A stretch of DNA of 64,000 nucleotides from Desulfobulbus oligotrophicus (GTDB lineage Bacteria > Desulfobacterota > Desulfobulbia > Desulfobulbales > Desulfobulbaceae). Position 1 is the first letter of the stretch. Each line of letters starts with the position of its first letter. Shown one piece after another: positions 1-64,000 of the stretch. The position numbers were made by a program, and so were the translations under genes. The DNA is taken from the NCBI RefSeq assembly GCF_016446285.1, contig NZ_CP054140.1, positions 1,965,501-2,029,500 on the forward strand, given 5' to 3'. The notes beneath the pieces are model-generated. The model searched no databases. It saw only the letters and a list, made by a program, of their open reading frames with translations, and had not been told where the DNA came from.

Positions 1-1143
1 AAATCCACTGTGCTTACCGGTGAACATTATATGACCGGCGATGAAGCCTGTGCTGAGGGGGCGATCGCTGCCGGTTGCCGGTTTTTTGGAGCCTATCCGA
101 TCACTCCGGCCACTGAAATTGCCGAATGCATGGCGGTCCGACTGCCCGATGTGGGCGGTACCTTTATTCAGATGGAGGATGAGATCGCCGCGATTGCCTC
201 AATCCTGGGTGCCGCCTGGACCGGGGTGAAGGCGATGACGGCAACTTCAGGGCCGGGGTTCAGCCTGATGATGGAGAACCTCGGTCTGGCAGTGTGTACG
301 GAAACACCCTGTGTGCTGGTCAATGTGCAGCGCACCGGTCCTTCCACCGGGTTGCCGACTATGACCGGTCAGGCTGATATGATGCAGGCCCGATGGGGTT
401 CCCACGGCGATTATGAACTGATTGCCCTGGCACCGTCTTCGCCGCAGGACTGCTTCTATCACACTATCCGCGCCTTCAATCTCAGCGAGAAGTACCGGGT
501 GCCGGTGCTGGTCATGGCTGATGAGATTGTCGGTCATATGAGTGAAAAGGTCATTATCCCGGAAGCCGATAAAATCAAGCTGGTGGATCGGCCCAGGCCC
601 CGTGGGCGCAAGGACCGGTTCAAACTCTATGCGCCCGGCCCCAACGGGGTGGCACCAATGCCTGCCATCGGCGATGGGTACAATATCCATGTGACCGGTC
701 TGACCCATGACGAGCGCGGTTATCCGTCAATGACCGTTGAGACCCAGGAAGAGATGATGACCCGGATCAAAAACAAGATCCGCCATAACCTTGACGATAT
801 TATTACCACTGAAGAGTATCGGATGGAAGATGCTGACATTGTTCTTGTCAGTTACGGTATTTCGGTGCGCACCGCGCTGGCGGCGGTGGATCGGGCCCGG
901 GAGATGGGGTACCGGGCCGGCTTGTTACAGCTGGTCTCGGTCTGGCCTTTCCCGGAGGCGCTGATCCGCGAGATAGCAACGCGGGTCAGGGGCTTTATCA
1001 CTGTTGAGATCAATCTCGGCCAGGTGCATTACGAGGTCGAGCGTTGCGCCGGCGGGCAGGCCAAGGCTCTGCTGGTCGGCAGTGCCGGTGGTAAGATCAT
1101 CCATCCGGACAAGGTACTGGAGTGTATCCAGAAGGAGTTTTAA
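1..1143 (+). CDS. korA: 2-oxoglutarate:ferredoxin oxidoreductase, alpha subunit (5' end at window edge)
   Basis: Alpha subunit of a KorABC-type 2-oxoacid:ferredoxin oxidoreductase, which decarboxylates 2-oxoglutarate to succinyl-CoA and reduces ferredoxin in the cytoplasm. The protein has the N-terminal pyrimidine-binding fold with GAYPITPATEIAE, then TSGPGFSLM and RTGPSTGLPT, and the C-terminal transketolase-like domain near VLVSYGISVRTA. The frame is open to base 1; a GTG at 10 is possible, but KSTVLTGEHY reads like the continuing N-terminus, so the true start is probably just outside. About 380 residues is normal for KorA. A small ferredoxin (delta) subunit gene may lie upstream. Substrate is inferred from overall resemblance; another 2-oxoacid is possible. 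Confidence 0.9.
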   Translation, partial: KSTVLTGEHYMTGDEACAEGAIAAGCRFFGAYPITPATEIAECMAVRLPDVGGTFIQMEDEIAAIASILGAAWTGVKAMTATSGPGFSLMMENLGLAVCTETPCVLVNVQRTGPSTGLPTMTGQADMMQARWGSHGDYELIALAPSSPQDCFYHTIRAFNLSEKYRVPVLVMADEIVGHMSEKVIIPEADKIKLVDRPRPRGRKDRFKLYAPGPNGVAPMPAIGDGYNIHVTGLTHDERGYPSMTVETQEEMMTRIKNKIRHNLDDIITTEEYRMEDADIVLVSYGISVRTALAAVDRAREMGYRAGLLQLVSVWPFPEALIREIATRVRGFITVEINLGQVHYEVERCAGGQAKALLVGSAGGKIIHPDKVLECIQKEF

Positions 1144-1147
1144 ACCC

Positions 1148-1996
1148 ATGACCACTAATCCGAAAAAGATAACCAGACAGCCGGACCATCCGCTCGATGA
1201 TCTGATCCGTACTGACCGCATCCCTCATATCTGGTGTCCGGGTTGCGGTATCGGTACCGCCTTTTCTTCATGTCTCAGCGCGATCAAGGCCACGGAAATC
1301 CCGTACAACATGTTTACCATGGTCTCGGGCATCGGTTGTTCGGCACGTGGAGCCGGGTATATCAAGCTGGACAGTTTTCATACGACCCATGGCCGGGCCA
1401 TTCCCTTTGCCAGCGGCATTAAAATGGCCAGACCGGATCTGAAGGTGATCGTGTTTTCCGGTGACGGCGACCTGTTTGCCATCGGTGGTAACCACTTTAT
1501 CCATGCGGCCAGACGAAATATGGATCTCACCGTCATCTGTGTCAACAATCTGACCTATGGTATGACCGGAGGGCAGGTAGCGGCCACCACCCCCAATATG
1601 GCAAAGTCAACGACCACCCCTTTGGGGAATCCGGATTCACCCTTTAATCTACCGCTTTTAGCCTATGCTTCCGGCGCCTCCTATGTTGCCCGCTGGACAA
1701 TTCTCCACAGTCGCGAACTGACGTCGTCAATCAAAGAGGCCATTACCCGTAAAGGGTTTTCATTCATTGAGGTGCTGTCGCCATGTCCGATCAACTACGG
1801 CCGTCGGAATAAAGAAAAACCGATCGACACCCTCAAGCTGTATCAGGAACGCACCATCATCAAGAACGGTGCTGATCCGATCGGGGCGGATATCGATTTT
1901 ACCAAAGGAGTGGTGATCGGTACCTTCATCAATGCGGATCGCTCCACCTGTGACGATCGTTATACGGCAATTCATCGTCCCTGCAGCGACGATTGA
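1148..1996 (+). CDS. korB: 2-oxoglutarate:ferredoxin oxidoreductase, beta (TPP) subunit
   Basis: Beta subunit carrying thiamine diphosphate and a 4Fe-4S cluster, 282 residues, the usual KorB length. Visible motifs are WCPGCGIG near residue 29 (cluster cysteines), GIGCSARG, and the TPP/Mg motif FSGDGDLFAIGGNHFIHAAR followed by NNLTYGMTGGQ. The ATG at 1148 lies four bases after the korA stop and starts the conserved N-terminus; the longer upstream frame overlaps korA and is unlikely. Co-transcribed with korA and korC. Confidence 0.95.
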   Translation: MTTNPKKITRQPDHPLDDLIRTDRIPHIWCPGCGIGTAFSSCLSAIKATEIPYNMFTMVSGIGCSARGAGYIKLDSFHTTHGRAIPFASGIKMARPDLKVIVFSGDGDLFAIGGNHFIHAARRNMDLTVICVNNLTYGMTGGQVAATTPNMAKSTTTPLGNPDSPFNLPLLAYASGASYVARWTILHSRELTSSIKEAITRKGFSFIEVLSPCPINYGRRNKEKPIDTLKLYQERTIIKNGADPIGADIDFTKGVVIGTFINADRSTCDDRYTAIHRPCSDD

Positions 1997-2027
1997 TCCC
2001 TTTTTCAGCTTTGAACACACAGATACT

Positions 2028-2630
2028 ATGAGTCAACCAGTACAGCAGAGTCAGACCGAAATCATTGTCACGGGTTTCGGCGGCCAGGGCATTATTTTAG
2101 CCGGCCGAATTCTTGGTATGGCGGCCTCGCTCGGCGACAAGAAAGAATCCACTCTGGTTCAGGCCTATGGGCCGGAGTCCCGCGGCGGTGCCTGTAATGC
2201 CCAGGTCATCATTTCCAACACACCGATTCACTATCCCTATGTCAACACACCCGACATCCTGATTGCCATGTCCCAGGCCGGTTACGACAAGTTTGTCACT
2301 GCCCTGGCCGACGACTCGGTGTTGTTGATTGACGAGGATCTGGTTCGTCTGCAACAGGCACCTTGCGACCATTTCGCCATTCCGGCCACACGCATGGCTG
2401 AAAACCTCGGCAACAAGATGATGGCCAATATCATTATGCTCGGTTTCTGTACGGCCGTCACCGGGGCGGTGTCGAGCCGGGCGGCGCAGGTGACCATTGC
2501 CGACTCCGTTCCCAGGGGAACATCGGAACGCAACATTGAGGCCTTTGGCAAGGGATTTGATTACGGGCTTTCCACCCTTAAGGGTCGACGAAAGGTGGCC
2601 GCCGGTCAGGCTGGAGCGCTGGCATCATGA
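2028..2630 (+). CDS. korC: 2-oxoglutarate:ferredoxin oxidoreductase, gamma subunit
   Basis: Gamma subunit of the KorABC complex, 200 residues, the catalytic domain typical of pyruvate/ketoisovalerate oxidoreductases. The N-terminus shows TGFGGQGIILAGRILG and then SYGPESRGG-like residues (AYGPESRGGACNAQV), both diagnostic. The ATG at 2028 starts MSQPVQQ; the longer upstream frame runs into korB. The stop overlaps the next start as ATGA (2627-2630), implying translational coupling to the large flavoprotein fusion downstream. Confidence 0.93.
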   Translation: MSQPVQQSQTEIIVTGFGGQGIILAGRILGMAASLGDKKESTLVQAYGPESRGGACNAQVIISNTPIHYPYVNTPDILIAMSQAGYDKFVTALADDSVLLIDEDLVRLQQAPCDHFAIPATRMAENLGNKMMANIIMLGFCTAVTGAVSSRAAQVTIADSVPRGTSERNIEAFGKGFDYGLSTLKGRRKVAAGQAGALAS

Positions 2631-5600
2631 AGCGGGAAAAAGAACGACTGTACCGGGTCATTGTTGCCGGTGCCACGCCGGAAGGTATTGCAGCCACCAA
2701 CAAGCTGGGGGAGTTGGGCATCCCGGTGACCCTGGTTGATGCTGATCCTGATCTTGATGTGAAGCTTGCCGCTGACAGGTACCGTCTTCCTTCGGGTCTG
2801 CCTTTCAACTTTGCCCATCGTCCCGGTCTTATCCGGATTATGCGCAACAGTGCCATTCGAACGCTGCTGCCCGCCAGGATTGAGTCGATTAAACACACTT
2901 CCCAGGGGTTCAGCGTCCGCATTGATCAGGAACAGACCTTTGTCGATGCGGATCGTTGTGTTGCCTGCGGTAAGTGTGTTGCAGTCTGTCCGGTGGAGCA
3001 TCCGGAAAAGGGGCGGGCACTGCGCTTTCACAGTCGCACCGGTCTGCCCGGACGACCGTATATCGACAAGCGGAGACAACCACTGTGTCAGGAGAGCTGT
3101 CCTTTGGGGGTGAACGCTCAGGGGTACATCGCCCTGGCAGGCAGAGGTCGGTTTGATGAGGCATTGGCCTTGATACGACGCGATAATATTCTGCCCGGCA
3201 TCTGTGGCCGGGTCTGCACGCATCCCTGTGAAGAGGCCTGCCGGCGCGGTGGTGTTGACGACCCGGTTTCCATTCGCGCCATCAAACGTTTTCTGGCTGA
3301 TTACGAGGGAGAAAACACTGCCCGCCTTGAGGCCGCCGGGGCGGCAATGGCAGCCGCCTGTGCACCGGCTCGAAAAGAGAAGGTTGCTATCATCGGCTCC
3401 GGCCCGGCAGGCATTGCCGCAGCTGCGGATTTAGCCCGTCAAGGTTACGGTGTCACAGTTTTTGAGAAGGAAGCCGAGGTCGGTGGTCTGCTTCGCTACG
3501 GTATCGGTGCACATCGATTGCCCCGTACGATTCTGGATCGGGAAGTCAAACTTATCGAACAGATGGGGGTCACCTTTCTCACGAACAGGAAGGTTGATAT
3601 CACAGCTGATATTGAACAGCTTCATAAAGAATACGATGCTGTGCTTCTGGGTACCGGTACCTGGTATGACCGCAGAATGGGGATAGAAGGGGAAAACCTG
3701 ACCGGCGTTGAGGGCTGCCTCGCCTTTCTTGCCCGCCGACAGTGGGATAATCTGACCGGCATGTCAGGGAAGGTTGCTGTGATCGGCGATGGTAACTCCG
3801 CCTTTGATCTGGCCCGCACTCTGACACGCATGGGAGCTGCAGTGAGCATCATCAGCTGGTTCGGCATGGACCACATCCCGGCCGACCCGGATGAGGTTCG
3901 GGAAGCTGTGGAAGAGGGGGTAACCATTGTCGATGCTGTCCAGGTGGTTGCTTTCCAGGGGCGGGACGGTGTGTTTACCCATCTGGAATGCATGCCGACC
4001 AGACCCGGTAAGCCCGACGAACACGGCAGAGCCTGGCCCGTGATTGCTGAAGGGCAGCAATCCTTCCAACTGCCCTTTGATCGGGCCTTTGTTGCCATAG
4101 GACAGGTCGGTGGCTACACCCAGGCAAGTTTTGGTGGAGCCATCAGTATCAGCAAACATGGTTTTATTGTGACTGATGAGGAACTGCGCGCTTCAAAAAC
4201 CGGATTCTACGCAGCTGGAGACACGGTGTCGGGCCCGTCTTCAGTGGTGCAGGCCATGGCTTCAGGTCGTCAGGCTGCGCGCGCCATCCACTGTGATCTC
4301 ACCGGAGTACAGGAGAAAGCATCAGGCGGCCGACCGGCAGGCAAAGACTTTCGTGCTCTTCCCGAAAATATCTGTCAGCAGATGCGCATCACCATGCCGG
4401 AGCGCCCCACCGCTGAACGTAAAAATAGTTTTCAGGAGGTCTCCCTTGGCTACAGCAGCCGGGAAATGGCTGTGGAGGCCGGCCGTTGTCTGCAGTGTGG
4501 AGTCTGTTCCGAGTGCCTGGAATGTGTGACTGCCTGTGGACCGCTGGCCGCCATTGATCACTATCAGGAGAAAGCGGAGATTGTTGAACAGTGCGGGGTG
4601 GTCATTGTGGCGGATGCGGATATTGTTCCCAATGTGAAGGGGAATGACATTATCCGTGCTCATGGCCCTAAAACAGCACGATCAGATGTGAACGATATGA
4701 TCGTGCGCGGCTTTGATGCGGCCGGCCAGGCAATGCTGCTGCTGGGAGGAGCTGCCAAAAAGACAAAAGGTCACGGTTTATCGGTTTCCATTCCGGATGC
4801 CGGTCTGTCGTCGGAGATCCGTATCGGAGTGTTTGCCTGCCGGTGTAACGATTCACTGGGGTGGCTTGATGCTATGGATGACTATCTTGAACAACTGCCT
4901 GCCATCACCCCTCTGGTTGTCCACACTGCAACCCTGACCTCAGCCTGTGTCCAGGATGAGACGGCGACGATTGTACGGACGGTTCGGGAAAAAGGTATCA
5001 CCCGGATTGTTCTGGCCTCCTGTGTCTGCTGCCCGTTGAATTTTGTGTGCAGCGCCTGTACCGATCAGCGCAGCCGGCTGAAAGACAACCTGTTCCATGG
5101 AACCGGTATCAGCCGCTCCATGGTGGAAACCTGTAATCTGCGCGGTGAGATCCTCCGCCTTGTCACCTCTGATCCGGACCTTGCTCTGGAGCGATTTAAG
5201 GGGTTGCTTGGCCGGTCGATTAAACGGACACTGCATCTTAAGCCGTTGCCCACGGTAACCCGTAACTACAATTTTACCGCTGCCGTGATCGGCAACTCCC
5301 AGGCAACGCTGACCAGTGCCATGACTCTGGCCGATTCCGACCATGAGGTGTTTCGTATCGGTACGGCTGAACAGCCGTTGCAGGATATGGTTGAACACCC
5401 CAATATCCATAATTTTTCCGACTGGTCTGTACAGAGTATCAAGGGGACAATCGGTGATTTTCAGATACTTATTGAGGCCGACGGCCAACAGCAGATCCTG
5501 CGTGCCGGTACCGTCATTTTAGGGGCAAAGGCACGCAAACGCATCGCCTATACCCATCAGGAAGGTCTGCCCACCACAACTGTAGAGCCGGTGGTTCAGG

Positions 5601-6025
5601 AGTATGGCACAACGAACATTCCCTTTGCCTACCCGTGTGCAACCTCTGTTCCCGGCTTATTTCTGGCTGAACCGCCGGATATCAATGTCTCGAAACGAAA
5701 GAAGGGGAATGCGGCGGCGATGATGGTGGCTGCCGCCATGCCCCGTGGACCGCGCCAGTCCAAAGGGCTGACTGCCGCTGTTGATGAAAAACTCTGCCGG
5801 GGGTGCGGTCGTTGTGCCCGGGCCTGTCTCTATCATGCGGTGACGCTGCACCCGAATGAAATCGGCGGCTGGTGTGCCCATGTTGATGAGGCGCTGTGCA
5901 AGGGGTGCGGCAACTGTATTTCGGTTTGTCCGACAAGTGCGGCGGACAGCCCCTATCGCAACCGCGCTTTTCTCGAACAGGCTCTTGAAGAGGTGTTGGC
6001 ACGGGAGACAGCCCATGGCAAATAA
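2627..6025 (+). CDS. GltD/NfnB-like and HdrA-like iron-sulfur flavoprotein fusion
   Basis: Very large (1132-residue) electron-transfer fusion. In order I see: an N-terminal Rossmann-like stretch; a 4Fe-4S motif with Cys 111, 114, 117 and 121; a GltD-type helical Fe-S domain (CQESCPLGVNAQGY, CGRVCTHPCEEACRRG); an FAD motif near residue 255 (IIGSGPAGIAAAADLARQ); an NAD(P)H motif near 382 (VAVIGDGNSAFDLARTL) and the closing YAAGDTVSGPSSVVQAM; a Cys-rich segment near 620 (RCLQCGVCSECLECV); an HdrA-N-like part (GVFACRCNDS); and a C-terminal two-cluster ferredoxin near 1055-1100. The GltD half is typical of NAD(P)H:ferredoxin oxidoreductases. Overlaps korC by 4 bases and the next gene by 11. Inference: it passes electrons between Kor-reduced ferredoxin, NAD(P)H and the Hdr proteins. 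The exact reaction cannot be read from sequence. Confidence 0.85.
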   Translation: MKREKERLYRVIVAGATPEGIAATNKLGELGIPVTLVDADPDLDVKLAADRYRLPSGLPFNFAHRPGLIRIMRNSAIRTLLPARIESIKHTSQGFSVRIDQEQTFVDADRCVACGKCVAVCPVEHPEKGRALRFHSRTGLPGRPYIDKRRQPLCQESCPLGVNAQGYIALAGRGRFDEALALIRRDNILPGICGRVCTHPCEEACRRGGVDDPVSIRAIKRFLADYEGENTARLEAAGAAMAAACAPARKEKVAIIGSGPAGIAAAADLARQGYGVTVFEKEAEVGGLLRYGIGAHRLPRTILDREVKLIEQMGVTFLTNRKVDITADIEQLHKEYDAVLLGTGTWYDRRMGIEGENLTGVEGCLAFLARRQWDNLTGMSGKVAVIGDGNSAFDLARTLTRMGAAVSIISWFGMDHIPADPDEVREAVEEGVTIVDAVQVVAFQGRDGVFTHLECMPTRPGKPDEHGRAWPVIAEGQQSFQLPFDRAFVAIGQVGGYTQASFGGAISISKHGFIVTDEELRASKTGFYAAGDTVSGPSSVVQAMASGRQAARAIHCDLTGVQEKASGGRPAGKDFRALPENICQQMRITMPERPTAERKNSFQEVSLGYSSREMAVEAGRCLQCGVCSECLECVTACGPLAAIDHYQEKAEIVEQCGVVIVADADIVPNVKGNDIIRAHGPKTARSDVNDMIVRGFDAAGQAMLLLGGAAKKTKGHGLSVSIPDAGLSSEIRIGVFACRCNDSLGWLDAMDDYLEQLPAITPLVVHTATLTSACVQDETATIVRTVREKGITRIVLASCVCCPLNFVCSACTDQRSRLKDNLFHGTGISRSMVETCNLRGEILRLVTSDPDLALERFKGLLGRSIKRTLHLKPLPTVTRNYNFTAAVIGNSQATLTSAMTLADSDHEVFRIGTAEQPLQDMVEHPNIHNFSDWSVQSIKGTIGDFQILIEADGQQQILRAGTVILGAKARKRIAYTHQEGLPTTTVEPVVQEYGTTNIPFAYPCATSVPGLFLAEPPDINVSKRKKGNAAAMMVAAAMPRGPRQSKGLTAAVDEKLCRGCGRCARACLYHAVTLHPNEIGGWCAHVDEALCKGCGNCISVCPTSAADSPYRNRAFLEQALEEVLARETAHGK

Positions 6026-7625
6026 AACAGACGATAAAACTCTGAACATCCTGCTGTTTCTCTGCAACTGGGGGGCGCACGCAGCCTTTCTCACCCTGCA
6101 GGACCAGCTGCGTCCCATTCCCCACGAGATCCGGATGGTGCGTGTCCCCTGTGCCGGTCGTATTGATCGTGCCATGCTGCTCAAGGCATTTGCACAGGGA
6201 GCCGACGGTGTTGCCCTGGTCGGCTGTGAACCGGGTACCTGCCGCTATGGATCCGGTTCTGCAAACTCTCTGCAGAATACGGATGATGTGCAGCGCATCC
6301 TGGATATCATGGGACTTGGCCGGGAACGCCTGTGTTTTGGTGCTTTTCTGCCGGAAGAATCGGAAGAGCTGCTGAGCTTTCTGCAAAATTTTGCAGATGA
6401 GATCAACGTCCTGGGGCCGGCCGGTATTGAGGCTGTACCGGTGATTTCTGCTCTCAACGCTGATGATCTTCATCAGGAGTTACGACAGCTGGTTGCTGCC
6501 TACGATATTCACGCCTGTCAGGATTGTGGTAAATGCACATCAGCATGTCCCCTGGCTCTGATCGGTAAACCTTTTTCCCCGCGTGCCATTGCCTCAGCAG
6601 TGATTACCGGAGGTATCCACAGTCCCGGTGTTCAGGAAAACGTCTGGTCCTGTCTGACCTGCGGTCTCTGCTATGACCGTTGTCCTTCAGCGGTGAATTT
6701 TCCGGCCTTTATCAAAGAGCTTCGCCACCTCTACCGTCACACTGCACTGCCCGGTCAGGAGGTGCACGGAGGGTTTTTTCATTCTCTGATGCGTTCCATG
6801 TCGTCTGCAGCCATCACCCCCAGACGGTGGGGCGGCCTGCCTGATGAGATTCGTACAGACCCGGAGAGTCCGATCCTGTTTTTTGGTGGCTGTGCTCCCT
6901 ATTACGACATATTTTTTGGGAAGCACAGCAGACCACAGACCAATAAGATCCTCATCGACAGCCTGCGTCTTCTGAACTTTTTTGATGTTGCTCCCCGCCT
7001 GCTGACCGATGAACGATGCTGCGGACATGATCTGCTCTGGTCGGGAGACAAGAAGAACTTTGAGCGGTTGGCGCGAATCAATGTTGAGCGGTTGAACGGA
7101 CTCGGCATAGAAACCGTGATCACCACCTGCCCGGAATGTTACATGACGCTGCATACCACCTATGCTGACGAGGGGCTGGAGCTGAAGTTCAAGGTGGTAC
7201 ATCTGTATGATTTTCTTGAGGAGCAGCTGGATAAAGGAGCTGTTGATTTTGAGCCGTTTGATCAGGTGATCACCTTTCAGGACTCCTGTCGGCTCGGTCG
7301 ACTGGAGGGTAAGGTCGATCTGCCGCGCAAGTTGCTTAAGCGCCTGCAGCCGGCACGGTTTGTTGAGATGAAAGAGGCGGCGGGTGCATCGATCTGCTGT
7401 GGTAACTGTGCCTGGACAGGGTGCGACGGGTATAGCAAGGCTCTGCAGGTCAGGCGGCTGGAACAGGCCCATGCCACCGGCAGTGATCTCCTGGTAACCT
7501 CTTGTCCCAAATGCCAGCTGCATCTGGCCTGTGCAATGGAAGACCCGTTCCGTCGCGAGCAGCTGGAGATAGAACTCATGGATCTTACCAGTATCATCGC
7601 CCAGACGATCCGCTGGAAGGGCTGA
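6015..7625 (+). CDS. MvhD-HdrC-HdrB fusion (heterodisulfide reductase-like)
   Basis: A 536-residue fusion. Residues about 10-135 resemble MvhD (F420-non-reducing hydrogenase delta subunit, 2Fe-2S) with Cys 17, 46, 71 and 76; the usual second Cys of CNWC is Gly here (CNWG). Residues 160-250 are HdrC-like with two 4Fe-4S motifs (Cys 168/171/174/178 and 213/216/219/223). Residues 285-510 are HdrB-like with two CCG domains (CCGHD at 335, CCGNC at 461) that in HdrB hold the non-cubane disulfide-reducing clusters. The ATG at 6015 overlaps the upstream gene by 11 bases. It is probably the terminal reductase arm of the cluster; the substrate disulfide or thiol is unknown. Confidence 0.88.
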   Translation: MANKTDDKTLNILLFLCNWGAHAAFLTLQDQLRPIPHEIRMVRVPCAGRIDRAMLLKAFAQGADGVALVGCEPGTCRYGSGSANSLQNTDDVQRILDIMGLGRERLCFGAFLPEESEELLSFLQNFADEINVLGPAGIEAVPVISALNADDLHQELRQLVAAYDIHACQDCGKCTSACPLALIGKPFSPRAIASAVITGGIHSPGVQENVWSCLTCGLCYDRCPSAVNFPAFIKELRHLYRHTALPGQEVHGGFFHSLMRSMSSAAITPRRWGGLPDEIRTDPESPILFFGGCAPYYDIFFGKHSRPQTNKILIDSLRLLNFFDVAPRLLTDERCCGHDLLWSGDKKNFERLARINVERLNGLGIETVITTCPECYMTLHTTYADEGLELKFKVVHLYDFLEEQLDKGAVDFEPFDQVITFQDSCRLGRLEGKVDLPRKLLKRLQPARFVEMKEAAGASICCGNCAWTGCDGYSKALQVRRLEQAHATGSDLLVTSCPKCQLHLACAMEDPFRREQLEIELMDLTSIIAQTIRWKG

Positions 7626-7752
7626 GCGCAGCATCTTCGTGCGCAGGCTGGAGAAGAGACCCTGCCCGTGAACAGTGCTGATTGTCCTTGCATATTGTTT
7701 TTTTTACTGACACGAACTTACCCCTGTTTGTACAGGGAATCGGAGAATACCC

Positions 7753-10188
7753 ATGTCAAAAACGTCTACTGCCAATCCTGCTGTTAAAGCCGCCGGTCCT
7801 GCTGAACCGCGCATCGGAGTTTACGTCTGCCACTGCGGGCTGAATATTGCCCAGACCGTGGATTGTCCCAAGGTCGCTCAAGAGGCAGCCGACTCCAGCG
7901 GTGTCGTGGTGTCAAAGGATATTGTGTATGCCTGTTCAGAACCGGGGCAGCAGGAGATCAAGCAGGACATCATTGACAACGGGCTTGACCGGGTGGTGAT
8001 CGCCTCCTGTTCACCGCGGTTGCATGAGACGACCTTTAAGAAGATGGCCGAGGCCGCTGGCATCAACCCGTACATGGTCGATATGGCGAACCTGCGCGAG
8101 CAGTGCAGCTGGGTGCATATGAAAGACCGGGAAAATGCCACTGTCAAGGCAAAGACCCTGGTTGACATGGCGATCTCACGGGTCCGTCAACTTGAACCGC
8201 TCTATGAGGATACCTTGCCGCTTATTCAGAAAAGTCTGGTGATCGGTGGCGGGATTGCCGGTATTCAGGCGGCACTTGACCTGGCGGACAGCGGCTATGA
8301 TGTTGTTCTGGTGGAGAAGAATCCATCCATCGGCGGCGTGATGGCGCAGATCGATAAAACTTTTCCAACCATGGACTGTTCGATTTGAATCTTAGGTCCT
8401 AAGATGACGGATGTCGGTCGACATCCACGAATACAGCTGTTGACGTTAAGTGAAGTTGTTGATGTGAAGGGATATGTTGGCAACTTCAAAGTGAAAATCC
8501 TTAAGAAAGCCCGTTATGTTGATGAGACAAGCTGCACGGCATGCGGGGACTGTGCCCAGGTGTGTCCGGTGGTGCGTCCTGACGAGTTCAACGTGGGACT
8601 CGGTTCCCGCAAGGCAATTTACAGTCCCTTTCCCCAGGCGGTGCCATCGAGTTATCTGATCAATGCCAAAGAGTGTCTTGGTCCCAATCCGTCGGTTTGC
8701 TCCAAATGTGTGGAGGTCTGCGCTAAAGGGTGCATTAACTTTCACATGTCTGACGAGGAGATTATCGCAGAGGTGGGCACGATCATCGTTGCCACCGGTC
8801 TCCAACCTTATGATCCGGCAGAGATGGACGAGTACGGGTATACCCGTTTTGACAACGTGCTGACCAGTCTTGAGTTTGAACGGTTGGTGAATGCGGGCGG
8901 CCCCACCAAGGGTGAGCTTATCCGCCCTTCAGACCGCAGACTCCCCGGATCCGTAGGCTTTATTCAGTGTGTCGGCTCAAGATCGGCCACCAAAGGCGGC
9001 CACTACTGCTCCAATATCTGCTGTATGAATACCGTCAAGTCGACCCTCATCCTGAAGGAACACTATCCTGACATGGAGGTGAAGGTCTTCTATATCGACA
9101 TCCGTGCTTTTGGTAAAGGCTTTGAAGACCTGTATACCCGGAGTCGGCGGTTGGGCACCCAGTATATTCGAGGTCTGCCCGGCTCAGTTGCAGAGACGGA
9201 TGATGGCAGGTTGCGGGTGGCGGTGGAAAATGGAGCAACCGGCATCCTGGAGTTTCATGAGCTCGATATGCTGGTCCTGGCGCAGGGCATGAAACCGGCG
9301 CCTTCGACTCAACGCCTGCAGGAGATCATGGGGCTGCAGCTGACCTCGGACGGATTTTATCTTGAGGCACACCCCAAGTTGCAACCAGTGGATGCAGCCA
9401 CCCGGGGTATCTTCTATGCGGGCTGTGCCGAAGGCCCTAAAGATATCAAGGAGAGTGTCACTCAGGCATCTGCCGCGGCCATGCGTGCTGTTCGCCTGAT
9501 GCACAGGGGGGAGATCACCACGGAACCGATCACCTCCTTCATCATCACCGAAAAATGTAAGGCCTGTGGCAAGTGTGCCGAGGTTTGCCCGTACAATGCC
9601 ATTACGGTGGATGTCAAGGCCAAGAAGCCGGCCGTGGTCAATGCGGCGGCCTGTGCCGGTTGCGGTACCTGCGCGGCTGAGTGTCGATTTGATGCCATCA
9701 GCATGAATCATTTCACCGATGCGCAGATCTTAGGTCAGGTCAACAGCATGCTTGACACGGCACCGGAGAGCAAGATCCTTGCCTTTGCCTGCAACTGGTG
9801 TTCGTATGCCGGTGCCGACTATGCCGGTGTGTCAAGACTGCAGTATCCTGCCAACGTCCATCTTATCCGGGTGATGTGCTCAGGTCGGGTGGATGAGAAG
9901 TTTATCTGGGAAGGGTTTCGCCGGGGGGCACCGATCGTGCTGGTAAGCGGCTGTCATATCGGGGACTGTCACTATATTGATGCCAATCACTGGACCGCAA
10001 AACGGGTTGAGCGTATCCGTAAGAAGATGGAGAAGATCGGTGTGCGACCGGAACGGCTCCAGCTGGAATGGATCAGCGCTGCAGAAGGGATTCGTTTTGC
10101 AGAAACAATGCGACGGATGGAGGAGCTGCGCCGGAGTGTCACGGCAGAGGAGATTGCCGAGACACAGAATATTCTGAGTAAACTGTAG
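7753..10188 (+). CDS. hdrA: Selenocysteine-containing HdrA-MvhD fusion (TGA read through)
   Basis: One 811-residue protein if the in-frame TGA at 8386-8388 is read as selenocysteine at residue 212. The part before it has the HdrA N-terminal domain (YVCHCGLNIAQTVDC) and the FAD motif near residue 162 (VIGGGIAGIQAALDLADSGY), ending TFPTMDCSI. The part after it resumes ILGPKMTDVGRHP in the same frame, exactly as HdrA continues after the Cys of its D-C-S/A-x-C motif. It follows with 4Fe-4S Cys 261/264/267/271, a two-cluster ferredoxin from Cys 602, and a full MvhD domain from about 675 (FACNWCSYAGAD, GCHIGDCHY). A hairpin with a GGUC loop sits 27 bases after the TGA. Cys and Sec forms of HdrA are known in methanogens. 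Automatic callers would split it at 8388/8404. HdrA is the bifurcating flavin subunit, so this protein probably pairs with the HdrCB fusion upstream. Confidence 0.88.
8386..8426 (+). promoter_or_regulatory. UGA selenocysteine codon plus bacterial SECIS-type hairpin
   Basis: The TGA (8386-8388) is followed by a perfect 7-bp stem 8409-8415 / 8420-8426 closing a GGTC loop at 8416-8419. A GGU-bearing apical loop about 16-37 bases downstream of UGA is the hallmark of bacterial SECIS elements bound by SelB; here the first loop G is 27 bases past the codon. A second perfect 7-bp palindrome with a 3-base loop lies directly after the TGA (8389-8405). Confidence 0.82.
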
Positions 10189-10243
10189 TTCGGATCCGTT
10201 TCCACGCCGACTATTTTACTTCTTTACTGCTGAGCAGGTGTTC

Positions 10244-10285
10244 ACAACCGGGTGCGATACTCATGATGCCCTTGTACCCGGTTGT
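10244..10285. repeat. 10-bp perfect inverted repeat between convergent genes
   Basis: ACAACCGGGT at 10244-10253 is mirrored by ACCCGGTTGT at 10276-10285 with a 22-base loop, just after hdrA and before the convergent DUF2156 gene. It may be a terminator or RNA-stability hairpin, but no T-run follows on either strand. The rest of the 267-base gap shows no gene. Confidence 0.5.
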
Positions 10286-10455
10286 CATGCTGCTGCACCA
10301 GATGTTGGAACCGGACAAAGGCCGCTGTGACCGGAGGACGATAAGGTGGGGTAAAAGGCAGGCTCAGAGAGCTGCTGAAGAAAAATACCCTGTGCACGCC
10401 TGCGTCCAGGATCTTTGATCAGGGCAAGGTGGAAGAACGTTCCGATCCTATCGTT

Positions 10456-11382
10456 TTAGGAGGCAATCGAGGTGACAGCCATATACTTCTCGACAAACCC
10501 GGCGGGCAGATAGCTGAGTTTTGCCTGACGCAGCCCCGGTTCGCCCAGATCCTGTTCCCGGTTGATACAGCTATAGTCTTCAGGAAGGATCGAGGCAAAG
10601 GACTGATTAATGAACTGATACAGTCCCTTATAACCGGGTACCGCCTTTTCAAAGTGGATGGCAAACGTTGTTCCACCGGCCAACTCTTCCCCCAACACAT
10701 AGGCAACCGGCTGCGATTCAACGTAGTAGATACCACCGCACAGCTGGAGTGCTTCCATGGTCATGAGAGCTTCACGGGCGGCCTCGTAGTCGCCTTGATA
10801 GCCGGACCCTTCCCTCCATTGATCCAGGACTGACAGGGCGTCGGCACGATACTCTTCACGCAGGGGGCGGGCGCTGTAGTTGTGCGTGCTGACAAAGGCT
10901 TTGACAAGATTTCGTTTCTTATGATAGTTGCGGCCGGTTAAGGAGGCCAGATCCTGGCGGCGATACAGGTAATCAAAGTTGTCCCGGTCTGCGGTGACCC
11001 GATATCCAAGCTCTGCCAGCGCCGTTGACTGTGCAGTGGTTATACACTTCATCATCCGCTGTTCGGCAAACAACCTAGCCAGATGCTCGTGATCCGGCAG
11101 CCCGAAAGGCAGTATGAAAAACGGACCGCCGCTATCTTTGCCAAGCACAGCGAGACGCCCGTCCTGCAAGGTGGAAAAACGGTAACTGTGGCGGTGGCGA
11201 AAGAGAAAGAGGTTGGCAAAGGTCAACTCTGAAAGCCCATCGGTCAACTCCTGGAAAAGAGGGTGGAGTTGGCTGCGGTGCCCCAGTTCAGGCTCCACGG
11301 AGTGCGGATAAGAGGGGATCGGTGCTGTGGCTGGCGGTAGGTCGGGCTGTTGGAAACTCGGATGGTAGTGTCTGTCAGTCAT
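10456..11382 (-). CDS. DUF2156 (LPG-synthase C-terminal-like) protein
   Basis: A 308-residue soluble protein resembling the DUF2156 family, a double GNAT-like fold related to the catalytic half of phosphatidylglycerol lysyltransferase. Supporting segments are LTGRNYHKKRNLVKAF, the central SVLDQWREGSGYQGDYEAAREAL and the C-terminal GLYQFINQSFASILPEDY followed by NREQDLGEPGLRQAK. No membrane domain is present, so it is probably not a lipid flippase. I chose the ATG at 11382 (MTDRHYHPSF), because the longer frame adds 34 unconserved-looking residues. Substrate unknown. It is convergent with hdrA. Confidence 0.75.
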   Translation of the reverse strand: MTDRHYHPSFQQPDLPPATAPIPSYPHSVEPELGHRSQLHPLFQELTDGLSELTFANLFLFRHRHSYRFSTLQDGRLAVLGKDSGGPFFILPFGLPDHEHLARLFAEQRMMKCITTAQSTALAELGYRVTADRDNFDYLYRRQDLASLTGRNYHKKRNLVKAFVSTHNYSARPLREEYRADALSVLDQWREGSGYQGDYEAAREALMTMEALQLCGGIYYVESQPVAYVLGEELAGGTTFAIHFEKAVPGYKGLYQFINQSFASILPEDYSCINREQDLGEPGLRQAKLSYLPAGFVEKYMAVTSIAS

Positions 11383-11648
11383 GGTTTGGGGATATCGGTT
11401 GCGGGCAGTAAGGACCCTGTGAGAAGCCGGCTGTAGTATCAGGGAAAGGGTAACATACGGCAGACAGCCTTGCAAGGACGCCAATGGCTGGTGATGGCTG
11501 ACAGCAATCTGACAGCGGTCGGGAGGCGGACCTTGGACGGCATACAGTCGAGTCGACCGATTTTCGTGTTGAACGGGTAATCGGTCGTGATGTGGACAGG
11601 TTGCGGTTCTTTGTGAATCCTGGGTTTAAGGGAACGAAACAGACACGG

Positions 11649-11987
11649 TCAGTTTCCAAGTACCTTGGTGATGATCATCTCTTTGGTATAGATATCAGGT
11701 TCCGGGGTTTTCCAGCTGATGAACTGTCTGCTTACCCGCTGAAAGGAGCCGTGATCTTTTTTACAGAGATCACAGATGGATTCGGCATTGTCCCGATACA
11801 TGATGATCTCACTGGCCGGGTCTCCGGACTGATTGACGGCCGCCATTTTTCGACAGCCGCAGTCGAGCCGGATCACAGCCACACCGACAGCATCCGGACT
11901 GCCTTCGAAGATGCCTTCGATCATGGCCTGTTCTCCTTTTTCCGGAGAGGGGGAAGGGGAGCTCTGTTTGTGTTTTTTTTGTGCCAT
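11649..11987 (-). CDS. Small Cys-rich conserved-looking hypothetical protein
   Basis: A 112-residue protein I do not recognise. It starts at the ATG at 11987, preceded by GAGGTG at a suitable distance; the first 30 residues are Lys/Ser/Pro rich and probably disordered. The body has C-G-C (LDCGCRKMAAV) and CDLCKKDHG, a possible metal site, then SWKTPEPDIYTKEMIITKV. Codon use and the ribosome binding site support a real gene. It is divergent from the ferredoxin gene downstream. Confidence 0.6.
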   Translation of the reverse strand: MAQKKHKQSSPSPSPEKGEQAMIEGIFEGSPDAVGVAVIRLDCGCRKMAAVNQSGDPASEIIMYRDNAESICDLCKKDHGSFQRVSRQFISWKTPEPDIYTKEMIITKVLGN

Positions 11988-12125
11988 AGGTACGCACCTC
12001 GGAAGAATAAGTTGCAATGTACGCTCTATGTACTGTTGTTTGCGCGGATAGCAAAGAAAAAAGACGGTCTGATTTTTTCTGGCCGGGAAGAACGGGAAGG
12101 AAGGCCGGCATCACTGTCTTTTCAC

Positions 12126-12208
12126 TTGACAAATTAGGAGTAGTTTTTTAAGAAAAAAAGATTTTGCACTGCAATACTGAGAGTTTTCTTAAGACTGAGA
12201 CAGTATTG
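12126..12208 (+). promoter_or_regulatory. Putative sigma-70 promoter and leader hairpin of the ferredoxin gene
   Basis: TTGACA at 12126-12131 is a perfect -35 box; 17 bases later TAAGAA (12149-12154) is only a weak -10. The leader then holds an 8-bp inverted repeat, CAATACTG at 12172-12179 and CAGTATTG at 12201-12208, ending about 28 bases before the ATG. The promoter is tentative; the repeat is plain in the sequence. Confidence 0.4.
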
Positions 12209-12236
12209 GTTCATTATTTATTGTGGAGGTTTTAGC

Positions 12237-12422
12237 ATGTGGGAAATCATTGTTGATAAAGATAAATGTACCGGTGATGAAGAGTGCGTAAATGCCTGTC
12301 CTGCACAGATTTTTGAAATGCAGGGTGGTAAGGCCGAGCCGGTGGATGCAGAAGAGTGCCTGGGCTGTGAGACCTGTGTTGAAGTCTGCCCGGAAGATGC
12401 CATCACTGTCACTGAAATTTAA
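12237..12422 (+). CDS. Ferredoxin with Asp14 in the first cluster motif
   Basis: A 61-residue two-cluster ferredoxin, a soluble one-electron carrier. The second motif is complete (Cys 41, 44, 47 and 51). The first reads C11-x2-D14-x2-C17-x3-C21-P, with Asp where the second Cys normally sits, as in Pyrococcus furiosus ferredoxin and Desulfovibrio africanus ferredoxin III. In those proteins the cluster is 4Fe-4S with an Asp ligand or converts to 3Fe-4S. A strong GGAGG lies 9-10 bases before the ATG and a terminator follows, so it is a single-gene, probably well-expressed unit. It is a plausible partner of the Kor/Hdr enzymes nearby. Confidence 0.93.
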   Translation: MWEIIVDKDKCTGDEECVNACPAQIFEMQGGKAEPVDAEECLGCETCVEVCPEDAITVTEI

Positions 12423-12446
12423 CTTTGCTGTACTGATGGCTTCACT

Positions 12447-12486
12447 GATAAGCCCATCCCTGCCCAGGGATGGGCTTATCTTGTTT
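12447..12486 (+). terminator. Rho-independent terminator after the ferredoxin gene
   Basis: A perfect 16-bp stem (12447-12462 with 12465-12480) and a 2-base loop are followed by TTGTTTT, 24 bases after the ferredoxin stop. Confidence 0.9.
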
Positions 12487-12523
12487 TGGGGATGCAGGAT
12501 TCTGTGGACACGGGATTGAGTCA

Positions 12524-12940
12524 TTGAATAAACCAGGGGTATCTCGGTCGGTACATCTTTTTGCAGCCCCGTTTCTCTGGACGGTGATCGGGTGCTTTCT
12601 CATGGTACGAGGCTGGGGATGGCTTGCTCCCGGTAAAGGGCGTCTCTTGTTTTTGGTCGCCGGTCTGTTCGGCACTGTGAAGGCTCTGTTCATCCTTGAT
12701 AATGTTGCCAGACGCATTCTGCGGCGGATCATCCTCTTCCGGGATAACACCTGCTTAGGGGCTATTTATTCCTGGCAGACCTGGACTGTGGTGGTCATGA
12801 TGCTGTTGGCCGGTGTCGTTATTCGGACATTTGTGCAGCCAGGGCCGTTTATTGGTACAGTCTATTGTGCTGTTGGCTGGTCGTTGTGTCTGTCCAGCCG
12901 TTTGGGGTGGCAACAGTGGTACAGACAGGTACACACATGA
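12524..12940 (+). CDS. Small multi-pass membrane protein upstream of alr
   Basis: About 138 residues with roughly four hydrophobic spans (LFAAPFLWTVIGCFLMV, LLFLVAGLFGTVKALFI, TVVVMMLLAGVVI, FIGTVYCAVGWSLCL). Family not recognised. The annotated start is the TTG at 12524, chosen because the only earlier start at 12470 lies inside the terminator hairpin; this is uncertain. The stop overlaps the alr ATG as ATGA, so the two genes are translationally coupled. Confidence 0.6.
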   Translation: MNKPGVSRSVHLFAAPFLWTVIGCFLMVRGWGWLAPGKGRLLFLVAGLFGTVKALFILDNVARRILRRIILFRDNTCLGAIYSWQTWTVVVMMLLAGVVIRTFVQPGPFIGTVYCAVGWSLCLSSRLGWQQWYRQVHT

Positions 12941-14064
12941 ATACATTCAATCAGATAAAAATCAGTCGTTCCGCTCTGGTGCATAACTATCACATCTGTC
13001 GGCAGGCCGCCGGTGGAGCAGCCATCATGCCGTTGGTGAAGGCCGATGGGTATGGACACGGCATGATCGATTGTGCCCGGATTTTTGCAGAACAGGGGGC
13101 AGCCGCCTTTGGTGTTGCCGAGGCAAGGGAAGGGGTGCTGTTACGTGCGGCTGGTATCACCCAGCCGATTCTGGTTCTGGTCGGTGTGATTTCAGACACG
13201 CTTCGCACCATTGTTGAAGCAGGATTGACACCTGTGGTGACCGATGCTGCAGTTTTGCCTGAGCTGTCCCGGGTAGCAGGTGCTTGCCGGACTGAAGTCG
13301 GCCTTCACATCAAGCTGGATGCCGGTATGGGCAGGCAGGGTGTCTTACCGGCGGAGTTTATCGACACGGTTCAGGCAATCCGCAGGCTCCCGCATCTTCG
13401 GATTGACGGTATTATGGCCCATTTCCCCATGTCCGATGACCGGCAGTCCGATAACACGGTTCTGGTACTGGACATGTTCCTTAAAACGACTGGATCTTCG
13501 GCCGATTATGGTCTGGACAGGTGCTGCCTCCATCTTGCCAATTCCGGTGGATTGTTTTATGTTGCCGGCGCCCGGCTCGACATGGTTCGTCCCGGTATTG
13601 CCCTGTACGGGTATTACCCGGACGGCGCCGACGGCAGGAAAAACGCTGTCTCTCCTCTGCTTCAACCGGCCATGCGGTTTGTGACCCGCATCATCCAGGT
13701 GCGCACTCTTGAGGCTGGTCGCAGTCTTGGCTACTCGCACCTGTTTACAACAACCAGACCTTCGCGTATTGCTGTTCTGCCTGTGGGATATGAGGATGGC
13801 TATTTACGGGTGCTGAGCAATCGGGCGCAGGTACTGATCCACGGGCAGCGGGTACCGGTGGTCGGTCGGATCTCCATGAACTTAACGCTGGTGGATGTCA
13901 CTGACCTTGGCCGGGAAGTGCACCCCGGCGAGGAAGTCGTGCTGCTGGGCAGTCAGGGAGAGGAAGAGATCACTGCCGATGAAATAGCCGATTGGATGCA
14001 AACCATCAGTTACGAAGTGCTCTGCCTGTTCGGTAACCTCAATGCGCGCACCATGGTTGAGTAA
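12937..14064 (+). CDS. alr: Alanine racemase
   Basis: PLP-dependent racemase making D-alanine for peptidoglycan, 375 residues. The PLP lysine is Lys35 in PLVKADGYGHG. The second catalytic residue, the Tyr of the (S/G)Y-G motif, is in SLGYSHLFTT; VGYEDGYLR and GRISMNLTLVDVTD are the usual C-terminal-domain landmarks. The ATG at 12937 overlaps the preceding membrane-protein stop. It is followed by argS after 66 bases. Confidence 0.96.
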   Translation: MNTFNQIKISRSALVHNYHICRQAAGGAAIMPLVKADGYGHGMIDCARIFAEQGAAAFGVAEAREGVLLRAAGITQPILVLVGVISDTLRTIVEAGLTPVVTDAAVLPELSRVAGACRTEVGLHIKLDAGMGRQGVLPAEFIDTVQAIRRLPHLRIDGIMAHFPMSDDRQSDNTVLVLDMFLKTTGSSADYGLDRCCLHLANSGGLFYVAGARLDMVRPGIALYGYYPDGADGRKNAVSPLLQPAMRFVTRIIQVRTLEAGRSLGYSHLFTTTRPSRIAVLPVGYEDGYLRVLSNRAQVLIHGQRVPVVGRISMNLTLVDVTDLGREVHPGEEVVLLGSQGEEEITADEIADWMQTISYEVLCLFGNLNARTMVE

Positions 14065-14130
14065 AAAAAAATCAGCAGATTCTGCAGCTGCTTGAAACGA
14101 TCGCCACCCACTATATGAGACAAACGACCC

Positions 14131-15780
14131 ATGATAAAGTCACAGATTAAAGAGATTGTCGACCACTGTTTTACTGAGGGAGTGCGGCTTGGTTACTGGA
14201 GCGGGGCAGTGGCCGGCCGATATTCCATTGAGGTACCCAAACGCGAAGGCCAGGGCGATTTTTCCACGAACTTTGCCATGGTTGCAGCCGGCATCGACAA
14301 AGGAAAACCACGGGATCTTGCTGTACCGATGACTGAACTGCTGGCCGGGCAACCGATGGTTGAGCGGGTGGAGATAGCCGGTCCCGGCTTTATCAATCTT
14401 TTTCTAAAAAAGACGATCTGGGCCACCGTGCTGGCACCGATCTTTGCGCAGGGAGAAAACTTCGGCCGATCTGAAGATGGTCAGGGGCGACGGGTGCTGG
14501 TTGAGTTTGTCAGCGCCAATCCTACAGGTCCGCTCAGTGTCGGCCACGGGCGTAATGCCGTGCTGGGTGATACCATTGCCCGTCTCCTCGAAGCCAATGG
14601 CTACCAGGTGCAACGGGAGTATTACTTCAACGATTCCGGCCGGCAGATGCGTGTTCTCGGTGAGTCCACCCGGGCCCGCTACCTGGAGTTGCTGGGAATG
14701 CCTGCTTCTTTTCCGGAGGATGGGTATCAGGGAGACTATATCTACGGGATTGCCCGATCAATGGTTGAGGAAGCCGGTGATTCTTTTCAAGATGCAGCTG
14801 TCGATATTTTTAAAGAACGTGCTCAGCAGGCTATTTTTACTGATATTGATACCACTCTCCGGCGCATTGGAATACATTTTGATACCTACTTTAATGAACA
14901 CAGCCTGTATGAGGATGGTCGACTTAAGGCGGTTGTGGATCAGCTGCGGGGCAAGGGACTGATTTATGAAAAGGAGGGGGCCACCTGGTTTAAGGCCAGT
15001 GAGTTCGGCCAGGAACAGGATCGCGTCATCATCAAGAGCAGTGGTGAGCCCACCTATCGGTTGCCGGATATCGCCTACCACTGCGATAAGTTTGAACGCG
15101 GCTATGACTGGATGATCAATGTGTTCGGATCAGATCACATTGCCACAGTGCCGGACGTGTTGGCCGGGGTCCGCGCTCTTGGTCATGATGACAGCTGTAT
15201 CACGGTGGTGCTGTATCAGTTTGTCACTCTGCTGCGTGATGGCAAACAAGTCAAAATGTCGACTCGCAAGGCCACTTTTGTTACGGTGGATGAGCTGGTT
15301 GATGAGGTTGGAGCCGATGCGTTGCGTTTTTTCTTCCTGATGCGCAAGCCGGATAATGTCATTGAATTTGATCTGGATCTTGCCAAAAAACAGAGTCAGG
15401 AAAATCCGGTTTACTATGTTCAATACGCCCATGCCCGATTGTGCAGTATTGAAAAGATGGCGGCTGAACAGGGAGCTGTCGTTGGTTTGACACAGCAGAT
15501 ATTGCAGAGACTGGTTGAACCGGAAGAGTATGCGCTGCTGAAGATGCTGGCCGATTACCCTCAGTTGGTTGCCGGAGCAGCTGCGGATCTTGCCCCCCAT
15601 CGGATAATTTTTTATCTCATTGAGCTGGCCGGTCAATTTCACGGATTTTATAATAAACATAAGGTGTTGACTGATGACCACGATTTGACCGGTGCGCGAT
15701 TGGCCCTCTGCCAGGGAGTGAAAACCGTGGTATATAACGGTTTACATCTGATCGGCCTGACAGCACCGGTGAGCATGTGA
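14131..15780 (+). CDS. argS: Arginyl-tRNA synthetase
   Basis: Class I aminoacyl-tRNA synthetase that charges tRNA-Arg, 549 residues. The HIGH-type motif is in SANPTGPLSVGHGRN and the KMSK-type loop is KMSTRKATFVT. The N-terminal Arg-S domain and C-terminal DALR anticodon domain (ALRFFFL ... PVYYVQYAHARLCSI) are present. Length is normal. Probably transcribed with alr. Confidence 0.97.
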   Translation: MIKSQIKEIVDHCFTEGVRLGYWSGAVAGRYSIEVPKREGQGDFSTNFAMVAAGIDKGKPRDLAVPMTELLAGQPMVERVEIAGPGFINLFLKKTIWATVLAPIFAQGENFGRSEDGQGRRVLVEFVSANPTGPLSVGHGRNAVLGDTIARLLEANGYQVQREYYFNDSGRQMRVLGESTRARYLELLGMPASFPEDGYQGDYIYGIARSMVEEAGDSFQDAAVDIFKERAQQAIFTDIDTTLRRIGIHFDTYFNEHSLYEDGRLKAVVDQLRGKGLIYEKEGATWFKASEFGQEQDRVIIKSSGEPTYRLPDIAYHCDKFERGYDWMINVFGSDHIATVPDVLAGVRALGHDDSCITVVLYQFVTLLRDGKQVKMSTRKATFVTVDELVDEVGADALRFFFLMRKPDNVIEFDLDLAKKQSQENPVYYVQYAHARLCSIEKMAAEQGAVVGLTQQILQRLVEPEEYALLKMLADYPQLVAGAAADLAPHRIIFYLIELAGQFHGFYNKHKVLTDDHDLTGARLALCQGVKTVVYNGLHLIGLTAPVSM

Positions 15781-15901
15781 TGAACGATGGCCTGTTTATT
15801 GCAATAGTCCTTTTGTATGCCCCTGCATATCGATTTTTTCCAGACTGCACCGAATATGAAAGAACCGTGACTGTCTAAGTACTGAAAAGAGAGGAGTGTC
15901 C

Positions 15902-16144
15902 TTGCAGAAAAGGCCGATGCAGGATGAGTATAAACCAAAACCCTTTCGGATTGAACTCGGCTGGCGGGGAATGTTTGGATTGGTGGTTGTCTGTTTCTTT
16001 TTGTTCCTGTGGCTGTTTTTGTTGGGTATGTGGGCAGGGCAAACTATTGTCTTTCCGTCAAAGCCGAGTCCGGCTGTACAGCGAGAATATCCCTCATCCA
16101 CTGCATCTGAGCTGGACAAAATCAGAAGAGATATCAGACGTTAG
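15902..16144 (+). CDS. Small single-span membrane protein
   Basis: About 80 residues with a basic N-terminus, one strong transmembrane segment (FGLVVVCFFLFLWLFLLGMWAG) and a short polar C-terminal tail. This layout resembles the N-terminal anchor of SPOR-domain proteins, but no SPOR domain is present. I placed the start at TTG 15902, 5 bases after GAGGAG; the ATG at 15917 would lie 20 bases away. It follows argS. Confidence 0.6.
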   Translation: MQKRPMQDEYKPKPFRIELGWRGMFGLVVVCFFLFLWLFLLGMWAGQTIVFPSKPSPAVQREYPSSTASELDKIRRDIRR

Positions 16145-16174
16145 CGAACTATTGAGGGTGCAGGCAACAGCAAT

Positions 16175-16705
16175 ATGCGAACAAAAAGAAATCAACGCGG
16201 CAGGAAGCGGTCATCCATCGCCCTCATCCCGGCCCTGCGGAGTATGCTGCTGCAGCACGTTCGCCGACGTCTGGTGATCTACCTGCCGGCGTGCATGCCC
16301 CTGCTGCTGGTTGTACTGACCCATATCGGTACACTGCTGACCCTTGTTCTGATTAAATCCGGTCTGCTGGCCCCGGGGCAGCTGTACAGGGCCATGATTA
16401 CCTGGGCGGTTTACGGACTGTTGCCGTTGCTTTTCTGTTCCTATGGTTGTTTTTTTGCCATAGCCCGACCGGTAGCCGGTCTGCTGGAACGAACATTCCC
16501 CGACCTGTCATCGTTTATTCTGACCCTTGCTACCGGAGCTCTGTACGGCGTTGGTATCAGCCTGGCGCTGATCATGCTGCTGGGAGCCGACACCATGTTG
16601 CGTGCCTGTCTCCTTGTAATTGTGGGACTGTTGACAGGTTTAGGTAACTGGGTGTTGTACTGTTCTCTGATCACGCCTTCTGTACAGGCGAGCTCTGATA
16701 CATAA
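16175..16705 (+). CDS. Hypothetical integral membrane protein
   Basis: A 176-residue protein with a very basic N-terminus (MRTKRNQRGRKR) and four or five hydrophobic spans (LPACMPLLLVVLTHIG, VYGLLPLLFCSYGCFF, LYGVGISLALIMLL, CLLVIVGLLTGLGNWVLYC). No family recognised. It sits between the small membrane protein and the acetyltransferase gene, with short gaps. Confidence 0.6.
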   Translation: MRTKRNQRGRKRSSIALIPALRSMLLQHVRRRLVIYLPACMPLLLVVLTHIGTLLTLVLIKSGLLAPGQLYRAMITWAVYGLLPLLFCSYGCFFAIARPVAGLLERTFPDLSSFILTLATGALYGVGISLALIMLLGADTMLRACLLVIVGLLTGLGNWVLYCSLITPSVQASSDT

Positions 16706-16754
16706 CCGCGATGTCCATGGAACCATCTTTTGCTGCTTTATCAACGGAGAAAGA

Positions 16755-17252
16755 ATGACTACATCTCAGATGTCCTCTGCAACCGGCCGGATCCGGCCCG
16801 CCCGTATGGGTGACGTGCGCGCTATCCATTCGCTGCTGACCACCTTTGCCGACAGGGGGCTCATGCTGCCGCGTTCGATCAGCTCTCTGTACGATCACCT
16901 GCGTGACTTTGTTGTGTATGAGGAGGAAAATGCTGTTTTCGGTATCTGTGCCCTCCATATCTGCTGGGATAATCTGGCCGAGATCCGTTCCCTGGCTGTA
17001 GCGGAAGAGCGACAAGGTTGCGGGATCGGCGCTTTACTGGTCGAATCCTGTCTGGATGAGGCCAGAAGCCTGGAAATCGATACGGTCTTTGTCCTGACAT
17101 ATCAGGCGGCATTTTTCCGAAAATTTGGTTTTAAAGACTGTGACAAACAGGATTTGCCGCATAAAATCTGGAGCGACTGTATCCACTGTCCTAAATTTCC
17201 AGACTGTGATGAGGATGCCCTGATACGAACCGGCCTGGGTATGGGATCGTAG
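16755..17252 (+). CDS. argA: GNAT acetyltransferase, short ArgA-type N-acetylglutamate synthase
   Basis: A 165-residue GNAT protein with the acetyl-CoA loop ERQGCGIGALLVESCLDEAR and the C-terminal signature FFRKFGFKDCDKQDLPHKIW followed by CIHCPKFPDCDE. That signature is shared by the short stand-alone N-acetylglutamate synthases of bacteria lacking full-length ArgA. It would make N-acetylglutamate, the first step of arginine synthesis. argJ lies about 5.6 kb downstream. The function is a family-level inference. Confidence 0.75.
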   Translation: MTTSQMSSATGRIRPARMGDVRAIHSLLTTFADRGLMLPRSISSLYDHLRDFVVYEEENAVFGICALHICWDNLAEIRSLAVAEERQGCGIGALLVESCLDEARSLEIDTVFVLTYQAAFFRKFGFKDCDKQDLPHKIWSDCIHCPKFPDCDEDALIRTGLGMGS

Positions 17253-17314
17253 GACGCTCACCTCAACGCAGACTACACTTTCATCACAAGACCCTCTGGT
17301 AGGGAGATATACGA

Positions 17315-19870
17315 ATGGTTGGACGGATTCTTGCCAAGATGTTTGGCAGTAAAAACGACAGGATGATCAAACAGTACCGTAGGATCGTCAAGACGATCAA
17401 TGAGCTTGAAGCAACGGTCGAGCCCCTTACAGACACTGAGCTGGCTGCAAAGACAACTGAGTTTAAAGAGCGCATCAGTCAGGGTGAAACCCTTGAGCAG
17501 TTGCTGCCCGAAGCGTTTGCCGTGGTGCGCGAGGCGGCAAAACGGGTACTTGGCGAACGACACTACGATGTGCAGCTGATCGGAGGTATTGTCCTGCATC
17601 AGGGAAAGATCGCAGAGATGAAAACCGGAGAAGGGAAGACATTGACCTCGACAGCACCGGTCTATCTTAATGCCCTTCTCGGCAAGGGTGTACACGTGGT
17701 AACGGTCAATGATTATCTGGCACGTCGTGATGTGCAGTGGATGGGAGAGGTCTATCGTTTTCTTGGTCTGACCACCGGATGTATCTTTCATGAAATGAAC
17801 GATGAGCAGCGTCGGGAGGCCTATGGAGCGGATATCACCTACGGCACCAACAATGAGTTTGGTTTTGACTACCTGCGCGATAACATGAAGTTCACCCTGC
17901 AGGATTACTGTCAGCGCGGGTTTGCCTATGCCATTGTCGACGAGGTCGACTCAATTCTCATCGACGAGGCCCGGACACCGCTGATCATCTCCGGCCCTGC
18001 TGATGCAACCACCGATCTGTACCTCAAGGTCGACCGGATCATGCGTCATTTTAAGGCCGAGGCACATTATACCAAGGAAGAAAAGTCCAAGCAGATCATG
18101 CTGACCGACGATGGTGTTGCCCTGGCTGAAGAGCTACTTGAGATCGATAACCTGTACGATCCCCGCAACATCAATCATCTGCATCATGTCAACCAGGCGC
18201 TGAAGGCACATTTTGCTTTTCAGCGTGACGTTGACTACATCATCAAGGACGGTTCCGTGGTGATTGTTGACGAGTTCACCGGTCGCACCATGGAGGGCAG
18301 GCGTTATTCAGACGGTCTGCACCAGGCTTTGGAGGCAAAGGAAGGAGTCAAGATTGAACGGGAAAATCAGACGCTTGCTTCAATCACCTTTCAAAACTAT
18401 TTCCGCATGTACAAAAAGCTGGCAGGTATGACCGGTACGGCCGACACCGAGGCGCCTGAGTTTAAAAAGATCTATAACCTCGATGTTGTGGTCATTCCCA
18501 CCCACCAGAAGATGATCCGTATCGATTACGCCGACGTCATCTACAAGAACCAGGCGGCCAAGTACCGCAATATTGTTAAAGAGATCAAAGAGGTTCATGC
18601 AGCCGGCCAGCCGATTCTGGTAGGTACCATCTCCATTGATGTCTCGGAAAAGATTTCAAAGATGCTGACCAAAGAGGGTATTCCCCATGATGTGCTGAAC
18701 GCCAAGCAGCATGAGCGGGAAGCGGAGATCATTGTCCAGGCAGGCCAAAAAGGCAGAGTGACCATTGCCACCAACATGGCGGGACGAGGCACGGACATCA
18801 AGTTGGGTGAAGGCGTACGTGAACTGGGCGGACTGCATATTCTGGGTACCAGTCGCCATGAAAGCCGTCGCATTGACAACCAGTTGCGCGGTCGCTCCGG
18901 CCGTCAGGGTGATCCCGGCACCTCACGGTTCTATCTGTCACTGGAAGATGATCTGCTGCGTATCTTCGGGTCTGATCGACTCCGTACCATCATGGATAAA
19001 CTGGGTATGGAGGATGACGAACCTATTGAACACTCCATGGTCTCCCGGGCCATTGAAAATGCTCAGCGTAAAGTTGAAGGCCATAACTTTGACATCCGTA
19101 AACATCTCTTAGAGTATGACGATGTCATGAATAAGCAGCGGGAGGTTATTTACAGTCAGCGTCTTGAGGTCCTCGAAGGTGAGGATGTGCAGCCGATTAT
19201 CAGTGATATGCTGGTCGACCTTGAGGAGCAGATCGTGACCGATTGCACCGCCGGCAAGACGTTGGCTGAAGAATGGGACTGGCCGGCCATTGAAGAGCGG
19301 GTTGGTCAGGTGTTCAACCTTCAGCTCGACTGGACACCTGAAGAGCGGGAGGCACTGGATCGCGACTCTTTTGCTGCAAAGCTGCACGAAATGGTCACCC
19401 AGGCTTATGCACATCAGGAGTCCCGCAACGGCACTGAACAGATGCGACAACTCGAACGCATGGTGCTCCTGCAGATGGTGGATACTCTGTGGAAAGAGCA
19501 TCTGCTGCACATGGATCATCTCAAAGAGGGGATCGGCTTGCGGGGGTATGGTCAGAAAAACCCGTTGAATGAGTACAAGCGGGAAAGCTATCAGCTGTTT
19601 CGTAACCTGATTGATGCCGTAAAGCTGCATACCATAGGGAACCTGATGCGTATTCAGCTGGTCCAGGATGACGAGCTGGCCCGTTTGGAGGAGGAACGGC
19701 GGCAGCAGCGCGAGCGTGAACTGGCTGAGGCCAAACGTTCCAGCGGCGAAGACGGGGTGGAGAAGGACCGGAAACCGATTCAACGGGCCGAGGAGAAGGT
19801 CGGCCGTAACGCTCCCTGCCCCTGCGGGTCCGGCAAAAAGTACAAGAGGTGCTGTGGTCAGAGCAGCTGA
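17315..19870 (+). CDS. secA: Preprotein translocase ATPase SecA
   Basis: Cytoplasmic motor that drives proteins through SecYEG, 851 residues. It has Walker A GEGKT near residue 107, the [19 protein letters not shown] stretch of the motor domain, [13 protein letters not shown] of the second motor domain, and the C-terminal zinc-binding tail [15 protein letters not shown] that contacts SecB. The ATG at 17315 follows GGTAGGGAG and starts the normal SecA N-terminus. Confidence 0.98.
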
Positions 19871-19929
19871 TGATAGTCATCGGCCCTTATGCTCTGTTAC
19901 AGGCTGTAAAATGACGGGAGGGGAAGGCA

Positions 19930-20328
19930 ATGGATGCAGTACAGGCGTTTGTTGAACAGTGGGCCGAGAGTCCGGACGGGAACAGACAGGGCTTTATCCG
20001 TTTGCAGGAGCTGCTCACCAATCTTGAAGGGGTCGAGGTCTCTTTTCACCCCCGACCCGGTGTGACCTATTCGTTACGGGGGGCTGTTTCCGGAACCAAC
20101 CGGCCGCTGTTTGTGATGATCGATGTGATTGAGGATGAACCGCGCTGGCTCTCCGTCTGTTTTTTTGGTGATATGATTCAGGACCCCGACCAGCTGGGTG
20201 CAGAGGTTCCCGGTGGTTTGCTCGGCGAGGATGCCCTGTGTTTTGATCTAGACACCTGCACAGAGGCGTCTGTCGCCTATGTGGCTGAACGGATAAAAGA
20301 GGCGCACCGGTCCGCTCTCAGCGGATGA
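19930..20328 (+). CDS. Conserved-looking hypothetical protein downstream of secA
   Basis: A 132-residue acidic soluble protein; family not recognised. It has a compact alpha/beta pattern with PGVTYSLRGAV, RPLFVMIDVIEDEPRWLSVC and a C-terminal helix. GGGAGGGGAAGG precedes the ATG, a strong binding site. It ends 8 bases before the convergent phosphoesterase stop and is probably co-transcribed with secA. Confidence 0.65.
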   Translation: MDAVQAFVEQWAESPDGNRQGFIRLQELLTNLEGVEVSFHPRPGVTYSLRGAVSGTNRPLFVMIDVIEDEPRWLSVCFFGDMIQDPDQLGAEVPGGLLGEDALCFDLDTCTEASVAYVAERIKEAHRSALSG

Positions 20329-20336
20329 TCCGGTAT

Positions 20337-21053
20337 TTAATTCTGTTTTGTGCCGGTGCGGAACATCTCAGCATAGACAGCCGGTAACCGGTGTCTTTGC
20401 AGGGCGGTGACCACGGCTTCAACAGCATAGGCTGCACGGTGATGCTGGACATCAATGCGGTTTTTGGAGATGCTCAGCAGAGCAAACGATGCATCAGGGC
20501 AGCCGTCAAACATCCGGCCGACTGAACCGGGATTGATAAAATGAACCCCTCCCGCGATCCGGTGAAAAGGGGTATGGGAGTGGCCGATGACCACGATCTT
20601 GCAGGCTGTTTCCCCTGCCAGCTGTTCAAAACGTTCATCAGGTGTTGCTGCTGTCAGAAACTCTTCATGATCTGCCGGGCTTCCGTGAAAAAGGCCCAGT
20701 AAGGTGTCCCCGAGTCGTACGATCCTCTGTTTTTTCAGGCTGAGCAGGTCGGCGGCGTTTTCAGGGGTGAGTGCAGCAGCGCTGCTCGTGTACATGATGC
20801 GCTTCTCAGGCTTTGCCGGTTTTTTGAATGTCCTGCCCTGCAGCAGTCTGATCACCCGGTCATCAGTGTTGCCTCTGATACTCAGGACTTGATGTGTACG
20901 TAACCAACCCATGGTTTCATTGGGAAAAGGGGCGTAAACCAGCGAGTCGCCGCAGTTGAGGATATGGGTACAGTCTATCCCGGCAACCGCACGGGCCACA
21001 GCTTCAAGGGCCGGAAAGTTGCCGTGGATATCACTGATCAGCAGGATGTTCAT
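20337..21053 (-). CDS. YfcE-type calcineurin-like metallophosphoesterase
   Basis: A 238-residue metallophosphoesterase. The metal ligands are visible in order: DIHGN near residue 8, NCGDSLVYAP, RGNTDD, HGS, and GHSHTPF followed by NPGSVG. This is the YfcE/MJ0936 arrangement, a phosphodiesterase of uncertain natural substrate. I used the ATG at 21053 (MNILLISDIHG); five extra residues upstream are unlikely. Confidence 0.85.
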   Translation of the reverse strand: MNILLISDIHGNFPALEAVARAVAGIDCTHILNCGDSLVYAPFPNETMGWLRTHQVLSIRGNTDDRVIRLLQGRTFKKPAKPEKRIMYTSSAAALTPENAADLLSLKKQRIVRLGDTLLGLFHGSPADHEEFLTAATPDERFEQLAGETACKIVVIGHSHTPFHRIAGGVHFINPGSVGRMFDGCPDASFALLSISKNRIDVQHHRAAYAVEAVVTALQRHRLPAVYAEMFRTGTKQN

Positions 21054-21128
21054 TGCGATGAGATGCAAGCCTCCATCCCCCGATGGGGACGATGGGGGTG
21101 TTGATTATCTTTATTCACGGACGGCTTC

Positions 21129-22592
21129 TCAGAGCAGGGGACCGATGAGCAGGGCGATATTTTCAAGCAGCTGCTGGCGGTAGGGACGGTTGTTGAAAAC
21201 GGCAAGATCAAGTTGGTGCGACCTGTGCAGGTACGCCTGCTGCAGTGATCTGAGTGTGTTTGTGAACACCTGGTCGTAGATCACCAGGGTCATCTCAAAA
21301 TTTAACCAAAAGCTTCGCATATCGAGATTGACTGAACCAAAGAGACAGAAATCATTGTCCACGGTGATGGTTTTGGTGTGCAGCAGGCCGCCGGAAAAGA
21401 ACATGATGCGGATACCGGCCTGGCTGAGCGTGGTAAAGTTCGCCCGGCTGGCATAATGAACCAGGCGTGAATCATTGGTTTCAGGAACAATAATCGTCAC
21501 CTCAACGCCCCGTTGCGCTGCCGAGCGCAGAGCCGCAAGTATGGCGTTGTCCGGAACAAAGTAAGGCGTGGTCAGAACCAGTTCATGTCGGGCGGCGTAT
21601 ATAGCGGTCAACAGAAAATCATGAATACTGCTTTCACCGTACCCCGGTCCTGACGGAACTAACTGGACCAAAGCGTCCCCGGCTGCGGAGACGGGCTGGA
21701 TGCCGATCATCTTTTTTAATCTGGTGGGCCATTGCCGGCGTTCCAGTAACCAGTCAAAAAGAAATCCGGCTGCCAGTAACTCCACCACCGGTCCGGTAAG
21801 CCGAACCATGGCATCCACCCACTCCCCTACCTGCTCATCCTGCCTGAAGAACTTGGGATCAACCAGGTTCTGGCTTCCTGTATAGGCGATTTCGTTATCA
21901 ATGACGACGATCTTACGATGATTGCGCAGGTCGATACGGATAAACAACGCCCGGATAAGACCGGCCGGCAGGGCTTCTCGTATTTCAACACCGGCTTTGC
22001 GGAGCCTGTTTGCACTCTGGCTGCGGAGAAACGGTTTGGAACCAATACTGTCCAGCAGGAGACGACAGGTCACGCCTCGCTCCTGAGCACGAATCAGCGC
22101 TTCGATCACGGCATCGACCCCTCCCCCCTCGTTGAAGATATAAAATTCCAGGGAACAGTTAAAGTGGGCACGGTCTATGTCGGTGATGAGTCTTGAGAAA
22201 AAAAGTTCGGCAGTGTCGATCAGTTCAAGTTGGTTACCGGGCATGGTCGGCATCCCGGTGGTTGTAAAAATCTGCTGATTGAGCGGCCGGCACTCCGGAT
22301 TGACAGCCTGCCAGTCAACAGCAGGTATCTCTCGCAAAGAGGTGGCCCATTGTTTGAGTATGGGGCGACCTTTGAGCAGTCGGCTGGCCCGGCGTTCACC
22401 GAGTCTGTTTTCGCCAAAGAGCAGGTAGGTGACCGCACCGACAAAGGGGAGCAGGAGGATGATCGTCAGCCAGGCAAAAGAGATGCTGGCAGCGCGTTTA
22501 CGCATGATGATCCGCAGTGAAAAGCTAAAGCGGATGACCAGGTCGGTCAGCAGAATCCAGGAGGTCAGGTCAAGGGAGAGTGTACCGATCAT
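21129..22592 (-). CDS. cls: Cardiolipin synthase (phospholipase D family)
   Basis: Membrane enzyme condensing phosphatidylglycerol to cardiolipin, about 487 residues. It has two N-terminal transmembrane spans followed by two HKD motifs: HRKIVVIDNEIAYTGSQN and HTKTITVDNDFCLFGSVN. The ATG at 22592 (MIGTLSLDL) is preferred; a GTG at 22676 would add 28 residues without membrane character. It is divergent from argJ. Confidence 0.92.
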   Translation of the reverse strand: MIGTLSLDLTSWILLTDLVIRFSFSLRIIMRKRAASISFAWLTIILLLPFVGAVTYLLFGENRLGERRASRLLKGRPILKQWATSLREIPAVDWQAVNPECRPLNQQIFTTTGMPTMPGNQLELIDTAELFFSRLITDIDRAHFNCSLEFYIFNEGGGVDAVIEALIRAQERGVTCRLLLDSIGSKPFLRSQSANRLRKAGVEIREALPAGLIRALFIRIDLRNHRKIVVIDNEIAYTGSQNLVDPKFFRQDEQVGEWVDAMVRLTGPVVELLAAGFLFDWLLERRQWPTRLKKMIGIQPVSAAGDALVQLVPSGPGYGESSIHDFLLTAIYAARHELVLTTPYFVPDNAILAALRSAAQRGVEVTIIVPETNDSRLVHYASRANFTTLSQAGIRIMFFSGGLLHTKTITVDNDFCLFGSVNLDMRSFWLNFEMTLVIYDQVFTNTLRSLQQAYLHRSHQLDLAVFNNRPYRQQLLENIALLIGPLL

Positions 22593-22864
22593 GTTGATTT
22601 GTTTTTGGGAGCCGGCAACAGCAAGCAGAAGGCGCTGGTCGGAACACCCTGCAGGTAAATGGTAGCGTGTGTGCACAGAAGACGGTTGTTTGTACTGCTC
22701 GCAGTCACAGTAGCCTTACCGCATACATTCCGCACACTTTTTTTGTGACCGCTTAAGGGAAATTACCTGTCCAGATCGGCTTCACGCTTTCTTTTTATGA
22801 AGTATCTAAGTAAATTACACAGACTGTTTATCCGATAACTTCCAACAAAAGGCAGGGCTAGTCC

Positions 22865-24049
22865 ATGCAAGTGAAAGGTTTTTCCGCTGCAGCGGTTCAG
22901 GCCGGTATCCGATATGCCGGGCGATATGATCTGGGACTTATTTTTTCACAGACTCCAGCGGTGACAGCCGGTATGTTCACCACCAACAAGGTGAAGGCGG
23001 CACCGATAGTTCTTGCCATGGAACGCCTTGGCTCCGGGCTGTGCCAGGCGGTTCTTGTCAACAGCGGCAACGCCAATGCCTGTACCGGGCAGGCGGGTAT
23101 GGACGCGGCTGTGGCAACCGCCGGTTCAGCGGCTCAGGAGCTGGGCATTGATCCGCATCTTGTACAGGTGGCCTCCACCGGCGTCATCGGCCAGCAGCTG
23201 CCGGTGGAACCCTTTACCAGGGCCATGCCGCAGCTGGTTGCCGGTCTTTCCCCCGATGGCTTTGACCAGCTGGCACAGGCTATTATGACCACAGACCTGG
23301 TTCCTAAAGTTGCCACGGCAACCGTGTTGATAGGTGAGGCTGAGGTGAGGCTGCTTGGTGTTGCCAAGGGGTCGGGCATGATCATGCCCGATATGGCGAC
23401 CATGCTCTGTTTTGTCGTGTCTGATGCCCGCATTGATCACCCCACATTAGATCAGGCGGTGAAGGTGGGAGTAGAGCAGAGTTTCAACCGCATCACAGTG
23501 GACGGCGACACGTCGACGAATGATATGGTGCTGGTCATGGCCAACGGTGAAGCCGGTAACACCCTGATCGATGCCGATCATCCAGAGGCTGCTGCATTGT
23601 TCAATGCTGCGCTGTATGACATATTCAAAGAGTTGGCCCTGAAAATCGTGGCAGACGGTGAGGGGGCCACCAAGATGGTCACCATCAGAGTCACCGGCGC
23701 CCGTACTGAGCAGGAGGCCCTGCATGCCGCCCGGACCATTGCCAACTCAGCACTCGTTAAAACGGCATTTTTTGGTGAAGATGCCAACTGGGGAAGAATT
23801 ATCGCCGCCCTTGGCCGATCTGATTGCCTCTTTGATCCAGACAGGGTTGCCATACGATTTGATGACGTCATGCTGGTCAACAGGGGAATTTTTCTGGGGT
23901 CTGAACAGGAGGAAGCGGCCACGAACGTGCTGAAACAGCGTGCCTTTACCGTCACCATTGATCTTGGTGAGGGAGATGCTGCTGCTGAGATGTATACCTG
24001 TGATTTTTCTTTCGACTACGTTAAAATCAACGCTGATTATCGGAGTTGA
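22865..24049 (+). CDS. argJ: Glutamate N-acetyltransferase / amino-acid acetyltransferase ArgJ
   Basis: Moves the acetyl group from N-acetylornithine to glutamate in arginine synthesis, 394 residues. ArgJ cleaves itself at the Thr of the ATML motif, visible here in GSGMIMPDMATMLCF; NSGNANACTG and FGEDANWGRI are other family landmarks. Whether it is also acetyl-CoA dependent cannot be told, but an ArgA-like gene nearby suggests ornithine recycling. The 272-base gap before it shares a promoter region with divergent cls; I see no clear motif there. Confidence 0.95.
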   Translation: MQVKGFSAAAVQAGIRYAGRYDLGLIFSQTPAVTAGMFTTNKVKAAPIVLAMERLGSGLCQAVLVNSGNANACTGQAGMDAAVATAGSAAQELGIDPHLVQVASTGVIGQQLPVEPFTRAMPQLVAGLSPDGFDQLAQAIMTTDLVPKVATATVLIGEAEVRLLGVAKGSGMIMPDMATMLCFVVSDARIDHPTLDQAVKVGVEQSFNRITVDGDTSTNDMVLVMANGEAGNTLIDADHPEAAALFNAALYDIFKELALKIVADGEGATKMVTIRVTGARTEQEALHAARTIANSALVKTAFFGEDANWGRIIAALGRSDCLFDPDRVAIRFDDVMLVNRGIFLGSEQEEAATNVLKQRAFTVTIDLGEGDAAAEMYTCDFSFDYVKINADYRS

Positions 24050-24060
24050 GCAAGGGGACA

Positions 24061-25647
24061 ATGCCGCAGCACCGGACAGACAGCTGGCAGATACCTGATG
24101 GTTTTTTGCTCGAAACGCTTCTTGGTGCACTGAGTGAGGCATTTACCTGTGAGTGTGCCCCTGTTCAGACCGCGACTGTTGTCTATGCCGATTCCTTTGA
24201 TTGGCGATTGTACCGGCGCGGATATCTGTTGCACTGTCAAGATCGTTGCTGGACGTTACATTGCCGTGATACCGGGGAGAAAACGCTTGAGCAGGACGGT
24301 CCGATACTGCAGGAGAACTGCTTTGCCCGTGATTTTCCCTCCGGCCGGTTGCAGGAGGTGCTGGAATCTGTGCTGGGTTGCCGCTGTCTTTTCCCCCTGA
24401 CATCCGTGTCTGTGGAAAAACGTACGGTCTGTCTGCACACTCAGGGAGAAACACCCGTTGCCAGGCTTGTCTTGGAAACACAGCAACCCGTCGGTGGTCC
24501 GAAGTATCAGCTGATTCGACTACTTGATGTGTGCGGAGATTCAGCGGCGGCTCTTGTCCGCCATGGACTGACAGCTGCAGGTGTTCACAGACAAGTCTCA
24601 CCACATATCGGATTTATAGAGGGCTGTCGGCTGAATGGCCGGCAACCGCTGGACTACAGCTCGAAATTTGTCCTTGCACTGGAGGGCCACAGTACGGCCC
24701 GTGGGGCAATGACCCGTATTTATTTGAAACTGCTGGAGAGTATAGAGCGTAACCTCCCCGGTGTGCTTGCTGACTGGGATAGAGAGTTCCTGCACGACAT
24801 GCGGGTGGCTATCCGTCGTACCCGATCCGGCCTGAGTTTGGTGAAAAAGGTGCTGCCTGATGAGGTGACAAAACGATTCCGTATGATTTTCCGCTCTCTT
24901 GGTAGCATCACCGGGCCTGTTCGGGATCTTGATGTCTACTTGCAGCGTCAAAATGCCTATGTGCAGCGACTGGCGCCGGCACTGCAACCTGGATTGCTCC
25001 TGTTTTTTGCAGACCTTGCAGACAGACGGCGGGCTGAACATGCAGAGATGGTGAAGAGACTGGGGGCGGCATCAACCCGAAACCAGCTGGACGCATGGCG
25101 GCATACTCTGCAGAGCAGCGCTGCGCAGCCGCCTGCACCTTCAGCTGATCGGCCTGCTGTTGAAGAAGCGGGGCGAATCATCTGCAGACATTTTAAACGA
25201 GTCGTGCGAGATGGTCGTTTTTTGCATGCAGAAACACCCGATGCCGCAGTCCATCGATTGCGTATTCAGGCCAAGAAACTCCGCTATGCCATCGAATTTT
25301 TCCACAGCCTGTACCCGCAGCAGGATATAGAGTTTCTGTTGCGTCATTTAAAGAGGTTGCAGGATGTACTTGGAGATTTTAATGATCTGGCCGTGCAGCA
25401 GAAAATGCTTCGTGATACCCGGGAACGGTTGCCGGTTGCAGGTCAGAGGCACCTTGAACAGGCTGTGGCACTCGATGCACTGATACAGAGTCTGAGGGAA
25501 GAACAACAGAAACTGCGCAGTCATTTTGTTGCAGCGTTTGCCCGGTTTGACGACAGTGCTGTTGCTGAGGTTTTTGCAGCGCTTTTTCAGGAAAACAGAA
25601 GCATGCCTGAGTACAGTCGCAGTGGCCCGGAAGAAGGAATATGCTGA
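24061..25647 (+). CDS. CYTH-like and CHAD domain protein
   Basis: A 528-residue protein. The first roughly 200 residues resemble a CYTH/triphosphate-tunnel fold (paired strands such as VVYADSFDWRLYRRGYLLHC and VSVEKRTVCLH). From about 215 to the end is a CHAD helical domain, with HDMRVAIRRTRSGL, GPVRDLDVYL, VHRLRIQAKKLRYAIEFF and LQDVLGDFNDLAV. CHAD domains bind polyphosphate. AAGGGGA precedes the ATG at 24061; a TTG overlapping the argJ stop is the alternative. It is followed by a SixA-like phosphatase, a common pairing. Confidence 0.85.
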   Translation: MPQHRTDSWQIPDGFLLETLLGALSEAFTCECAPVQTATVVYADSFDWRLYRRGYLLHCQDRCWTLHCRDTGEKTLEQDGPILQENCFARDFPSGRLQEVLESVLGCRCLFPLTSVSVEKRTVCLHTQGETPVARLVLETQQPVGGPKYQLIRLLDVCGDSAAALVRHGLTAAGVHRQVSPHIGFIEGCRLNGRQPLDYSSKFVLALEGHSTARGAMTRIYLKLLESIERNLPGVLADWDREFLHDMRVAIRRTRSGLSLVKKVLPDEVTKRFRMIFRSLGSITGPVRDLDVYLQRQNAYVQRLAPALQPGLLLFFADLADRRRAEHAEMVKRLGAASTRNQLDAWRHTLQSSAAQPPAPSADRPAVEEAGRIICRHFKRVVRDGRFLHAETPDAAVHRLRIQAKKLRYAIEFFHSLYPQQDIEFLLRHLKRLQDVLGDFNDLAVQQKMLRDTRERLPVAGQRHLEQAVALDALIQSLREEQQKLRSHFVAAFARFDDSAVAEVFAALFQENRSMPEYSRSGPEEGIC

Positions 25648-25761
25648 GGTGTTGCCCTGTTCTGTCTTTCCTGTTTTGCGGCATTTTAAGATAGAGTGGC
25701 CAAACCGGTTGTCAGGGTGGTGCATGATCAGCGGCAGCAGTAACCTGTGTGAGTCTGTGAC

Positions 25762-26295
25762 ATGAAAATGAACGATATCTTCAGATCTGAGGAATGGAGG
25801 CTGCTCCTTATCTGCAGGCACGCTCAGTCAAGCTGGGATGATGCTGCGGTGCGTGATTTTGACCGGCCTTTAAATAGAAGAGGCGAGCGAGATGCGCCGG
25901 AGATGGGGCGTCGTCTGCTGCAGCACGGTGTACAGCTCGACCTGATCATAACCAGTCCGGCAAAACGCGCGTTGCAAACAGCCCGTTACTATGCCGATCA
26001 ATTGGCCTACCCACTGGACAGGCTGCAGGCTGAACCTCTGGTGTATCTGGCATCTGTACACCAGTTGATCGGGCTGTTGGAGACTGTCGACCCCAAGGTG
26101 CGGACCCTCTTGGCAGTCGGTCACAACCCTGCAATCACGAACCTGGCCAACATGCTCGGCGGGTTGCATATTGACAGTATTCCAACAGGCGGTATTGTTG
26201 CCCTGGCCTTTCATCAGCCCTCCTGGCAGGGACTTGCACCGGATACCGGTCAGCTGGTCTTTGTTGATTATCCCAAAAGACCGGATATTGCCTGA
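25762..26295 (+). CDS. sixA: SixA-like histidine phosphatase
   Basis: A 177-residue histidine-phosphatase-superfamily protein. The phosphohistidine motif is CRHAQSSW (RHA, as in SixA) and the C-terminal catalytic His is in AVGHNPAITNLANML. SixA proteins dephosphorylate phosphohistidine, for example on HPt domains or the nitrogen PTS. The substrate is not deducible here. It follows the CHAD gene by 114 bases. Confidence 0.82.
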   Translation: MKMNDIFRSEEWRLLLICRHAQSSWDDAAVRDFDRPLNRRGERDAPEMGRRLLQHGVQLDLIITSPAKRALQTARYYADQLAYPLDRLQAEPLVYLASVHQLIGLLETVDPKVRTLLAVGHNPAITNLANMLGGLHIDSIPTGGIVALAFHQPSWQGLAPDTGQLVFVDYPKRPDIA

Positions 26296-26731
26296 AGGGT
26301 GTGGAGACGCGTCAAAATGTCGGCAGTTTGAGTCAACACTGTGAAGAGACAGACCGCTCCGGACTGTGTTCGGTGTAAACATTTTTTTATCACGTACGAG
26401 CAGCAGCACCCCAGAGGGTGCCGCGCCTATGGTTTTAAAAGCCGGGATCTGCCTTCCCGGGTTGTACTGCTGTCTTCCGGAACACCGTGTCAATTTTTTG
26501 TCCAACGATAACTGCTCACGGCACCACAGAGAAGAGGTCTGTTCTTCAGTGCCGGTGGTGATACGGTAGCCGGCATGCTTATGATGGTTCTGAAACCCGA
26601 TAGCCGGTGGATTTCTCCACAAAATTTGGTAAAATTTCGTTTTTCCCTGCTCTGCTGCATATTCAGCAGACCGCTTATTGAGTTGCAGAACGTGTTGTCC
26701 TTTTAAAAAGAAAATACCATGGAGATGTACA
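26296..26731 (+). other. 436-base gap with two hairpins before avtA
   Basis: No convincing gene. Two perfect 6-bp hairpins stand out: GCACCC/GGGTGC at 26406-26421 with loop CAGA, and CCGGGA/TCCCGG at 26442-26460. The stretch 26610-26640 is AT-rich. It could be a structured leader or end-of-transcript of sixA; no known riboswitch was recognised. Confidence 0.4.
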
Positions 26732-27982
26732 GTGGTTACGCTCTCTGCGTTTGGTGAAAAGTTATCGTCCGGTTCCGGCATTCTCTCGTTAATGGATGAT
26801 CTCGGCAATGCCCTGGCCCGGGGGGATACGATTATGATGGGTGGTGGCAACCCGGGCACCATTCCCCTGATCCAGGAACGGATGGCACAGCGATTACAGG
26901 GATTGACTGAGGATGCGACAGCATTGCGGCGGTTGCTCGGCGTGTATGATCCCCCTAAAGGCAACAGAGAGTTCTGTCAGGTTCTGGCAGACCTGTTGAG
27001 GCGGGAATACGGATGGGACGTGCATGAGGAGAACATCTGTCTGACCAACGGCAGCCAGTCTGCTTTTTTCCTGCTGTTTAATCTGTTGGCCGGAACAACA
27101 TCAGAGGGACACAAACGTAAGATCCTGCTGCCCATGGCACCGGAGTATATCGGCTATGCCGATCTGGGCCTGGTGGAGGATTTCTTTGTGAGCGTGCGAC
27201 CGCGTATCGAAATGATTGATGAGCATTTCTTTAAGTATCGGGTTGATTTCGATAAGATCGCCATCACCGATGAGATCGGTGCAATCTGTGTGTCTCGCCC
27301 CACCAACCCCACAGGTAATGTGCTCACGGACGAGGAGGTCATAAAGCTTGCTCGTCTGGCCAGAGAGCACGGTATCCCCTTTATCATTGATTCGGCCTAT
27401 GGCCTCCCGTTTCCGGCCATGGTGTACACCGATGCCACCCCGATCTGGCAGGAGGGAGTTGTCTTGTGCATGTCCCTTTCAAAGTTCGGTCTGCCGGCGG
27501 TGCGCACCGGTATCATCATCGCTGATCGCAAGCTGGTGCATCTGGTGGCAGGGGCAAATGCCGTGGTGAACCTGGCAACCAGCAGCTTCGGGGCAATGTT
27601 GACAGCCGACATCGTCCGCTCAGGTGAAATTATTCAGCTGAGCCAGGAAGTGATTCGCCCGTTTTATAAAGATAAGATGGAACAGACCTTGGCCTGGATT
27701 CACGAGCGGCTTGCCGGGTTACAGTATAAGATACACGTTCCTGAAGGTGCAATGTTCCTCTGGCTCTGGTTGCCTGGTCTGCCGATTTCTGCACGCGAGT
27801 TGTACCAGCGTCTCAAGGCAAGGGGCGTGATTGTGGTTTCCGGTGATTATTTTTTCCCCGGACTGCCTGTGGGTTGGCAACATACGAAAGAGTGTCTGCG
27901 TCTTACCTATTCACAGGATGCGTCGGATATAGAGCGCGGCATAGCTCTGATAGCTGAAGAGCTGCATGCCCTGTCAGCCTGA
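26732..27982 (+). CDS. avtA: Valine-pyruvate aminotransferase
   Basis: PLP-dependent class I/II aminotransferase exchanging amino groups between valine or alanine and their 2-oxoacids, 416 residues against 417 in Escherichia coli. The N-terminus (AFGEKLSSGSGILSLMDDLG) and MGGGNPGTIP are AvtA-like; PLP Lys251 is in SLSKFGLPAVRTG. The GTG at 26732 is favoured because GGAGAT lies 5 bases upstream and the length then matches the family; an ATG at 26678 adds unrelated Cys-rich residues. Confidence 0.9.
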   Translation: MVTLSAFGEKLSSGSGILSLMDDLGNALARGDTIMMGGGNPGTIPLIQERMAQRLQGLTEDATALRRLLGVYDPPKGNREFCQVLADLLRREYGWDVHEENICLTNGSQSAFFLLFNLLAGTTSEGHKRKILLPMAPEYIGYADLGLVEDFFVSVRPRIEMIDEHFFKYRVDFDKIAITDEIGAICVSRPTNPTGNVLTDEEVIKLARLAREHGIPFIIDSAYGLPFPAMVYTDATPIWQEGVVLCMSLSKFGLPAVRTGIIIADRKLVHLVAGANAVVNLATSSFGAMLTADIVRSGEIIQLSQEVIRPFYKDKMEQTLAWIHERLAGLQYKIHVPEGAMFLWLWLPGLPISARELYQRLKARGVIVVSGDYFFPGLPVGWQHTKECLRLTYSQDASDIERGIALIAEELHALSA

Positions 27983-28086
27983 TTGTCTGTACTCTGTACA
28001 GAAGTTGTTTCAGTTGTCTGTGGAAGTTTGGCTTTAATGTGGAAGTTATCGGGTTTTGATGAGTGATCAGGAAAAGGGAGTGAACA

Positions 28087-28566
28087 ATGCTGTGGCAATA
28101 TCAGACTATTCTTTTTGAGTTAACAAAGGATGGCTTGCTTGGTGATAAGTATGTTGATGATGAGGAGATCGAAAAGGCACTGAACCAGCTGGGCAGCCAG
28201 GGCTGGGAGCTGGTGAGCGTGACCCTTCTGAAGGACGGGGTGCTGGTCTTTCTGAAAAGACCCGTCCGGCAGGAGCAGGTTGTTGAACAACCCGCTGTCA
28301 GCAGCATGTCGAACGCAGAACAGGCTGTGACGATGGTGCGCTCGCGGGTTATGACGGAACCGGCACCGGAACCGGTGGTCGTACCGGAAGTGGTCAAAGT
28401 GGAGTCGGTCAGGGTACCGGAACCCGTTTATGTGCCGCCGCAGCATGAGCAGCCCCGTGAGCCGGTTGTTCGCTCATCCTCAGCAGGACCCATGCCGCAT
28501 GTTTTCGAAAAGAGCACAACAGTGGATGACGAGTCTGATGGAATTGGTAACATCAGGATCAGGTAA
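28087..28566 (+). CDS. DUF4177 protein with Pro/Val/Glu-rich tail
   Basis: A 159-residue protein. Residues 1-60 fit DUF4177 (MLWQYQTILFEL ... LNQLGSQGWELVSVTLL), a short two-strand fold of unknown role. Residues 65-159 are low-complexity, rich in Pro, Val and Glu, and probably unstructured. GGAGTG sits just before the ATG. It lies 82 bases upstream of the permease pair, perhaps in the same transcript. Confidence 0.75.
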   Translation: MLWQYQTILFELTKDGLLGDKYVDDEEIEKALNQLGSQGWELVSVTLLKDGVLVFLKRPVRQEQVVEQPAVSSMSNAEQAVTMVRSRVMTEPAPEPVVVPEVVKVESVRVPEPVYVPPQHEQPREPVVRSSSAGPMPHVFEKSTTVDDESDGIGNIRIR

Positions 28567-28648
28567 GCCGGGGACAGTTGACCTGCAGCGCGAATCCGGA
28601 TTGTTCAGGCTGCCTGCGTACGTGCAGTAATTGTAAAAGGAGCGGCGG

Positions 28649-29695
28649 ATGGCCTGGTATATCGGTAAACGGATCCTGTTGATGATTCCGACTCTCTTTG
28701 GGATCATGCTCATCACCTTTACTGTCACTCAGTTTGTCCCCGGCGGACCTGTGGAACGACTGATGGCTGAGCTGAGCGGGTACGGCAGCGGTGGGGAGAC
28801 CGCCGCCGGCAGCGGTCTGTACCAGGGGAACAGGGGACTGGACCAGGAAAGGGTTGAACAGCTGAAAAAGATCTATGGTTTTGATCAGCCACCCCTGACG
28901 AGATTTTTTTCCATGATCCGTCAGTATCTGGTCTTTGATTTCGGCCAATCGTATTACCACCATATGAGTGTTGCCCAGCTGGTGATCTCTAAGTTACCGG
29001 TTTCAATGTCACTGGGCCTGTGGAGTTTTATGATTGTGTACTCCGTCTGTATTCCCCTCGGGATCAGCAAGGCGGTGAGGGATGGTTCGACTTTTGATGT
29101 GTTGACCAGCACATTTATTCTGATCGGTTATGCTATTCCGGGTTTTGTTTTAGGTATCCTGCTGATTGTCCTCTTCGGTGGTGGCAGCTTTTGGAATATT
29201 TTTCCTTTGCGCGGTCTGGTTTCAGACAACTGGTCCGAGTTGAGTCTTGTTGGAAAAGTGCTTGATTACCTCTGGCATATGGTGTTGCCGATTATTGCCT
29301 CCACAGTGGGCAGTTTAGCGGTAATGACACTGCTGACCAAGAACTCCTTTCTGGAGGAGATTCGTAAACAGTATGTGATAACGGCCAGGGCAAAGGGGCT
29401 GGAGGAGGGGCAGGTCCTGTATAAACATGTGTTCCGCAATGCCATCATTCCGATCATCACCGGTTTTCCGGGCAGTTTCATCACTGCTTTTTTCACCGGC
29501 AGCCTGTTGATTGAAACCATCTTCTCGCTTGATGGTATGGGCCTGCTGGCGTACCAGTCGGTCATGAACCGGGACTATCCGGTTGTCTTGGGTACACTGT
29601 ACTTCTTCACCATCATCGGTCTTTTTTCCCGATTGCTTTCCGACCTGTCGTATGTACTGGTTGATCCGCGTATCAGTTTTGAGGGCAGGCAGTAG
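28649..29695 (+). CDS. yejB: Peptide ABC transporter permease, YejB-like
   Basis: Inner-membrane permease of 348 residues with an N-terminal span, a periplasmic loop and the BPD-transport domain. The EAA loop facing the ATPase reads ARAKGLEEGQVLYKHVFRNAIIPI. The N-terminus (YIGKRILLMIPTLFGIMLITFTV), the early loop and ETIFSLDGMGLL resemble YejB of peptide/microcin C importers. It pairs with the following gene, 13 bases away. Confidence 0.85.
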   Translation: MAWYIGKRILLMIPTLFGIMLITFTVTQFVPGGPVERLMAELSGYGSGGETAAGSGLYQGNRGLDQERVEQLKKIYGFDQPPLTRFFSMIRQYLVFDFGQSYYHHMSVAQLVISKLPVSMSLGLWSFMIVYSVCIPLGISKAVRDGSTFDVLTSTFILIGYAIPGFVLGILLIVLFGGGSFWNIFPLRGLVSDNWSELSLVGKVLDYLWHMVLPIIASTVGSLAVMTLLTKNSFLEEIRKQYVITARAKGLEEGQVLYKHVFRNAIIPIITGFPGSFITAFFTGSLLIETIFSLDGMGLLAYQSVMNRDYPVVLGTLYFFTIIGLFSRLLSDLSYVLVDPRISFEGRQ

Positions 29696-29708
29696 GTACC
29701 TGACAGAG

Positions 29709-30746
29709 ATGGAGATGGAAAGAAAAACGAAAAGGATCAGCGTTACCCGCAAACGATGGATTCGGTTTAAGAAAAACCGTCGCGGTCTTGTCGCTCTTGT
29801 CGTGTTTGTCACTTTGTTTGGTGTCAGCCTGTTTGCCGAAGTGCTGAGCAATGACAAGCCGCTGCTTGTCCACTACAACGGACAGTACTACTATCCGTTC
29901 TGGCAATCCTATCCGGAGACAACGTTTGGCGGCGACTTTGCAACAGAAACTGACTATCGGGATCCTTTTATTCATGACCAGCTGACCAGAGACGGTAATT
30001 TTGTCATCTTTCCTCCCAATCCGCACAGCTTTAACTCAATTAATCAATCCCTGGATCGTCCGACTCCGGCTCCACCCAGTGCAGACAACTACCTCGGTAC
30101 CGATGATCGTGGTCGGGATGTGCTGGCCCGCCTGGTGTACGGATTTCGCATCAGCGTCCTCTTCGGTGTGACCCTGACCGCACTGGGTATGCTGCTGGGT
30201 ATTGTTGCCGGTGCTGTGCAGGGATTTTTCGGCGGTCGGGTTGACCTGTTCTGCCAGCGCTTTATCGAGCTCTGGGGATCCATGCCCGAACTGTATCTGC
30301 TGATTATCTTTGCTTCCATCTTTGAGCCCAGCATACTGCTGTTGCTTGTTCTGCTTTCCATGTTCGGGTGGATGGGATTGTCCGACTACGTCCGGGCGGA
30401 ATTTCTGAAGGGCCGGAACATGGAGTACGTGAAGGCAGCCAAAGCGTTAGGTGTGAACAACTTCACGATCATGACCAGACACCTGTTGCCAAACAGTATG
30501 ACTCCGGTGATCACATTTCTCCCGTTTCGAATGTCCGGAGCGATCCTTGCCCTCACCAGCCTTGATTTCCTCGGGCTTGGTGTACCGCCTTCAACTCCCA
30601 GTCTGGGCGAATTGCTGGCCCAGGGGAAGGCCAATATCGATGCCTGGTGGCTGTCGTTGTCGACGTTTGTGGTGTTGGTCGGGACACTGGTGCTGCTGAT
30701 CTTTATCGGTGAAGCCCTGCGGGAAGCATTTGATCCGCGCAAATAA
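29709..30746 (+). CDS. yejE: Peptide ABC transporter permease, YejE-like
   Basis: Second permease, about 345 residues. It has one N-terminal span, a long periplasmic loop (YPFWQSYPETTFGGDFATET) typical of YejE, then LGTDDRGRDVLARLVYGFRIS and the EAA loop KAAKALGVNNFTIMTRHLLPN. ATGs at 29709 and 29715 are both possible. No substrate-binding (yejA) or ATPase (yejF) gene adjoins; a terminator follows at once, so those parts must be encoded elsewhere. Confidence 0.87.
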   Translation: MEMERKTKRISVTRKRWIRFKKNRRGLVALVVFVTLFGVSLFAEVLSNDKPLLVHYNGQYYYPFWQSYPETTFGGDFATETDYRDPFIHDQLTRDGNFVIFPPNPHSFNSINQSLDRPTPAPPSADNYLGTDDRGRDVLARLVYGFRISVLFGVTLTALGMLLGIVAGAVQGFFGGRVDLFCQRFIELWGSMPELYLLIIFASIFEPSILLLLVLLSMFGWMGLSDYVRAEFLKGRNMEYVKAAKALGVNNFTIMTRHLLPNSMTPVITFLPFRMSGAILALTSLDFLGLGVPPSTPSLGELLAQGKANIDAWWLSLSTFVVLVGTLVLLIFIGEALREAFDPRK

Positions 30747-30779
30747 AAAAGGGGCACGAACAGATGTTCGGCCCCTTTG
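30745..30779. terminator. Bidirectional terminator between convergent operons
   Basis: AAAAAAGGGGC at 30745-30755 pairs with GCCCCTTT at 30771-30778, with an inner GAAC/GTTC step. The flanking A- and T-runs let it serve both yejE (+) and the acidic repeat protein gene (-). Confidence 0.85.
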
Positions 30780-30799
30780 CAGACAGGTGTGCGGAAACA

Positions 30800-33403
30800 T
30801 TACTTGTGGTGGAGCACATCGTGGCGGAGCTGCGCCAACTCATTGCGGATATGCGAACGAAGGTCGGCCAGTTCAAAGTAGAGCTCTTTTGCGGTGTAGG
30901 TGAACTCCGGATCGTTTTCCTCTTCAGCAACGCCCGGTACAGTCGGTAAAACCGAGCTTGCCTGGAGTAACCAGCCCGTGAAACGGCCGACCGTTGCCGA
31001 CAGGTCACCAGCCTTACCGGTACCGGCAAGCAGCTGTTCGTATACGTGGTTTATGAGTTTTTCCGTGGCTGCCCCATCTCTGCCGGGCAGTCTTGTTAAA
31101 AGTGTCAGAACTGTTTCGAGTATCTGCAGAAGAGGCAGTTGATCACCTGTCAGCTCAGCCTGTTTTAAGGTACTGATCCCGGCAAGGGCGTCTGCCAGAT
31201 TTTGCCGTGAAGGTGTGCGCACAACCGCAGGCAGGAGGGCTCCCAGGGTGGCAAGCTGTACCTCGGCAATATCCGCGGTTGTTGCTTGGAGCTGATGCTC
31301 AATGGTGGCTTCCAGCGTTTTGGTCAGTGCATCGACGGTGGTATCATCAGCAGGCACTGTGACCGGTCCCTGCGGTTCGTTGAAAAAGTCGTCCAGTGCC
31401 TGTTCGAGCTCATTATCCGTCCCGTCTGCCGCCTGCTGCTGCAACTGCTCACCTGCTGCCATCATCGCCGCAGTTGCATCTGTTTCCAGGCGCTGATCCT
31501 GGTCATTCAGATCCAGCGCCAATGCCTCATCCAGTGTGTCGGCTGCCGTTTCAAAGGAATCCGACAGGTCTGAGGCAACCTCACCGTCGTTGCCAAAAAA
31601 GAAATCCAGTTTTTCCTCGATACCCTTTAATGGGGAGGATGCAAGGGCGGCGATCTCCGTTTCTTCAGAAAACCCCTGCTCCTCATCCGTGCCGGCCAGC
31701 GCCGGTGGGATGTCGGTGTCAACATCCAACAATCCATTCTGCTGACGATTTTCGTTCTCTTCACCTGTTGAAGTTGAGGTCAGTGCCGGTTCCGCAGTGC
31801 TATCGGTAAAAAATTTATCGAGCTCGTTTTGAATGTCAAAGAGCCCCTGATCTTCTTCTGCCGTGAGGTCAGCGTGGAGTGCTGCCGGAGCATCAGCGAC
31901 ATCAGCATCATGCAGGGCCGATTCAATAGGTTTGAAGGTATCGCTCAACGCGGCTATTGGTTCGTTACCGGCCGGAGCAAAGGAGAGGCTGTCCCCGGTT
32001 GCTTCTGTTGCCGGTGAGGTGACCGGTGGCTCATCGGTATCTTTGAAAAGAAGATCAAGCTCTGCTGCAAGGTCATCTTGGCCGGGGAGTGCAAACGTCT
32101 CTTCCTCTGCAGTAAAGGCAGAGGTCTCATCAACATCGGTGAGTGCCGGTGTCAGACCGCGTCTGGAGCTTAAATGGGACTCTATGAAGTCATCGGCCAG
32201 TTCGTCGTCAACCGGTTGAATGGCATCGGGTGGAAGAATCTCGTCAGGATACTGTACATCCGCCGACTCCATAGCCGGCATGGCCGGCATGGCATCCATC
32301 TCGAAAAACATGTCAATCTCTGCTTCAAGATGCTCGGTTGCCACATCTGTATCGTCGGTTGCAGCCGTTATATCGTCCTGGGCCGTTTCCGTGATCTGCT
32401 CTGTTGTCGAAGGCTCTGTAAAAGAGAGTGATACCGTTTGCCGGGTATCCTTAGGGGAGACATCGCTCAGTTCATCAACCACCGCACTGATAAGCTGTTC
32501 ATCCACCGGCGCACTGGCCTGCGTGGTGATAGCCATCTTGAGATTGTTGAGGCGGTTGATCTGGTCAACAAGAATTTCCTCCACTGTCTCCCGGCTGATG
32601 GGAGGATCCTGCTTGTGCAGGATGGTTTTGAGACCTTCACTGAATGAATGGAGCAGGACAAACGACTCCGGATGCGCATCAATGCGTTCTTCCGCGATGT
32701 AGTCGCTTAAGGCCTGCAGGCCCTGAATCAGGACCATGGCGGATTTGTTTTCAGCAACAGCCTGCTGCAGATCAGTGACAGCACGGCTGAACTGGCGCAG
32801 ACTCTCATCCGTCACCTCCCAGTCAAGGCTGAGGATGGCGGCGATGAGCTGTTTGGTTAAATCTCCATCTGCAGCAGACCCGGTGCCGGTGGGAACAGAA
32901 GGTTCAATCTGGGGTGGAGGTTCCGTTACCGACGGGGTTTCACTCTGTTTGATCTGGTACTGCAGAATTCTGAACTTTCTGACATCACCTTTGAGCAGTT
33001 GGGTGATCTGGTCACCTGTAATCTGATCAGAAGAGATTATTTTCTCAAAATTGTAGAAGAACGTCAGGAGGAGTTTTATGGAGTTCGGATGAGCGTATGC
33101 TCCTTTTGTCCGGATGTAGTTGCCGATTTTTTCCAATCCCTGCAGATACGTTTCAGCAACTTTATCGTCCTGCCACGTTGTTTGCAGATTCTGTAGCTCA
33201 TCTGCAAGTTCTTGCAGGATCTCATCATTGATTTCCCAGTCAAGTGAGAGAATAATTGATTTAAGTCGCGTTAATGGCGAAGATTCTTCACTGGTGAATT
33301 CGAAGAGATCGACATCTTCTGTATCAAATGATTCATCTGCAAATAGTGTCAGATCTTCAAAATCATCGATTGAGGAAACTTGGTCGCGCTGCAATTTTTT
33401 CAT
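30800..33403 (-). CDS. Large acidic repeat protein, last gene of the MglB/MglA-like unit
   Basis: An 867-residue, strongly acidic protein; family not recognised. Residues 45-150 and 181-292 are two copies of a helical repeat sharing LSLDWE at 52-57 and 191-196, each followed by an AHPxS element (104-108 and 243-247). Residues 300-680 look disordered but hold five copies of an E-x-x-(L/I)-D-x-(L/F)-F element at 363, 449, 528, 599 and 670. The C-terminal 170 residues are helical, ending ELYFELADLRSHIRNELAQL, a likely coiled coil. No signal peptide or membrane span. Its place after an MglA-like GTPase and a roadblock protein suggests a scaffold or effector for them; that is inference. Confidence 0.7.
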   Translation of the reverse strand: MKKLQRDQVSSIDDFEDLTLFADESFDTEDVDLFEFTSEESSPLTRLKSIILSLDWEINDEILQELADELQNLQTTWQDDKVAETYLQGLEKIGNYIRTKGAYAHPNSIKLLLTFFYNFEKIISSDQITGDQITQLLKGDVRKFRILQYQIKQSETPSVTEPPPQIEPSVPTGTGSAADGDLTKQLIAAILSLDWEVTDESLRQFSRAVTDLQQAVAENKSAMVLIQGLQALSDYIAEERIDAHPESFVLLHSFSEGLKTILHKQDPPISRETVEEILVDQINRLNNLKMAITTQASAPVDEQLISAVVDELSDVSPKDTRQTVSLSFTEPSTTEQITETAQDDITAATDDTDVATEHLEAEIDMFFEMDAMPAMPAMESADVQYPDEILPPDAIQPVDDELADDFIESHLSSRRGLTPALTDVDETSAFTAEEETFALPGQDDLAAELDLLFKDTDEPPVTSPATEATGDSLSFAPAGNEPIAALSDTFKPIESALHDADVADAPAALHADLTAEEDQGLFDIQNELDKFFTDSTAEPALTSTSTGEENENRQQNGLLDVDTDIPPALAGTDEEQGFSEETEIAALASSPLKGIEEKLDFFFGNDGEVASDLSDSFETAADTLDEALALDLNDQDQRLETDATAAMMAAGEQLQQQAADGTDNELEQALDDFFNEPQGPVTVPADDTTVDALTKTLEATIEHQLQATTADIAEVQLATLGALLPAVVRTPSRQNLADALAGISTLKQAELTGDQLPLLQILETVLTLLTRLPGRDGAATEKLINHVYEQLLAGTGKAGDLSATVGRFTGWLLQASSVLPTVPGVAEEENDPEFTYTAKELYFELADLRSHIRNELAQLRHDVLHHK

Positions 33404-33440
33404 AAACCGACTCTAGTGTTAGCTTTACGGCTCATCTTCA

Positions 33441-34046
33441 CTACATGAGTTTTCGTTGAAGGGAAATGACCGTGGATGAAATTATTTTTTTGAGTGTTTC
33501 TGGTACATTAAACCCTGTCAAGGCACTGGCTTCAAAGGTTGGCACCTTCAGTTTACTGTTCAGATCCTTCTCCAGGATCGAGATCGGCAAAATGGGTATT
33601 CCCTGATTTCTGAGGTCGACCTTATTGTATTGGAGGACCAGCGGTATTTTAAAAATCGATTCATTGTAGCTCATCAGGTTTTCGTGGAGCTGATTAAGAG
33701 AACGGATGTTTTTTTCACGCATCTGTTCCTGCGCATCAGCCACAAAGACAATACCGTCCACGCCTTTGAGGACGAGTTTCCTGGTTGCATTGTACTTAAC
33801 CTGTCCCGGGACGGTATACAGCTGGATCTTCAGGTCATATCCTTTGATCTGACCCATGTTAAACGGCAGAAAATCAAAAAACAGCGTACGATCACCGTGG
33901 GTCTTCAGACTGACCATTTCCGATTGGATCTGTTTGGAAAATTTCCTGTTGATGTATTCAAGGTTAGTGGTTTTACCGCCACGGCCAGGACCGTAGTACA
34001 CAATCTTTACCTGAACAATCTTTTCTCTGAGGTTGATAAAACTCAC
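33441..34046 (-). CDS. MglA-like small GTPase
   Basis: A 201-residue Ras-like GTPase of the MglA family. The P-loop is YYGPGRGGKTTNLEYI near residue 18, the switch II equivalent is LYTVPGQVKY, and the guanine specificity motif is YNKVDLRN. MglA sets cell polarity in gliding bacteria and works with a roadblock GTPase-activating partner, here encoded just upstream. Its position at the end of a flagellar locus suggests a role in motility or pole organisation. Confidence 0.88.
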   Translation of the reverse strand: MSFINLREKIVQVKIVYYGPGRGGKTTNLEYINRKFSKQIQSEMVSLKTHGDRTLFFDFLPFNMGQIKGYDLKIQLYTVPGQVKYNATRKLVLKGVDGIVFVADAQEQMREKNIRSLNQLHENLMSYNESIFKIPLVLQYNKVDLRNQGIPILPISILEKDLNSKLKVPTFEASALTGFNVPETLKKIISSTVISLQRKLM

Positions 34047-34125
34047 ATCATACTCCTGAGGTCTCTGGCTCGTTGTCGGAGAGTACTGCCGTCACGCCGG
34101 CTGCTCCGGACCTTTGTTTCGTCAA

Positions 34126-34524
34126 TCAGCTTCGGGTCCAGATTTTTTTGATACGCTCAATGGTTTCCACGACATTGAGCCTGAGAAAACCAAGCGAGAT
34201 ACTCTTGCCGAACATGGTGATCAGAAGCAGTTCGTCATCAATCTTAGAGAAGTGGATGTTACATTCCGCACCCTTATGAAACAGCAGTGAAAATTCCTGT
34301 TCACCGACCAGCTTTGCCATGGCATCCACTGTGGCAAAGTTGCCTGCTGCCAGGGCGGCGAAAGAGTAGACATCATACTTTGATGTGCCGTTATCTTTAG
34401 CAGTGATGATATTGCCGGCCATATCAATAATGATGACACAGTCGACACCTATCTGTATGAGCTTTTCAGTCAGGATCTCATCGATTTTCTCTAGTTGTTC
34501 CTGGCTAACAACTCCATAGTTCAT
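34126..34524 (-). CDS. Roadblock/LC7 (MglB-like) protein
   Basis: A 132-residue roadblock/LC7 domain protein (DCVIIIDMAGNIITA, FAALAAGNFATVDAMAKL, LLFHKGAECNIHF). MglB proteins of this fold stimulate the GTPase activity of MglA. It is the first gene of the three-gene unit with the GTPase and the acidic protein. The ATG at 34524 opens MNYGVVSQEQLEKI. Confidence 0.85.
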   Translation of the reverse strand: MNYGVVSQEQLEKIDEILTEKLIQIGVDCVIIIDMAGNIITAKDNGTSKYDVYSFAALAAGNFATVDAMAKLVGEQEFSLLFHKGAECNIHFSKIDDELLLITMFGKSISLGFLRLNVVETIERIKKIWTRS

Positions 34525-34767
34525 ATGCGACCTCGTACACGTTCAGATAAGTTGGTATGGAGAAAAGGTTTTCAATCGATTTTAAATACAGTGTAAAAAA
34601 TACTGGAAGTGAAAATAAAAAGATGAATTTTATCAATAAGATCAAAGTTTCACTTAGTAGATACCAAAAGTATACGTCAGAAAGAAATTTATATGAAGAG
34701 GTTTTTACGCACAGATATTGTTTTTTAATTTGTTTTTAAAACAAGGAGATGTCGCCTCTTGCTCTCT
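34525..34767 (-). promoter_or_regulatory. AT-rich intergenic region before the MglB-like gene
   Basis: About 240 bases markedly richer in A/T than the neighbours, between the FlhB-like gene and the roadblock gene. A 60-codon frame in it looks spurious. It probably carries the promoter of the three-gene unit, but I see no clear -35/-10, sigma-28 or sigma-54 pair. Confidence 0.35.
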
Positions 34768-35079
34768 TTATTCGCCACGCGTGCGCATCCCCTGTTCTTT
34801 ACTCATCTTATAGCGGTTGTTCACGGTGTACACAAAGGCAAGGACCTCTGCTATGGTCTGATACAACTCAAGGGGAATTTCCCGGCCCACCGGTATTTTT
34901 GCCAACAGCTCAACCAGATCATGATCCTGTTTAATATGCACCCCTGCGGCTGCAGCAGCGGCAATGATCTTTTCGGCGACCAGGTTGGAACCACTGGCAA
35001 CAACCTGGGGAGCTGCGGATTTTTCCGGGTTGTAGAGGAGGGCGACGGCCTGTTTTCTGGCGGGTTTTTCTGCAGTCAT
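34768..35079 (-). CDS. Stand-alone FlhB C-terminal-domain protein
   Basis: A 103-residue protein matching only the cytoplasmic C-terminal domain of FlhB/YscU (AVALLYNPEKSAAPQVVASG, LVAEKIIAAAAAAGVHI, LVELLAKIPVGREIPLELYQTIAEVLAFVY). The autocleavage motif NPTH of real FlhB is NPEK here, so self-cleavage is unlikely. Such orphan domains (YlqH/FhlB type) often sit beside fliK. The start is the ATG at 35079, 17 bases after the FliK-like stop. Confidence 0.8.
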   Translation of the reverse strand: MTAEKPARKQAVALLYNPEKSAAPQVVASGSNLVAEKIIAAAAAAGVHIKQDHDLVELLAKIPVGREIPLELYQTIAEVLAFVYTVNNRYKMSKEQGMRTRGE

Positions 35080-35095
35080 TTTTTTAATCTGTCTG

Positions 35096-36541
35096 TTATG
35101 CCTTGGTGTCGATAAAGGAGGTCGCATCACCGATCACCCTGGTGAGCAGTTTTTTAAACGGCTCTTCAGCACCGGGAAGGAATCGGGCCGAGATCGGGGA
35201 GGCGCTCGAAATCCACTGTTCCAGCTCTTCCCGAAAGGCGGCAAGATAGTCGGCCTGTTCCATCTTCTCTGTCACAAAGGTAAGGTGAAGTCGGCCGTCG
35301 GATTGGTGCATCTCGATCTCCAGACTGCCAAGGCCTTCGAGCTGTACGTGCAGGGTCACACTGTCGCTGGAGTTGCCGGTTTTCTTGTGGTCGGGTTGCC
35401 GGCCGGAATGGTCCTGGTCAACAAAAAGGTATCCCTGTTGCAGGAAGGGAAACAGGAGGGGGAAAAAGACCAGAGATTCCCCGGCCAGTTTCAACTGCAC
35501 AAGCTGGTAGAGCTCAAGGTGCTGGATAAGCTGCTCAGAGCTGACCGAACTTTGCGCTGTTGACTGTCCTGCCTGTGCGGCGGCTAAAAGCGCACACTTG
35601 AGTGTGTTGAGTCCCTCGTCTGCTCGGCCCTCAAGAAAGAGCCGTTCCAGATTAAGCCCCAGGCGGTTGCAAAAATCCGCCATCTGGGCACCGCTTTTGG
35701 GCCACGATGCCTCTTCCGGTCCGCTGTCTGCCTGCGTCAACAGGCCGAACAGTTGCGCAAGCCGTTCCAGGGCGGAACTCTCCCTGTTTTCTGCAAGAAG
35801 AGAGAAGAGCGGGGCAAGGGCGGTGGAGGTGAGTGTTGTACTGTGCTCAATCTGCTCCATGGCGGCGCGCAGAAGGCCATCGATGATCGCTGTACCCGGC
35901 AATGTGGCTGTACTGAGAAACTGCAGGACCGATGGCGTTTCACCTCTGTCGGCGGCTGCAGTGAAAAAGGCTGCCAGCTCTGCTGCAAACTGTGTGATGC
36001 CAGGCGGGAGCAGGGCATCATTGCCCAGCTGCTGCAACAGTGCGCCTGCTGCCTGTACATGCTGCCGGAATGCCGGGGAGGCCGACAGAGCACCATCCTG
36101 AACCACGCGGCCGAACCCCTGGGCAGTATCAGCGTACCAGAGGAGTGTTGCCCGCAACGCAGGGTTTAACTGCTCAAGAAGTCCGGTGTCCGTTGTGAGT
36201 GCTGATAATGCCGGGCCCAGCGAAGTCTGTTGCGAGAGTAGGGGCAAAAGGGTGACAAGGTGCTGTCTGGCCGGGTCATTGGTGATGATCTGCAACTCTA
36301 CCTGTGGGGTCAGCGAGACCACCTGCAGGTGGAGCTGTTGGCCGGGCTGCAGGTTGACGGTTGTCCGGGCTGTCAGAGTCTGCCCGTTCACTGTCAGGGA
36401 AAATTGCTGGTCACCGCTTTTGGCATTGACCACACCACGTAAAAGCTGCCCCTGATGAAAGGCCGGGGGCTCCTGCTGCTCACCTGCAGGGCGGACAGGA
36501 AGAGAGGCGTGTATCCTGGGGATGGCGGCCAGGGGATTCAC
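35096..36541 (-). CDS. fliK: FliK-like flagellar hook-length control protein
   Basis: A 481-residue protein with a Gln/Leu/Ala-rich helical body and a C-terminal hook-length-control domain (LHVQLEGLGSLEIEMHQSDGR, LHLTFVTEK). FliK measures hook length and switches FlhB specificity. Coupling to an FlhB-like domain downstream fits. The gene is also like the second FliK-like protein found in some flagellar loci; a canonical fliK may lie near flgE outside the window. Confidence 0.72.
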   Translation of the reverse strand: MNPLAAIPRIHASLPVRPAGEQQEPPAFHQGQLLRGVVNAKSGDQQFSLTVNGQTLTARTTVNLQPGQQLHLQVVSLTPQVELQIITNDPARQHLVTLLPLLSQQTSLGPALSALTTDTGLLEQLNPALRATLLWYADTAQGFGRVVQDGALSASPAFRQHVQAAGALLQQLGNDALLPPGITQFAAELAAFFTAAADRGETPSVLQFLSTATLPGTAIIDGLLRAAMEQIEHSTTLTSTALAPLFSLLAENRESSALERLAQLFGLLTQADSGPEEASWPKSGAQMADFCNRLGLNLERLFLEGRADEGLNTLKCALLAAAQAGQSTAQSSVSSEQLIQHLELYQLVQLKLAGESLVFFPLLFPFLQQGYLFVDQDHSGRQPDHKKTGNSSDSVTLHVQLEGLGSLEIEMHQSDGRLHLTFVTEKMEQADYLAAFREELEQWISSASPISARFLPGAEEPFKKLLTRVIGDATSFIDTKA

Positions 36542-36708
36542 AGCAGATCTTCTCTTTTATCCCGGGGTTTGCGAACGTGTCTGTTTTCCGGCATGGCAGC
36601 AGCATCTGCAGGTCGGTGAGGTGATACCGGATTGGGAGGATGGTTGTTGAGTGCACCGTGCAAAAGCAGCAGCACTTCCTGAGCGTGCTGTTTCTGAAGT
36701 GTTGTTGT

Positions 36709-37392
36709 TCAAAACAGCTTACCGGCGTTTTCCCGCAGTTGACGTCGCTGTTCCTGCAGGCAGCAGGAGATGAGCTGATCACGTATCTTGGCGGCTATAT
36801 CGGAAAAATGAAAGGCAACCTGATACTTGTTTTTCCGGATCCTGTACGAGCGGATAACATCGGCCGAACATATGATGGGCGGCTCAGCAGCAGAGGTGGT
36901 GATGGTCAGTTGAATGCGAGATGGGCTGGGTGGTTTTTCCGGAAAAACAGCCAGTACACCGCCGCCGCTCAGATCAAGCGTGGTGCCGCTCATGGTCCAG
37001 TCCGCTGTGTCGTCTTCTGTCTGATTTCCCTCGTGGCGGGCCTCTATCGGCAGCTGAATGGATACCCGGAAATAGTTGCGCAACGATTCCGGGGAGAGCG
37101 GTTTATGGGCGGTGAAGCCAAGGCGCCGATCATCGATCACCCTGTCAAGTTGTGCAATCAGACTGACGGTGTGGCCCGAGTGCTCTATGTTGAGGATGCA
37201 GTCGGCCCCTGTCTGGAGAGCATCAGCGCGAAAGGCATTGGGAGGAAACACCAGCTCCAGGCTGTGGTCCTCTTTTTTGGCCAACACGGCTTCGGAGCGA
37301 AAGTACTCGTTTTCGTTTCCAGGGAGATCAACCACTGTACGCGCGTTGTTATACAGTTTGTCGAGAATTTCAGTAAGAGCAGTCACGGGCAC
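36709..37392 (-). CDS. PilZ-domain protein (YcgR-like), copy 1
   Basis: A 227-residue protein with an N-terminal YcgR-like beta domain and a C-terminal PilZ domain. The c-di-GMP motifs are RNYFR near residue 105 and DLSGGG near 140. PilZ proteins in flagellar loci usually slow or stop rotation when c-di-GMP is high. The neighbouring gene is a clear paralogue of it. The 167-base gap to the FliK-like start shows no gene. Confidence 0.85.
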   Translation of the reverse strand: MPVTALTEILDKLYNNARTVVDLPGNENEYFRSEAVLAKKEDHSLELVFPPNAFRADALQTGADCILNIEHSGHTVSLIAQLDRVIDDRRLGFTAHKPLSPESLRNYFRVSIQLPIEARHEGNQTEDDTADWTMSGTTLDLSGGGVLAVFPEKPPSPSRIQLTITTSAAEPPIICSADVIRSYRIRKNKYQVAFHFSDIAAKIRDQLISCCLQEQRRQLRENAGKLF

Positions 37393-37433
37393 TCACACAA
37401 CCTATAAAGAAAAAAAGTTAGGCCTGCACCAGC

Positions 37434-38138
37434 TTAAGAAGCCTGGGATTCAATACCCTCCAAACGCACCCGCATGCGGAGATACCGGCGTTGCAGCTCA
37501 AAACAGCAGGCCATGATCTTGTCCTGACTTTCCGTATCGATCACATCAAAGTGAAGGGCGATGTGATAGAAGTGCTCTTTTATTTTCCGACACCGTACCA
37601 CATGGCCCAGGGCAATGATCACTTCCGTGCCGCGGGCGGGGAGGGTTAACTCAATTCTGGCCCGGGTATGTGGTTCCAGAGGTTCATGAAAACTGCACAG
37701 TACGCCGCTGCCGCTTAAATCAATGGTGTCTCCCAACAGTCGCCAACTCTCTTCTTCACTGACAACAGCTTCCTGTGCCACCGACGAGGCCGCAATCGGC
37801 GTGGCGGCGTCTACTCTGAAGTAGTTTCGTGCATGGGCATGGGTAACAGTTGCTTTGGCGGTCAGTTCCAGGGCACTGTTGCTGACAACACTGTGGATGG
37901 TGGCAGTGATGGAGACCGTTTGATTGGTAAATTCAAAGTGCACGAGACAGGAACGACTGCTGTCAACCTGTTCTGCAGAGAACGTGCTGTCCGGAAACGA
38001 CAGGATAAAGTTCGGCAATTCACCTTTTGTGTAAAAACAGTACACCTTTTCTTCTGTGGCAATGCCAACCAGAGGTATTGCCGCTCGTACAGCGGTTCCG
38101 TCTTTAACGGTGCTGAGGAAGTTCGTCAACAGTGGCAA
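37434..38138 (-). CDS. PilZ-domain protein (YcgR-like), copy 2, probable TTG start
   Basis: Paralogue of the next gene, 234 residues from the TTG at 38138, which follows AAGG at 7 bases. From this start the N-terminus (PLLTNFLSTVKDGTAV) lines up with the paralogue and lengths agree; a GTG at 38249 would add 37 hydrophobic residues without a binding site. The c-di-GMP motif RNYFR and DLSGSG are present, and both proteins end in a (L/E)QRR-type helix. Confidence 0.8.
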   Translation of the reverse strand: MPLLTNFLSTVKDGTAVRAAIPLVGIATEEKVYCFYTKGELPNFILSFPDSTFSAEQVDSSRSCLVHFEFTNQTVSITATIHSVVSNSALELTAKATVTHAHARNYFRVDAATPIAASSVAQEAVVSEEESWRLLGDTIDLSGSGVLCSFHEPLEPHTRARIELTLPARGTEVIIALGHVVRCRKIKEHFYHIALHFDVIDTESQDKIMACCFELQRRYLRMRVRLEGIESQAS

Positions 38139-38283
38139 TGGCGTACCTTCTTGTGCATGAAAAGGATTCTGTAAGTAGCTTGCCACAAGCAGTTGAGGAA
38201 GAAAAGAAATTTTTAAGAAAACCGAAAAGAATCGAGGAGTGCCGACCACCTGTGCAAAGAGGACAAGGTGTTACCTGAAGGGA

Positions 38284-38688
38284 CTATCCGGCAGAAGACA
38301 GGAGCGCACCCACCGGTCGCGCCCCTGAACGGTACCCCTGTAACGACGAGGCACCCTTGTGCAGGGTGTGCAGTTCGCTGCGGTGGTGGGCAAGCCTGGT
38401 CTGTACCTGTGGTAGCAGCTGCTGGTTGCGGGTGTGGATACCCTGCATCAGCTGCAGCCACGCCCGGGTTGCCGGATGATCGAGCAGCAGCGGTTGGCCG
38501 GCAAGCTGCTCCATCAGCAGGGCGTCATCTGTTCTGGTCTTTTCCTGGAGCTGTTCCATCTGCCCGTGCAGTTCGGCAATACGCTCCTCTTCATTCTGCA
38601 CAGCAGCCTGTGCAAGCTCCATGCTCAGTTGATCAAGCTGCTGATACCGGGAAACGATCTGGTGGAGAAGAGTAAACGTTTCCATCAT
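38284..38688 (-). CDS. FliT-like flagellar chaperone candidate
   Basis: A 134-residue, all-helical, Gln/Leu-rich protein starting within the fliS stop (TAATG overlap). Its place directly after fliD-fliS is that of FliT, the FliD export chaperone. Sequence similarity to FliT is too weak to be sure, so the assignment rests mainly on position, size and helical content. Confidence 0.55.
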   Translation of the reverse strand: MMETFTLLHQIVSRYQQLDQLSMELAQAAVQNEEERIAELHGQMEQLQEKTRTDDALLMEQLAGQPLLLDHPATRAWLQLMQGIHTRNQQLLPQVQTRLAHHRSELHTLHKGASSLQGYRSGARPVGALLSSAG

Positions 38689-39137
38689 TACATCGCCGCT
38701 GCCAGAGGTCGATAGGTTGCCGCCGCCTCGGGCCCGGTCGGTATACCGGCTGCAGCGCGCTTCTCGTTTTTGTTGATCTCAATGGCCTGTGCCCAGGTGG
38801 CGCGCAGATCAACGAGCATCTCTTTTACCTCAATCAGCGGGGTTGCCTCGTTTTTCAGGTTTGCCTGCATCATCCGGGTCAGCATGTAACGGTACAGGGC
38901 ATCCAGATCAGCGGTCAGCTGCGCATCCCGGCTGTGATCCAGGGTGGCGGCAAACTCCGAGATGATGGCTGTGGTCTTGTTGATGAAGAGGGTTCGCCGG
39001 TCAATCTGATTGTTGTCAATCGCCTGGATAGCGAGGCTGATAAAGCGGATGGCACCATCGTACAACATCAGAAGCAGTTGTTCAGGCGAGGCCGAAAAAA
39101 CCGTGCTGGCCAGGTACTGGTTGGGGTATCCGCTCAT
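38688..39137 (-). CDS. fliS: Flagellin export chaperone FliS
   Basis: A 149-residue chaperone that keeps flagellin monomeric before export. Typical FliS features are NQYLASTVFSASPEQLLLML and the YDGAIRFISLAIQAI helix, then LYRYMLTRMMQAN. Its ATG overlaps the fliD stop (ATGA). Confidence 0.94.
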   Translation of the reverse strand: MSGYPNQYLASTVFSASPEQLLLMLYDGAIRFISLAIQAIDNNQIDRRTLFINKTTAIISEFAATLDHSRDAQLTADLDALYRYMLTRMMQANLKNEATPLIEVKEMLVDLRATWAQAIEINKNEKRAAAGIPTGPEAAATYRPLAAAM

Positions 39138-40495
39138 TTCTTGCCTCCACTCATCATGTTGGTGAGCATGCTCATCTGCTGGGTCAGGTATGAAGATTGG
39201 GCATTGAGGCCGTTTACCAGTGTTTCCATGCTTCTGAACTGGGTTTCCAGCATCTTCTGCCGTTTTTCAAGACGCATCTCCATGGAGTCGATCCGGTTGT
39301 CTATCTTTTTGATGTTACTGTCAATACTGTCTTTACGTCCCTTTAAAAGGCCGGTTGAGGCACTGGTGATGGAATCCACATACTCGCGCATGCGCTTGGC
39401 CATGCCGTCTTCGCCTCCGTCACCGGCAAGCAGCTTGACCACACTGTCCAGGTTGTTGTCCACAGCCTCGGACAGTCGTTTGTCATTGACCTTTAAGGTA
39501 CCGTCTTTCTGGGTTTCAAAGCCGAGTTCCGACAGCGTGGAAAAGACTCCGGAGTTGGCAAAGGGTGTGGTCAGCATGGTCTGCAGCCGACGCTTGATGG
39601 TGCTGACCCCGGAATCACCGCTGAGAATACCGCCTTTGCCTTCGCTTCTGGTGGACTGCGTGGTAATGAACTTGATTACCTCGTTGTACCCCTTGGCAAA
39701 GGCCTCAATGGTCTGTTTGATGCTCTCCCGGTCTACAGATACACTCAGATCCGTGATCTTGCCGGGCTCAGCCTGGAACAGATCCAGGGTCACTCCCGGG
39801 ATTGCCTCGCTCACTGTGTTGGAGTCGCTGAAGATGTCAATGCCGTCCACCCGGATATGGGCGCGGGTTGCCTCCTGCACCGGCGACCCGATGGTCAGGC
39901 TGTCGGTACCGCCACTTAAGCTGCTGGTCAGGCTGAAGTCACGGCCCACATCGTTGCCGGTCAGCACAAGCCGGAAGGGCGTGTCAGTGCCGTCGTTGAT
40001 AATGGCCGCGGTCACGCCGAGTTCAGCACTGTTGATGGCCTGCATAATGCCCTGCAGGGAGTTGTTCTCCGCCGAGATCTCAATGCTCTGACTCTCACCG
40101 CCCACGGTCAGAGTCAGAGAACCGGTGCCAAAACTGTTCTCAGTCCGACTGGCAACACCATTTGCCACTGATTTTTGCACCTGGGCCAGTGCCACAACCT
40201 CAATCCGGTAGCCTGCCCCGGCCTGGGCACTGCTGGAAACTGTGGCAGTACAGCAGGCATCCGAGCTGAGTCTGGCTGCCCGCTGCAACAGGGTGTCGTT
40301 CTTACCCAGGGTGCTGATGGCCTCACCAAAGGACTTCAGCTTGCTGTCCAGCTCGGTAAAGGCCTTTAAGCGGTTGTTCAGCCATGTCTTATCGTTTTCA
40401 AGCCGGTTCACCGGCTGCCGTTCCAGCTCCATCAGTTTTTCAATGATGGAGCCGGTATCCAGGCCTGTGGCCAGGCCGCCAAATTGAATGGTCAT
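39134..40495 (-). CDS. fliD: Flagellar filament cap protein FliD
   Basis: A 453-residue cap protein that sits on the filament tip and folds flagellin. The N-terminal FliD domain (FGGLATGLDTGSIIEKLMEL) and the C-terminal coiled coil (DNRIDSMEMRLEKRQKMLE, FRSMETLVNGLNAQSSYL) are intact. It lies between flaG and fliS, the usual order. Confidence 0.95.
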   Translation of the reverse strand: MTIQFGGLATGLDTGSIIEKLMELERQPVNRLENDKTWLNNRLKAFTELDSKLKSFGEAISTLGKNDTLLQRAARLSSDACCTATVSSSAQAGAGYRIEVVALAQVQKSVANGVASRTENSFGTGSLTLTVGGESQSIEISAENNSLQGIMQAINSAELGVTAAIINDGTDTPFRLVLTGNDVGRDFSLTSSLSGGTDSLTIGSPVQEATRAHIRVDGIDIFSDSNTVSEAIPGVTLDLFQAEPGKITDLSVSVDRESIKQTIEAFAKGYNEVIKFITTQSTRSEGKGGILSGDSGVSTIKRRLQTMLTTPFANSGVFSTLSELGFETQKDGTLKVNDKRLSEAVDNNLDSVVKLLAGDGGEDGMAKRMREYVDSITSASTGLLKGRKDSIDSNIKKIDNRIDSMEMRLEKRQKMLETQFRSMETLVNGLNAQSSYLTQQMSMLTNMMSGGKK

Positions 40496-40519
40496 GGTTG
40501 TATCTCCCGGCGGATCGAA

Positions 40520-40864
40520 TCAGCGAACAGTATCAACAAGATTACCGCTCATCTCCCGGAGCTGTTCGTTTAAGTGCAACAGCTCTTTAGGGGGGATCTG
40601 GCGGATCACCTCATCGGTCTCACTGTCAACCACCTTGACGATCAGGGCGTCGGTGTTCCCGTCACGCTCAAAGCGCACACTGTACAGTCCGTCTTCGGTG
40701 ATGGCCTTGATCTGGTTGATCAGCTCTTCCGGGGGTGTTTTGTTGCCCTGCAAAGTGCCTTGCAGCTCCTGGTCGGGTTCCTGGCGACGGCGCTCAACCT
40801 GCTGCGCCGGTTCATTGCTTCGGGGTGGACTGAGATTGGCCGTACCCATTGCTTCGATGTTCAT
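40520..40864 (-). CDS. flaG: FlaG family flagellar protein
   Basis: A 114-residue protein with a disordered N-terminal third and the FlaG core (YSVRFERDGNTDALIVKVVD, VIRQIPPKELLHLNEQLREM). FlaG influences filament length. It sits between fliC and fliD, as in many polar flagellar clusters. Confidence 0.9.
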   Translation of the reverse strand: MNIEAMGTANLSPPRSNEPAQQVERRRQEPDQELQGTLQGNKTPPEELINQIKAITEDGLYSVRFERDGNTDALIVKVVDSETDEVIRQIPPKELLHLNEQLREMSGNLVDTVR

Positions 40865-40948
40865 CTGGTGACCTCCCTGTCATCTGAACGTGGATGCGGA
40901 GTCGGGTTGGCTTGCAGTATGGTTCTGCCTGCCAACCGGACAGCACGG

Positions 40949-40977
40949 CCCGGAGCAGCCGATCAGGCTGCTCCGGG
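40949..40977 (-). terminator. Strong hairpin after fliC
   Basis: A 12-bp stem (40949-40960 with 40966-40977) and a 5-base loop, 14 bases after the fliC stop. No T-run follows, so it may stabilise the flagellin mRNA or only partly stop transcription into flaG-fliD. Confidence 0.65.
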
Positions 40978-40990
40978 GTACGGGTTTGGG

Positions 40991-41824
40991 TTAGGAGAGC
41001 AGGCTCAGCGCCAGCTGCGGGTTCTGGTTGGCCTGGGCCAGGATGGACACCCCGGCCTGCTGCAGGATGTTGTTCTTGGTCATCTCCGAGGTCTCCTGGG
41101 CAATGTCTGCATCCAGGATGCGCGACCGGGCAGCAGCAAGGTTTTCCGATACGTTGCTGAGGTTGGCAATAGTGGACTCAAACCGGTTCTGATACGCACC
41201 CAGGTTGCCGCGGATCTCATCAACAGTTGCCAGGGCCGCATCAACAGCCGTGATGGCAGCATCTGCATCCCCCCCATCGCTTGAATCAGCAATACTAATT
41301 GCATCCACATTAAGGTCACTCGCAGTGGCACTACCGATAGTGACCTCAATCTTTTGTGAGTCACCGCTATCAGCGCCAACATGAAAGGTCATGGTGGGGG
41401 CAGTGCCATCCAAAAGTTTCCTGCCGTTGAACGTTGTATTGTTGGCAATACGGTCAATCTCCTCAAGGTTCTGAACCACCTCTGCCTGCAGGGATGCACG
41501 ATCCTCCTCACTGTTGGTGTCGTTGGCTGACTGGACCGCCAGTTCACGGATCCGCTGCAGCAGGTTGGTGGTCTCCTGCAAGGCACCCTCTGCGGTCTGG
41601 GCCAGGGAGATCCCGTCGTTGGCATTGCGCACTGCCTGGTTCAGGCCACGGATCTGTGCGGTCATCCGGTCTGAGATGGCAAGACCAGCGGCATCATCCT
41701 TGGCCGAGTTGATCCGCAAACCACTGGACAACCGCTGCATGGACTTTGCCAGGTTGGTCTGGTTGGCGTTCAGGTGACGTTGGGCGTTTAAAGAAGCAAT
41801 GTTGGTGTTAACTGTCAGTGCCAT
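40991..41824 (-). CDS. fliC: Flagellin
   Basis: A 277-residue flagellin, exported to build the filament. It has the D0/D1 N-terminus ([36 protein letters not shown]) and the C-terminus ([21 protein letters not shown]) with a short variable centre of about 70 residues. A sigma-28-type promoter and a CsrA-motif leader precede it. The binding site GGAGGA lies 8 bases before the ATG. Confidence 0.97.
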
Positions 41825-41830
41825 GATATT

Positions 41831-41838
41831 CCTCCATG
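41831..41838 (-). promoter_or_regulatory. CsrA-type motif over the fliC ribosome binding site
   Basis: On the - strand this reads CATGGAGG, an exact match to the CsrA core CANGGANG, and it contains the fliC Shine-Dalgarno. Binding here would block translation of flagellin. Confidence 0.65.
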
Positions 41839-41861
41839 AATAGTTTTTGGCTTGTTATTTC

Positions 41862-41877
41862 GCAGCATCCGTGCTGC
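41862..41877 (-). promoter_or_regulatory. Upstream CsrA-type hairpin in the fliC leader
   Basis: On the - strand a perfect 6-bp stem (GCAGCA/TGCTGC) shows CGGA in its loop, and the sequence CACGGATG again matches CANGGANG. A GGA in a hairpin loop is the preferred CsrA target. A third, near-consensus GGA site lies at 41945-41954. Confidence 0.65.
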
Positions 41878-42024
41878 TGGTTTTCAGTATCTGAACAAAC
41901 TGGTACAACGATTAAGCTCTTCTGTGGCTGTTGTTGGTTCGTGTCCCTCCGTCTGTTGAGTTGTTTTAAAAAACGTGTGTGCTGGTTGGTTTGCAGCAGC
42001 ACAAGCTGTGTTCCTTTGCCTCTC

Positions 42025-42052
42025 TTATCGAGCGGCACGATAGCAATCTTTA
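42025..42052 (-). promoter_or_regulatory. Sigma-28-type promoter for fliC
   Basis: Read on the - strand: TAAAGATT (42052-42045), 12 bases, then CTCGATAA (42032-42025), against the FliA consensus TAAAGTTT / GCCGATAA. The same TAAAGATT box with the same spacing occurs before the flgMN group. Transcription would start near 42018, giving a leader of about 190 bases. Confidence 0.75.
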
Positions 42053-42252
42053 GCTCTTTTCTCTTCCAAAAGAGTAAAAAAGATAACTTTTTTAAAGAAA
42101 TGTGTTTTCTCAGCTGGTTAGACAGGTATAAAAACCTCCTGCTGTTGCTGAAAAGGTACGGTTTGTAAACTTTAAACCGGAAGGTTGAAAAGGATGGGGC
42201 CGTATAAGCGGAAAAGAGCAGGCCTGATGCAAGCTGAAAGAGGCGATCTCTT

Positions 42253-42289
42253 CACCGGGCAGCTGGACAGATACCAGTCCGGCCCGGTG
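42253..42289 (-). repeat. Long hairpin downstream of fliW
   Basis: CACCGGGC at 42253-42260 pairs with GCCCGGTG at 42282-42289, with an inner GGAC/GTCC step. It may end the csrA-fliW transcript, though no T-run follows. The rest of the 515-base fliW-fliC gap is the fliC control region and AT-rich sequence with a small repeat at 42054-42074. Confidence 0.5.
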
Positions 42290-42339
42290 GAGGGGTTTGT
42301 CGGTTGAGCGATCTCAGAACAAGAAAAAACAGGTTGTGG

Positions 42340-42762
42340 TCAAGTGGTGGGCAGCGGCATACGGGTGCTGTAGCGGGGGTCTTCCACAATCACCTGCATG
42401 GCCCGATTGGTGGCCGGACTGTACAGGATAGGACCCTGGAGGTTGAGGGTGATCTGTTTCTGTTTGGAGATGGACACAATAACCAGTACAAAGCATGTGC
42501 CGGCAGCATCTGTTCCCAGGAGGTTCTGTTCAGCTGTATCAGGGACCACCCGGTAGTCAAGAAAGAAGTTGGTGGGATCGGTCACCACAACGGCAAAATC
42601 CGGGTCATCAACACTCTGAATCCAGAACAGGGGCCCCTGTTTTTTATTGGGCATCACCAGAAAGTTTTTCAACTGTTCCAGTCCGATCAATCCTTCCGGA
42701 AAGTGCAGGATATGCGATGGATCGTACGTAATTTCACCAAAACGGGTGTGGATGGTCTTCAT
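42340..42762 (-). CDS. fliW: Flagellar assembly factor FliW
   Basis: A 140-residue FliW (FGEITYDPSHILHFPEGLIGLE, then FWIQSVDDPDFAVVV). FliW binds CsrA and, alternatively, free flagellin, so that flagellin build-up releases CsrA to stop fliC translation. It overlaps csrA by 4 bases and precedes fliC, matching this control circuit. Confidence 0.95.
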   Translation of the reverse strand: MKTIHTRFGEITYDPSHILHFPEGLIGLEQLKNFLVMPNKKQGPLFWIQSVDDPDFAVVVTDPTNFFLDYRVVPDTAEQNLLGTDAAGTCFVLVIVSISKQKQITLNLQGPILYSPATNRAMQVIVEDPRYSTRMPLPTT

Positions 42763-43004
42763 TTCTTTAAGGCCCTGTCTGCAAGTTTGTCACTTAAGAG
42801 GTCCAGGTCGGTCATATCCCAGCCGGCAGCTGCCCCGATGTTTTCCTGCCGGATGCGATCGTACACCTCCTGGCGGTAGATCTTGGTGTCCTGGGGGGCA
42901 TCGATACCGATGCGGATCCCGCCGTTTTTCACCTCGATAACTTTGACAACAATGGTGTCACCGATGAGGATACCTTCACCGGGTTTTCTGGTCAGCACCA
43001 GCAT
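42759..43004 (-). CDS. csrA: Translational regulator CsrA
   Basis: An 81-residue RNA-binding regulator (MLVLTRKPGEGILIGD, IRIGIDAPQDTKIYRQEVY) that blocks translation at GGA motifs. The ATG at 43004 is chosen because AGGAG ends 5 bases upstream; the GTG two codons earlier overlaps that site. The C-terminal tail is longer than in E. coli, as is usual in FliW-containing bacteria. Confidence 0.95.
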   Translation of the reverse strand: MLVLTRKPGEGILIGDTIVVKVIEVKNGGIRIGIDAPQDTKIYRQEVYDRIRQENIGAAAGWDMTDLDLLSDKLADRALKK

Positions 43005-43158
43005 AGCCACTCCTGTTTAAAACCCCGGACCATTGCCCGGAAATGAGGAAGAGGGGAATCCTGCACATACCGTAGACCGTTTGAGCAGTGTGAACCTACG
43101 GTTGCCAGTATTCTGTAAACCGGGCTGAATGGCAAGTGGTTTTACCGGTGGCACGTGC

Positions 43159-44133
43159 TCAGAGATAGTTGAGGATGGAGAGCTGCGATACCTTGGACGT
43201 TATGCTCAGGGCGGCCTGCAGGGCGGTCTCCTGCTCCATGATGGCGGTAAAGGTTTCAAAGATATCGGCATCCTCATACCGGGAAAGTATCTGTTGCAGA
43301 TCAACCCGCGTTTCCTCCTGATGGGCCATGGCGGTCTCCACACGGGCGGCCCGGTTGCCCAGCTGGGCGCGGAGCTGCCGGTTTTGCTGGGCAGCGCCCT
43401 CCAGATCCGCCAGGCCGGCCTGCATGTCGTCGCTGCTGTTGGCACGGATCGCCTCTTCAGCTCTGGTGAGTGTCACAAAGAGGTTGTAGCGGCCGGGTTC
43501 AGTGGCGTTTTGCGTCGGATCGGCCGGGTCCCAGCTGGTGGTGCCGAAAAACAGGTTGCTGCCGGTCAGGTTGATCGGAATCGTTTCACCGGGCGTGATC
43601 TCCAGGGTGGTGGCATGCGCGTCTCCCTGGTAGAGATAGGGCCAGGTTGACGAGTCGTCTGCATTGAAGAGGAGCGGGTCGTAGGCCGGGTTTTCCGCAA
43701 AGGGGACGGTGTTCTCCTGGTAGCCGGCAAACAGGTAGCGACCGTTGATTGAACTGTTGGCCGTGGCCAGCAACTCTTTGCGAAGGTTGGCCAGACTGTC
43801 GGCTAAAACCGTCCGGTCCTCTTCGTTCAGTGCGCCGTTGAGCGCGTTGGTAACGATCTCCTTGGCCTGCTGCATGATATTTTCCACATGATCAAGATGG
43901 CTGTCCGTGGCCTGCATGGTATCAAGCGACTTGCCCATGGTGTCCACGTACCGGTCAACATGGGCCAGCTGCTGCCGTATGTTGAACACCGGGCCCACGG
44001 CAGAGGGGTTGTCCGACGGCCGGTTGAGCTTCTTGTTGGTTGTGCCCATCAGACGCATGTCTTCAAGCTGCCGGGAGATGTCGTCAAGACGCGAGCCCAG
44101 CATGCGATAGGTGGTTGCTTGAGTGGCTTTCAT
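43159..44133 (-). CDS. flgL: Hook-filament junction protein FlgL
   Basis: A 324-residue flagellin-like junction protein. N-terminal TTYRMLGSRLDDISRQLEDM and NRPSDNPSAVG, and the C-terminal helix FTAIMEQETALQAALSIT, fit FlgL/HAP3. It follows flgK by 2 bases. Confidence 0.92.
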   Translation of the reverse strand: MKATQATTYRMLGSRLDDISRQLEDMRLMGTTNKKLNRPSDNPSAVGPVFNIRQQLAHVDRYVDTMGKSLDTMQATDSHLDHVENIMQQAKEIVTNALNGALNEEDRTVLADSLANLRKELLATANSSINGRYLFAGYQENTVPFAENPAYDPLLFNADDSSTWPYLYQGDAHATTLEITPGETIPINLTGSNLFFGTTSWDPADPTQNATEPGRYNLFVTLTRAEEAIRANSSDDMQAGLADLEGAAQQNRQLRAQLGNRAARVETAMAHQEETRVDLQQILSRYEDADIFETFTAIMEQETALQAALSITSKVSQLSILNYL

Positions 44134-44136
44134 GGC

Positions 44137-45534
44137 TTACCTCTTGAGTTCCAGAAGGGTGCTGATCATCTCATCCACTGTGGCCAGAAACTTGGCTGAG
44201 GATTCAAACCCCCGTTGAAATTGAATCAAATCGATCATCTCTTCTTCCAGTGACACGCCGGAGTAGCCGTCACGGAGGTTTTGCAGTTGCACGGTGGCAT
44301 CCCTGGCCCCGCTGAGCGCCAGTCTGTTGCGGGCCGCCTCAATGCCGACCGTGGCAACGATCGTGCTGTAAAAGCTGTCAAAGGTGTCTTTGGTGCCGGC
44401 AACCTTGTGGCCGGTTTCCAGTTGCGCTATCCGCAGGGCAGCCTCGTTGTCACCGGGTGCGGCGGCCGGATTGCCTGCTGCTGCAACCTGGGAACCATCG
44501 GTCAGCACCACCCGGACGTTGCGGCTGGGCACATCGTTTGGCCCCAGGGTGGCCATATCCAGAAAAAAGTCGCGGCCGCTCACCCCGTCGGAGCCGTAGC
44601 CGCTGCGGTGTTCGGTATTGATCGCCTCGGTGAAGTCACGGGCCAGGGTGTTGAGATCCTGTCGAAGACCGGCAATGAACTCGTCGCGGATCGTAAACAT
44701 GCCCTTCATCTTGCCGCCCAGGTTTTCGGGAAACACCTCAAGGGTTGATCCGGCAACCTGCAGCTGCAGATGGACATCCGTGCCGTTGGACACCGTGGTG
44801 ATGGTTGAGGCCATATTCCCCTGCACCAGGGGCATACCGCCGGGCAACAGCAGATTGACCATGCCGCGGTTGTCGGTATAACTCTGTACGCCCAGGGCTT
44901 CCGACAGCTCATTGAGCAGGACATCGCGCTGGTCGCGGGCCGCATTGGCCGATTGTCCGGCAACCTCAACCATGCTGATCCGTTCGTTGAGTCTGGCCAC
45001 CTCCGCGATCTTTTCGTTGAGCCCGTCGATTTCAGCGGCAATCTCCGTGTTCATGTTCTGCTGGATGGTGTCCAGTTCGGTGGTGATACCCTGAAAGGCG
45101 TCTCCTAGAAACTGGCCGCGCTGAATGACGATGTCGCGCTCCACCTGGCCGTTTGGATTGGTGGTCAGCTCTCGCCAGGCGTCAAAGAACTCGTTGATCT
45201 GGGTTGCCAGGTTATCTTTTCCGATATTGAACACCCGCTCCAGTTCGGCCAGGGAGTTTGATTTGCCGGTCTCTTCGCCGTACTCAATGGATTTGCTCTG
45301 CAGTTGCTGGTTGATAAAGAGGTTGTAATCCCGGCTCACAGAGGTGACCGCCACTCCCTGACCGATGAAGAAATCCCCGAAGTTGAGCGCAGGCACATCC
45401 GAGAGGTCTGCCCGTTGTCGCGAGTAACCGGCGGTATTGATGTTGGCGATGTTGGTGCCGACAACCTCGATGGACTTCTGATTGGTCAGCAGACTCGTCT
45501 TACCGGCATTGAGGGCGTTGAGCAGGCTGGTCAT
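44137..45534 (-). CDS. flgK: Hook-filament junction protein FlgK
   Basis: A 465-residue HAP1 protein joining hook and filament. The N-terminal rod motif (IEVVGTNIANINTAGYSRQR) and the C-terminal FQRGFESSAKFLATVDEM are typical. A sigma-28-type promoter lies about 100 bases upstream. FlgN, its export chaperone, is encoded just before. Confidence 0.95.
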   Translation of the reverse strand: MTSLLNALNAGKTSLLTNQKSIEVVGTNIANINTAGYSRQRADLSDVPALNFGDFFIGQGVAVTSVSRDYNLFINQQLQSKSIEYGEETGKSNSLAELERVFNIGKDNLATQINEFFDAWRELTTNPNGQVERDIVIQRGQFLGDAFQGITTELDTIQQNMNTEIAAEIDGLNEKIAEVARLNERISMVEVAGQSANAARDQRDVLLNELSEALGVQSYTDNRGMVNLLLPGGMPLVQGNMASTITTVSNGTDVHLQLQVAGSTLEVFPENLGGKMKGMFTIRDEFIAGLRQDLNTLARDFTEAINTEHRSGYGSDGVSGRDFFLDMATLGPNDVPSRNVRVVLTDGSQVAAAGNPAAAPGDNEAALRIAQLETGHKVAGTKDTFDSFYSTIVATVGIEAARNRLALSGARDATVQLQNLRDGYSGVSLEEEMIDLIQFQRGFESSAKFLATVDEMISTLLELKR

Positions 45535-45635
45535 GTATCGGTTCCTGTTCGTGGCTGCATAAGTTTAGCTGGTTAAGGGGCAAACCTTTTACCGCCCCCG
45601 GCTGGGCAGGCGGATGATTTTCCCTGTTTCTCCTT

Positions 45636-45662
45636 GTATCGGCAGATTCGTGGCAGGACTTA
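45636..45662 (-). promoter_or_regulatory. Sigma-28-type promoter for flgKL
   Basis: On the - strand TAAG (45662-45659), 15 bases, then GCCGATAC (45643-45636), against TAAA-N15-GCCGATAA. It lies in the 231-base flgN-flgK gap, 100 bases before flgK. Late-gene control by FliA fits flgKL. Confidence 0.7.
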
Positions 45663-45765
45663 AGTCCCTGACCGATTTATCCGTACCAGACAGAGCAGGA
45701 TGGATAAGTTTGCTGTTTTGTTGCAGCGGGAACGCGGCAGCAGAGAGAAGAAGGAGAAAGGGGGA

Positions 45766-46131
45766 TTAAACGCGTCCGGAGAGAAGACGGCCGTTGATGA
45801 TGCTGTCCTGAGAACGTGCGTGCTGGCTGTAGGTGACCGGCACGGTTTTCCGGCCGAAGAACTCCATGGTCTCCTGGATCCAGTTTAAAGTCGCCCGGAA
45901 AAGATAGGCGTTGCGGCGGTTTTCCTGCCGGATCTCCTGGGCGAAGAGCCGGTCGTCGGGGTGCAGATCAGTGACCCCGCTCAAGGCATGGAGCAGTCCT
46001 TCCTTGCGCTTGACATCAGCGAGCATGGCGTTGATGTCAAGCGCCTTGGCATGTTCGCGTTCCTGGCGGATGGTATCGCGCAACTGAGTGAGCAGCATGC
46101 GAACGGTTTCTCTTTCCATGCTGTCAGCCAT
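45766..46131 (-). CDS. flgN: FlgN-family export chaperone
   Basis: A 121-residue helical protein (MLLTQLRDTIRQEREHAKAL, KRKEGLLHALSGV) in the FlgN position between flgM and flgK. FlgN escorts FlgK and FlgL to the export gate. The ATG at 46131 overlaps flgM by 8 bases; a longer start is unlikely. Confidence 0.82.
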   Translation of the reverse strand: MADSMERETVRMLLTQLRDTIRQEREHAKALDINAMLADVKRKEGLLHALSGVTDLHPDDRLFAQEIRQENRRNAYLFRATLNWIQETMEFFGRKTVPVTYSQHARSQDSIINGRLLSGRV

Positions 46132-46411
46132 CCACCAGAAATCGTAACAGACTGGAGGCAACCTTGTTTAAGTCAGGATCGTACTGGCCGCTGGCCACCT
46201 GTCCTTTCAGGGCCTGTACCCGGGCGGCACGTTCCGCCTCTTCAGCTTTGGCCGGACCCGAAACATGGCCTGCACCATGAAGGGAAGAGGCAAAGGAGGC
46301 CCCTTCTTTACTTTCGCTTTTCGAGGTTTTCTGTGTACCTCCGGTTGCGCCTGTTTTGTTGAGACCACCGATCTGTCCCACGCCTCGTACTCCAAAAAAT
46401 TCCACAGTCAT
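46124..46411 (-). CDS. flgM: Anti-sigma-28 factor FlgM
   Basis: A 95-residue FlgM that holds FliA until the hook is finished and is then exported. The N-terminal half is low-complexity; the C-terminal half carries RAARVQALKGQVASGQYDPDLNKVA, the FlgM signature. The ATG at 46411 follows GAGG; the GTG three codons earlier overlaps that site. Confidence 0.88.
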   Translation of the reverse strand: MTVEFFGVRGVGQIGGLNKTGATGGTQKTSKSESKEGASFASSLHGAGHVSGPAKAEEAERAARVQALKGQVASGQYDPDLNKVASSLLRFLVDG

Positions 46412-46432
46412 CGCGTTCACCTCAGGATAGAA

Positions 46433-46996
46433 TCAAACCGCTGCCCTGGCGTCGGTAACCCATGTATCCAACTTCTGCATAACTGCATCGTAGGTGGTAT
46501 AGGAGATGTCGGGTAACCAGCCGCCAAATGCTTTTTTTGCCTCGGCAAACCCCTGATCAATGCCTTTTTTAACGGCATCGATATGTGAGGGGTTGCCTCC
46601 TGCCAGACCAATGGCAAACTGAAAGATCCGCTCTGAGGTCTGTTCAACGCCAAAGTATCCGTCTTCGCTCACCAGCTCCTGCGCCTCTTCAACGGTAAGG
46701 GTCTCAAGGCTGATCTCGCCGCTGCCGGTGGCAATGGTGGTGTTGACACCTTGCTCCCGCAGCAGGTTGGCAACCAGATCCCTCAGCATGCTCAGTTGGG
46801 CGTTGCTGCCGGTATTCACCTGCAGGTTTTTTGAATAGGTGAGGGGTGGAGAGGGTTTTTGGTGCAGACTGATGTTGTCATCGGGTTGGAGTTGGCTGTC
46901 AGGAGGACGTAACCTGGAGTCAGCTGATAGACCAGCACCTGGCTGCTGACTGACAGGCAGGCTGCTGTACTGCGGGTTGGGGTTGATGTTCATCAT
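46433..46996 (-). CDS. Conserved-looking flagellar-locus protein of unknown function
   Basis: A 187-residue protein. The first 75 residues are Pro/Gln/Ser-rich. The rest has a defined helical domain (LTVEEAQELVSEDGYFGVEQ, FQFAIGLAGGNPSHIDAV, GFAEAKKAFGGWLPDISY). It may match the DUF5610-type domain, but I am not certain. It is the first gene after a sigma-28-type promoter and precedes flgM, so it should be expressed late. AGGAAAAATC precedes the ATG. Confidence 0.7.
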   Translation of the reverse strand: MMNINPNPQYSSLPVSQQPGAGLSADSRLRPPDSQLQPDDNISLHQKPSPPLTYSKNLQVNTGSNAQLSMLRDLVANLLREQGVNTTIATGSGEISLETLTVEEAQELVSEDGYFGVEQTSERIFQFAIGLAGGNPSHIDAVKKGIDQGFAEAKKAFGGWLPDISYTTYDAVMQKLDTWVTDARAAV

Positions 46997-47073
46997 GATT
47001 TTTCCTGCCTCCGTGCAGAGTATTTGAGCCGTCCTGGCTCGTTGGACAGGAAGTTTTTCTTCCTGTTGACTCT

Positions 47074-47101
47074 CTATCGGCTGGTGCTGGAAAAATCTTT
47101 A
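47074..47101 (-). promoter_or_regulatory. Sigma-28-type promoter for the unknown gene-flgM-flgN group
   Basis: On the - strand TAAAGATT (47101-47094), 12 bases, then GCCGATAG (47081-47074), nearly the full FliA consensus and with the same spacing as the fliC promoter. It is 78 bases before the first ATG. Confidence 0.78.
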
Positions 47102-47137
47102 GGGAGGATTGTATTTTTTTTACAGAAGGTGAACAGA

Positions 47138-47452
47138 TTATTTTTCCGGGGGCAGATTTTTTTCCATCTGGCGGTACATCTGCTCGGCAATACCGATGCT
47201 CTGCGTCCGGGCCATGGTTGCGGCGAGCTCCTGATGGATCATCTCTTCAAACATCGCGGTGGTACTGTTCTGTGCAAACAGACTGTTTTCCGGCACGGTC
47301 TTGCGCATGGCCTGAAAAAGTGACTGAATAAAGATCGCTTCAAAATCCTGGCAGGATTTTTTCAAGGCTTGCCGATCCATATCTGCAGACTGCCTGTCGG
47401 CAACAGGATTGGTGGTCATGGGAGGAAGGATAGGCGTTAAGAGTGTTTTCAT
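47138..47452 (-). CDS. flgJ: FlgJ rod-binding domain protein
   Basis: A 104-residue protein with only the rod-capping domain of FlgJ (CQDFEAIFIQSLFQAMRKTV, MFEEMIHQELAATMA, IAEQMYRQMEKNL). The peptidoglycan hydrolase half found in enterobacteria is absent, as in many alphaproteobacteria and Desulfobacterota. It follows flgI. Confidence 0.88.
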   Translation of the reverse strand: MKTLLTPILPPMTTNPVADRQSADMDRQALKKSCQDFEAIFIQSLFQAMRKTVPENSLFAQNSTTAMFEEMIHQELAATMARTQSIGIAEQMYRQMEKNLPPEK

Positions 47453-47473
47453 GGGTCTGTTGAGAGTCTGTTG

Positions 47474-48595
47474 TCAGAGAATAATGAGTTCACCCTGCAG
47501 GGCACCGGCAGCCTTGATGGCCTGGAAGATGGCAATGAGATCCCGGGGGGTGGCACCGATGGCATTCAGGGCCCGGGCCACCTCACCTAGGTTGATGCCC
47601 TTGGGCATGACAACCAGGTTACCGGCCTCTTCGATAACGGCCAGATCGGTTCTCGGGGTGACAGTGGTCTGCCCTTCCGTCAGGGGATTGGGCTGATTGA
47701 CTTCAGCGGATTCCGAAACCACCAGGCTGAGGTTGCCGTGCGATACGGCAACCGTGGCAATACGAACCTCCTGCCCCATGACAATGGTGCCGGTTCGCTC
47801 GTTGACCACAATCTTTGCCGGGCCGTCGGGTGCCACCTCGATCTTTTCCACAGCAGAGATAAAGTTCACGTTGTCGCCGGGATAGTGGGCAGGTTTGCTG
47901 ACCCGGACGGTTCGTGAATCAATGGCTCTGGCGGTCCGGCTGCCGAAACGGGTGTTGATGGCCTCGGCGATGCGGGTTGAGGTTGTGAAATCGGTTTCCC
48001 GCAGCTGATACAGGATGTCGCCGGCAGCAGGGAGCTCGTAGTCAACCGCCCGTTCCACAATGGCGCCGCCGGTGATGCGGCTGGAGGTGGTGAAGTTCTT
48101 CTGTGCCTTGGCCGCCTTGCCGCCAAAGGCAATACCGCCCGCAGCCAGCGGCCCCTGCGCAACCGCATAGGTGCTGCCGTCAGGTCCTTTTAAGGGGGTC
48201 ATCAGAAGGCTGCCGCCTGACAGGCTTGAGGCATCGCCGATGGAGGAGACCTGGATGTCGATGAGAGAACCCGGACGAACAAAGGGCGGCAGCTGCGCCG
48301 TGACCATGACCGCGGCCACGTTTTTGGTCTTCATCTGTTGAAACATTCCATCAGGCAGTGCCATGCCCATTCGTTTGATCATGTTGATGATAGCCTGCTT
48401 GGTGAACACCGACTTCTTGATGTCGTCGCCGGTGCCATTGAGGCCGATGACCAGGCCGTATCCGATCAGTTGATTTTCACGGACACCTTCAATATCGGCC
48501 AGATCTTTAATACGGGTGGCCTGGGCAGAGGTTGCCAGGCAAAGCAGAGCCGCGATCAGGAGAAAGGCGGTGCGGTACATTGATGAGCAGGGCAT
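47474..48595 (-). CDS. flgI: Flagellar P-ring protein FlgI
   Basis: A 373-residue periplasmic P-ring subunit with an N-terminal signal peptide ending near ATSAQA and the mature start TRIKDLADIEGVRENQLIGY. GGAG lies 9 bases before the ATG. Its presence shows a diderm envelope with peptidoglycan-anchored rings. Confidence 0.96.
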   Translation of the reverse strand: MPCSSMYRTAFLLIAALLCLATSAQATRIKDLADIEGVRENQLIGYGLVIGLNGTGDDIKKSVFTKQAIINMIKRMGMALPDGMFQQMKTKNVAAVMVTAQLPPFVRPGSLIDIQVSSIGDASSLSGGSLLMTPLKGPDGSTYAVAQGPLAAGGIAFGGKAAKAQKNFTTSSRITGGAIVERAVDYELPAAGDILYQLRETDFTTSTRIAEAINTRFGSRTARAIDSRTVRVSKPAHYPGDNVNFISAVEKIEVAPDGPAKIVVNERTGTIVMGQEVRIATVAVSHGNLSLVVSESAEVNQPNPLTEGQTTVTPRTDLAVIEEAGNLVVMPKGINLGEVARALNAIGATPRDLIAIFQAIKAAGALQGELIIL

Positions 48596-48615
48596 GATAC
48601 AGTTCTCCAGTACAA

Positions 48616-49350
48616 TCAGAAGGGCCAGGTGTGGTCAAAAATGCGGGTCAGCCAGCCGGGTTTTTGTTTGTCGGAAATTGCTCCCTTGCCGGTGTAGGTG
48701 ATCTGCGCGTTCAGGATGTTGCCGGAATCCACAGTATTGCCGGCTGTCACATCGTGCGGCCGTACAATCCCGGTCAGGTAGATGATCTGATTCTCATTGT
48801 TCACGGCCACTGACTTGCCGCCGCGAATCTTGAGGTTGCCGTTGGGATACACCTCCACCACCTGAGCGGTCAGCGTGGCAGCCAGGTTTTCCGCCCGGGT
48901 TGTTTTGCCCCTGCCTTCAAACTGGTTGCCGGTGCTTGCCCCGATCATGGACGAGGGGGTGATTCTGGTTTTTTCCTCAACGCTTTCCTCCAGGCCGAAA
49001 AAACTGGAGATCCCGGCAGATATGCTGGAGTCACGCGATGTGTCGGTGGTGGCCTCCTTCGAGGCCTTTGCCTGCTCCTTAATAATGACCGTTACAATAT
49101 CCCCCACCCGACGGGCCTTCACATCGGCCAGCCAGTTGCTGTCATCACCATTCCACAGGGTGCCGGGCGATTGTGGCCTGGGGTTGGCAACCACCGGTTC
49201 CTCCAGAGGTTCCACTGTGGTGATCTCCTGAACATGGGAGGCACAGCCACTCATACCATAGAGAAGCAGTAAAAGACTGAACAGGCAAAAAGCCCGGCCC
49301 GGATGCTGTCTGAAGGCCGGTGTATGTTGAGATGTGTACAGGCTGCGCAT
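48616..49350 (-). CDS. flgH: Flagellar L-ring lipoprotein FlgH
   Basis: A 244-residue outer-membrane L-ring lipoprotein. The signal peptide ends in a lipobox (GMSGC, Cys36); SLWNGD-like TLWNGDDSNWLADVKARRVGD and KIRGGKSVAVNNENQIIYLTG are typical. It lies between flgA and flgI. Confidence 0.94.
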   Translation of the reverse strand: MRSLYTSQHTPAFRQHPGRAFCLFSLLLLLYGMSGCASHVQEITTVEPLEEPVVANPRPQSPGTLWNGDDSNWLADVKARRVGDIVTVIIKEQAKASKEATTDTSRDSSISAGISSFFGLEESVEEKTRITPSSMIGASTGNQFEGRGKTTRAENLAATLTAQVVEVYPNGNLKIRGGKSVAVNNENQIIYLTGIVRPHDVTAGNTVDSGNILNAQITYTGKGAISDKQKPGWLTRIFDHTWPF

Positions 49351-49352
49351 GG

Positions 49353-50318
49353 TTAAAACTCCACAGTAACAACGCCGGGTCCCTGGACCCGGGCGTAGAT
49401 CATCTTGTTTGAACTGATGTTTTTGACCGTAATCATCTCACCCACACGGCCGTTGGTTCGTGCCAGTCCATGAGCAGAGACCAGCATGGTCTTTTTACGC
49501 GCCAGGATCTTGACCATCTCACCGTCTTTAACAACCGGCGGCAGGACAAGATGATCGGCCTTGAGCACCGTGCCGGCAGCCACGGTGCGCGCCATCTGCT
49601 TACCGATAACCTCGCTGATTTCTGAAAAAGGGGCATCAATGCCGGTGATGTCCTGACTCTGGACAAGGACATTGGCCGCTGACAGGATATCGCCACGTTG
49701 CATGCCGGTTACCGTGGTCACCACCTCGGCCTTTACCTCCAGCCTGCCGCGTACCACCTGGGTACCGGCCGGTTTGCCGTCAACCAGCAGGTGAATGACA
49801 AAACTGTTGCTGCCGACAATACCGGGTTTGGATGGCGTTACCTGCCAGCCCAGCTCACCGGGCGGCACCATCACCTCCTGAGGAGCATGGATCGGGATGA
49901 AGAGTATCTCGGCCGCCTTGGGCAGCAGGTCACTCTTTGCATCGATATAGGCGGTGATGATGTCAAAGAGTTGTTGTTGGTGAAGGATCTGTGTTGTCCG
50001 TTCAACAACCGTGGTCGGGCTGCCCTGCCAGTCGACATCAGCCACTTCCGGGCGGTTGCGTAAGCCGGTGATTACTGCCGCTGTCTGCAACTCCTTGGTC
50101 TTGCCCGGTGGTGGTGCCACGCCGACCACCAGCCGGCCGATCTGCTCTGTCAGATCCCCGTCGGGGCTGATATCGGCAATATCAGCCAGCATAATCCGGG
50201 CGGCGGTCACTGCCGCTGTTTTTTGGAAACTGACGGTTACCGGCGCCGCAAGACAGGGATGATGCCACAGCAGACAGCAAGTTGTCAGAACAAGGAGCTG
50301 AACAAGAGAGCGCATCAC
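49353..50318 (-). CDS. flgA: P-ring assembly chaperone FlgA
   Basis: A 321-residue periplasmic protein with signal peptide (LLVLTTCCLLWHHPCLAAP) and a C-terminal SAF domain (RGDILSAANVLVQSQDI, VIGKQMARTVAAGTVLKADHL). FlgA helps assemble FlgI. Overlaps flgG by 4 bases. Confidence 0.92.
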   Translation of the reverse strand: MMRSLVQLLVLTTCCLLWHHPCLAAPVTVSFQKTAAVTAARIMLADIADISPDGDLTEQIGRLVVGVAPPPGKTKELQTAAVITGLRNRPEVADVDWQGSPTTVVERTTQILHQQQLFDIITAYIDAKSDLLPKAAEILFIPIHAPQEVMVPPGELGWQVTPSKPGIVGSNSFVIHLLVDGKPAGTQVVRGRLEVKAEVVTTVTGMQRGDILSAANVLVQSQDITGIDAPFSEISEVIGKQMARTVAAGTVLKADHLVLPPVVKDGEMVKILARKKTMLVSAHGLARTNGRVGEMITVKNISSNKMIYARVQGPGVVTVEF

Positions 50319-51097
50319 ACCATGTTGGTAACAGTTCGCATCATCTCGTCTGAGGTCGTAATCACCTTGGAGTTGATCTCAAACGAACGTTGTGCCGTGA
50401 TCATCTGGGTCAGTTCTTCCACCAGGTTGACATTGGAGTTTTCAATATACCCCTGCAGCAGGGTGCCGATACCGTTTTCACCGGGGGTGCCGATGAGGGC
50501 CGGTCCCGAGGCCTCGGTGTCACGAAAGAGGTTTTTACCGATGGCGATTAGTCCGGCGTCGTTGACAAAGTCGGCCAGATCGATGTTGCCCAGCTCGGTG
50601 GTTATGGTGTCACTGCCGAGGATGGCGCTGACGGTGCCGTCCGGGCTGATGGTGATTTCAAGGGCATCTTCCGGAATGACGATTTCCGGTTCAACGGGGT
50701 AGCCGTCCGAGGTGGTGATCCTGCCGTCTCCATCGAGTTTGAGGGTGCCGGCTCTGGTGTAGGCGGTTGTACCGTCGGGCATGGAGACCTGAAAGAATCC
50801 GGTCCCTTCAATGGCGATATCCAGCGGGTTGCTGGTCTGCACAATATCGCCGGTTGTGAAGATCTTCGTGACAGCAGCAGGTTTTACCCCCAGCCCCACC
50901 TGGATTCCCGTGGGTGAGGTGGTATCCGCGGAGGTTGGAGAACCGGGCACCTTGACTATCTGGTAGAGCAGATCCTGAAAGTCTGCCCGGCTTTTTTTAA
51001 AGCCCGAGGTGCTGACGTTGGCCAGGTTGTTGGCAATGACGTCCATGTTGAGGTTTTGAGCAGACATGCCTGTTGTTGCCGTCCAGAGAGATCGCAT
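50315..51097 (-). CDS. flgG: Distal rod protein FlgG
   Basis: A 260-residue rod protein (RSLWTATTGMSAQNLNMDVI, ANNLANVSTSGFKKSRADFQ; C-terminal ITAQRSFEINSKVITTSDEM). Standard length. Follows flgF by 50 bases. Confidence 0.96.
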   Translation of the reverse strand: MRSLWTATTGMSAQNLNMDVIANNLANVSTSGFKKSRADFQDLLYQIVKVPGSPTSADTTSPTGIQVGLGVKPAAVTKIFTTGDIVQTSNPLDIAIEGTGFFQVSMPDGTTAYTRAGTLKLDGDGRITTSDGYPVEPEIVIPEDALEITISPDGTVSAILGSDTITTELGNIDLADFVNDAGLIAIGKNLFRDTEASGPALIGTPGENGIGTLLQGYIENSNVNLVEELTQMITAQRSFEINSKVITTSDEMMRTVTNMV

Positions 51098-51147
51098 GGT
51101 TTTACCTCGTGTGCGATGTTTGGTGGAGTAAGGAGCAAAAAGAGATC

Positions 51148-51879
51148 TTAGAGCGAACCCAGTTCATCTTGTTTTTCACTGATTTTGGCAAAGCTCTCGA
51201 TGGCTTTTGTGTGGGCTTCAAATAACCGCTGGGCAGCAATCATGGCGGTCATCTCTTCCATCATGTTTACATTCGAGGTCTCAAGAGAGCCCTGGATAAC
51301 ACGGTACTGCTGCATGGGCTGCGCCTCGCCGCTGTCCAGCCGATACAGGTTGTTGCTGATCTTCACCAGCTCCCTGTCGTCAGGCACGGTGAACACTGCC
51401 AGCCGGGCGTCGGAGAGGATGCCGTTGACAGCAATCTCGCCGCTTTCACTGATGGCAATATCCTTGCCTGAGGTGGTATCCAGCTGCAGCGGTGCATCGC
51501 CATTACCGATAACCGTATACCCGTCTGCAGTCTGCACCAGGCCGTTACTGTCCACCACAAAACTTCCGGACCGGGTGTACAGGGTGGTGTTGTCTTTCAT
51601 GATCTTGAAAAGACCCGGACCATCGATGGCCACATCCAGAGATCGGCCGGTGGTCCGCAGGCCGCCCTGGTTGAAATCGGTTGCAGTGGTCCGGACACGG
51701 GTATGGTTGATGCCGGCAGCCTTTTCTGTCTGTTGCGTGCCCTTAAGGATGGCGGCAAAGCTCAGCCGATCCTTTTTAAACCCGGCGGTGCTGACGTTGG
51801 CCAGGTTGGCGGCAATGTTGTTGATGGCCTGCTCCCGTGACACTGCTCCACTGAGCGCGCTGTATTTTCCGGAACCCAT
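51148..51879 (-). CDS. flgF: Proximal rod protein FlgF
   Basis: A 243-residue rod protein (YSALSGAVSREQAINNIAAN, LANVSTAGFKKDRLSF; C-terminal MIAAQRLFEAHTKAIESFAK). A Gly-rich MGSGKYSAL start is typical of FlgF in this order (flgF-flgG-flgA-flgH-flgI). Confidence 0.94.
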   Translation of the reverse strand: MGSGKYSALSGAVSREQAINNIAANLANVSTAGFKKDRLSFAAILKGTQQTEKAAGINHTRVRTTATDFNQGGLRTTGRSLDVAIDGPGLFKIMKDNTTLYTRSGSFVVDSNGLVQTADGYTVIGNGDAPLQLDTTSGKDIAISESGEIAVNGILSDARLAVFTVPDDRELVKISNNLYRLDSGEAQPMQQYRVIQGSLETSNVNMMEEMTAMIAAQRLFEAHTKAIESFAKISEKQDELGSL

Positions 51880-51979
51880 GAGTAGCGTTGTTTCAGGTTG
51901 AGGTTGGTTCTGAGGCGATCATACTGTTCTTGTCGGTTGCCCGGCCGCCTTTCTTAACGGTTAAAGCCGTCATCCGGTG

Positions 51980-52390
51980 TCAGTGGTTGATTTTGGCGAC
52001 CTGACTTAAGCTCAGGAGCTGTACGGCCTCCACGGTTGAGATATCAAGAATGGCGGCAATCTCCTCTGCTCCCAGTCCCTGAAGTGCCAGTTTGCTGAGA
52101 ATCCGATACTTTTCCGGTGGTTGTTTATCCAGCTTTGCCAGATTTTCCAGCCGGGGACGCTGCAGTCCGGTGGTGAGGCTGGCGATTTTCAGGCTGGTCT
52201 TGAAACTCTCTTTATCGGTTTCAAAGCCTTCATCGGCAAGAGCTGCAGCGATTTTCTCCTGGAGCACCACAAGTCTGCGGGTTTCCTCTTCTCTTGTAAA
52301 GCGTTGTTTCCTGATCAGGAAGAGGATAACGAAACAGCACAGAATGACCAGACAGGCAACGGCTAAAGCCGGGAACAGGATGTCGGACAT
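51980..52390 (-). CDS. Single-span membrane protein with DUF2802-like C-terminus
   Basis: A 136-residue protein with one N-terminal transmembrane span (PALAVACLVILCCFVILFLI), a charged helical linker and a C-terminal HTH-like segment (YRILSKLALQGLGAEEIAAI, LDISTVEAVQLL). DUF2802 proteins of this layout follow fliA in many polar-flagellate genomes; function unknown. Confidence 0.75.
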   Translation of the reverse strand: MSDILFPALAVACLVILCCFVILFLIRKQRFTREEETRRLVVLQEKIAAALADEGFETDKESFKTSLKIASLTTGLQRPRLENLAKLDKQPPEKYRILSKLALQGLGAEEIAAILDISTVEAVQLLSLSQVAKINH

Positions 52391-52412
52391 GGCTTGTACT
52401 TCCCCTCGGGTT

Positions 52413-53147
52413 TTATGGTTCGTAGAGATCGGAATTAATGAGCTTGACGCGCAGCTTCAACAGGGCCTGACTGTGGAGCTGGGAGACCCTGCCTTCAGAA
52501 ACCTCAAGTATCTCCGCTATCTCCTTCTGGGTCAGTTCTTCGTAGTAGTAGAGCGCCACGACCAGCCGTTCTTTTTCCGCCAGCTCTTCTATCAGCTCCG
52601 CCAGAAGCCGGCTCATCTCAGACTGCTCGATGAGTTCATTCGGGATCGCTCCACTGATATCTTCAAGGTTGTCTAAGAAACTCCGGCCCTCTTCGGTATG
52701 ATCCAGGGTCTCATGCAGACTGACACAGCCGAGATGACTGACCTCGGTTAACAGGTTCTGATACTCTTCAAGGGATATGTCCAGGGCGGCAGCCATTTCC
52801 AGCTCATCGGGTGAGCGCCCCAGACCGTGTTCGAGGCGGAGCATGGTCTGGGTGAGCAGGTTCTGCTTGTCGCGCATGGTGCGGGAAAACCAGTCGAGTC
52901 TGCGCATCTCATCAAAGATGGCTCCACGGACCCGATACTCGGCAAAGGTCTTGAATTTGGCCCCTTTGCCGGGATCGAACCTGTTGGCAGCATCAACAAG
53001 GCCGACCATGGCCGCACTGACCATATCCTCTTTGGTCATGAAACTCGGCACCTGGGGGATCATACGTTGTACCACCAGTTCGATCAGGGACATATTGTCT
53101 CTGATCAGTTGAGAACGGTCGTCAAGAGGGGGGACTGGTGGAAGCAT
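52413..53147 (-). CDS. fliA: Flagellar sigma factor FliA (sigma-28)
   Basis: A 244-residue sigma factor for late flagellar genes. Region 2 reads LVDAANRFDPGKGAKFKTFA, EYRVRGAIFDEMRRLDW; region 4 reads LYYYEELTQKEIAEILEVSE, GRVSQLHSQALLKLR. Its anti-sigma factor FlgM and three sigma-28-type promoters are in the same locus. Confidence 0.97.
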   Translation of the reverse strand: MLPPVPPLDDRSQLIRDNMSLIELVVQRMIPQVPSFMTKEDMVSAAMVGLVDAANRFDPGKGAKFKTFAEYRVRGAIFDEMRRLDWFSRTMRDKQNLLTQTMLRLEHGLGRSPDELEMAAALDISLEEYQNLLTEVSHLGCVSLHETLDHTEEGRSFLDNLEDISGAIPNELIEQSEMSRLLAELIEELAEKERLVVALYYYEELTQKEIAEILEVSEGRVSQLHSQALLKLRVKLINSDLYEP

Positions 53148-53186
53148 GGCAACGGACTCTGTGTAGAATGATGGGGGTGGAGGTCG

Positions 53187-54083
53187 TCATTTCGCGTTGA
53201 ATTCCAGAAGGCGTTTCCAGAAGAACTGGATGGAGCCCTTTGGCTGTATGGTTTGTGGTTCCTGGGCAACGGTTTTGGCCAGGGCCTTGAAGGCATGGCT
53301 GGTTCGGCAGTCCGGAAAGAGCTGCACAAGGGTCTGCTGCTTGCGAATGGCATCGATCATCAGTCTGTCGCGGGGGATCGAGCCGATGTAGTCAATGGAG
53401 ATGTCAAGGTAACGGTTGGCCACCATGGTGAGTTTACGGTACACATCCAGGGCCTCTTCCTCGCTTTTGATACAGTTGACAATCAGGCTGAAGCGTTTTT
53501 CATGGTGCTGGGTCGAGAGCAGCTTCATCAGTGCGTAGGCATCGGTTATTGCTGTCGGATCGGGCGTGGTGACCACCAGGATTTCCTGAGCAGCCGTATT
53601 GAAGTAGGTGACGTTTTCTGAAATACCGGCTTCAGTATCAATGAGCACAAAGTCAAAATCACTGTTCATACTCTCCAGCGCATCCAACAGACGCATCTTC
53701 TGCTGACTGTCGAGCCGTGTAAACCGCTGCATCCCGGAGCCGGCAGGCAGAATCTTTATGCCTTCCGGGCCGTCAACAAGGATGGCTTCCAGATTCTGGT
53801 GACCGGCAAAAAAATGGTTGAGGTTGTAGCCCGGTGCCAGACCGAAGACGACATCGATATTGGCCAGTCCCAGATCAGCATCAAGGATGAGCACCCGCTT
53901 CTCCATGCGGGCGAGCAGGATGGCCAGGTTGGCGACAACAGCTGTTTTGCCGACCCCTCCCTTGCCGCTGGTGACCGACAGGACGCGGGTTGCCGGGCGA
54001 CCGGGATGGGGTGCTGTTGGGTTTGAGTGGTTCATGTCCCGCAGGGTGCTTGCCTGGTCAGTATGATGGGTATGCTCAGCCAT
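53187..54083 (-). CDS. flhG: Flagellar number regulator FlhG (MinD-like ATPase)
   Basis: A 298-residue ParA/MinD-family ATPase that limits flagellar number, usually with FlhF. The deviant Walker A is SGKGGVGKT (39-47) and DADLGLANIDVVFGL follows. Eight bases overlap flhF. Confidence 0.95.
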   Translation of the reverse strand: MAEHTHHTDQASTLRDMNHSNPTAPHPGRPATRVLSVTSGKGGVGKTAVVANLAILLARMEKRVLILDADLGLANIDVVFGLAPGYNLNHFFAGHQNLEAILVDGPEGIKILPAGSGMQRFTRLDSQQKMRLLDALESMNSDFDFVLIDTEAGISENVTYFNTAAQEILVVTTPDPTAITDAYALMKLLSTQHHEKRFSLIVNCIKSEEEALDVYRKLTMVANRYLDISIDYIGSIPRDRLMIDAIRKQQTLVQLFPDCRTSHAFKALAKTVAQEPQTIQPKGSIQFFWKRLLEFNAK

Positions 54084-55344
54084 GGTGCAGATTTCCGTGA
54101 TCGTTTATAATAAGGTCGGCGATGTCGGCCGGAGACGGCATCAGCAGGTCTTCCGGCACTCGCTGACCATTGGTCAGAAAGGAGATGGGGGTGTCGCTCT
54201 TGTAGTGAATGTTGAGGAGGACACCCAACTGTTCACACTCGTCGATTTTCGTGAAGATAAAGTTACTGATGGGCAGCACTGAAAATCGGCGGATCGTCTC
54301 TTCGACCTCTCTTTCCCGGGTGGCAGCCGAGAGAAGCAGGTGATGTTCAATGTTCAGCTGTGGTTTGAAAAAAGATGCCAGTTCCTGGATATCGATGTTG
54401 TTGCGCGGATTGCGCCCGGCAGTATCAATGAGGATCAGGTCCATCTCGCTGAACTTTTGCAAGGCCTGTTCCAGTTCGCCCGGATTAATCACCACCTCCA
54501 ACGGCAGGCGCATGATCTCCCCGTACACCTTCAGCTGTTCGACTGCGGCAATACGGTAGGTATCAATGGTGATCAGACCGATACGCCCGTTAAACCGGCT
54601 CAGGTAGTGTGCCGCAATTTTGGCCAGGGTAGTCGTTTTACCGACACCGGTCGGCCCGATCAGGCTGAGACGGTACTGGCCGGTCCGGGGCCGTTGCAGT
54701 ATCTGTTCCGTACTGAAGAGGCGGGTGATGGCGGTCTTCAGCACCGCCTGCGGGGAGTCGCTGCCCGGAGCACCGGCCTGCTCAAGGGTATCTCTGGTAA
54801 AACGGGCCACCACTCGCGCGGTTTCCTGGTTGATCCCGTAGCCGGTGAGAAATTCGGTGACCGGATCAACCGCGGCAGGTGTGACGGTTGGTTGACATGC
54901 CTGCACAGGTGAAGGGGTGACGGTCGCTGCCACAGGGGTGTCAAGCCGGCTGATCCGCTGCGAAAGGCCGCTGACCAGGCTGCGCAGCTCGGTCAGTTCA
55001 TCCTGGATCTCCCGGGAGACCGGTGGCGGTTCTGCAACAGGAGGAGTGGAGGAGGGCTGTGGGGCAGGCTCACGCCGGGCCCAGAGTTCATCATAGGATA
55101 TGTCGGCCTGCGGGGGAATACGTTTTTTCCGGACCGGAGGTCGAAGCGGGGAGAGGTGCGGTTGCCGCACCTCCGGCTGACGCCAGTCCGCGTCAACAGC
55201 AGCAGTGATCTCCATGATCGGTTTGCCGAGTATGCCGTTGCGGATCGTCCGTGTAGAGAGGATGAGTGCGTCCGGGCCCAGGGCCTCTTTCACCATCTTC
55301 AGGCCGGTGGCCATGTCCGGTGCCTCAAAGACTTTAACTTGCAT
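54076..55344 (-). CDS. flhF: Flagellar placement GTPase FlhF
   Basis: A 422-residue SRP-like GTPase marking the flagellar pole. The P-loop is GPTGVGKT (230-237), with DTYRIAAVEQLK, DTAGRNP and TKIDECEQLG. The N-terminal region (residues 60-160) is Pro-rich and variable as usual. FlhF plus FlhG points to polar flagella. Confidence 0.96.
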   Translation of the reverse strand: MQVKVFEAPDMATGLKMVKEALGPDALILSTRTIRNGILGKPIMEITAAVDADWRQPEVRQPHLSPLRPPVRKKRIPPQADISYDELWARREPAPQPSSTPPVAEPPPVSREIQDELTELRSLVSGLSQRISRLDTPVAATVTPSPVQACQPTVTPAAVDPVTEFLTGYGINQETARVVARFTRDTLEQAGAPGSDSPQAVLKTAITRLFSTEQILQRPRTGQYRLSLIGPTGVGKTTTLAKIAAHYLSRFNGRIGLITIDTYRIAAVEQLKVYGEIMRLPLEVVINPGELEQALQKFSEMDLILIDTAGRNPRNNIDIQELASFFKPQLNIEHHLLLSAATREREVEETIRRFSVLPISNFIFTKIDECEQLGVLLNIHYKSDTPISFLTNGQRVPEDLLMPSPADIADLIINDHGNLHHG

Positions 55345-57436
55345 TAACGGTCACCATGCCAACGGATTGGATGCGGATGTTTGAAGTGATTTCATTGTGT
55401 GACAGTACCATCAGATTGGGAAAGTACTGCTCCACCAGGCGGCGGACATGCGGGCGGATCTGTGGAAGAACCAGCAGGATCGGCTGCTGCAGGCCGGTTG
55501 TTGAGGTGAGCAGTGTGTTGAGGTTATCAAGTATCTTTTGTGCTGTTGTCGGGTCCAGGGCCAGGTAGCTGCCGCGTTCACGATGCTGGACAGCTGTCTG
55601 AATGGTCTCTTCCACCTTACGGTCCATGGTCAGTACCGGCAGTGTATTGTCGGGCTGAACAAGATTTGCAGTCAGTGATCGCGACAGGGCATGGCGCACA
55701 TATTCGGTCAGGATGTCGGTATCCTGGGTGAGTTGAGCGTAGTCGGCCATGGTCTCCAGGATGGATCGGAGGTCACGGATGGAGACATTTTCCCGTAGCA
55801 GATTCTGCAGTACCCGCATGATGGTGCTCAGATTCACCACATGGGGAACCAGTTCTTCAGTGAGTTTCGGATAAGTTTTGCTGAGATTATCAATCAGATT
55901 CTGAGTTTCCTGACGGCCCAGAAGTTCATAGGCGTGTTTCTTGATTATTTCGCTGATGTGTGTCGCCACCACCGTGATGCAGTCCACCACGGTGTAACCG
56001 GCAATCTGCGCCTGTTCCCGTTTGTCTTCGGTAATCCAGGTGGCCGGAAGATCAAAGGCCGGTTCCCGAGTGGGAACCCCCTTGATGGTTTCCGTTACCA
56101 GACCCGGATCCATGGCCATGTAGTAGCCGGGCATCATCTCCGCAGTGGCAACCACCACCCCTTTGAGACTGATGGTGTACTGGTTGGGGTTGAGTTGCAG
56201 ATTATCTTTGATATGAATCGGCGGTACAATGAAACCGGTGGTCAGCGCGAACTGTTTGCGGATCGACTGGATACGGGTCAGGAGCTCTCCGTCCTGGTTG
56301 GCATCGACAAAGGGGATCATACCGTAACCGACCTCAAGCTCAATCAGATCAACGGTGAGCATCTTCTCATAGTCCTGATCCGGTTTGATCACCGGCTGAG
56401 GCTGGTGCTCCATCACATCGTCCACTGGTTTGGCGGCCTCTGCTTTGTCCAGGTGATAGGCGCTGTAGCCGAGAATACCCGACAGGACGAGGAAAGGCAG
56501 GAAGGGCAGGCCGGGGATGAGCGCAAAGCCGAGGAGGATGGCGGCGACAACCCACAACGCCTTGCTGTGGCGGGTGAACTGGCTTTTCATCTCCGCGCCG
56601 AAATCGTTACGACCGGCTGACCGGGTCACCAGCATGCCTGCAGCCGTGGAGATGATGAGCGCCGGGACCTGCGAGACCAGGCCGTCCCCGACGGTGAGGA
56701 TGGTGTAGTTTTTTGCAGCCTCAGCCAGGGACATGCCTTTTTGCAGCACACCGATAATAAAACCGGCACCGATGTTGATCAGGGTGATGATGATACCGGC
56801 GATGGCATCGCCACGTACAAACTTTGAGGCACCGTCCATGGCGCCGTGGAAGTTCGCCTCATCAGCCACTTCTTCGCGCCGCTGACGGGCCAGGGTCTCA
56901 TCGATCAGGCCGGCATTGAGGTCTGCATCAATGGCCATCTGCTTGCCGGGCATGGCATCAAGGGTGAAGCGGGCGGCAACCTCGGCAATCCGGCCGGCAC
57001 CCTTGGTGATGACGATAAAGTTGATGATCACCAGAATGATGAAGATGACCAGACCAACCACATACGATCCGCCGACCACGAACTGACCAAAGGCCTCGAT
57101 AACCGACCCGGCGGCGTTCATGCCCTCGTGGCCGTGAAGCAGGATCAGGCGGGTGGAGGCCACGTTCAGGGCAAGACGAAACAGGGTGGTGACCAGGAGG
57201 ACGGATGGAAAGATGGAAAACTCCACCGCCTTTTCCGTGTACAGGCTGATGATCAGGATGAGGATGGCAATGGTGATGTTCAGGGCCAGGCACAGATCGA
57301 GGATGAGCGGCGGCAGGGGGATGATCATCAGCAGGAGGATGCCGATCAGCCCCACGGAGGCCATGATGTCACTGCGCCGGAGGAGTTCTGCCGGTCGCAG
57401 CCGGGCCAGTAGTGTTGAAGTGTTCACCGCTTGCAT
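55334..57436 (-). CDS. flhA: Flagellar export gate protein FlhA
   Basis: A 700-residue inner-membrane export gate. About eight N-terminal spans are followed by the FHIPEP-type loop (GAGRIAEVAARFTLDAMPGK, QMAIDADLNAGLIDE) and a large cytoplasmic domain. Overlaps flhF by 11 bases. Confidence 0.97.
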   Translation of the reverse strand: MQAVNTSTLLARLRPAELLRRSDIMASVGLIGILLLMIIPLPPLILDLCLALNITIAILILIISLYTEKAVEFSIFPSVLLVTTLFRLALNVASTRLILLHGHEGMNAAGSVIEAFGQFVVGGSYVVGLVIFIILVIINFIVITKGAGRIAEVAARFTLDAMPGKQMAIDADLNAGLIDETLARQRREEVADEANFHGAMDGASKFVRGDAIAGIIITLINIGAGFIIGVLQKGMSLAEAAKNYTILTVGDGLVSQVPALIISTAAGMLVTRSAGRNDFGAEMKSQFTRHSKALWVVAAILLGFALIPGLPFLPFLVLSGILGYSAYHLDKAEAAKPVDDVMEHQPQPVIKPDQDYEKMLTVDLIELEVGYGMIPFVDANQDGELLTRIQSIRKQFALTTGFIVPPIHIKDNLQLNPNQYTISLKGVVVATAEMMPGYYMAMDPGLVTETIKGVPTREPAFDLPATWITEDKREQAQIAGYTVVDCITVVATHISEIIKKHAYELLGRQETQNLIDNLSKTYPKLTEELVPHVVNLSTIMRVLQNLLRENVSIRDLRSILETMADYAQLTQDTDILTEYVRHALSRSLTANLVQPDNTLPVLTMDRKVEETIQTAVQHRERGSYLALDPTTAQKILDNLNTLLTSTTGLQQPILLVLPQIRPHVRRLVEQYFPNLMVLSHNEITSNIRIQSVGMVTVNAS

Positions 57437-57439
57437 TGC

Positions 57440-58504
57440 TTATCGTCTTTTTAAGGAGTACACATAGGCCAGAATTTCCGCAACCGCCCTGAACAGCTCT
57501 TCAGGGACGGTCTGACCCACCTCAACCCTGGAATGCAATAATCTTGCCACCGGCGGGTTTTCCACCAGGGGGACGTGGTGGTCTTTGGCAATCTCCCGAA
57601 TCTTTTTTGCAACCAGATCCCGGCCTTTGGCCAGGACAACCGGGGCGCTCATGCTTGTGGCATCGTATCTGATTGCAACCGCATAGTGGGTTGGGTTGGT
57701 GATGACCACATCAGCCGTGGGCACGGCGGCCATCATCCTCTGTCTGGCCATCTGCTGCTGGATGGAACGGATTTTTGACTTGATGTGTGGATCGCCCTCC
57801 GTCTCCTTCATCTCTTCCTTCTGCTCCTGCTTGGTCATCTTCATCTTCTGTTCCATCTCCCAGCGGACAAAGGCATAGTCCAGAACAGCCAGAACGATCA
57901 TGACGCCGGCCACCTTGGCCATGACCAGGGCAGCGGTTTTGGCGAGAAAGATGATGGTGTGCTCCACCGGCGCATCGGTGAGGAGCAGGACCTTGTCAAA
58001 TTCACTCTGCACGGTTTTGAAGGCCACCCAGCCGATGAGACCAACCTTTAACAGTGACTTGATGACCTCCATTATCGAGCGCTTGGAAAACAGTCGGGCC
58101 ATTCCCTTGATGGGATCCAGTTTCTTCAGATCCGGTAACAGCGGCTGGGTGGTGAAGAGCCAGCCGATCTGCAGGAAGCTGGCAAAAAAACCGATCAGCA
58201 GGGCCATCAGAAAAAGCGGCAGCAGGGTGAAGGCCAGGGTGGCGCCGAGATAGTAGGCCAGCTGCATTATTGAGCTGGGTGTAACCGCATATTCTCCACT
58301 GGCCCGCCAGATAGCAGCTACGGCTTCTCTGATCTCTGCCCAGAAGATCGGCGCAAATCCCATCCAGAACAGTAAGATCAGGGTGAACATGGCCGCAGTC
58401 TGCACCTCACGGCTCTGGGCGACCTGTCCTTTTTTTCTGAAGTCGGCGCGTCGTTTCGCTGATGGGGTTTCTGTGCGTTCCCCGGTACTGTTCTCTTCGG
58501 CCAT
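57440..58504 (-). CDS. flhB: Flagellar export switch protein FlhB
   Basis: A 354-residue export-gate component with four spans and an intact self-cleavage motif NPTH at 270-273 (VVITNPTHYAVAIRYD). The lone FlhB-like domain at the other end of the locus lacks that motif. The following 162-base gap up to fliR holds a 12-base direct repeat and no gene. Confidence 0.96.
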   Translation of the reverse strand: MAEENSTGERTETPSAKRRADFRKKGQVAQSREVQTAAMFTLILLFWMGFAPIFWAEIREAVAAIWRASGEYAVTPSSIMQLAYYLGATLAFTLLPLFLMALLIGFFASFLQIGWLFTTQPLLPDLKKLDPIKGMARLFSKRSIMEVIKSLLKVGLIGWVAFKTVQSEFDKVLLLTDAPVEHTIIFLAKTAALVMAKVAGVMIVLAVLDYAFVRWEMEQKMKMTKQEQKEEMKETEGDPHIKSKIRSIQQQMARQRMMAAVPTADVVITNPTHYAVAIRYDATSMSAPVVLAKGRDLVAKKIREIAKDHHVPLVENPPVARLLHSRVEVGQTVPEELFRAVAEILAYVYSLKRR

Positions 58505-58547
58505 GGGTGTGTGCGGATCTGAAAGTTGCTGAAAAAGCTTCCGGCCG

Positions 58548-58613
58548 ATGCACCCGGATCGATGAGCCGACAGAAGCTGTATGTAACGGGGCTAGCAAAT
58601 TATGCACCCGGAT
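58548..58613. repeat. 12-base direct repeat in the flhB-fliR gap
   Basis: ATGCACCCGGAT occurs at 58548-58559 and again at 58602-58613, 54 bases apart. No matching promoter motif was found. Confidence 0.5.
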
Positions 58614-58666
58614 TGCGGTCATGCTGCTGATTAAACAGCCCGTGGTGTTGTACCGGTCGGAGGCGG

Positions 58667-59446
58667 TCAGCCAAGTAACTGCAGGAGGGTGAGGATATGT
58701 TCACCGGTTAAGTCAAATTCACGACGGAAGACGGAGAAGATGGCGCCGAGTGTCAAACTTATGACTAGAAAGGTGATACCGATATTCAATGGAAAGGAGA
58801 GCATAAAGACATTGAGCTGCGGAAAGACCCGGGCCAGGATACCCAGCACCAGGTTGACGATGAGCAGTAAGGCAAGAATCGGTGCACTGAACCTGACACC
58901 AAGAGTAAACATGTTGCCGGCCAGTTTCATCAGTTCCTGAACAGCTCCCCCGGAAAAGTCGAGTGTTCCCGGGGGCAGCAGCACAAAGGATTCGATGATG
59001 GCATGAAAGAAAAAATGATGCATGTTCAGGGTGAGAAAGGCCAGCATGGCCAGAATGTTGACAAACTGGCTCATGAGCGACAGTTGCTGGGTGGTTTGAG
59101 GATCAAAGATATTGGCAGCGGCAAAACCCATCTGATAGCCGATGACGGTGCCGCCGAAGCTGATCGCCGCAAAGATCATCTGCGTGACAAGTCCGATCAG
59201 GGCGCCAAGGAGCACTTCGTTAACCAGCAGCAGGGCAAGGCCGGTCAGTGTGAGCTGTGCTTTTGGTGTGTAAGGGGCGATGAGAGGAAAGAGCAGCAGA
59301 CTGATCATGACGGACAGACCGATCTTGAGCCTTCCTCCAATCTGACTGCCGCCAAAGACCGGGATGGCGGCAATGATGGCGATGACCCGAGCCAGGCAGA
59401 CCAGGAAATCCTGTGTCTGCTGGAATGGAATAAACGGCAGGTCCAT
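58667..59446 (-). CDS. fliR: Flagellar export protein FliR
   Basis: A 259-residue membrane protein with about six spans (VMISLLLFPLIAPY, LLVNEVLLGALIGLVTQMIF, IVNLVLGILARVFPQLNVF). Part of the FliPQR export core. Confidence 0.95.
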   Translation of the reverse strand: MDLPFIPFQQTQDFLVCLARVIAIIAAIPVFGGSQIGGRLKIGLSVMISLLLFPLIAPYTPKAQLTLTGLALLLVNEVLLGALIGLVTQMIFAAISFGGTVIGYQMGFAAANIFDPQTTQQLSLMSQFVNILAMLAFLTLNMHHFFFHAIIESFVLLPPGTLDFSGGAVQELMKLAGNMFTLGVRFSAPILALLLIVNLVLGILARVFPQLNVFMLSFPLNIGITFLVISLTLGAIFSVFRREFDLTGEHILTLLQLLG

Positions 59447-59467
59447 AGCCTTTATCCGAGCTTGCGG

Positions 59468-59737
59468 TTAACGGCCGACCGAGGCGATCTGCGTTATAGT
59501 GCCGGTGGTGAAGGTGACAAGCACATCCATGATCCAGGGACCAAAGATCAGCAGCGTGATGAAGACAGCAACAATCTTGGGAATAAACGTCATTGTCTGT
59601 TCGTTGATCTGCGTGGCGGCCTGGAAAATACTGATCATCAGACCGATGACCATGGCCGCAATCAACATCGGCGCAGCGGTCAGCAGGATGGTCTGTACCG
59701 CTGCTTTACCGACATGGATAACTGTTTCAGGGCTCAT
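59468..59737 (-). CDS. fliQ: Flagellar export protein FliQ
   Basis: An 89-residue, two-span protein (TILLTAAPMLIAAMVIGLMI, SIFQAATQINEQTMTFIPKI) of normal FliQ length, between fliP and fliR. Confidence 0.95.
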   Translation of the reverse strand: MSPETVIHVGKAAVQTILLTAAPMLIAAMVIGLMISIFQAATQINEQTMTFIPKIVAVFITLLIFGPWIMDVLVTFTTGTITQIASVGR

Positions 59738-59763
59738 GGGGGATGACGGGATTTGGTTGAAAT

Positions 59764-60504
59764 TTATACAAAGCTCTTCATCAGAGAGCCGACCACCAGC
59801 TGCCAGCCGTCAACAAGGACGAATAACAGCAACTTGAAGGGCAGCGATATGATGATCGGCGGCAGCATCATCATACCCATGGACATCAGCACCGAGGCCA
59901 CCAGCATATCGATGACCAGAAAGGGGACGTAGATCATAAAGCCCATCTGAAAGGCGCGCTTTAACTCTGACAGCATAAAGGCCGGAATAAGGATGGCAGA
60001 GGAGAGTGCCTCTTTGTCTGCGGGCTGTTTCTCTTTGGTCAGGTCGATCAGCAGTTGCAGTTCACTCTCCTGAACCTGGCTGAACATGAAGGTGCGCATG
60101 ACCTCCATTGAGCGGCTCAGGGCCTGCTGCTGGGTGATCTGTTCCTGCATGTACGGCTGCAGGGCCTGCTGGTTGATGGTGTTAAAGGTCGGCGCCATGA
60201 CAAACAGGGTAAGAAACAGGGCCAGTCCCAACAGTATCTGGTTGGGCGGTGTGTTCTGGGTACCCATGGCCTGACGCAAGAACCCCAGAACAATGATGAT
60301 GCGGGTGAAGGCCGTGGTCATCAACAGGATTGCCGGTGCCACGGTGAGAACGGTCAGCACCAGGAGGACCTGCAGTGCTGTGGAGACCTCAGCCGGAGTA
60401 CCGGCATCACTGATGCCGAAGGTGACTGTGGGCAGGTTGACGGCAGAGGCTGCTGCGGGGATCAGAAAAAACAGAAGGCTGAAGAACAGGAGGCGACAGT
60501 TCAT
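59764..60504 (-). CDS. fliP: Flagellar export protein FliP
   Basis: A 246-residue membrane protein with an N-terminal signal peptide and the FliP signature (FTRIIIVLGFLRQAMGTQNT, PPNQILLGLALFLTLFVM). Overlaps fliO by 4 bases. Confidence 0.97.
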   Translation of the reverse strand: MNCRLLFFSLLFFLIPAAASAVNLPTVTFGISDAGTPAEVSTALQVLLVLTVLTVAPAILLMTTAFTRIIIVLGFLRQAMGTQNTPPNQILLGLALFLTLFVMAPTFNTINQQALQPYMQEQITQQQALSRSMEVMRTFMFSQVQESELQLLIDLTKEKQPADKEALSSAILIPAFMLSELKRAFQMGFMIYVPFLVIDMLVASVLMSMGMMMLPPIIISLPFKLLLFVLVDGWQLVVGSLMKSFV

Positions 60505-60872
60505 GAGTGCTCGGCCAGCAGTGAGGAAAAATCAGTTGCCTGTTTTTGCGGTTCAGAGCTCTGGTTGAGCTCGGCAAGTAAGTGGATGGCGTCGGGGCCG
60601 ACGCCCAGCAGGTACTCCCGGCCACGGACCTCCACCAGGGTGAGCGACGATTTGGGGTGTATTGGGCGTACTTCCACAACATTGATGATGTGGTTGCCTC
60701 CTTTCTTTAAAAAGAACCGTTTTTTTGAAAGTCCGTACAGGGCAAGGATCAGGCCGATCACCACCATGAGGGCCCAGGCTGTCTGGAAAAGTGTTCCGGC
60801 CGGGGTCGGCGGTGGAGCGGCCCAGGCAATCTCAGGCAGGATGGTGAGAACGAGCAGATAGAGAACGTGCAT
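60501..60872 (-). CDS. fliO: Flagellar export protein FliO
   Basis: A 123-residue single-span protein after a signal-like N-terminus (TAWALMVVIGLILALYGLSK), then a short cytoplasmic domain with RPIHPKSSLTLVEVRGREYL. Position between fliN and fliP confirms FliO, which stabilises FliP. Confidence 0.88.
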   Translation of the reverse strand: MHVLYLLVLTILPEIAWAAPPPTPAGTLFQTAWALMVVIGLILALYGLSKKRFFLKKGGNHIINVVEVRPIHPKSSLTLVEVRGREYLLGVGPDAIHLLAELNQSSEPQKQATDFSSLLAEHS

Positions 60873-60875
60873 GGA

Positions 60876-61256
60876 TTATCCCAGATTTTTGATGCGATCC
60901 GATTGACTGACCACCTCGGTCAGTTTAATGCCGAACTTGTCGCCAACCTTCACTGCCTCTCCCCGGGCAATCAGTCGGGCATTGACATAGAGGTCCAGTG
61001 GTTCGCCTGCCAGTTTGTCGAGTTCAACCACATATCCTTCGCCCATCTGGAGCAGGTCCCGCAAAAGGATGCGCACTCTGCCGACCTCCACCGACACCTG
61101 GAGCGGCACATCGTAGAGAAACTCCAGCTCCCGGCTCAATCGGCTGAACTCCTGGTGTTCCGGTGTTTTCAGGTGATTTTCCTTCAGGAGTTCAGCTGTC
61201 TCTTCAGGGTTTAACGTGTTGAAATGTTGCGCTTCCATTGTATCGGGTGCTTCCAT
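60876..61256 (-). CDS. fliN: Flagellar switch protein FliN
   Basis: A 126-residue C-ring protein with a 45-residue N-terminal extension and the SpoA domain (LYDVPLQVSVEVGRVRILLR, PLDLYVNARLIARGEAVKV). Forms the rotor switch with FliM and FliG. Confidence 0.96.
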   Translation of the reverse strand: MEAPDTMEAQHFNTLNPEETAELLKENHLKTPEHQEFSRLSRELEFLYDVPLQVSVEVGRVRILLRDLLQMGEGYVVELDKLAGEPLDLYVNARLIARGEAVKVGDKFGIKLTEVVSQSDRIKNLG

Positions 61257-61266
61257 GGACGCCTCC

Positions 61267-62280
61267 TCAGCGTTGACTGTAGCGGTTTGTGATGTGAATG
61301 GCCTTTTTGCCGTTGCGTATGCCGGTAACGGCTCGGAAGAGCGGTTGATCTTCGATGAGAACTGTCAACGGTTGATCAGGGTCGTAGTTGAGGTCAATGA
61401 GATCACCGGGCTGTAGCTTCAGGATATCGGCAATGGACATGTCGATCTGTCCGGATCGGGCGATCACCAGACTATCGACGTTCAATGCTTCATGGGCAAT
61501 TAACTCGGTCCAGGTGTTGGCAGCGGCCTGGGCAATGGTGACCAGTGACTTGAACTTCTCGCGGAGCGGTTCAAGGGTCAGATAGGGGATGATCATCCGC
61601 ACCTGACCGCAGAATTCTCCGGCCAGGCTGACATTAAATTGCGTGACCAGAACCTCCACCTCTGGCTCAACAATGCTGACCAGGCGAAAGTTGTTTTCAA
61701 CCTTTGTCAGCAGGGCCTCGACTTCGACGACCGGTTTCAGGGCACTGCTGAGTTCGGTACAGATGTCAGCCATGATGGTCTTGAGGATGGCGATCTCAAT
61801 GGTGGTGAGATTCCGGCTTAAGGAGATCGGTTCGCTGGACTGCGAGGAGCCGAGCATGATCTCAAGCAGTGTGAAGGCCAGCAGTGTGTCAAAGTGAAAA
61901 AGACAGCCATACTTCAGTGGTGGAACACTGTAGATGCCGACAGCCCCCTGAGCCTGCAGGTCAACTAGACTCTGCTGAAAATCGGTGGTGACGATCTCCT
62001 CGCGTTCAACGGTGAAGCTGCGCATCATGGCATTGGTCAGGCTGGTTGAAAACTTGCGGGCAAAGCTGTCAAGCACGATATCAAGATTGGGGATACGCAT
62101 CTCCCCGCTGATATGCGATCGTTCATAGACCTTGAACAGATCAAGCGGTTCTGAAGCCGGGTTCGTCCGGCCGGGGAGCTGGTCATCTGCTGACTGATCA
62201 ACAGAAATTCGACCGGCCCTGATGGCTGCAAGGAGTTCAGCGATTTCTTCTTTTTTGAGGATCGTTTCCACGGAGTTCAC
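61267..62280 (-). CDS. fliM: Flagellar switch protein FliM
   Basis: A 337-residue C-ring protein. The N-terminal EEIAELLAAI is the usual CheY-P binding helix, followed by the CheC-like middle domain and the C-terminal SpoA domain (DILKLQPGDLIDLNYDPDQP). Overlaps fliL by 4 bases. Confidence 0.96.
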   Translation of the reverse strand: MNSVETILKKEEIAELLAAIRAGRISVDQSADDQLPGRTNPASEPLDLFKVYERSHISGEMRIPNLDIVLDSFARKFSTSLTNAMMRSFTVEREEIVTTDFQQSLVDLQAQGAVGIYSVPPLKYGCLFHFDTLLAFTLLEIMLGSSQSSEPISLSRNLTTIEIAILKTIMADICTELSSALKPVVEVEALLTKVENNFRLVSIVEPEVEVLVTQFNVSLAGEFCGQVRMIIPYLTLEPLREKFKSLVTIAQAAANTWTELIAHEALNVDSLVIARSGQIDMSIADILKLQPGDLIDLNYDPDQPLTVLIEDQPLFRAVTGIRNGKKAIHITNRYSQR

Positions 62281-62789
62281 TGGACCACAAAATCGGTGAG
62301 ATACACATTGCTTACTTTGCCGGTTCTGAGGAAAGAGTTGATCTTACTTTTCAACTCTGCCTTGACCTGATTTTTTCCTTGAATGTCCTGCAGCTCCTCA
62401 AAGGTCTTGTTGCCGATAAGGAGAAGAACGGCATCACGGATCTGCGGCATCCGTTTGCCGACCTCCTCAACGGCACTCTCCCGGTCGAGTTCCAGTGACA
62501 GCGAGGCCCTCACATAATGGGCAGTGTCGGTACCGATGATATTGACGATAAACTCATTGATCTCCACTATCGGGCCGATGCCGGCGTCTTCCGGAATCGG
62601 CTTGATCAGGGCAGCGGCCTTGCTTCCTTCTCCCTGCCGGCCGGGTTCCGTTTGTTTTTGCTGCTGAAGAAAGAAGTAGCCGCCGCCTCCGATCAGCAGA
62701 ACAGCCACGGTGACACCGATCATGATGACCCATTTCTTAGAGCTTCGTTGTTGTGTTTCAACTGTCTTATCGTTTTGGTTTTCTGCCAT
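62277..62789 (-). CDS. fliL: Flagellar basal-body protein FliL
   Basis: A 170-residue single-span protein (WVIMIGVTVAVLLIGGGGYF) with a periplasmic domain ending KVSNVYLTDFVVQ. FliL surrounds the stator and supports torque. It is the first gene of a long operon preceded by a sigma-54-type promoter. Confidence 0.93.
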   Translation of the reverse strand: MAENQNDKTVETQQRSSKKWVIMIGVTVAVLLIGGGGYFFLQQQKQTEPGRQGEGSKAAALIKPIPEDAGIGPIVEINEFIVNIIGTDTAHYVRASLSLELDRESAVEEVGKRMPQIRDAVLLLIGNKTFEELQDIQGKNQVKAELKSKINSFLRTGKVSNVYLTDFVVQ

Positions 62790-62887
62790 GTTGCGGTCCT
62801 TTTAAACTGTCATCAATAAAGGGTACTTGTGAAAGAGGATAACCCGGTGGTGCTTCACGGGTTGACTGTTTGCAGACACCACTGCTT

Positions 62888-62904
62888 ATGCAAGTTGAAT
62901 GCCT
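62888..62904 (-). promoter_or_regulatory. Sigma-54-type promoter for the fliL operon
   Basis: On the - strand AGGCA (62904-62900) and TTGCAT (62893-62888) keep the strict GG-N10-GC spacing of RpoN promoters (TGGCAC-N5-TTGCA). It lies in the 248-base flgE-fliL gap, about 100 bases before fliL. Confidence 0.7.
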
Positions 62905-62967
62905 GATACAGAGCCGTGCTGTGCTGTCATGAAGAAAAGAACATGGGAGAGAAAGCGCTGCAGGCTG

Positions 62968-63009
62968 TAAAAAAGAGAGGCCCCGTGTCATGACAATGAC
63001 ATGGGGCCT
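62968..63009 (-). terminator. Rho-independent terminator of flgE
   Basis: AGGCCCC at 62978-62984 pairs with GGGGCCT at 63003-63009; after one mismatch TGTCAT/ATGACA continues the stem. On the - strand CTCTCTTTTTT follows. It ends the flgE transcript 28 bases after its stop, so fliL needs its own promoter. Confidence 0.85.
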
Positions 63010-63037
63010 GGTGTCGGAAAAATGACTTTACGGCGGA

Positions 63038-64000
63038 TCAGCGTTTCAGATTGATCAGCTCACTGAGCATCTCATCAACAGTGGTGATGATCTTCGAGTT
63101 TGCCTGAAAACCGCGCTGGGTGGTGATCATCTGGACAAACTCCTGGCCCATGTCAACATTGGACAGTTCAAGGGAGTTGGTGAATACTTTACCCAGTTCC
63201 GGACCCGGCAGGCCAACCCGGATGGAGCCGACCTCGGAGGTGGCTGTATAGCGGTTGGCTCCGGCGAGTTTCAGGCCGCCCGGGTTTTGAAATTTGGCAA
63301 GCACCAGTTGCGAGATGTTGATCTGCCGGCCATTGGAGTACGAAGCCACCACTGTTCCCTGGTTGTTGATAAAGACGTTGGTCAGTTCACCGGCCGCGTA
63401 CCCGTTCTGTTCCTGACCGATGATCGCTGAACTGCTGTCAAACTGTGTGCAGTCAAAGGTAAAGTCAATAACTGAAGCAGCTGCACCGTTTCCCCAGGCA
63501 GGCAGGTTGATCTGCACGGTGAGGGGGTCAGGGAAATCGATGTACAGACCGTTTGCATCGAACTGCAGCTGTTGCGAAATAGCCTGAGGAGCGGCGGTGT
63601 TGTTGTCAACGGTGTATGCCATGTTCCAGAGGTTGGTGCTGTCATCTTCCAGCTGCCAGTACATGGTTATAAGGTGCGATTGTCCCAGGGAGTCGAATAT
63701 CTGGGTGGAGCCGGAGTAATTGTAGGTTGTCCGATCGGTCGGATCAATGGGTATTCCTGTTCCGATAACCCGGGAGTTTTCGTCCAGGTTGGTGGTCAGG
63801 GTCAGCGTGGAGGTAGGGTTGGCCGGGGTCAGACCGAGGTTGACCACCCGAATGTCGGTGGGATCTTGTGGCAGAAGCTCGCTGTTGTTAACAGGATCAA
63901 ATGTCATCCCCTGCACGCGTAAACCTTCGGGATTGATAAGGTAGCCATCCTGGTTAAAGCGGAAAGAACCGGCGCGGGAGTAGTAGGTTGTGTCGTTGCC
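63038..64000 (-). CDS. flgE: Flagellar hook protein FlgE (N-terminus beyond window)
   Basis: The 320 visible C-terminal residues of the hook protein. The frame runs off the window at 64000 and reads YYSRAGSFRFNQDGYLINPE before the GTG at 63916, so that GTG is internal. The middle domain shows STQIFDSLGQSHLITMYWQL, and the end (LELSNVDMGQEFVQMITTQR, GFQANSKIITTVDEML) is the FlgE signature. Confidence 0.95.
   Translation of the reverse strand, partial: GNDTTYYSRAGSFRFNQDGYLINPEGLRVQGMTFDPVNNSELLPQDPTDIRVVNLGLTPANPTSTLTLTTNLDENSRVIGTGIPIDPTDRTTYNYSGSTQIFDSLGQSHLITMYWQLEDDSTNLWNMAYTVDNNTAAPQAISQQLQFDANGLYIDFPDPLTVQINLPAWGNGAAASVIDFTFDCTQFDSSSAIIGQEQNGYAAGELTNVFINNQGTVVASYSNGRQINISQLVLAKFQNPGGLKLAGANRYTATSEVGSIRVGLPGPELGKVFTNSLELSNVDMGQEFVQMITTQRGFQANSKIITTVDEMLSELINLKR

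Follow-up and report, generated by a model that had tools for sequence, protein, structure and literature searches.

The locus of Desulfobulbus oligotrophicus analysed here raises the question whether two adjacent open reading frames on the forward strand (7753-8388 and 8404-10188) are the pieces of a broken gene or parts of a single one; all positions refer to the window, the whole stretch of 64,000 nucleotides that was studied. The frames lie in the same phase, as the preliminary description had pointed out, and translation of the window shows that the TGA at 8386-8388 is the sole interruption of the frame 7753-10188, which encodes 811 residues if this single codon is read. The codon would then specify residue 212, in the context F-P-T-M-D-C-S-I-U-I-L-G-P-K-M, a C-x-x-U motif. 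A domain search of the read-through protein identified Fer4 and FAD domains and a C-terminal MvhD domain (FlpD, PF02662) at residues 675-791, and the protein scored 1189.9 bits with the model NF040770 (hetero_SS_HdrA2), above the cut-off of 1100. These two results uphold the HdrA-MvhD fusion that had been proposed, and the gene (7753-10188, forward strand) is called hdrA2 below. The archaeal HdrA equivalogs NF041778 and NF041891 remained under their cut-offs (672.2 bits for a cut-off of 1400, and 649.3 bits for one of 1300), and a scan of 7500-10450 for promoters and terminators gave one of each, fewer than the shuffled means. Very probably, the apparently broken gene is one gene with a stop codon read as selenocysteine (Sec), as it is in the majority of its close relatives.

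A single scan across named genomes returned 427 confirmed stretches, the best 80 of which were kept, a selection biased to close kin. Among these best 80 of 427 relatives, the codon at the site is TGA in 71 and a cysteine codon in nine, which makes, with the window included, 72 TGA, six TGT and three TGC; no TAA or TAG stands there in any of the 80. The cysteine codons agree with the earlier suggestion that the missing residue is the last cysteine of a D-C-S-x-C motif, and the flanking residues, also said to be conserved, are so on both sides in the 71 TGA relatives; two TGA rows (L036 and L080) have D-C-A-I-U instead of D-C-S-I-U. Since TGA recurs in 71 of the 80 relatives and is otherwise replaced by a cysteine codon, there is no sign of a sequencing error that turned TGT or TGC into TGA, or of homologues with a real stop and a new start, two of the outcomes that the preliminary description had named as speaking against its reading.

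By name, the TGA rows belong mostly to Desulfobacterota or 'Deltaproteobacteria', the others being L101 (Aminicenantes), L087 (Proteobacteria), and L036 and L108 (uncultured bacterium). The nine Cys rows comprise five Bacteroidota, one Dehalococcoidia, two Thermoplasmata and one Bathyarchaeota, and a quick tree of the proteins (83 rows, site masked) requires at least three changes between Sec and Cys. SelB was surveyed in 40 genomes, from 41 loci taken from the best 80 relatives; it was above the cut-off in 30 of the 31 genomes with a TGA gene and in two of the nine with a Cys gene. The model is bacterial and could overlook SelB in the three archaeal genomes with a Cys gene. A MAG named Aminicenantes carries a TGA-containing hdrA2 with a full SECIS element (L101:5563) in a genome without SelB above the cut-off, for which transfer, mis-binning or an incomplete MAG might be the explanation. 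In the family of the window's organism, 10 of 59 genomes (its own included) have a match of at least 81% identity with one TGA inside. A close HdrA2 match is absent from three of the nine searched genomes of the genus (G047, G066 and G073), though these are 99% complete, and the distribution of HdrA2 within the genus is patchy.

Downstream of the TGA, a hairpin with a 7 bp stem and a GGUC loop at 8416-8419 (GGATGTC-GGTC-GACATCC, 8409-8426, forward strand) is predicted to be a bacterial SECIS element. The preliminary description had noted a perfect hairpin in the right place, 27 bases downstream; this figure is correct as the distance from the TGA to the loop, whereas the stem begins 20 bases past the TGA. 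The published bSECIS model (PMC13188914) allows a stem of 4-16 bp, a loop of 3-9 nt whose first two positions contain G, a distance of 16-37 nt from UGA to loop, and a minimum free energy at or below -7.5 kcal/mol, and the hairpin falls within all of these limits (a GGUC loop of 4 nt, a 7 bp stem, a distance of 27 nt, and -9.4 kcal/mol for the hairpin alone). Among the relatives, the hairpin alone reaches -7.5 kcal/mol in 70 of 72 TGA genes and in none of the nine Cys genes. As a single sequence it gave a weakly significant fold test (z -0.98, -1.74 and -2.22 for three lengths, with 29, 10 and 5 of 200 shuffles folding as well as the real sequence), so that the evidence for a SECIS element is strong because of the relatives rather than because of this fold. 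A search of the genome with Rfam SECIS_1 had no match and is uninformative, as none of the 14 control genomes had one either. Another hairpin (8389-8405, GUC loop), which adjoins the TGA, was rejected as a SECIS element: its loop lies 7 nt past the TGA, outside the range of 16-37, and all seven of its pairs form in just 12 of the 72 TGA genes. Those 12 genes are mostly of Desulfobulbus type.

Of the 72 TGA genes, 67 form all seven stem pairs of the hairpin 8409-8426 and five form six, the outermost pair being the one that fails; none of the nine Cys genes forms six or seven. When synonymous codons were redrawn from each gene itself, the TGA genes had a mean of 4.31 pairs, against 6.93 of 7 observed, and all seven pairs arose in 1.5% of the redraws, while the Cys genes (n=9) showed 3.78 pairs observed and 3.74 redrawn. 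The fold energy of the whole region is a weaker signal, with a mean z of -1.41 in the TGA genes (below -1.64 in 30 of 72) and 0.27 in the Cys genes. Counted from the TGA, codons 8 (Asp GAT), 10 (Gly GGT) and 12 (His CAT) are invariant in all 72 TGA genes, codon 9 (Val or Ala) always has C as its third base, and the Arg codon in the stem is CGA or CGG only; codons 1-5 and those from 13 onwards are variable. Pair 29-36, which joins the Val/Ala codon to the Arg codon, is T-A in 48 genes, C-G in 20, T-G in four and C-A in none (Fisher p 3e-14, computed on rows, which are not independent), and a change between Val and Ala is accompanied by a synonymous Arg change that keeps the pair. A tree test of this pair found eight independent supported pairs, with a mean of 7.5 concordant and none opposed (median p 0.008, range 0.008-0.031). 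In the covariation test, made on 38 of the 72 rows hand-picked for spread, the score was reached by none of 500 shuffles and by no slide of 1-3 columns. Of the seven stem pairs, only one changes on both sides, and five are invariant; in that one pair the hairpin shows compensatory change.

Sec and Cys forms of HdrA2 in one genome, with the same peptide and different codons, provide a natural control. One genome of the window's genus (G097) and one of its family (G071) each contain a TGA-bearing close match and a second HdrA2 without a stop. The site reads TGC and TGT in these second copies, which are 66% identical and still encode D-C-S-I-C-I-L-G-P-K-M-T-D-V-G-R-H-P; their codons disrupt the loop GGUC and both inner pairs, and five and four outer pairs stay. 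The TGA copy of G097 (L116) has both the TGA and the hairpin, minus its outermost pair. Since the Cys paralogues keep the peptide and lose the loop and inner pairs, the codon choice in the TGA genes serves the RNA and not the peptide. No kor genes were found in the 14-15.5 kb around each of the two Cys paralogues. The Cys-type hdrA2 of G097 (9832-12270, above the NF040770 cut-off) follows gcvT-like, gcvH, gcvPA, gcvPB, lipB and lipA genes (L114:2251-12270); compared with NCBIfam models, gcvT is below its cut-offs and the others are above one. This HdrA2 may take electrons from dihydrolipoyl-GcvH.

The genome to which the window belongs (3.10 Mb, one contig, completeness 99.99) contains the machinery for selenocysteine, including SelB and the tRNA, whose absence had been named as fatal to the proposal. 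Profile searches found SelA (619.2 bits), SelB (347.7 bits, above the cut-off), SelD (361.5 bits) and a tRNA-Sec (71.5 bits, above the gathering score) with the anticodon TCA according to ARAGORN. Only matches above the cut-offs were used for SelB, SelD and the tRNA, because weaker ones occur in all 14 control genomes too. The same genome encodes a formate dehydrogenase-N alpha subunit (L119:1357-3780; TIGR01553, 1224.8 bits, cut-off 814.2) with an in-frame TGA at residue 196, in R-V-U-H-G-P, which we take to be the usual Sec site of this subunit. SelD itself carries one in-frame TGA, at U-A-A-K, which fits the UxxK motif given for Sec-SelD (PMC13188914). Elsewhere in the genome (G000:C1:2119631-2123055), a second HdrA-type protein is encoded by a frame of 1044 residues followed by a separate MvhD-like frame, the matches being free of internal stops.

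A true stop at the TGA would mean a decayed gene or a pair of separate proteins, with the ATG at 8404, which does open a frame of 594 residues, as a new start. The break would sit inside the HdrA part, though, and the conservation of both flanks in 71 TGA relatives, the replacement of TGA by Cys in nine of 80 and the Sec machinery of the genome make a true stop extremely unlikely. An error of sequencing or assembly would need one base, as TGA is that far from either Cys codon; yet it would have to recur in 71 named records, from isolates and MAGs, together with a hairpin that is missing in nine of nine Cys genes, and its probability is vanishingly small. Very little weight can likewise be given to decoding of the TGA as a different amino acid or to chance read-through, as Cys is the only replacement in the nine rows without TGA, the hairpin conforms to the bSECIS model, and a tRNA-Sec with the anticodon TCA exists. 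Almost certainly, then, SelB and tRNA-Sec would act on the SECIS element at 8409-8426 and decode the TGA at 8386-8388 as selenocysteine, yielding one HdrA2-type HdrA-MvhD fusion with the C-x-x-U motif.

The genes upstream of hdrA2, all in the same direction, point to the company in which this protein might work. They are predicted to encode the alpha subunit of a 2-oxoacid:acceptor oxidoreductase (korA, 10-1143; NF006412 above the cut-off, with a possible ATG 3 bases before the window), its TPP subunit (korB, 1148-1996; PF02775) and gamma subunit (korC, 2028-2630; PF01558), an HdrL-like protein with HdrA-type domains and an inserted GltD-like NAD(P)H domain (2627-6025; domain and profile searches, named after PMC2702500), and a fusion of MvhD with HdrC/HdrB (6015-7625; FlpD, and CCG in two stretches). 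The starts of korB, korC and the MvhD-HdrCB gene were assigned by reading, as was the name of a korD-like ferredoxin of 91 residues, encoded just outside the window (G000:C1:1965198-1965473). Among the 41 TGA loci whose upstream DNA spans 8.5 kb or more, 40 have korABC ahead of hdrA2 (in L073, the locus ends within korA), 39 have HdrL covered to more than 90% of its length, 41 have MvhD/HdrCB and 38 have the complete operon. In the six Cys loci with as much upstream DNA the corresponding numbers are four, one, three and one, and the two without upstream kor (L112 and L113) have a korA-like gene downstream.

As to the place of the selenocysteine in the protein, residue 212 aligns with a cysteine, residue 197 of the solved HdrA 5odc, in a gap-free block (650 residues aligned). 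Cysteine is thus found, where the preliminary description had proposed looking for it, both in nine of the 80 relatives and in the solved protein. Cys197 of HdrA is described as the only ligand of the N-terminal Fe-S cluster that is contributed by the other HdrA copy, in the ferredoxin branch (PMC9012536). Because it is aligned with this residue, Sec212 should be a cross-subunit ligand of the N-terminal [4Fe-4S] cluster of HdrA in the ferredoxin branch. In the literature searched, no description of Sec212 as the counterpart of Cys197 was found, although one may have been published. HdrL keeps the cysteines of the N-terminal type at 738, 740, 774 and 799 in 50 of 50 HdrL rows, and that at 836 in 44, while the string D-C-x-x-C or P-K-M is absent from 49 (L041 has a possible match); the corresponding region has one to three scattered cysteines in 18 of the 50. 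HdrA copies without Cys197 have been argued to pair with copies that have it (PMC9012536), and our guess is that HdrA2, which has an N-terminal domain of its own to serve, is a candidate partner of HdrL.

Sequence comparison shows the recoding, the SECIS element, the domains and the conserved neighbourhood; we infer the ligand role of Sec212, from the alignment with a solved HdrA, and the physiological reaction as a whole with its direction. The probable partners of HdrA2 are the products of the genes just upstream (KorDABC, HdrL with its NAD(P)H domain, and the MvhD-HdrCB fusion), and the most likely activity of such a KorDABC-HdrL-HdrCB-HdrA2 unit would be flavin-based electron bifurcation or confurcation. 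In this unit Kor would contribute ferredoxin, HdrL would make the connection to NAD(P)H and HdrCB that to thiol/disulfide, and the unit would so link the oxidation or the reductive synthesis of 2-oxoacids, in either direction, to NAD(P)H and thiol/disulfide. A fuller proposal, which we consider rather improbable as a whole, is that Sec212 acts as a selenolate ligand across the dimer interface, possibly for HdrL too, and tunes the ferredoxin branch of this complex, with NAD(P)H and thiol/disulfide driving or draining 2-oxoglutarate chemistry.

The alternative, compatible with the decoding of TGA as Sec, is that HdrA2 forms an ordinary HdrA2-HdrCB unit and that Kor is co-regulated with it and forms no complex. 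HdrA2B2C2 of Methanosarcina is indeed reported to be active when reconstituted alone (PMC5296606), the two Cys paralogues described above lack kor nearby, one of them lying behind glycine cleavage genes, and Kor need not bind Hdr, since a KorD ferredoxin is encoded. On the other side stand the 40 of 41 TGA loci with korABC upstream and the Cys loci, four of six with kor upstream and the other two with a korA-like gene downstream. An arrangement without a Kor complex is quite plausible, if a little short of an even chance, and a physical link of HdrA2 to Kor has about even or slightly better prospects.

Parts of this picture are known, and the novelty that the preliminary description had seen in a bacterial Sec-HdrA fused to MvhD was overstated. 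Sec-HdrA of Deltaproteobacteria was reported in 2006 by Zhang et al. (PMC1794560), with 16 bacterial proteins counted, seven in Syntrophobacter fumaroxidans and one in Desulfotalea psychrophila. The protein of the window shares with these the Sec in HdrA and the class of organisms, but their genes lie beside frhD, frhG, frhA and glpC, and the available text of that paper mentions neither an MvhD fusion nor kor. HdrA-MvhD fusions in Bacteria were reported in 2017 by Yan et al. (PMC5296606). The fusion is likewise shared with HdrA2 of the Methanosarcina acetivorans HdrA2B2C2, the window protein being above the NF040770 cut-off; the archaeal enzyme was shown with F420 and CoM-S-S-CoB (PMC5296606), and the words 'selenocysteine' and 'oxoglutarate' do not occur in that paper. 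The review PMC13188914 gives both C-x-x-U and the model NF040770 for HdrA.

Two further known systems are close to this one. HdrA1 of Desulfococcus multivorans (dmul_C02770/80, taken from the numbering to be one gene) is a Sec-HdrA with a SECIS element annotated as two loci (PMC5109826), and thus a precedent for the annotation as two broken genes that had been foreseen; its likeness to the window gene is one of description, and the available text has no match for Kor or oxoglutarate. Desulfobacterium autotrophicum HRM2 is reported to have two Sec HdrA and two Sec HdrL, the latter being an HdrA/glutamate synthase fusion beside mvhD (PMC2702500). Its HdrA1-HdrA3 are encoded with separate mvhD genes, unlike the fused protein of the window, and the HdrL frame of the window, in contrast to the Sec HdrL of HRM2, has no internal TGA. 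In the literature searched, no description was found of kor beside hdrA, which does not imply its absence from print, or of the regular position of the gene downstream of korDABC and of an HdrL with an NAD(P)H domain; in the available text of PMC6085437, the string 'korA' matches Korarchaeota only.

The hdrA2 of the window belongs to a known group of Sec-containing electron-transfer proteins and is encoded behind 2-oxoacid enzymes. What appeared as two fragments would be one full-length electron-transfer protein, with the same codon in 71 of the best 80 of 427 relatives. If Sec212 is a cluster ligand, it becomes possible to ask why anaerobes place selenium at a non-catalytic Fe-S site. The regular presence of kor genes nearby suggests that sulfate reducers metabolise 2-oxoacids by a bifurcating route.
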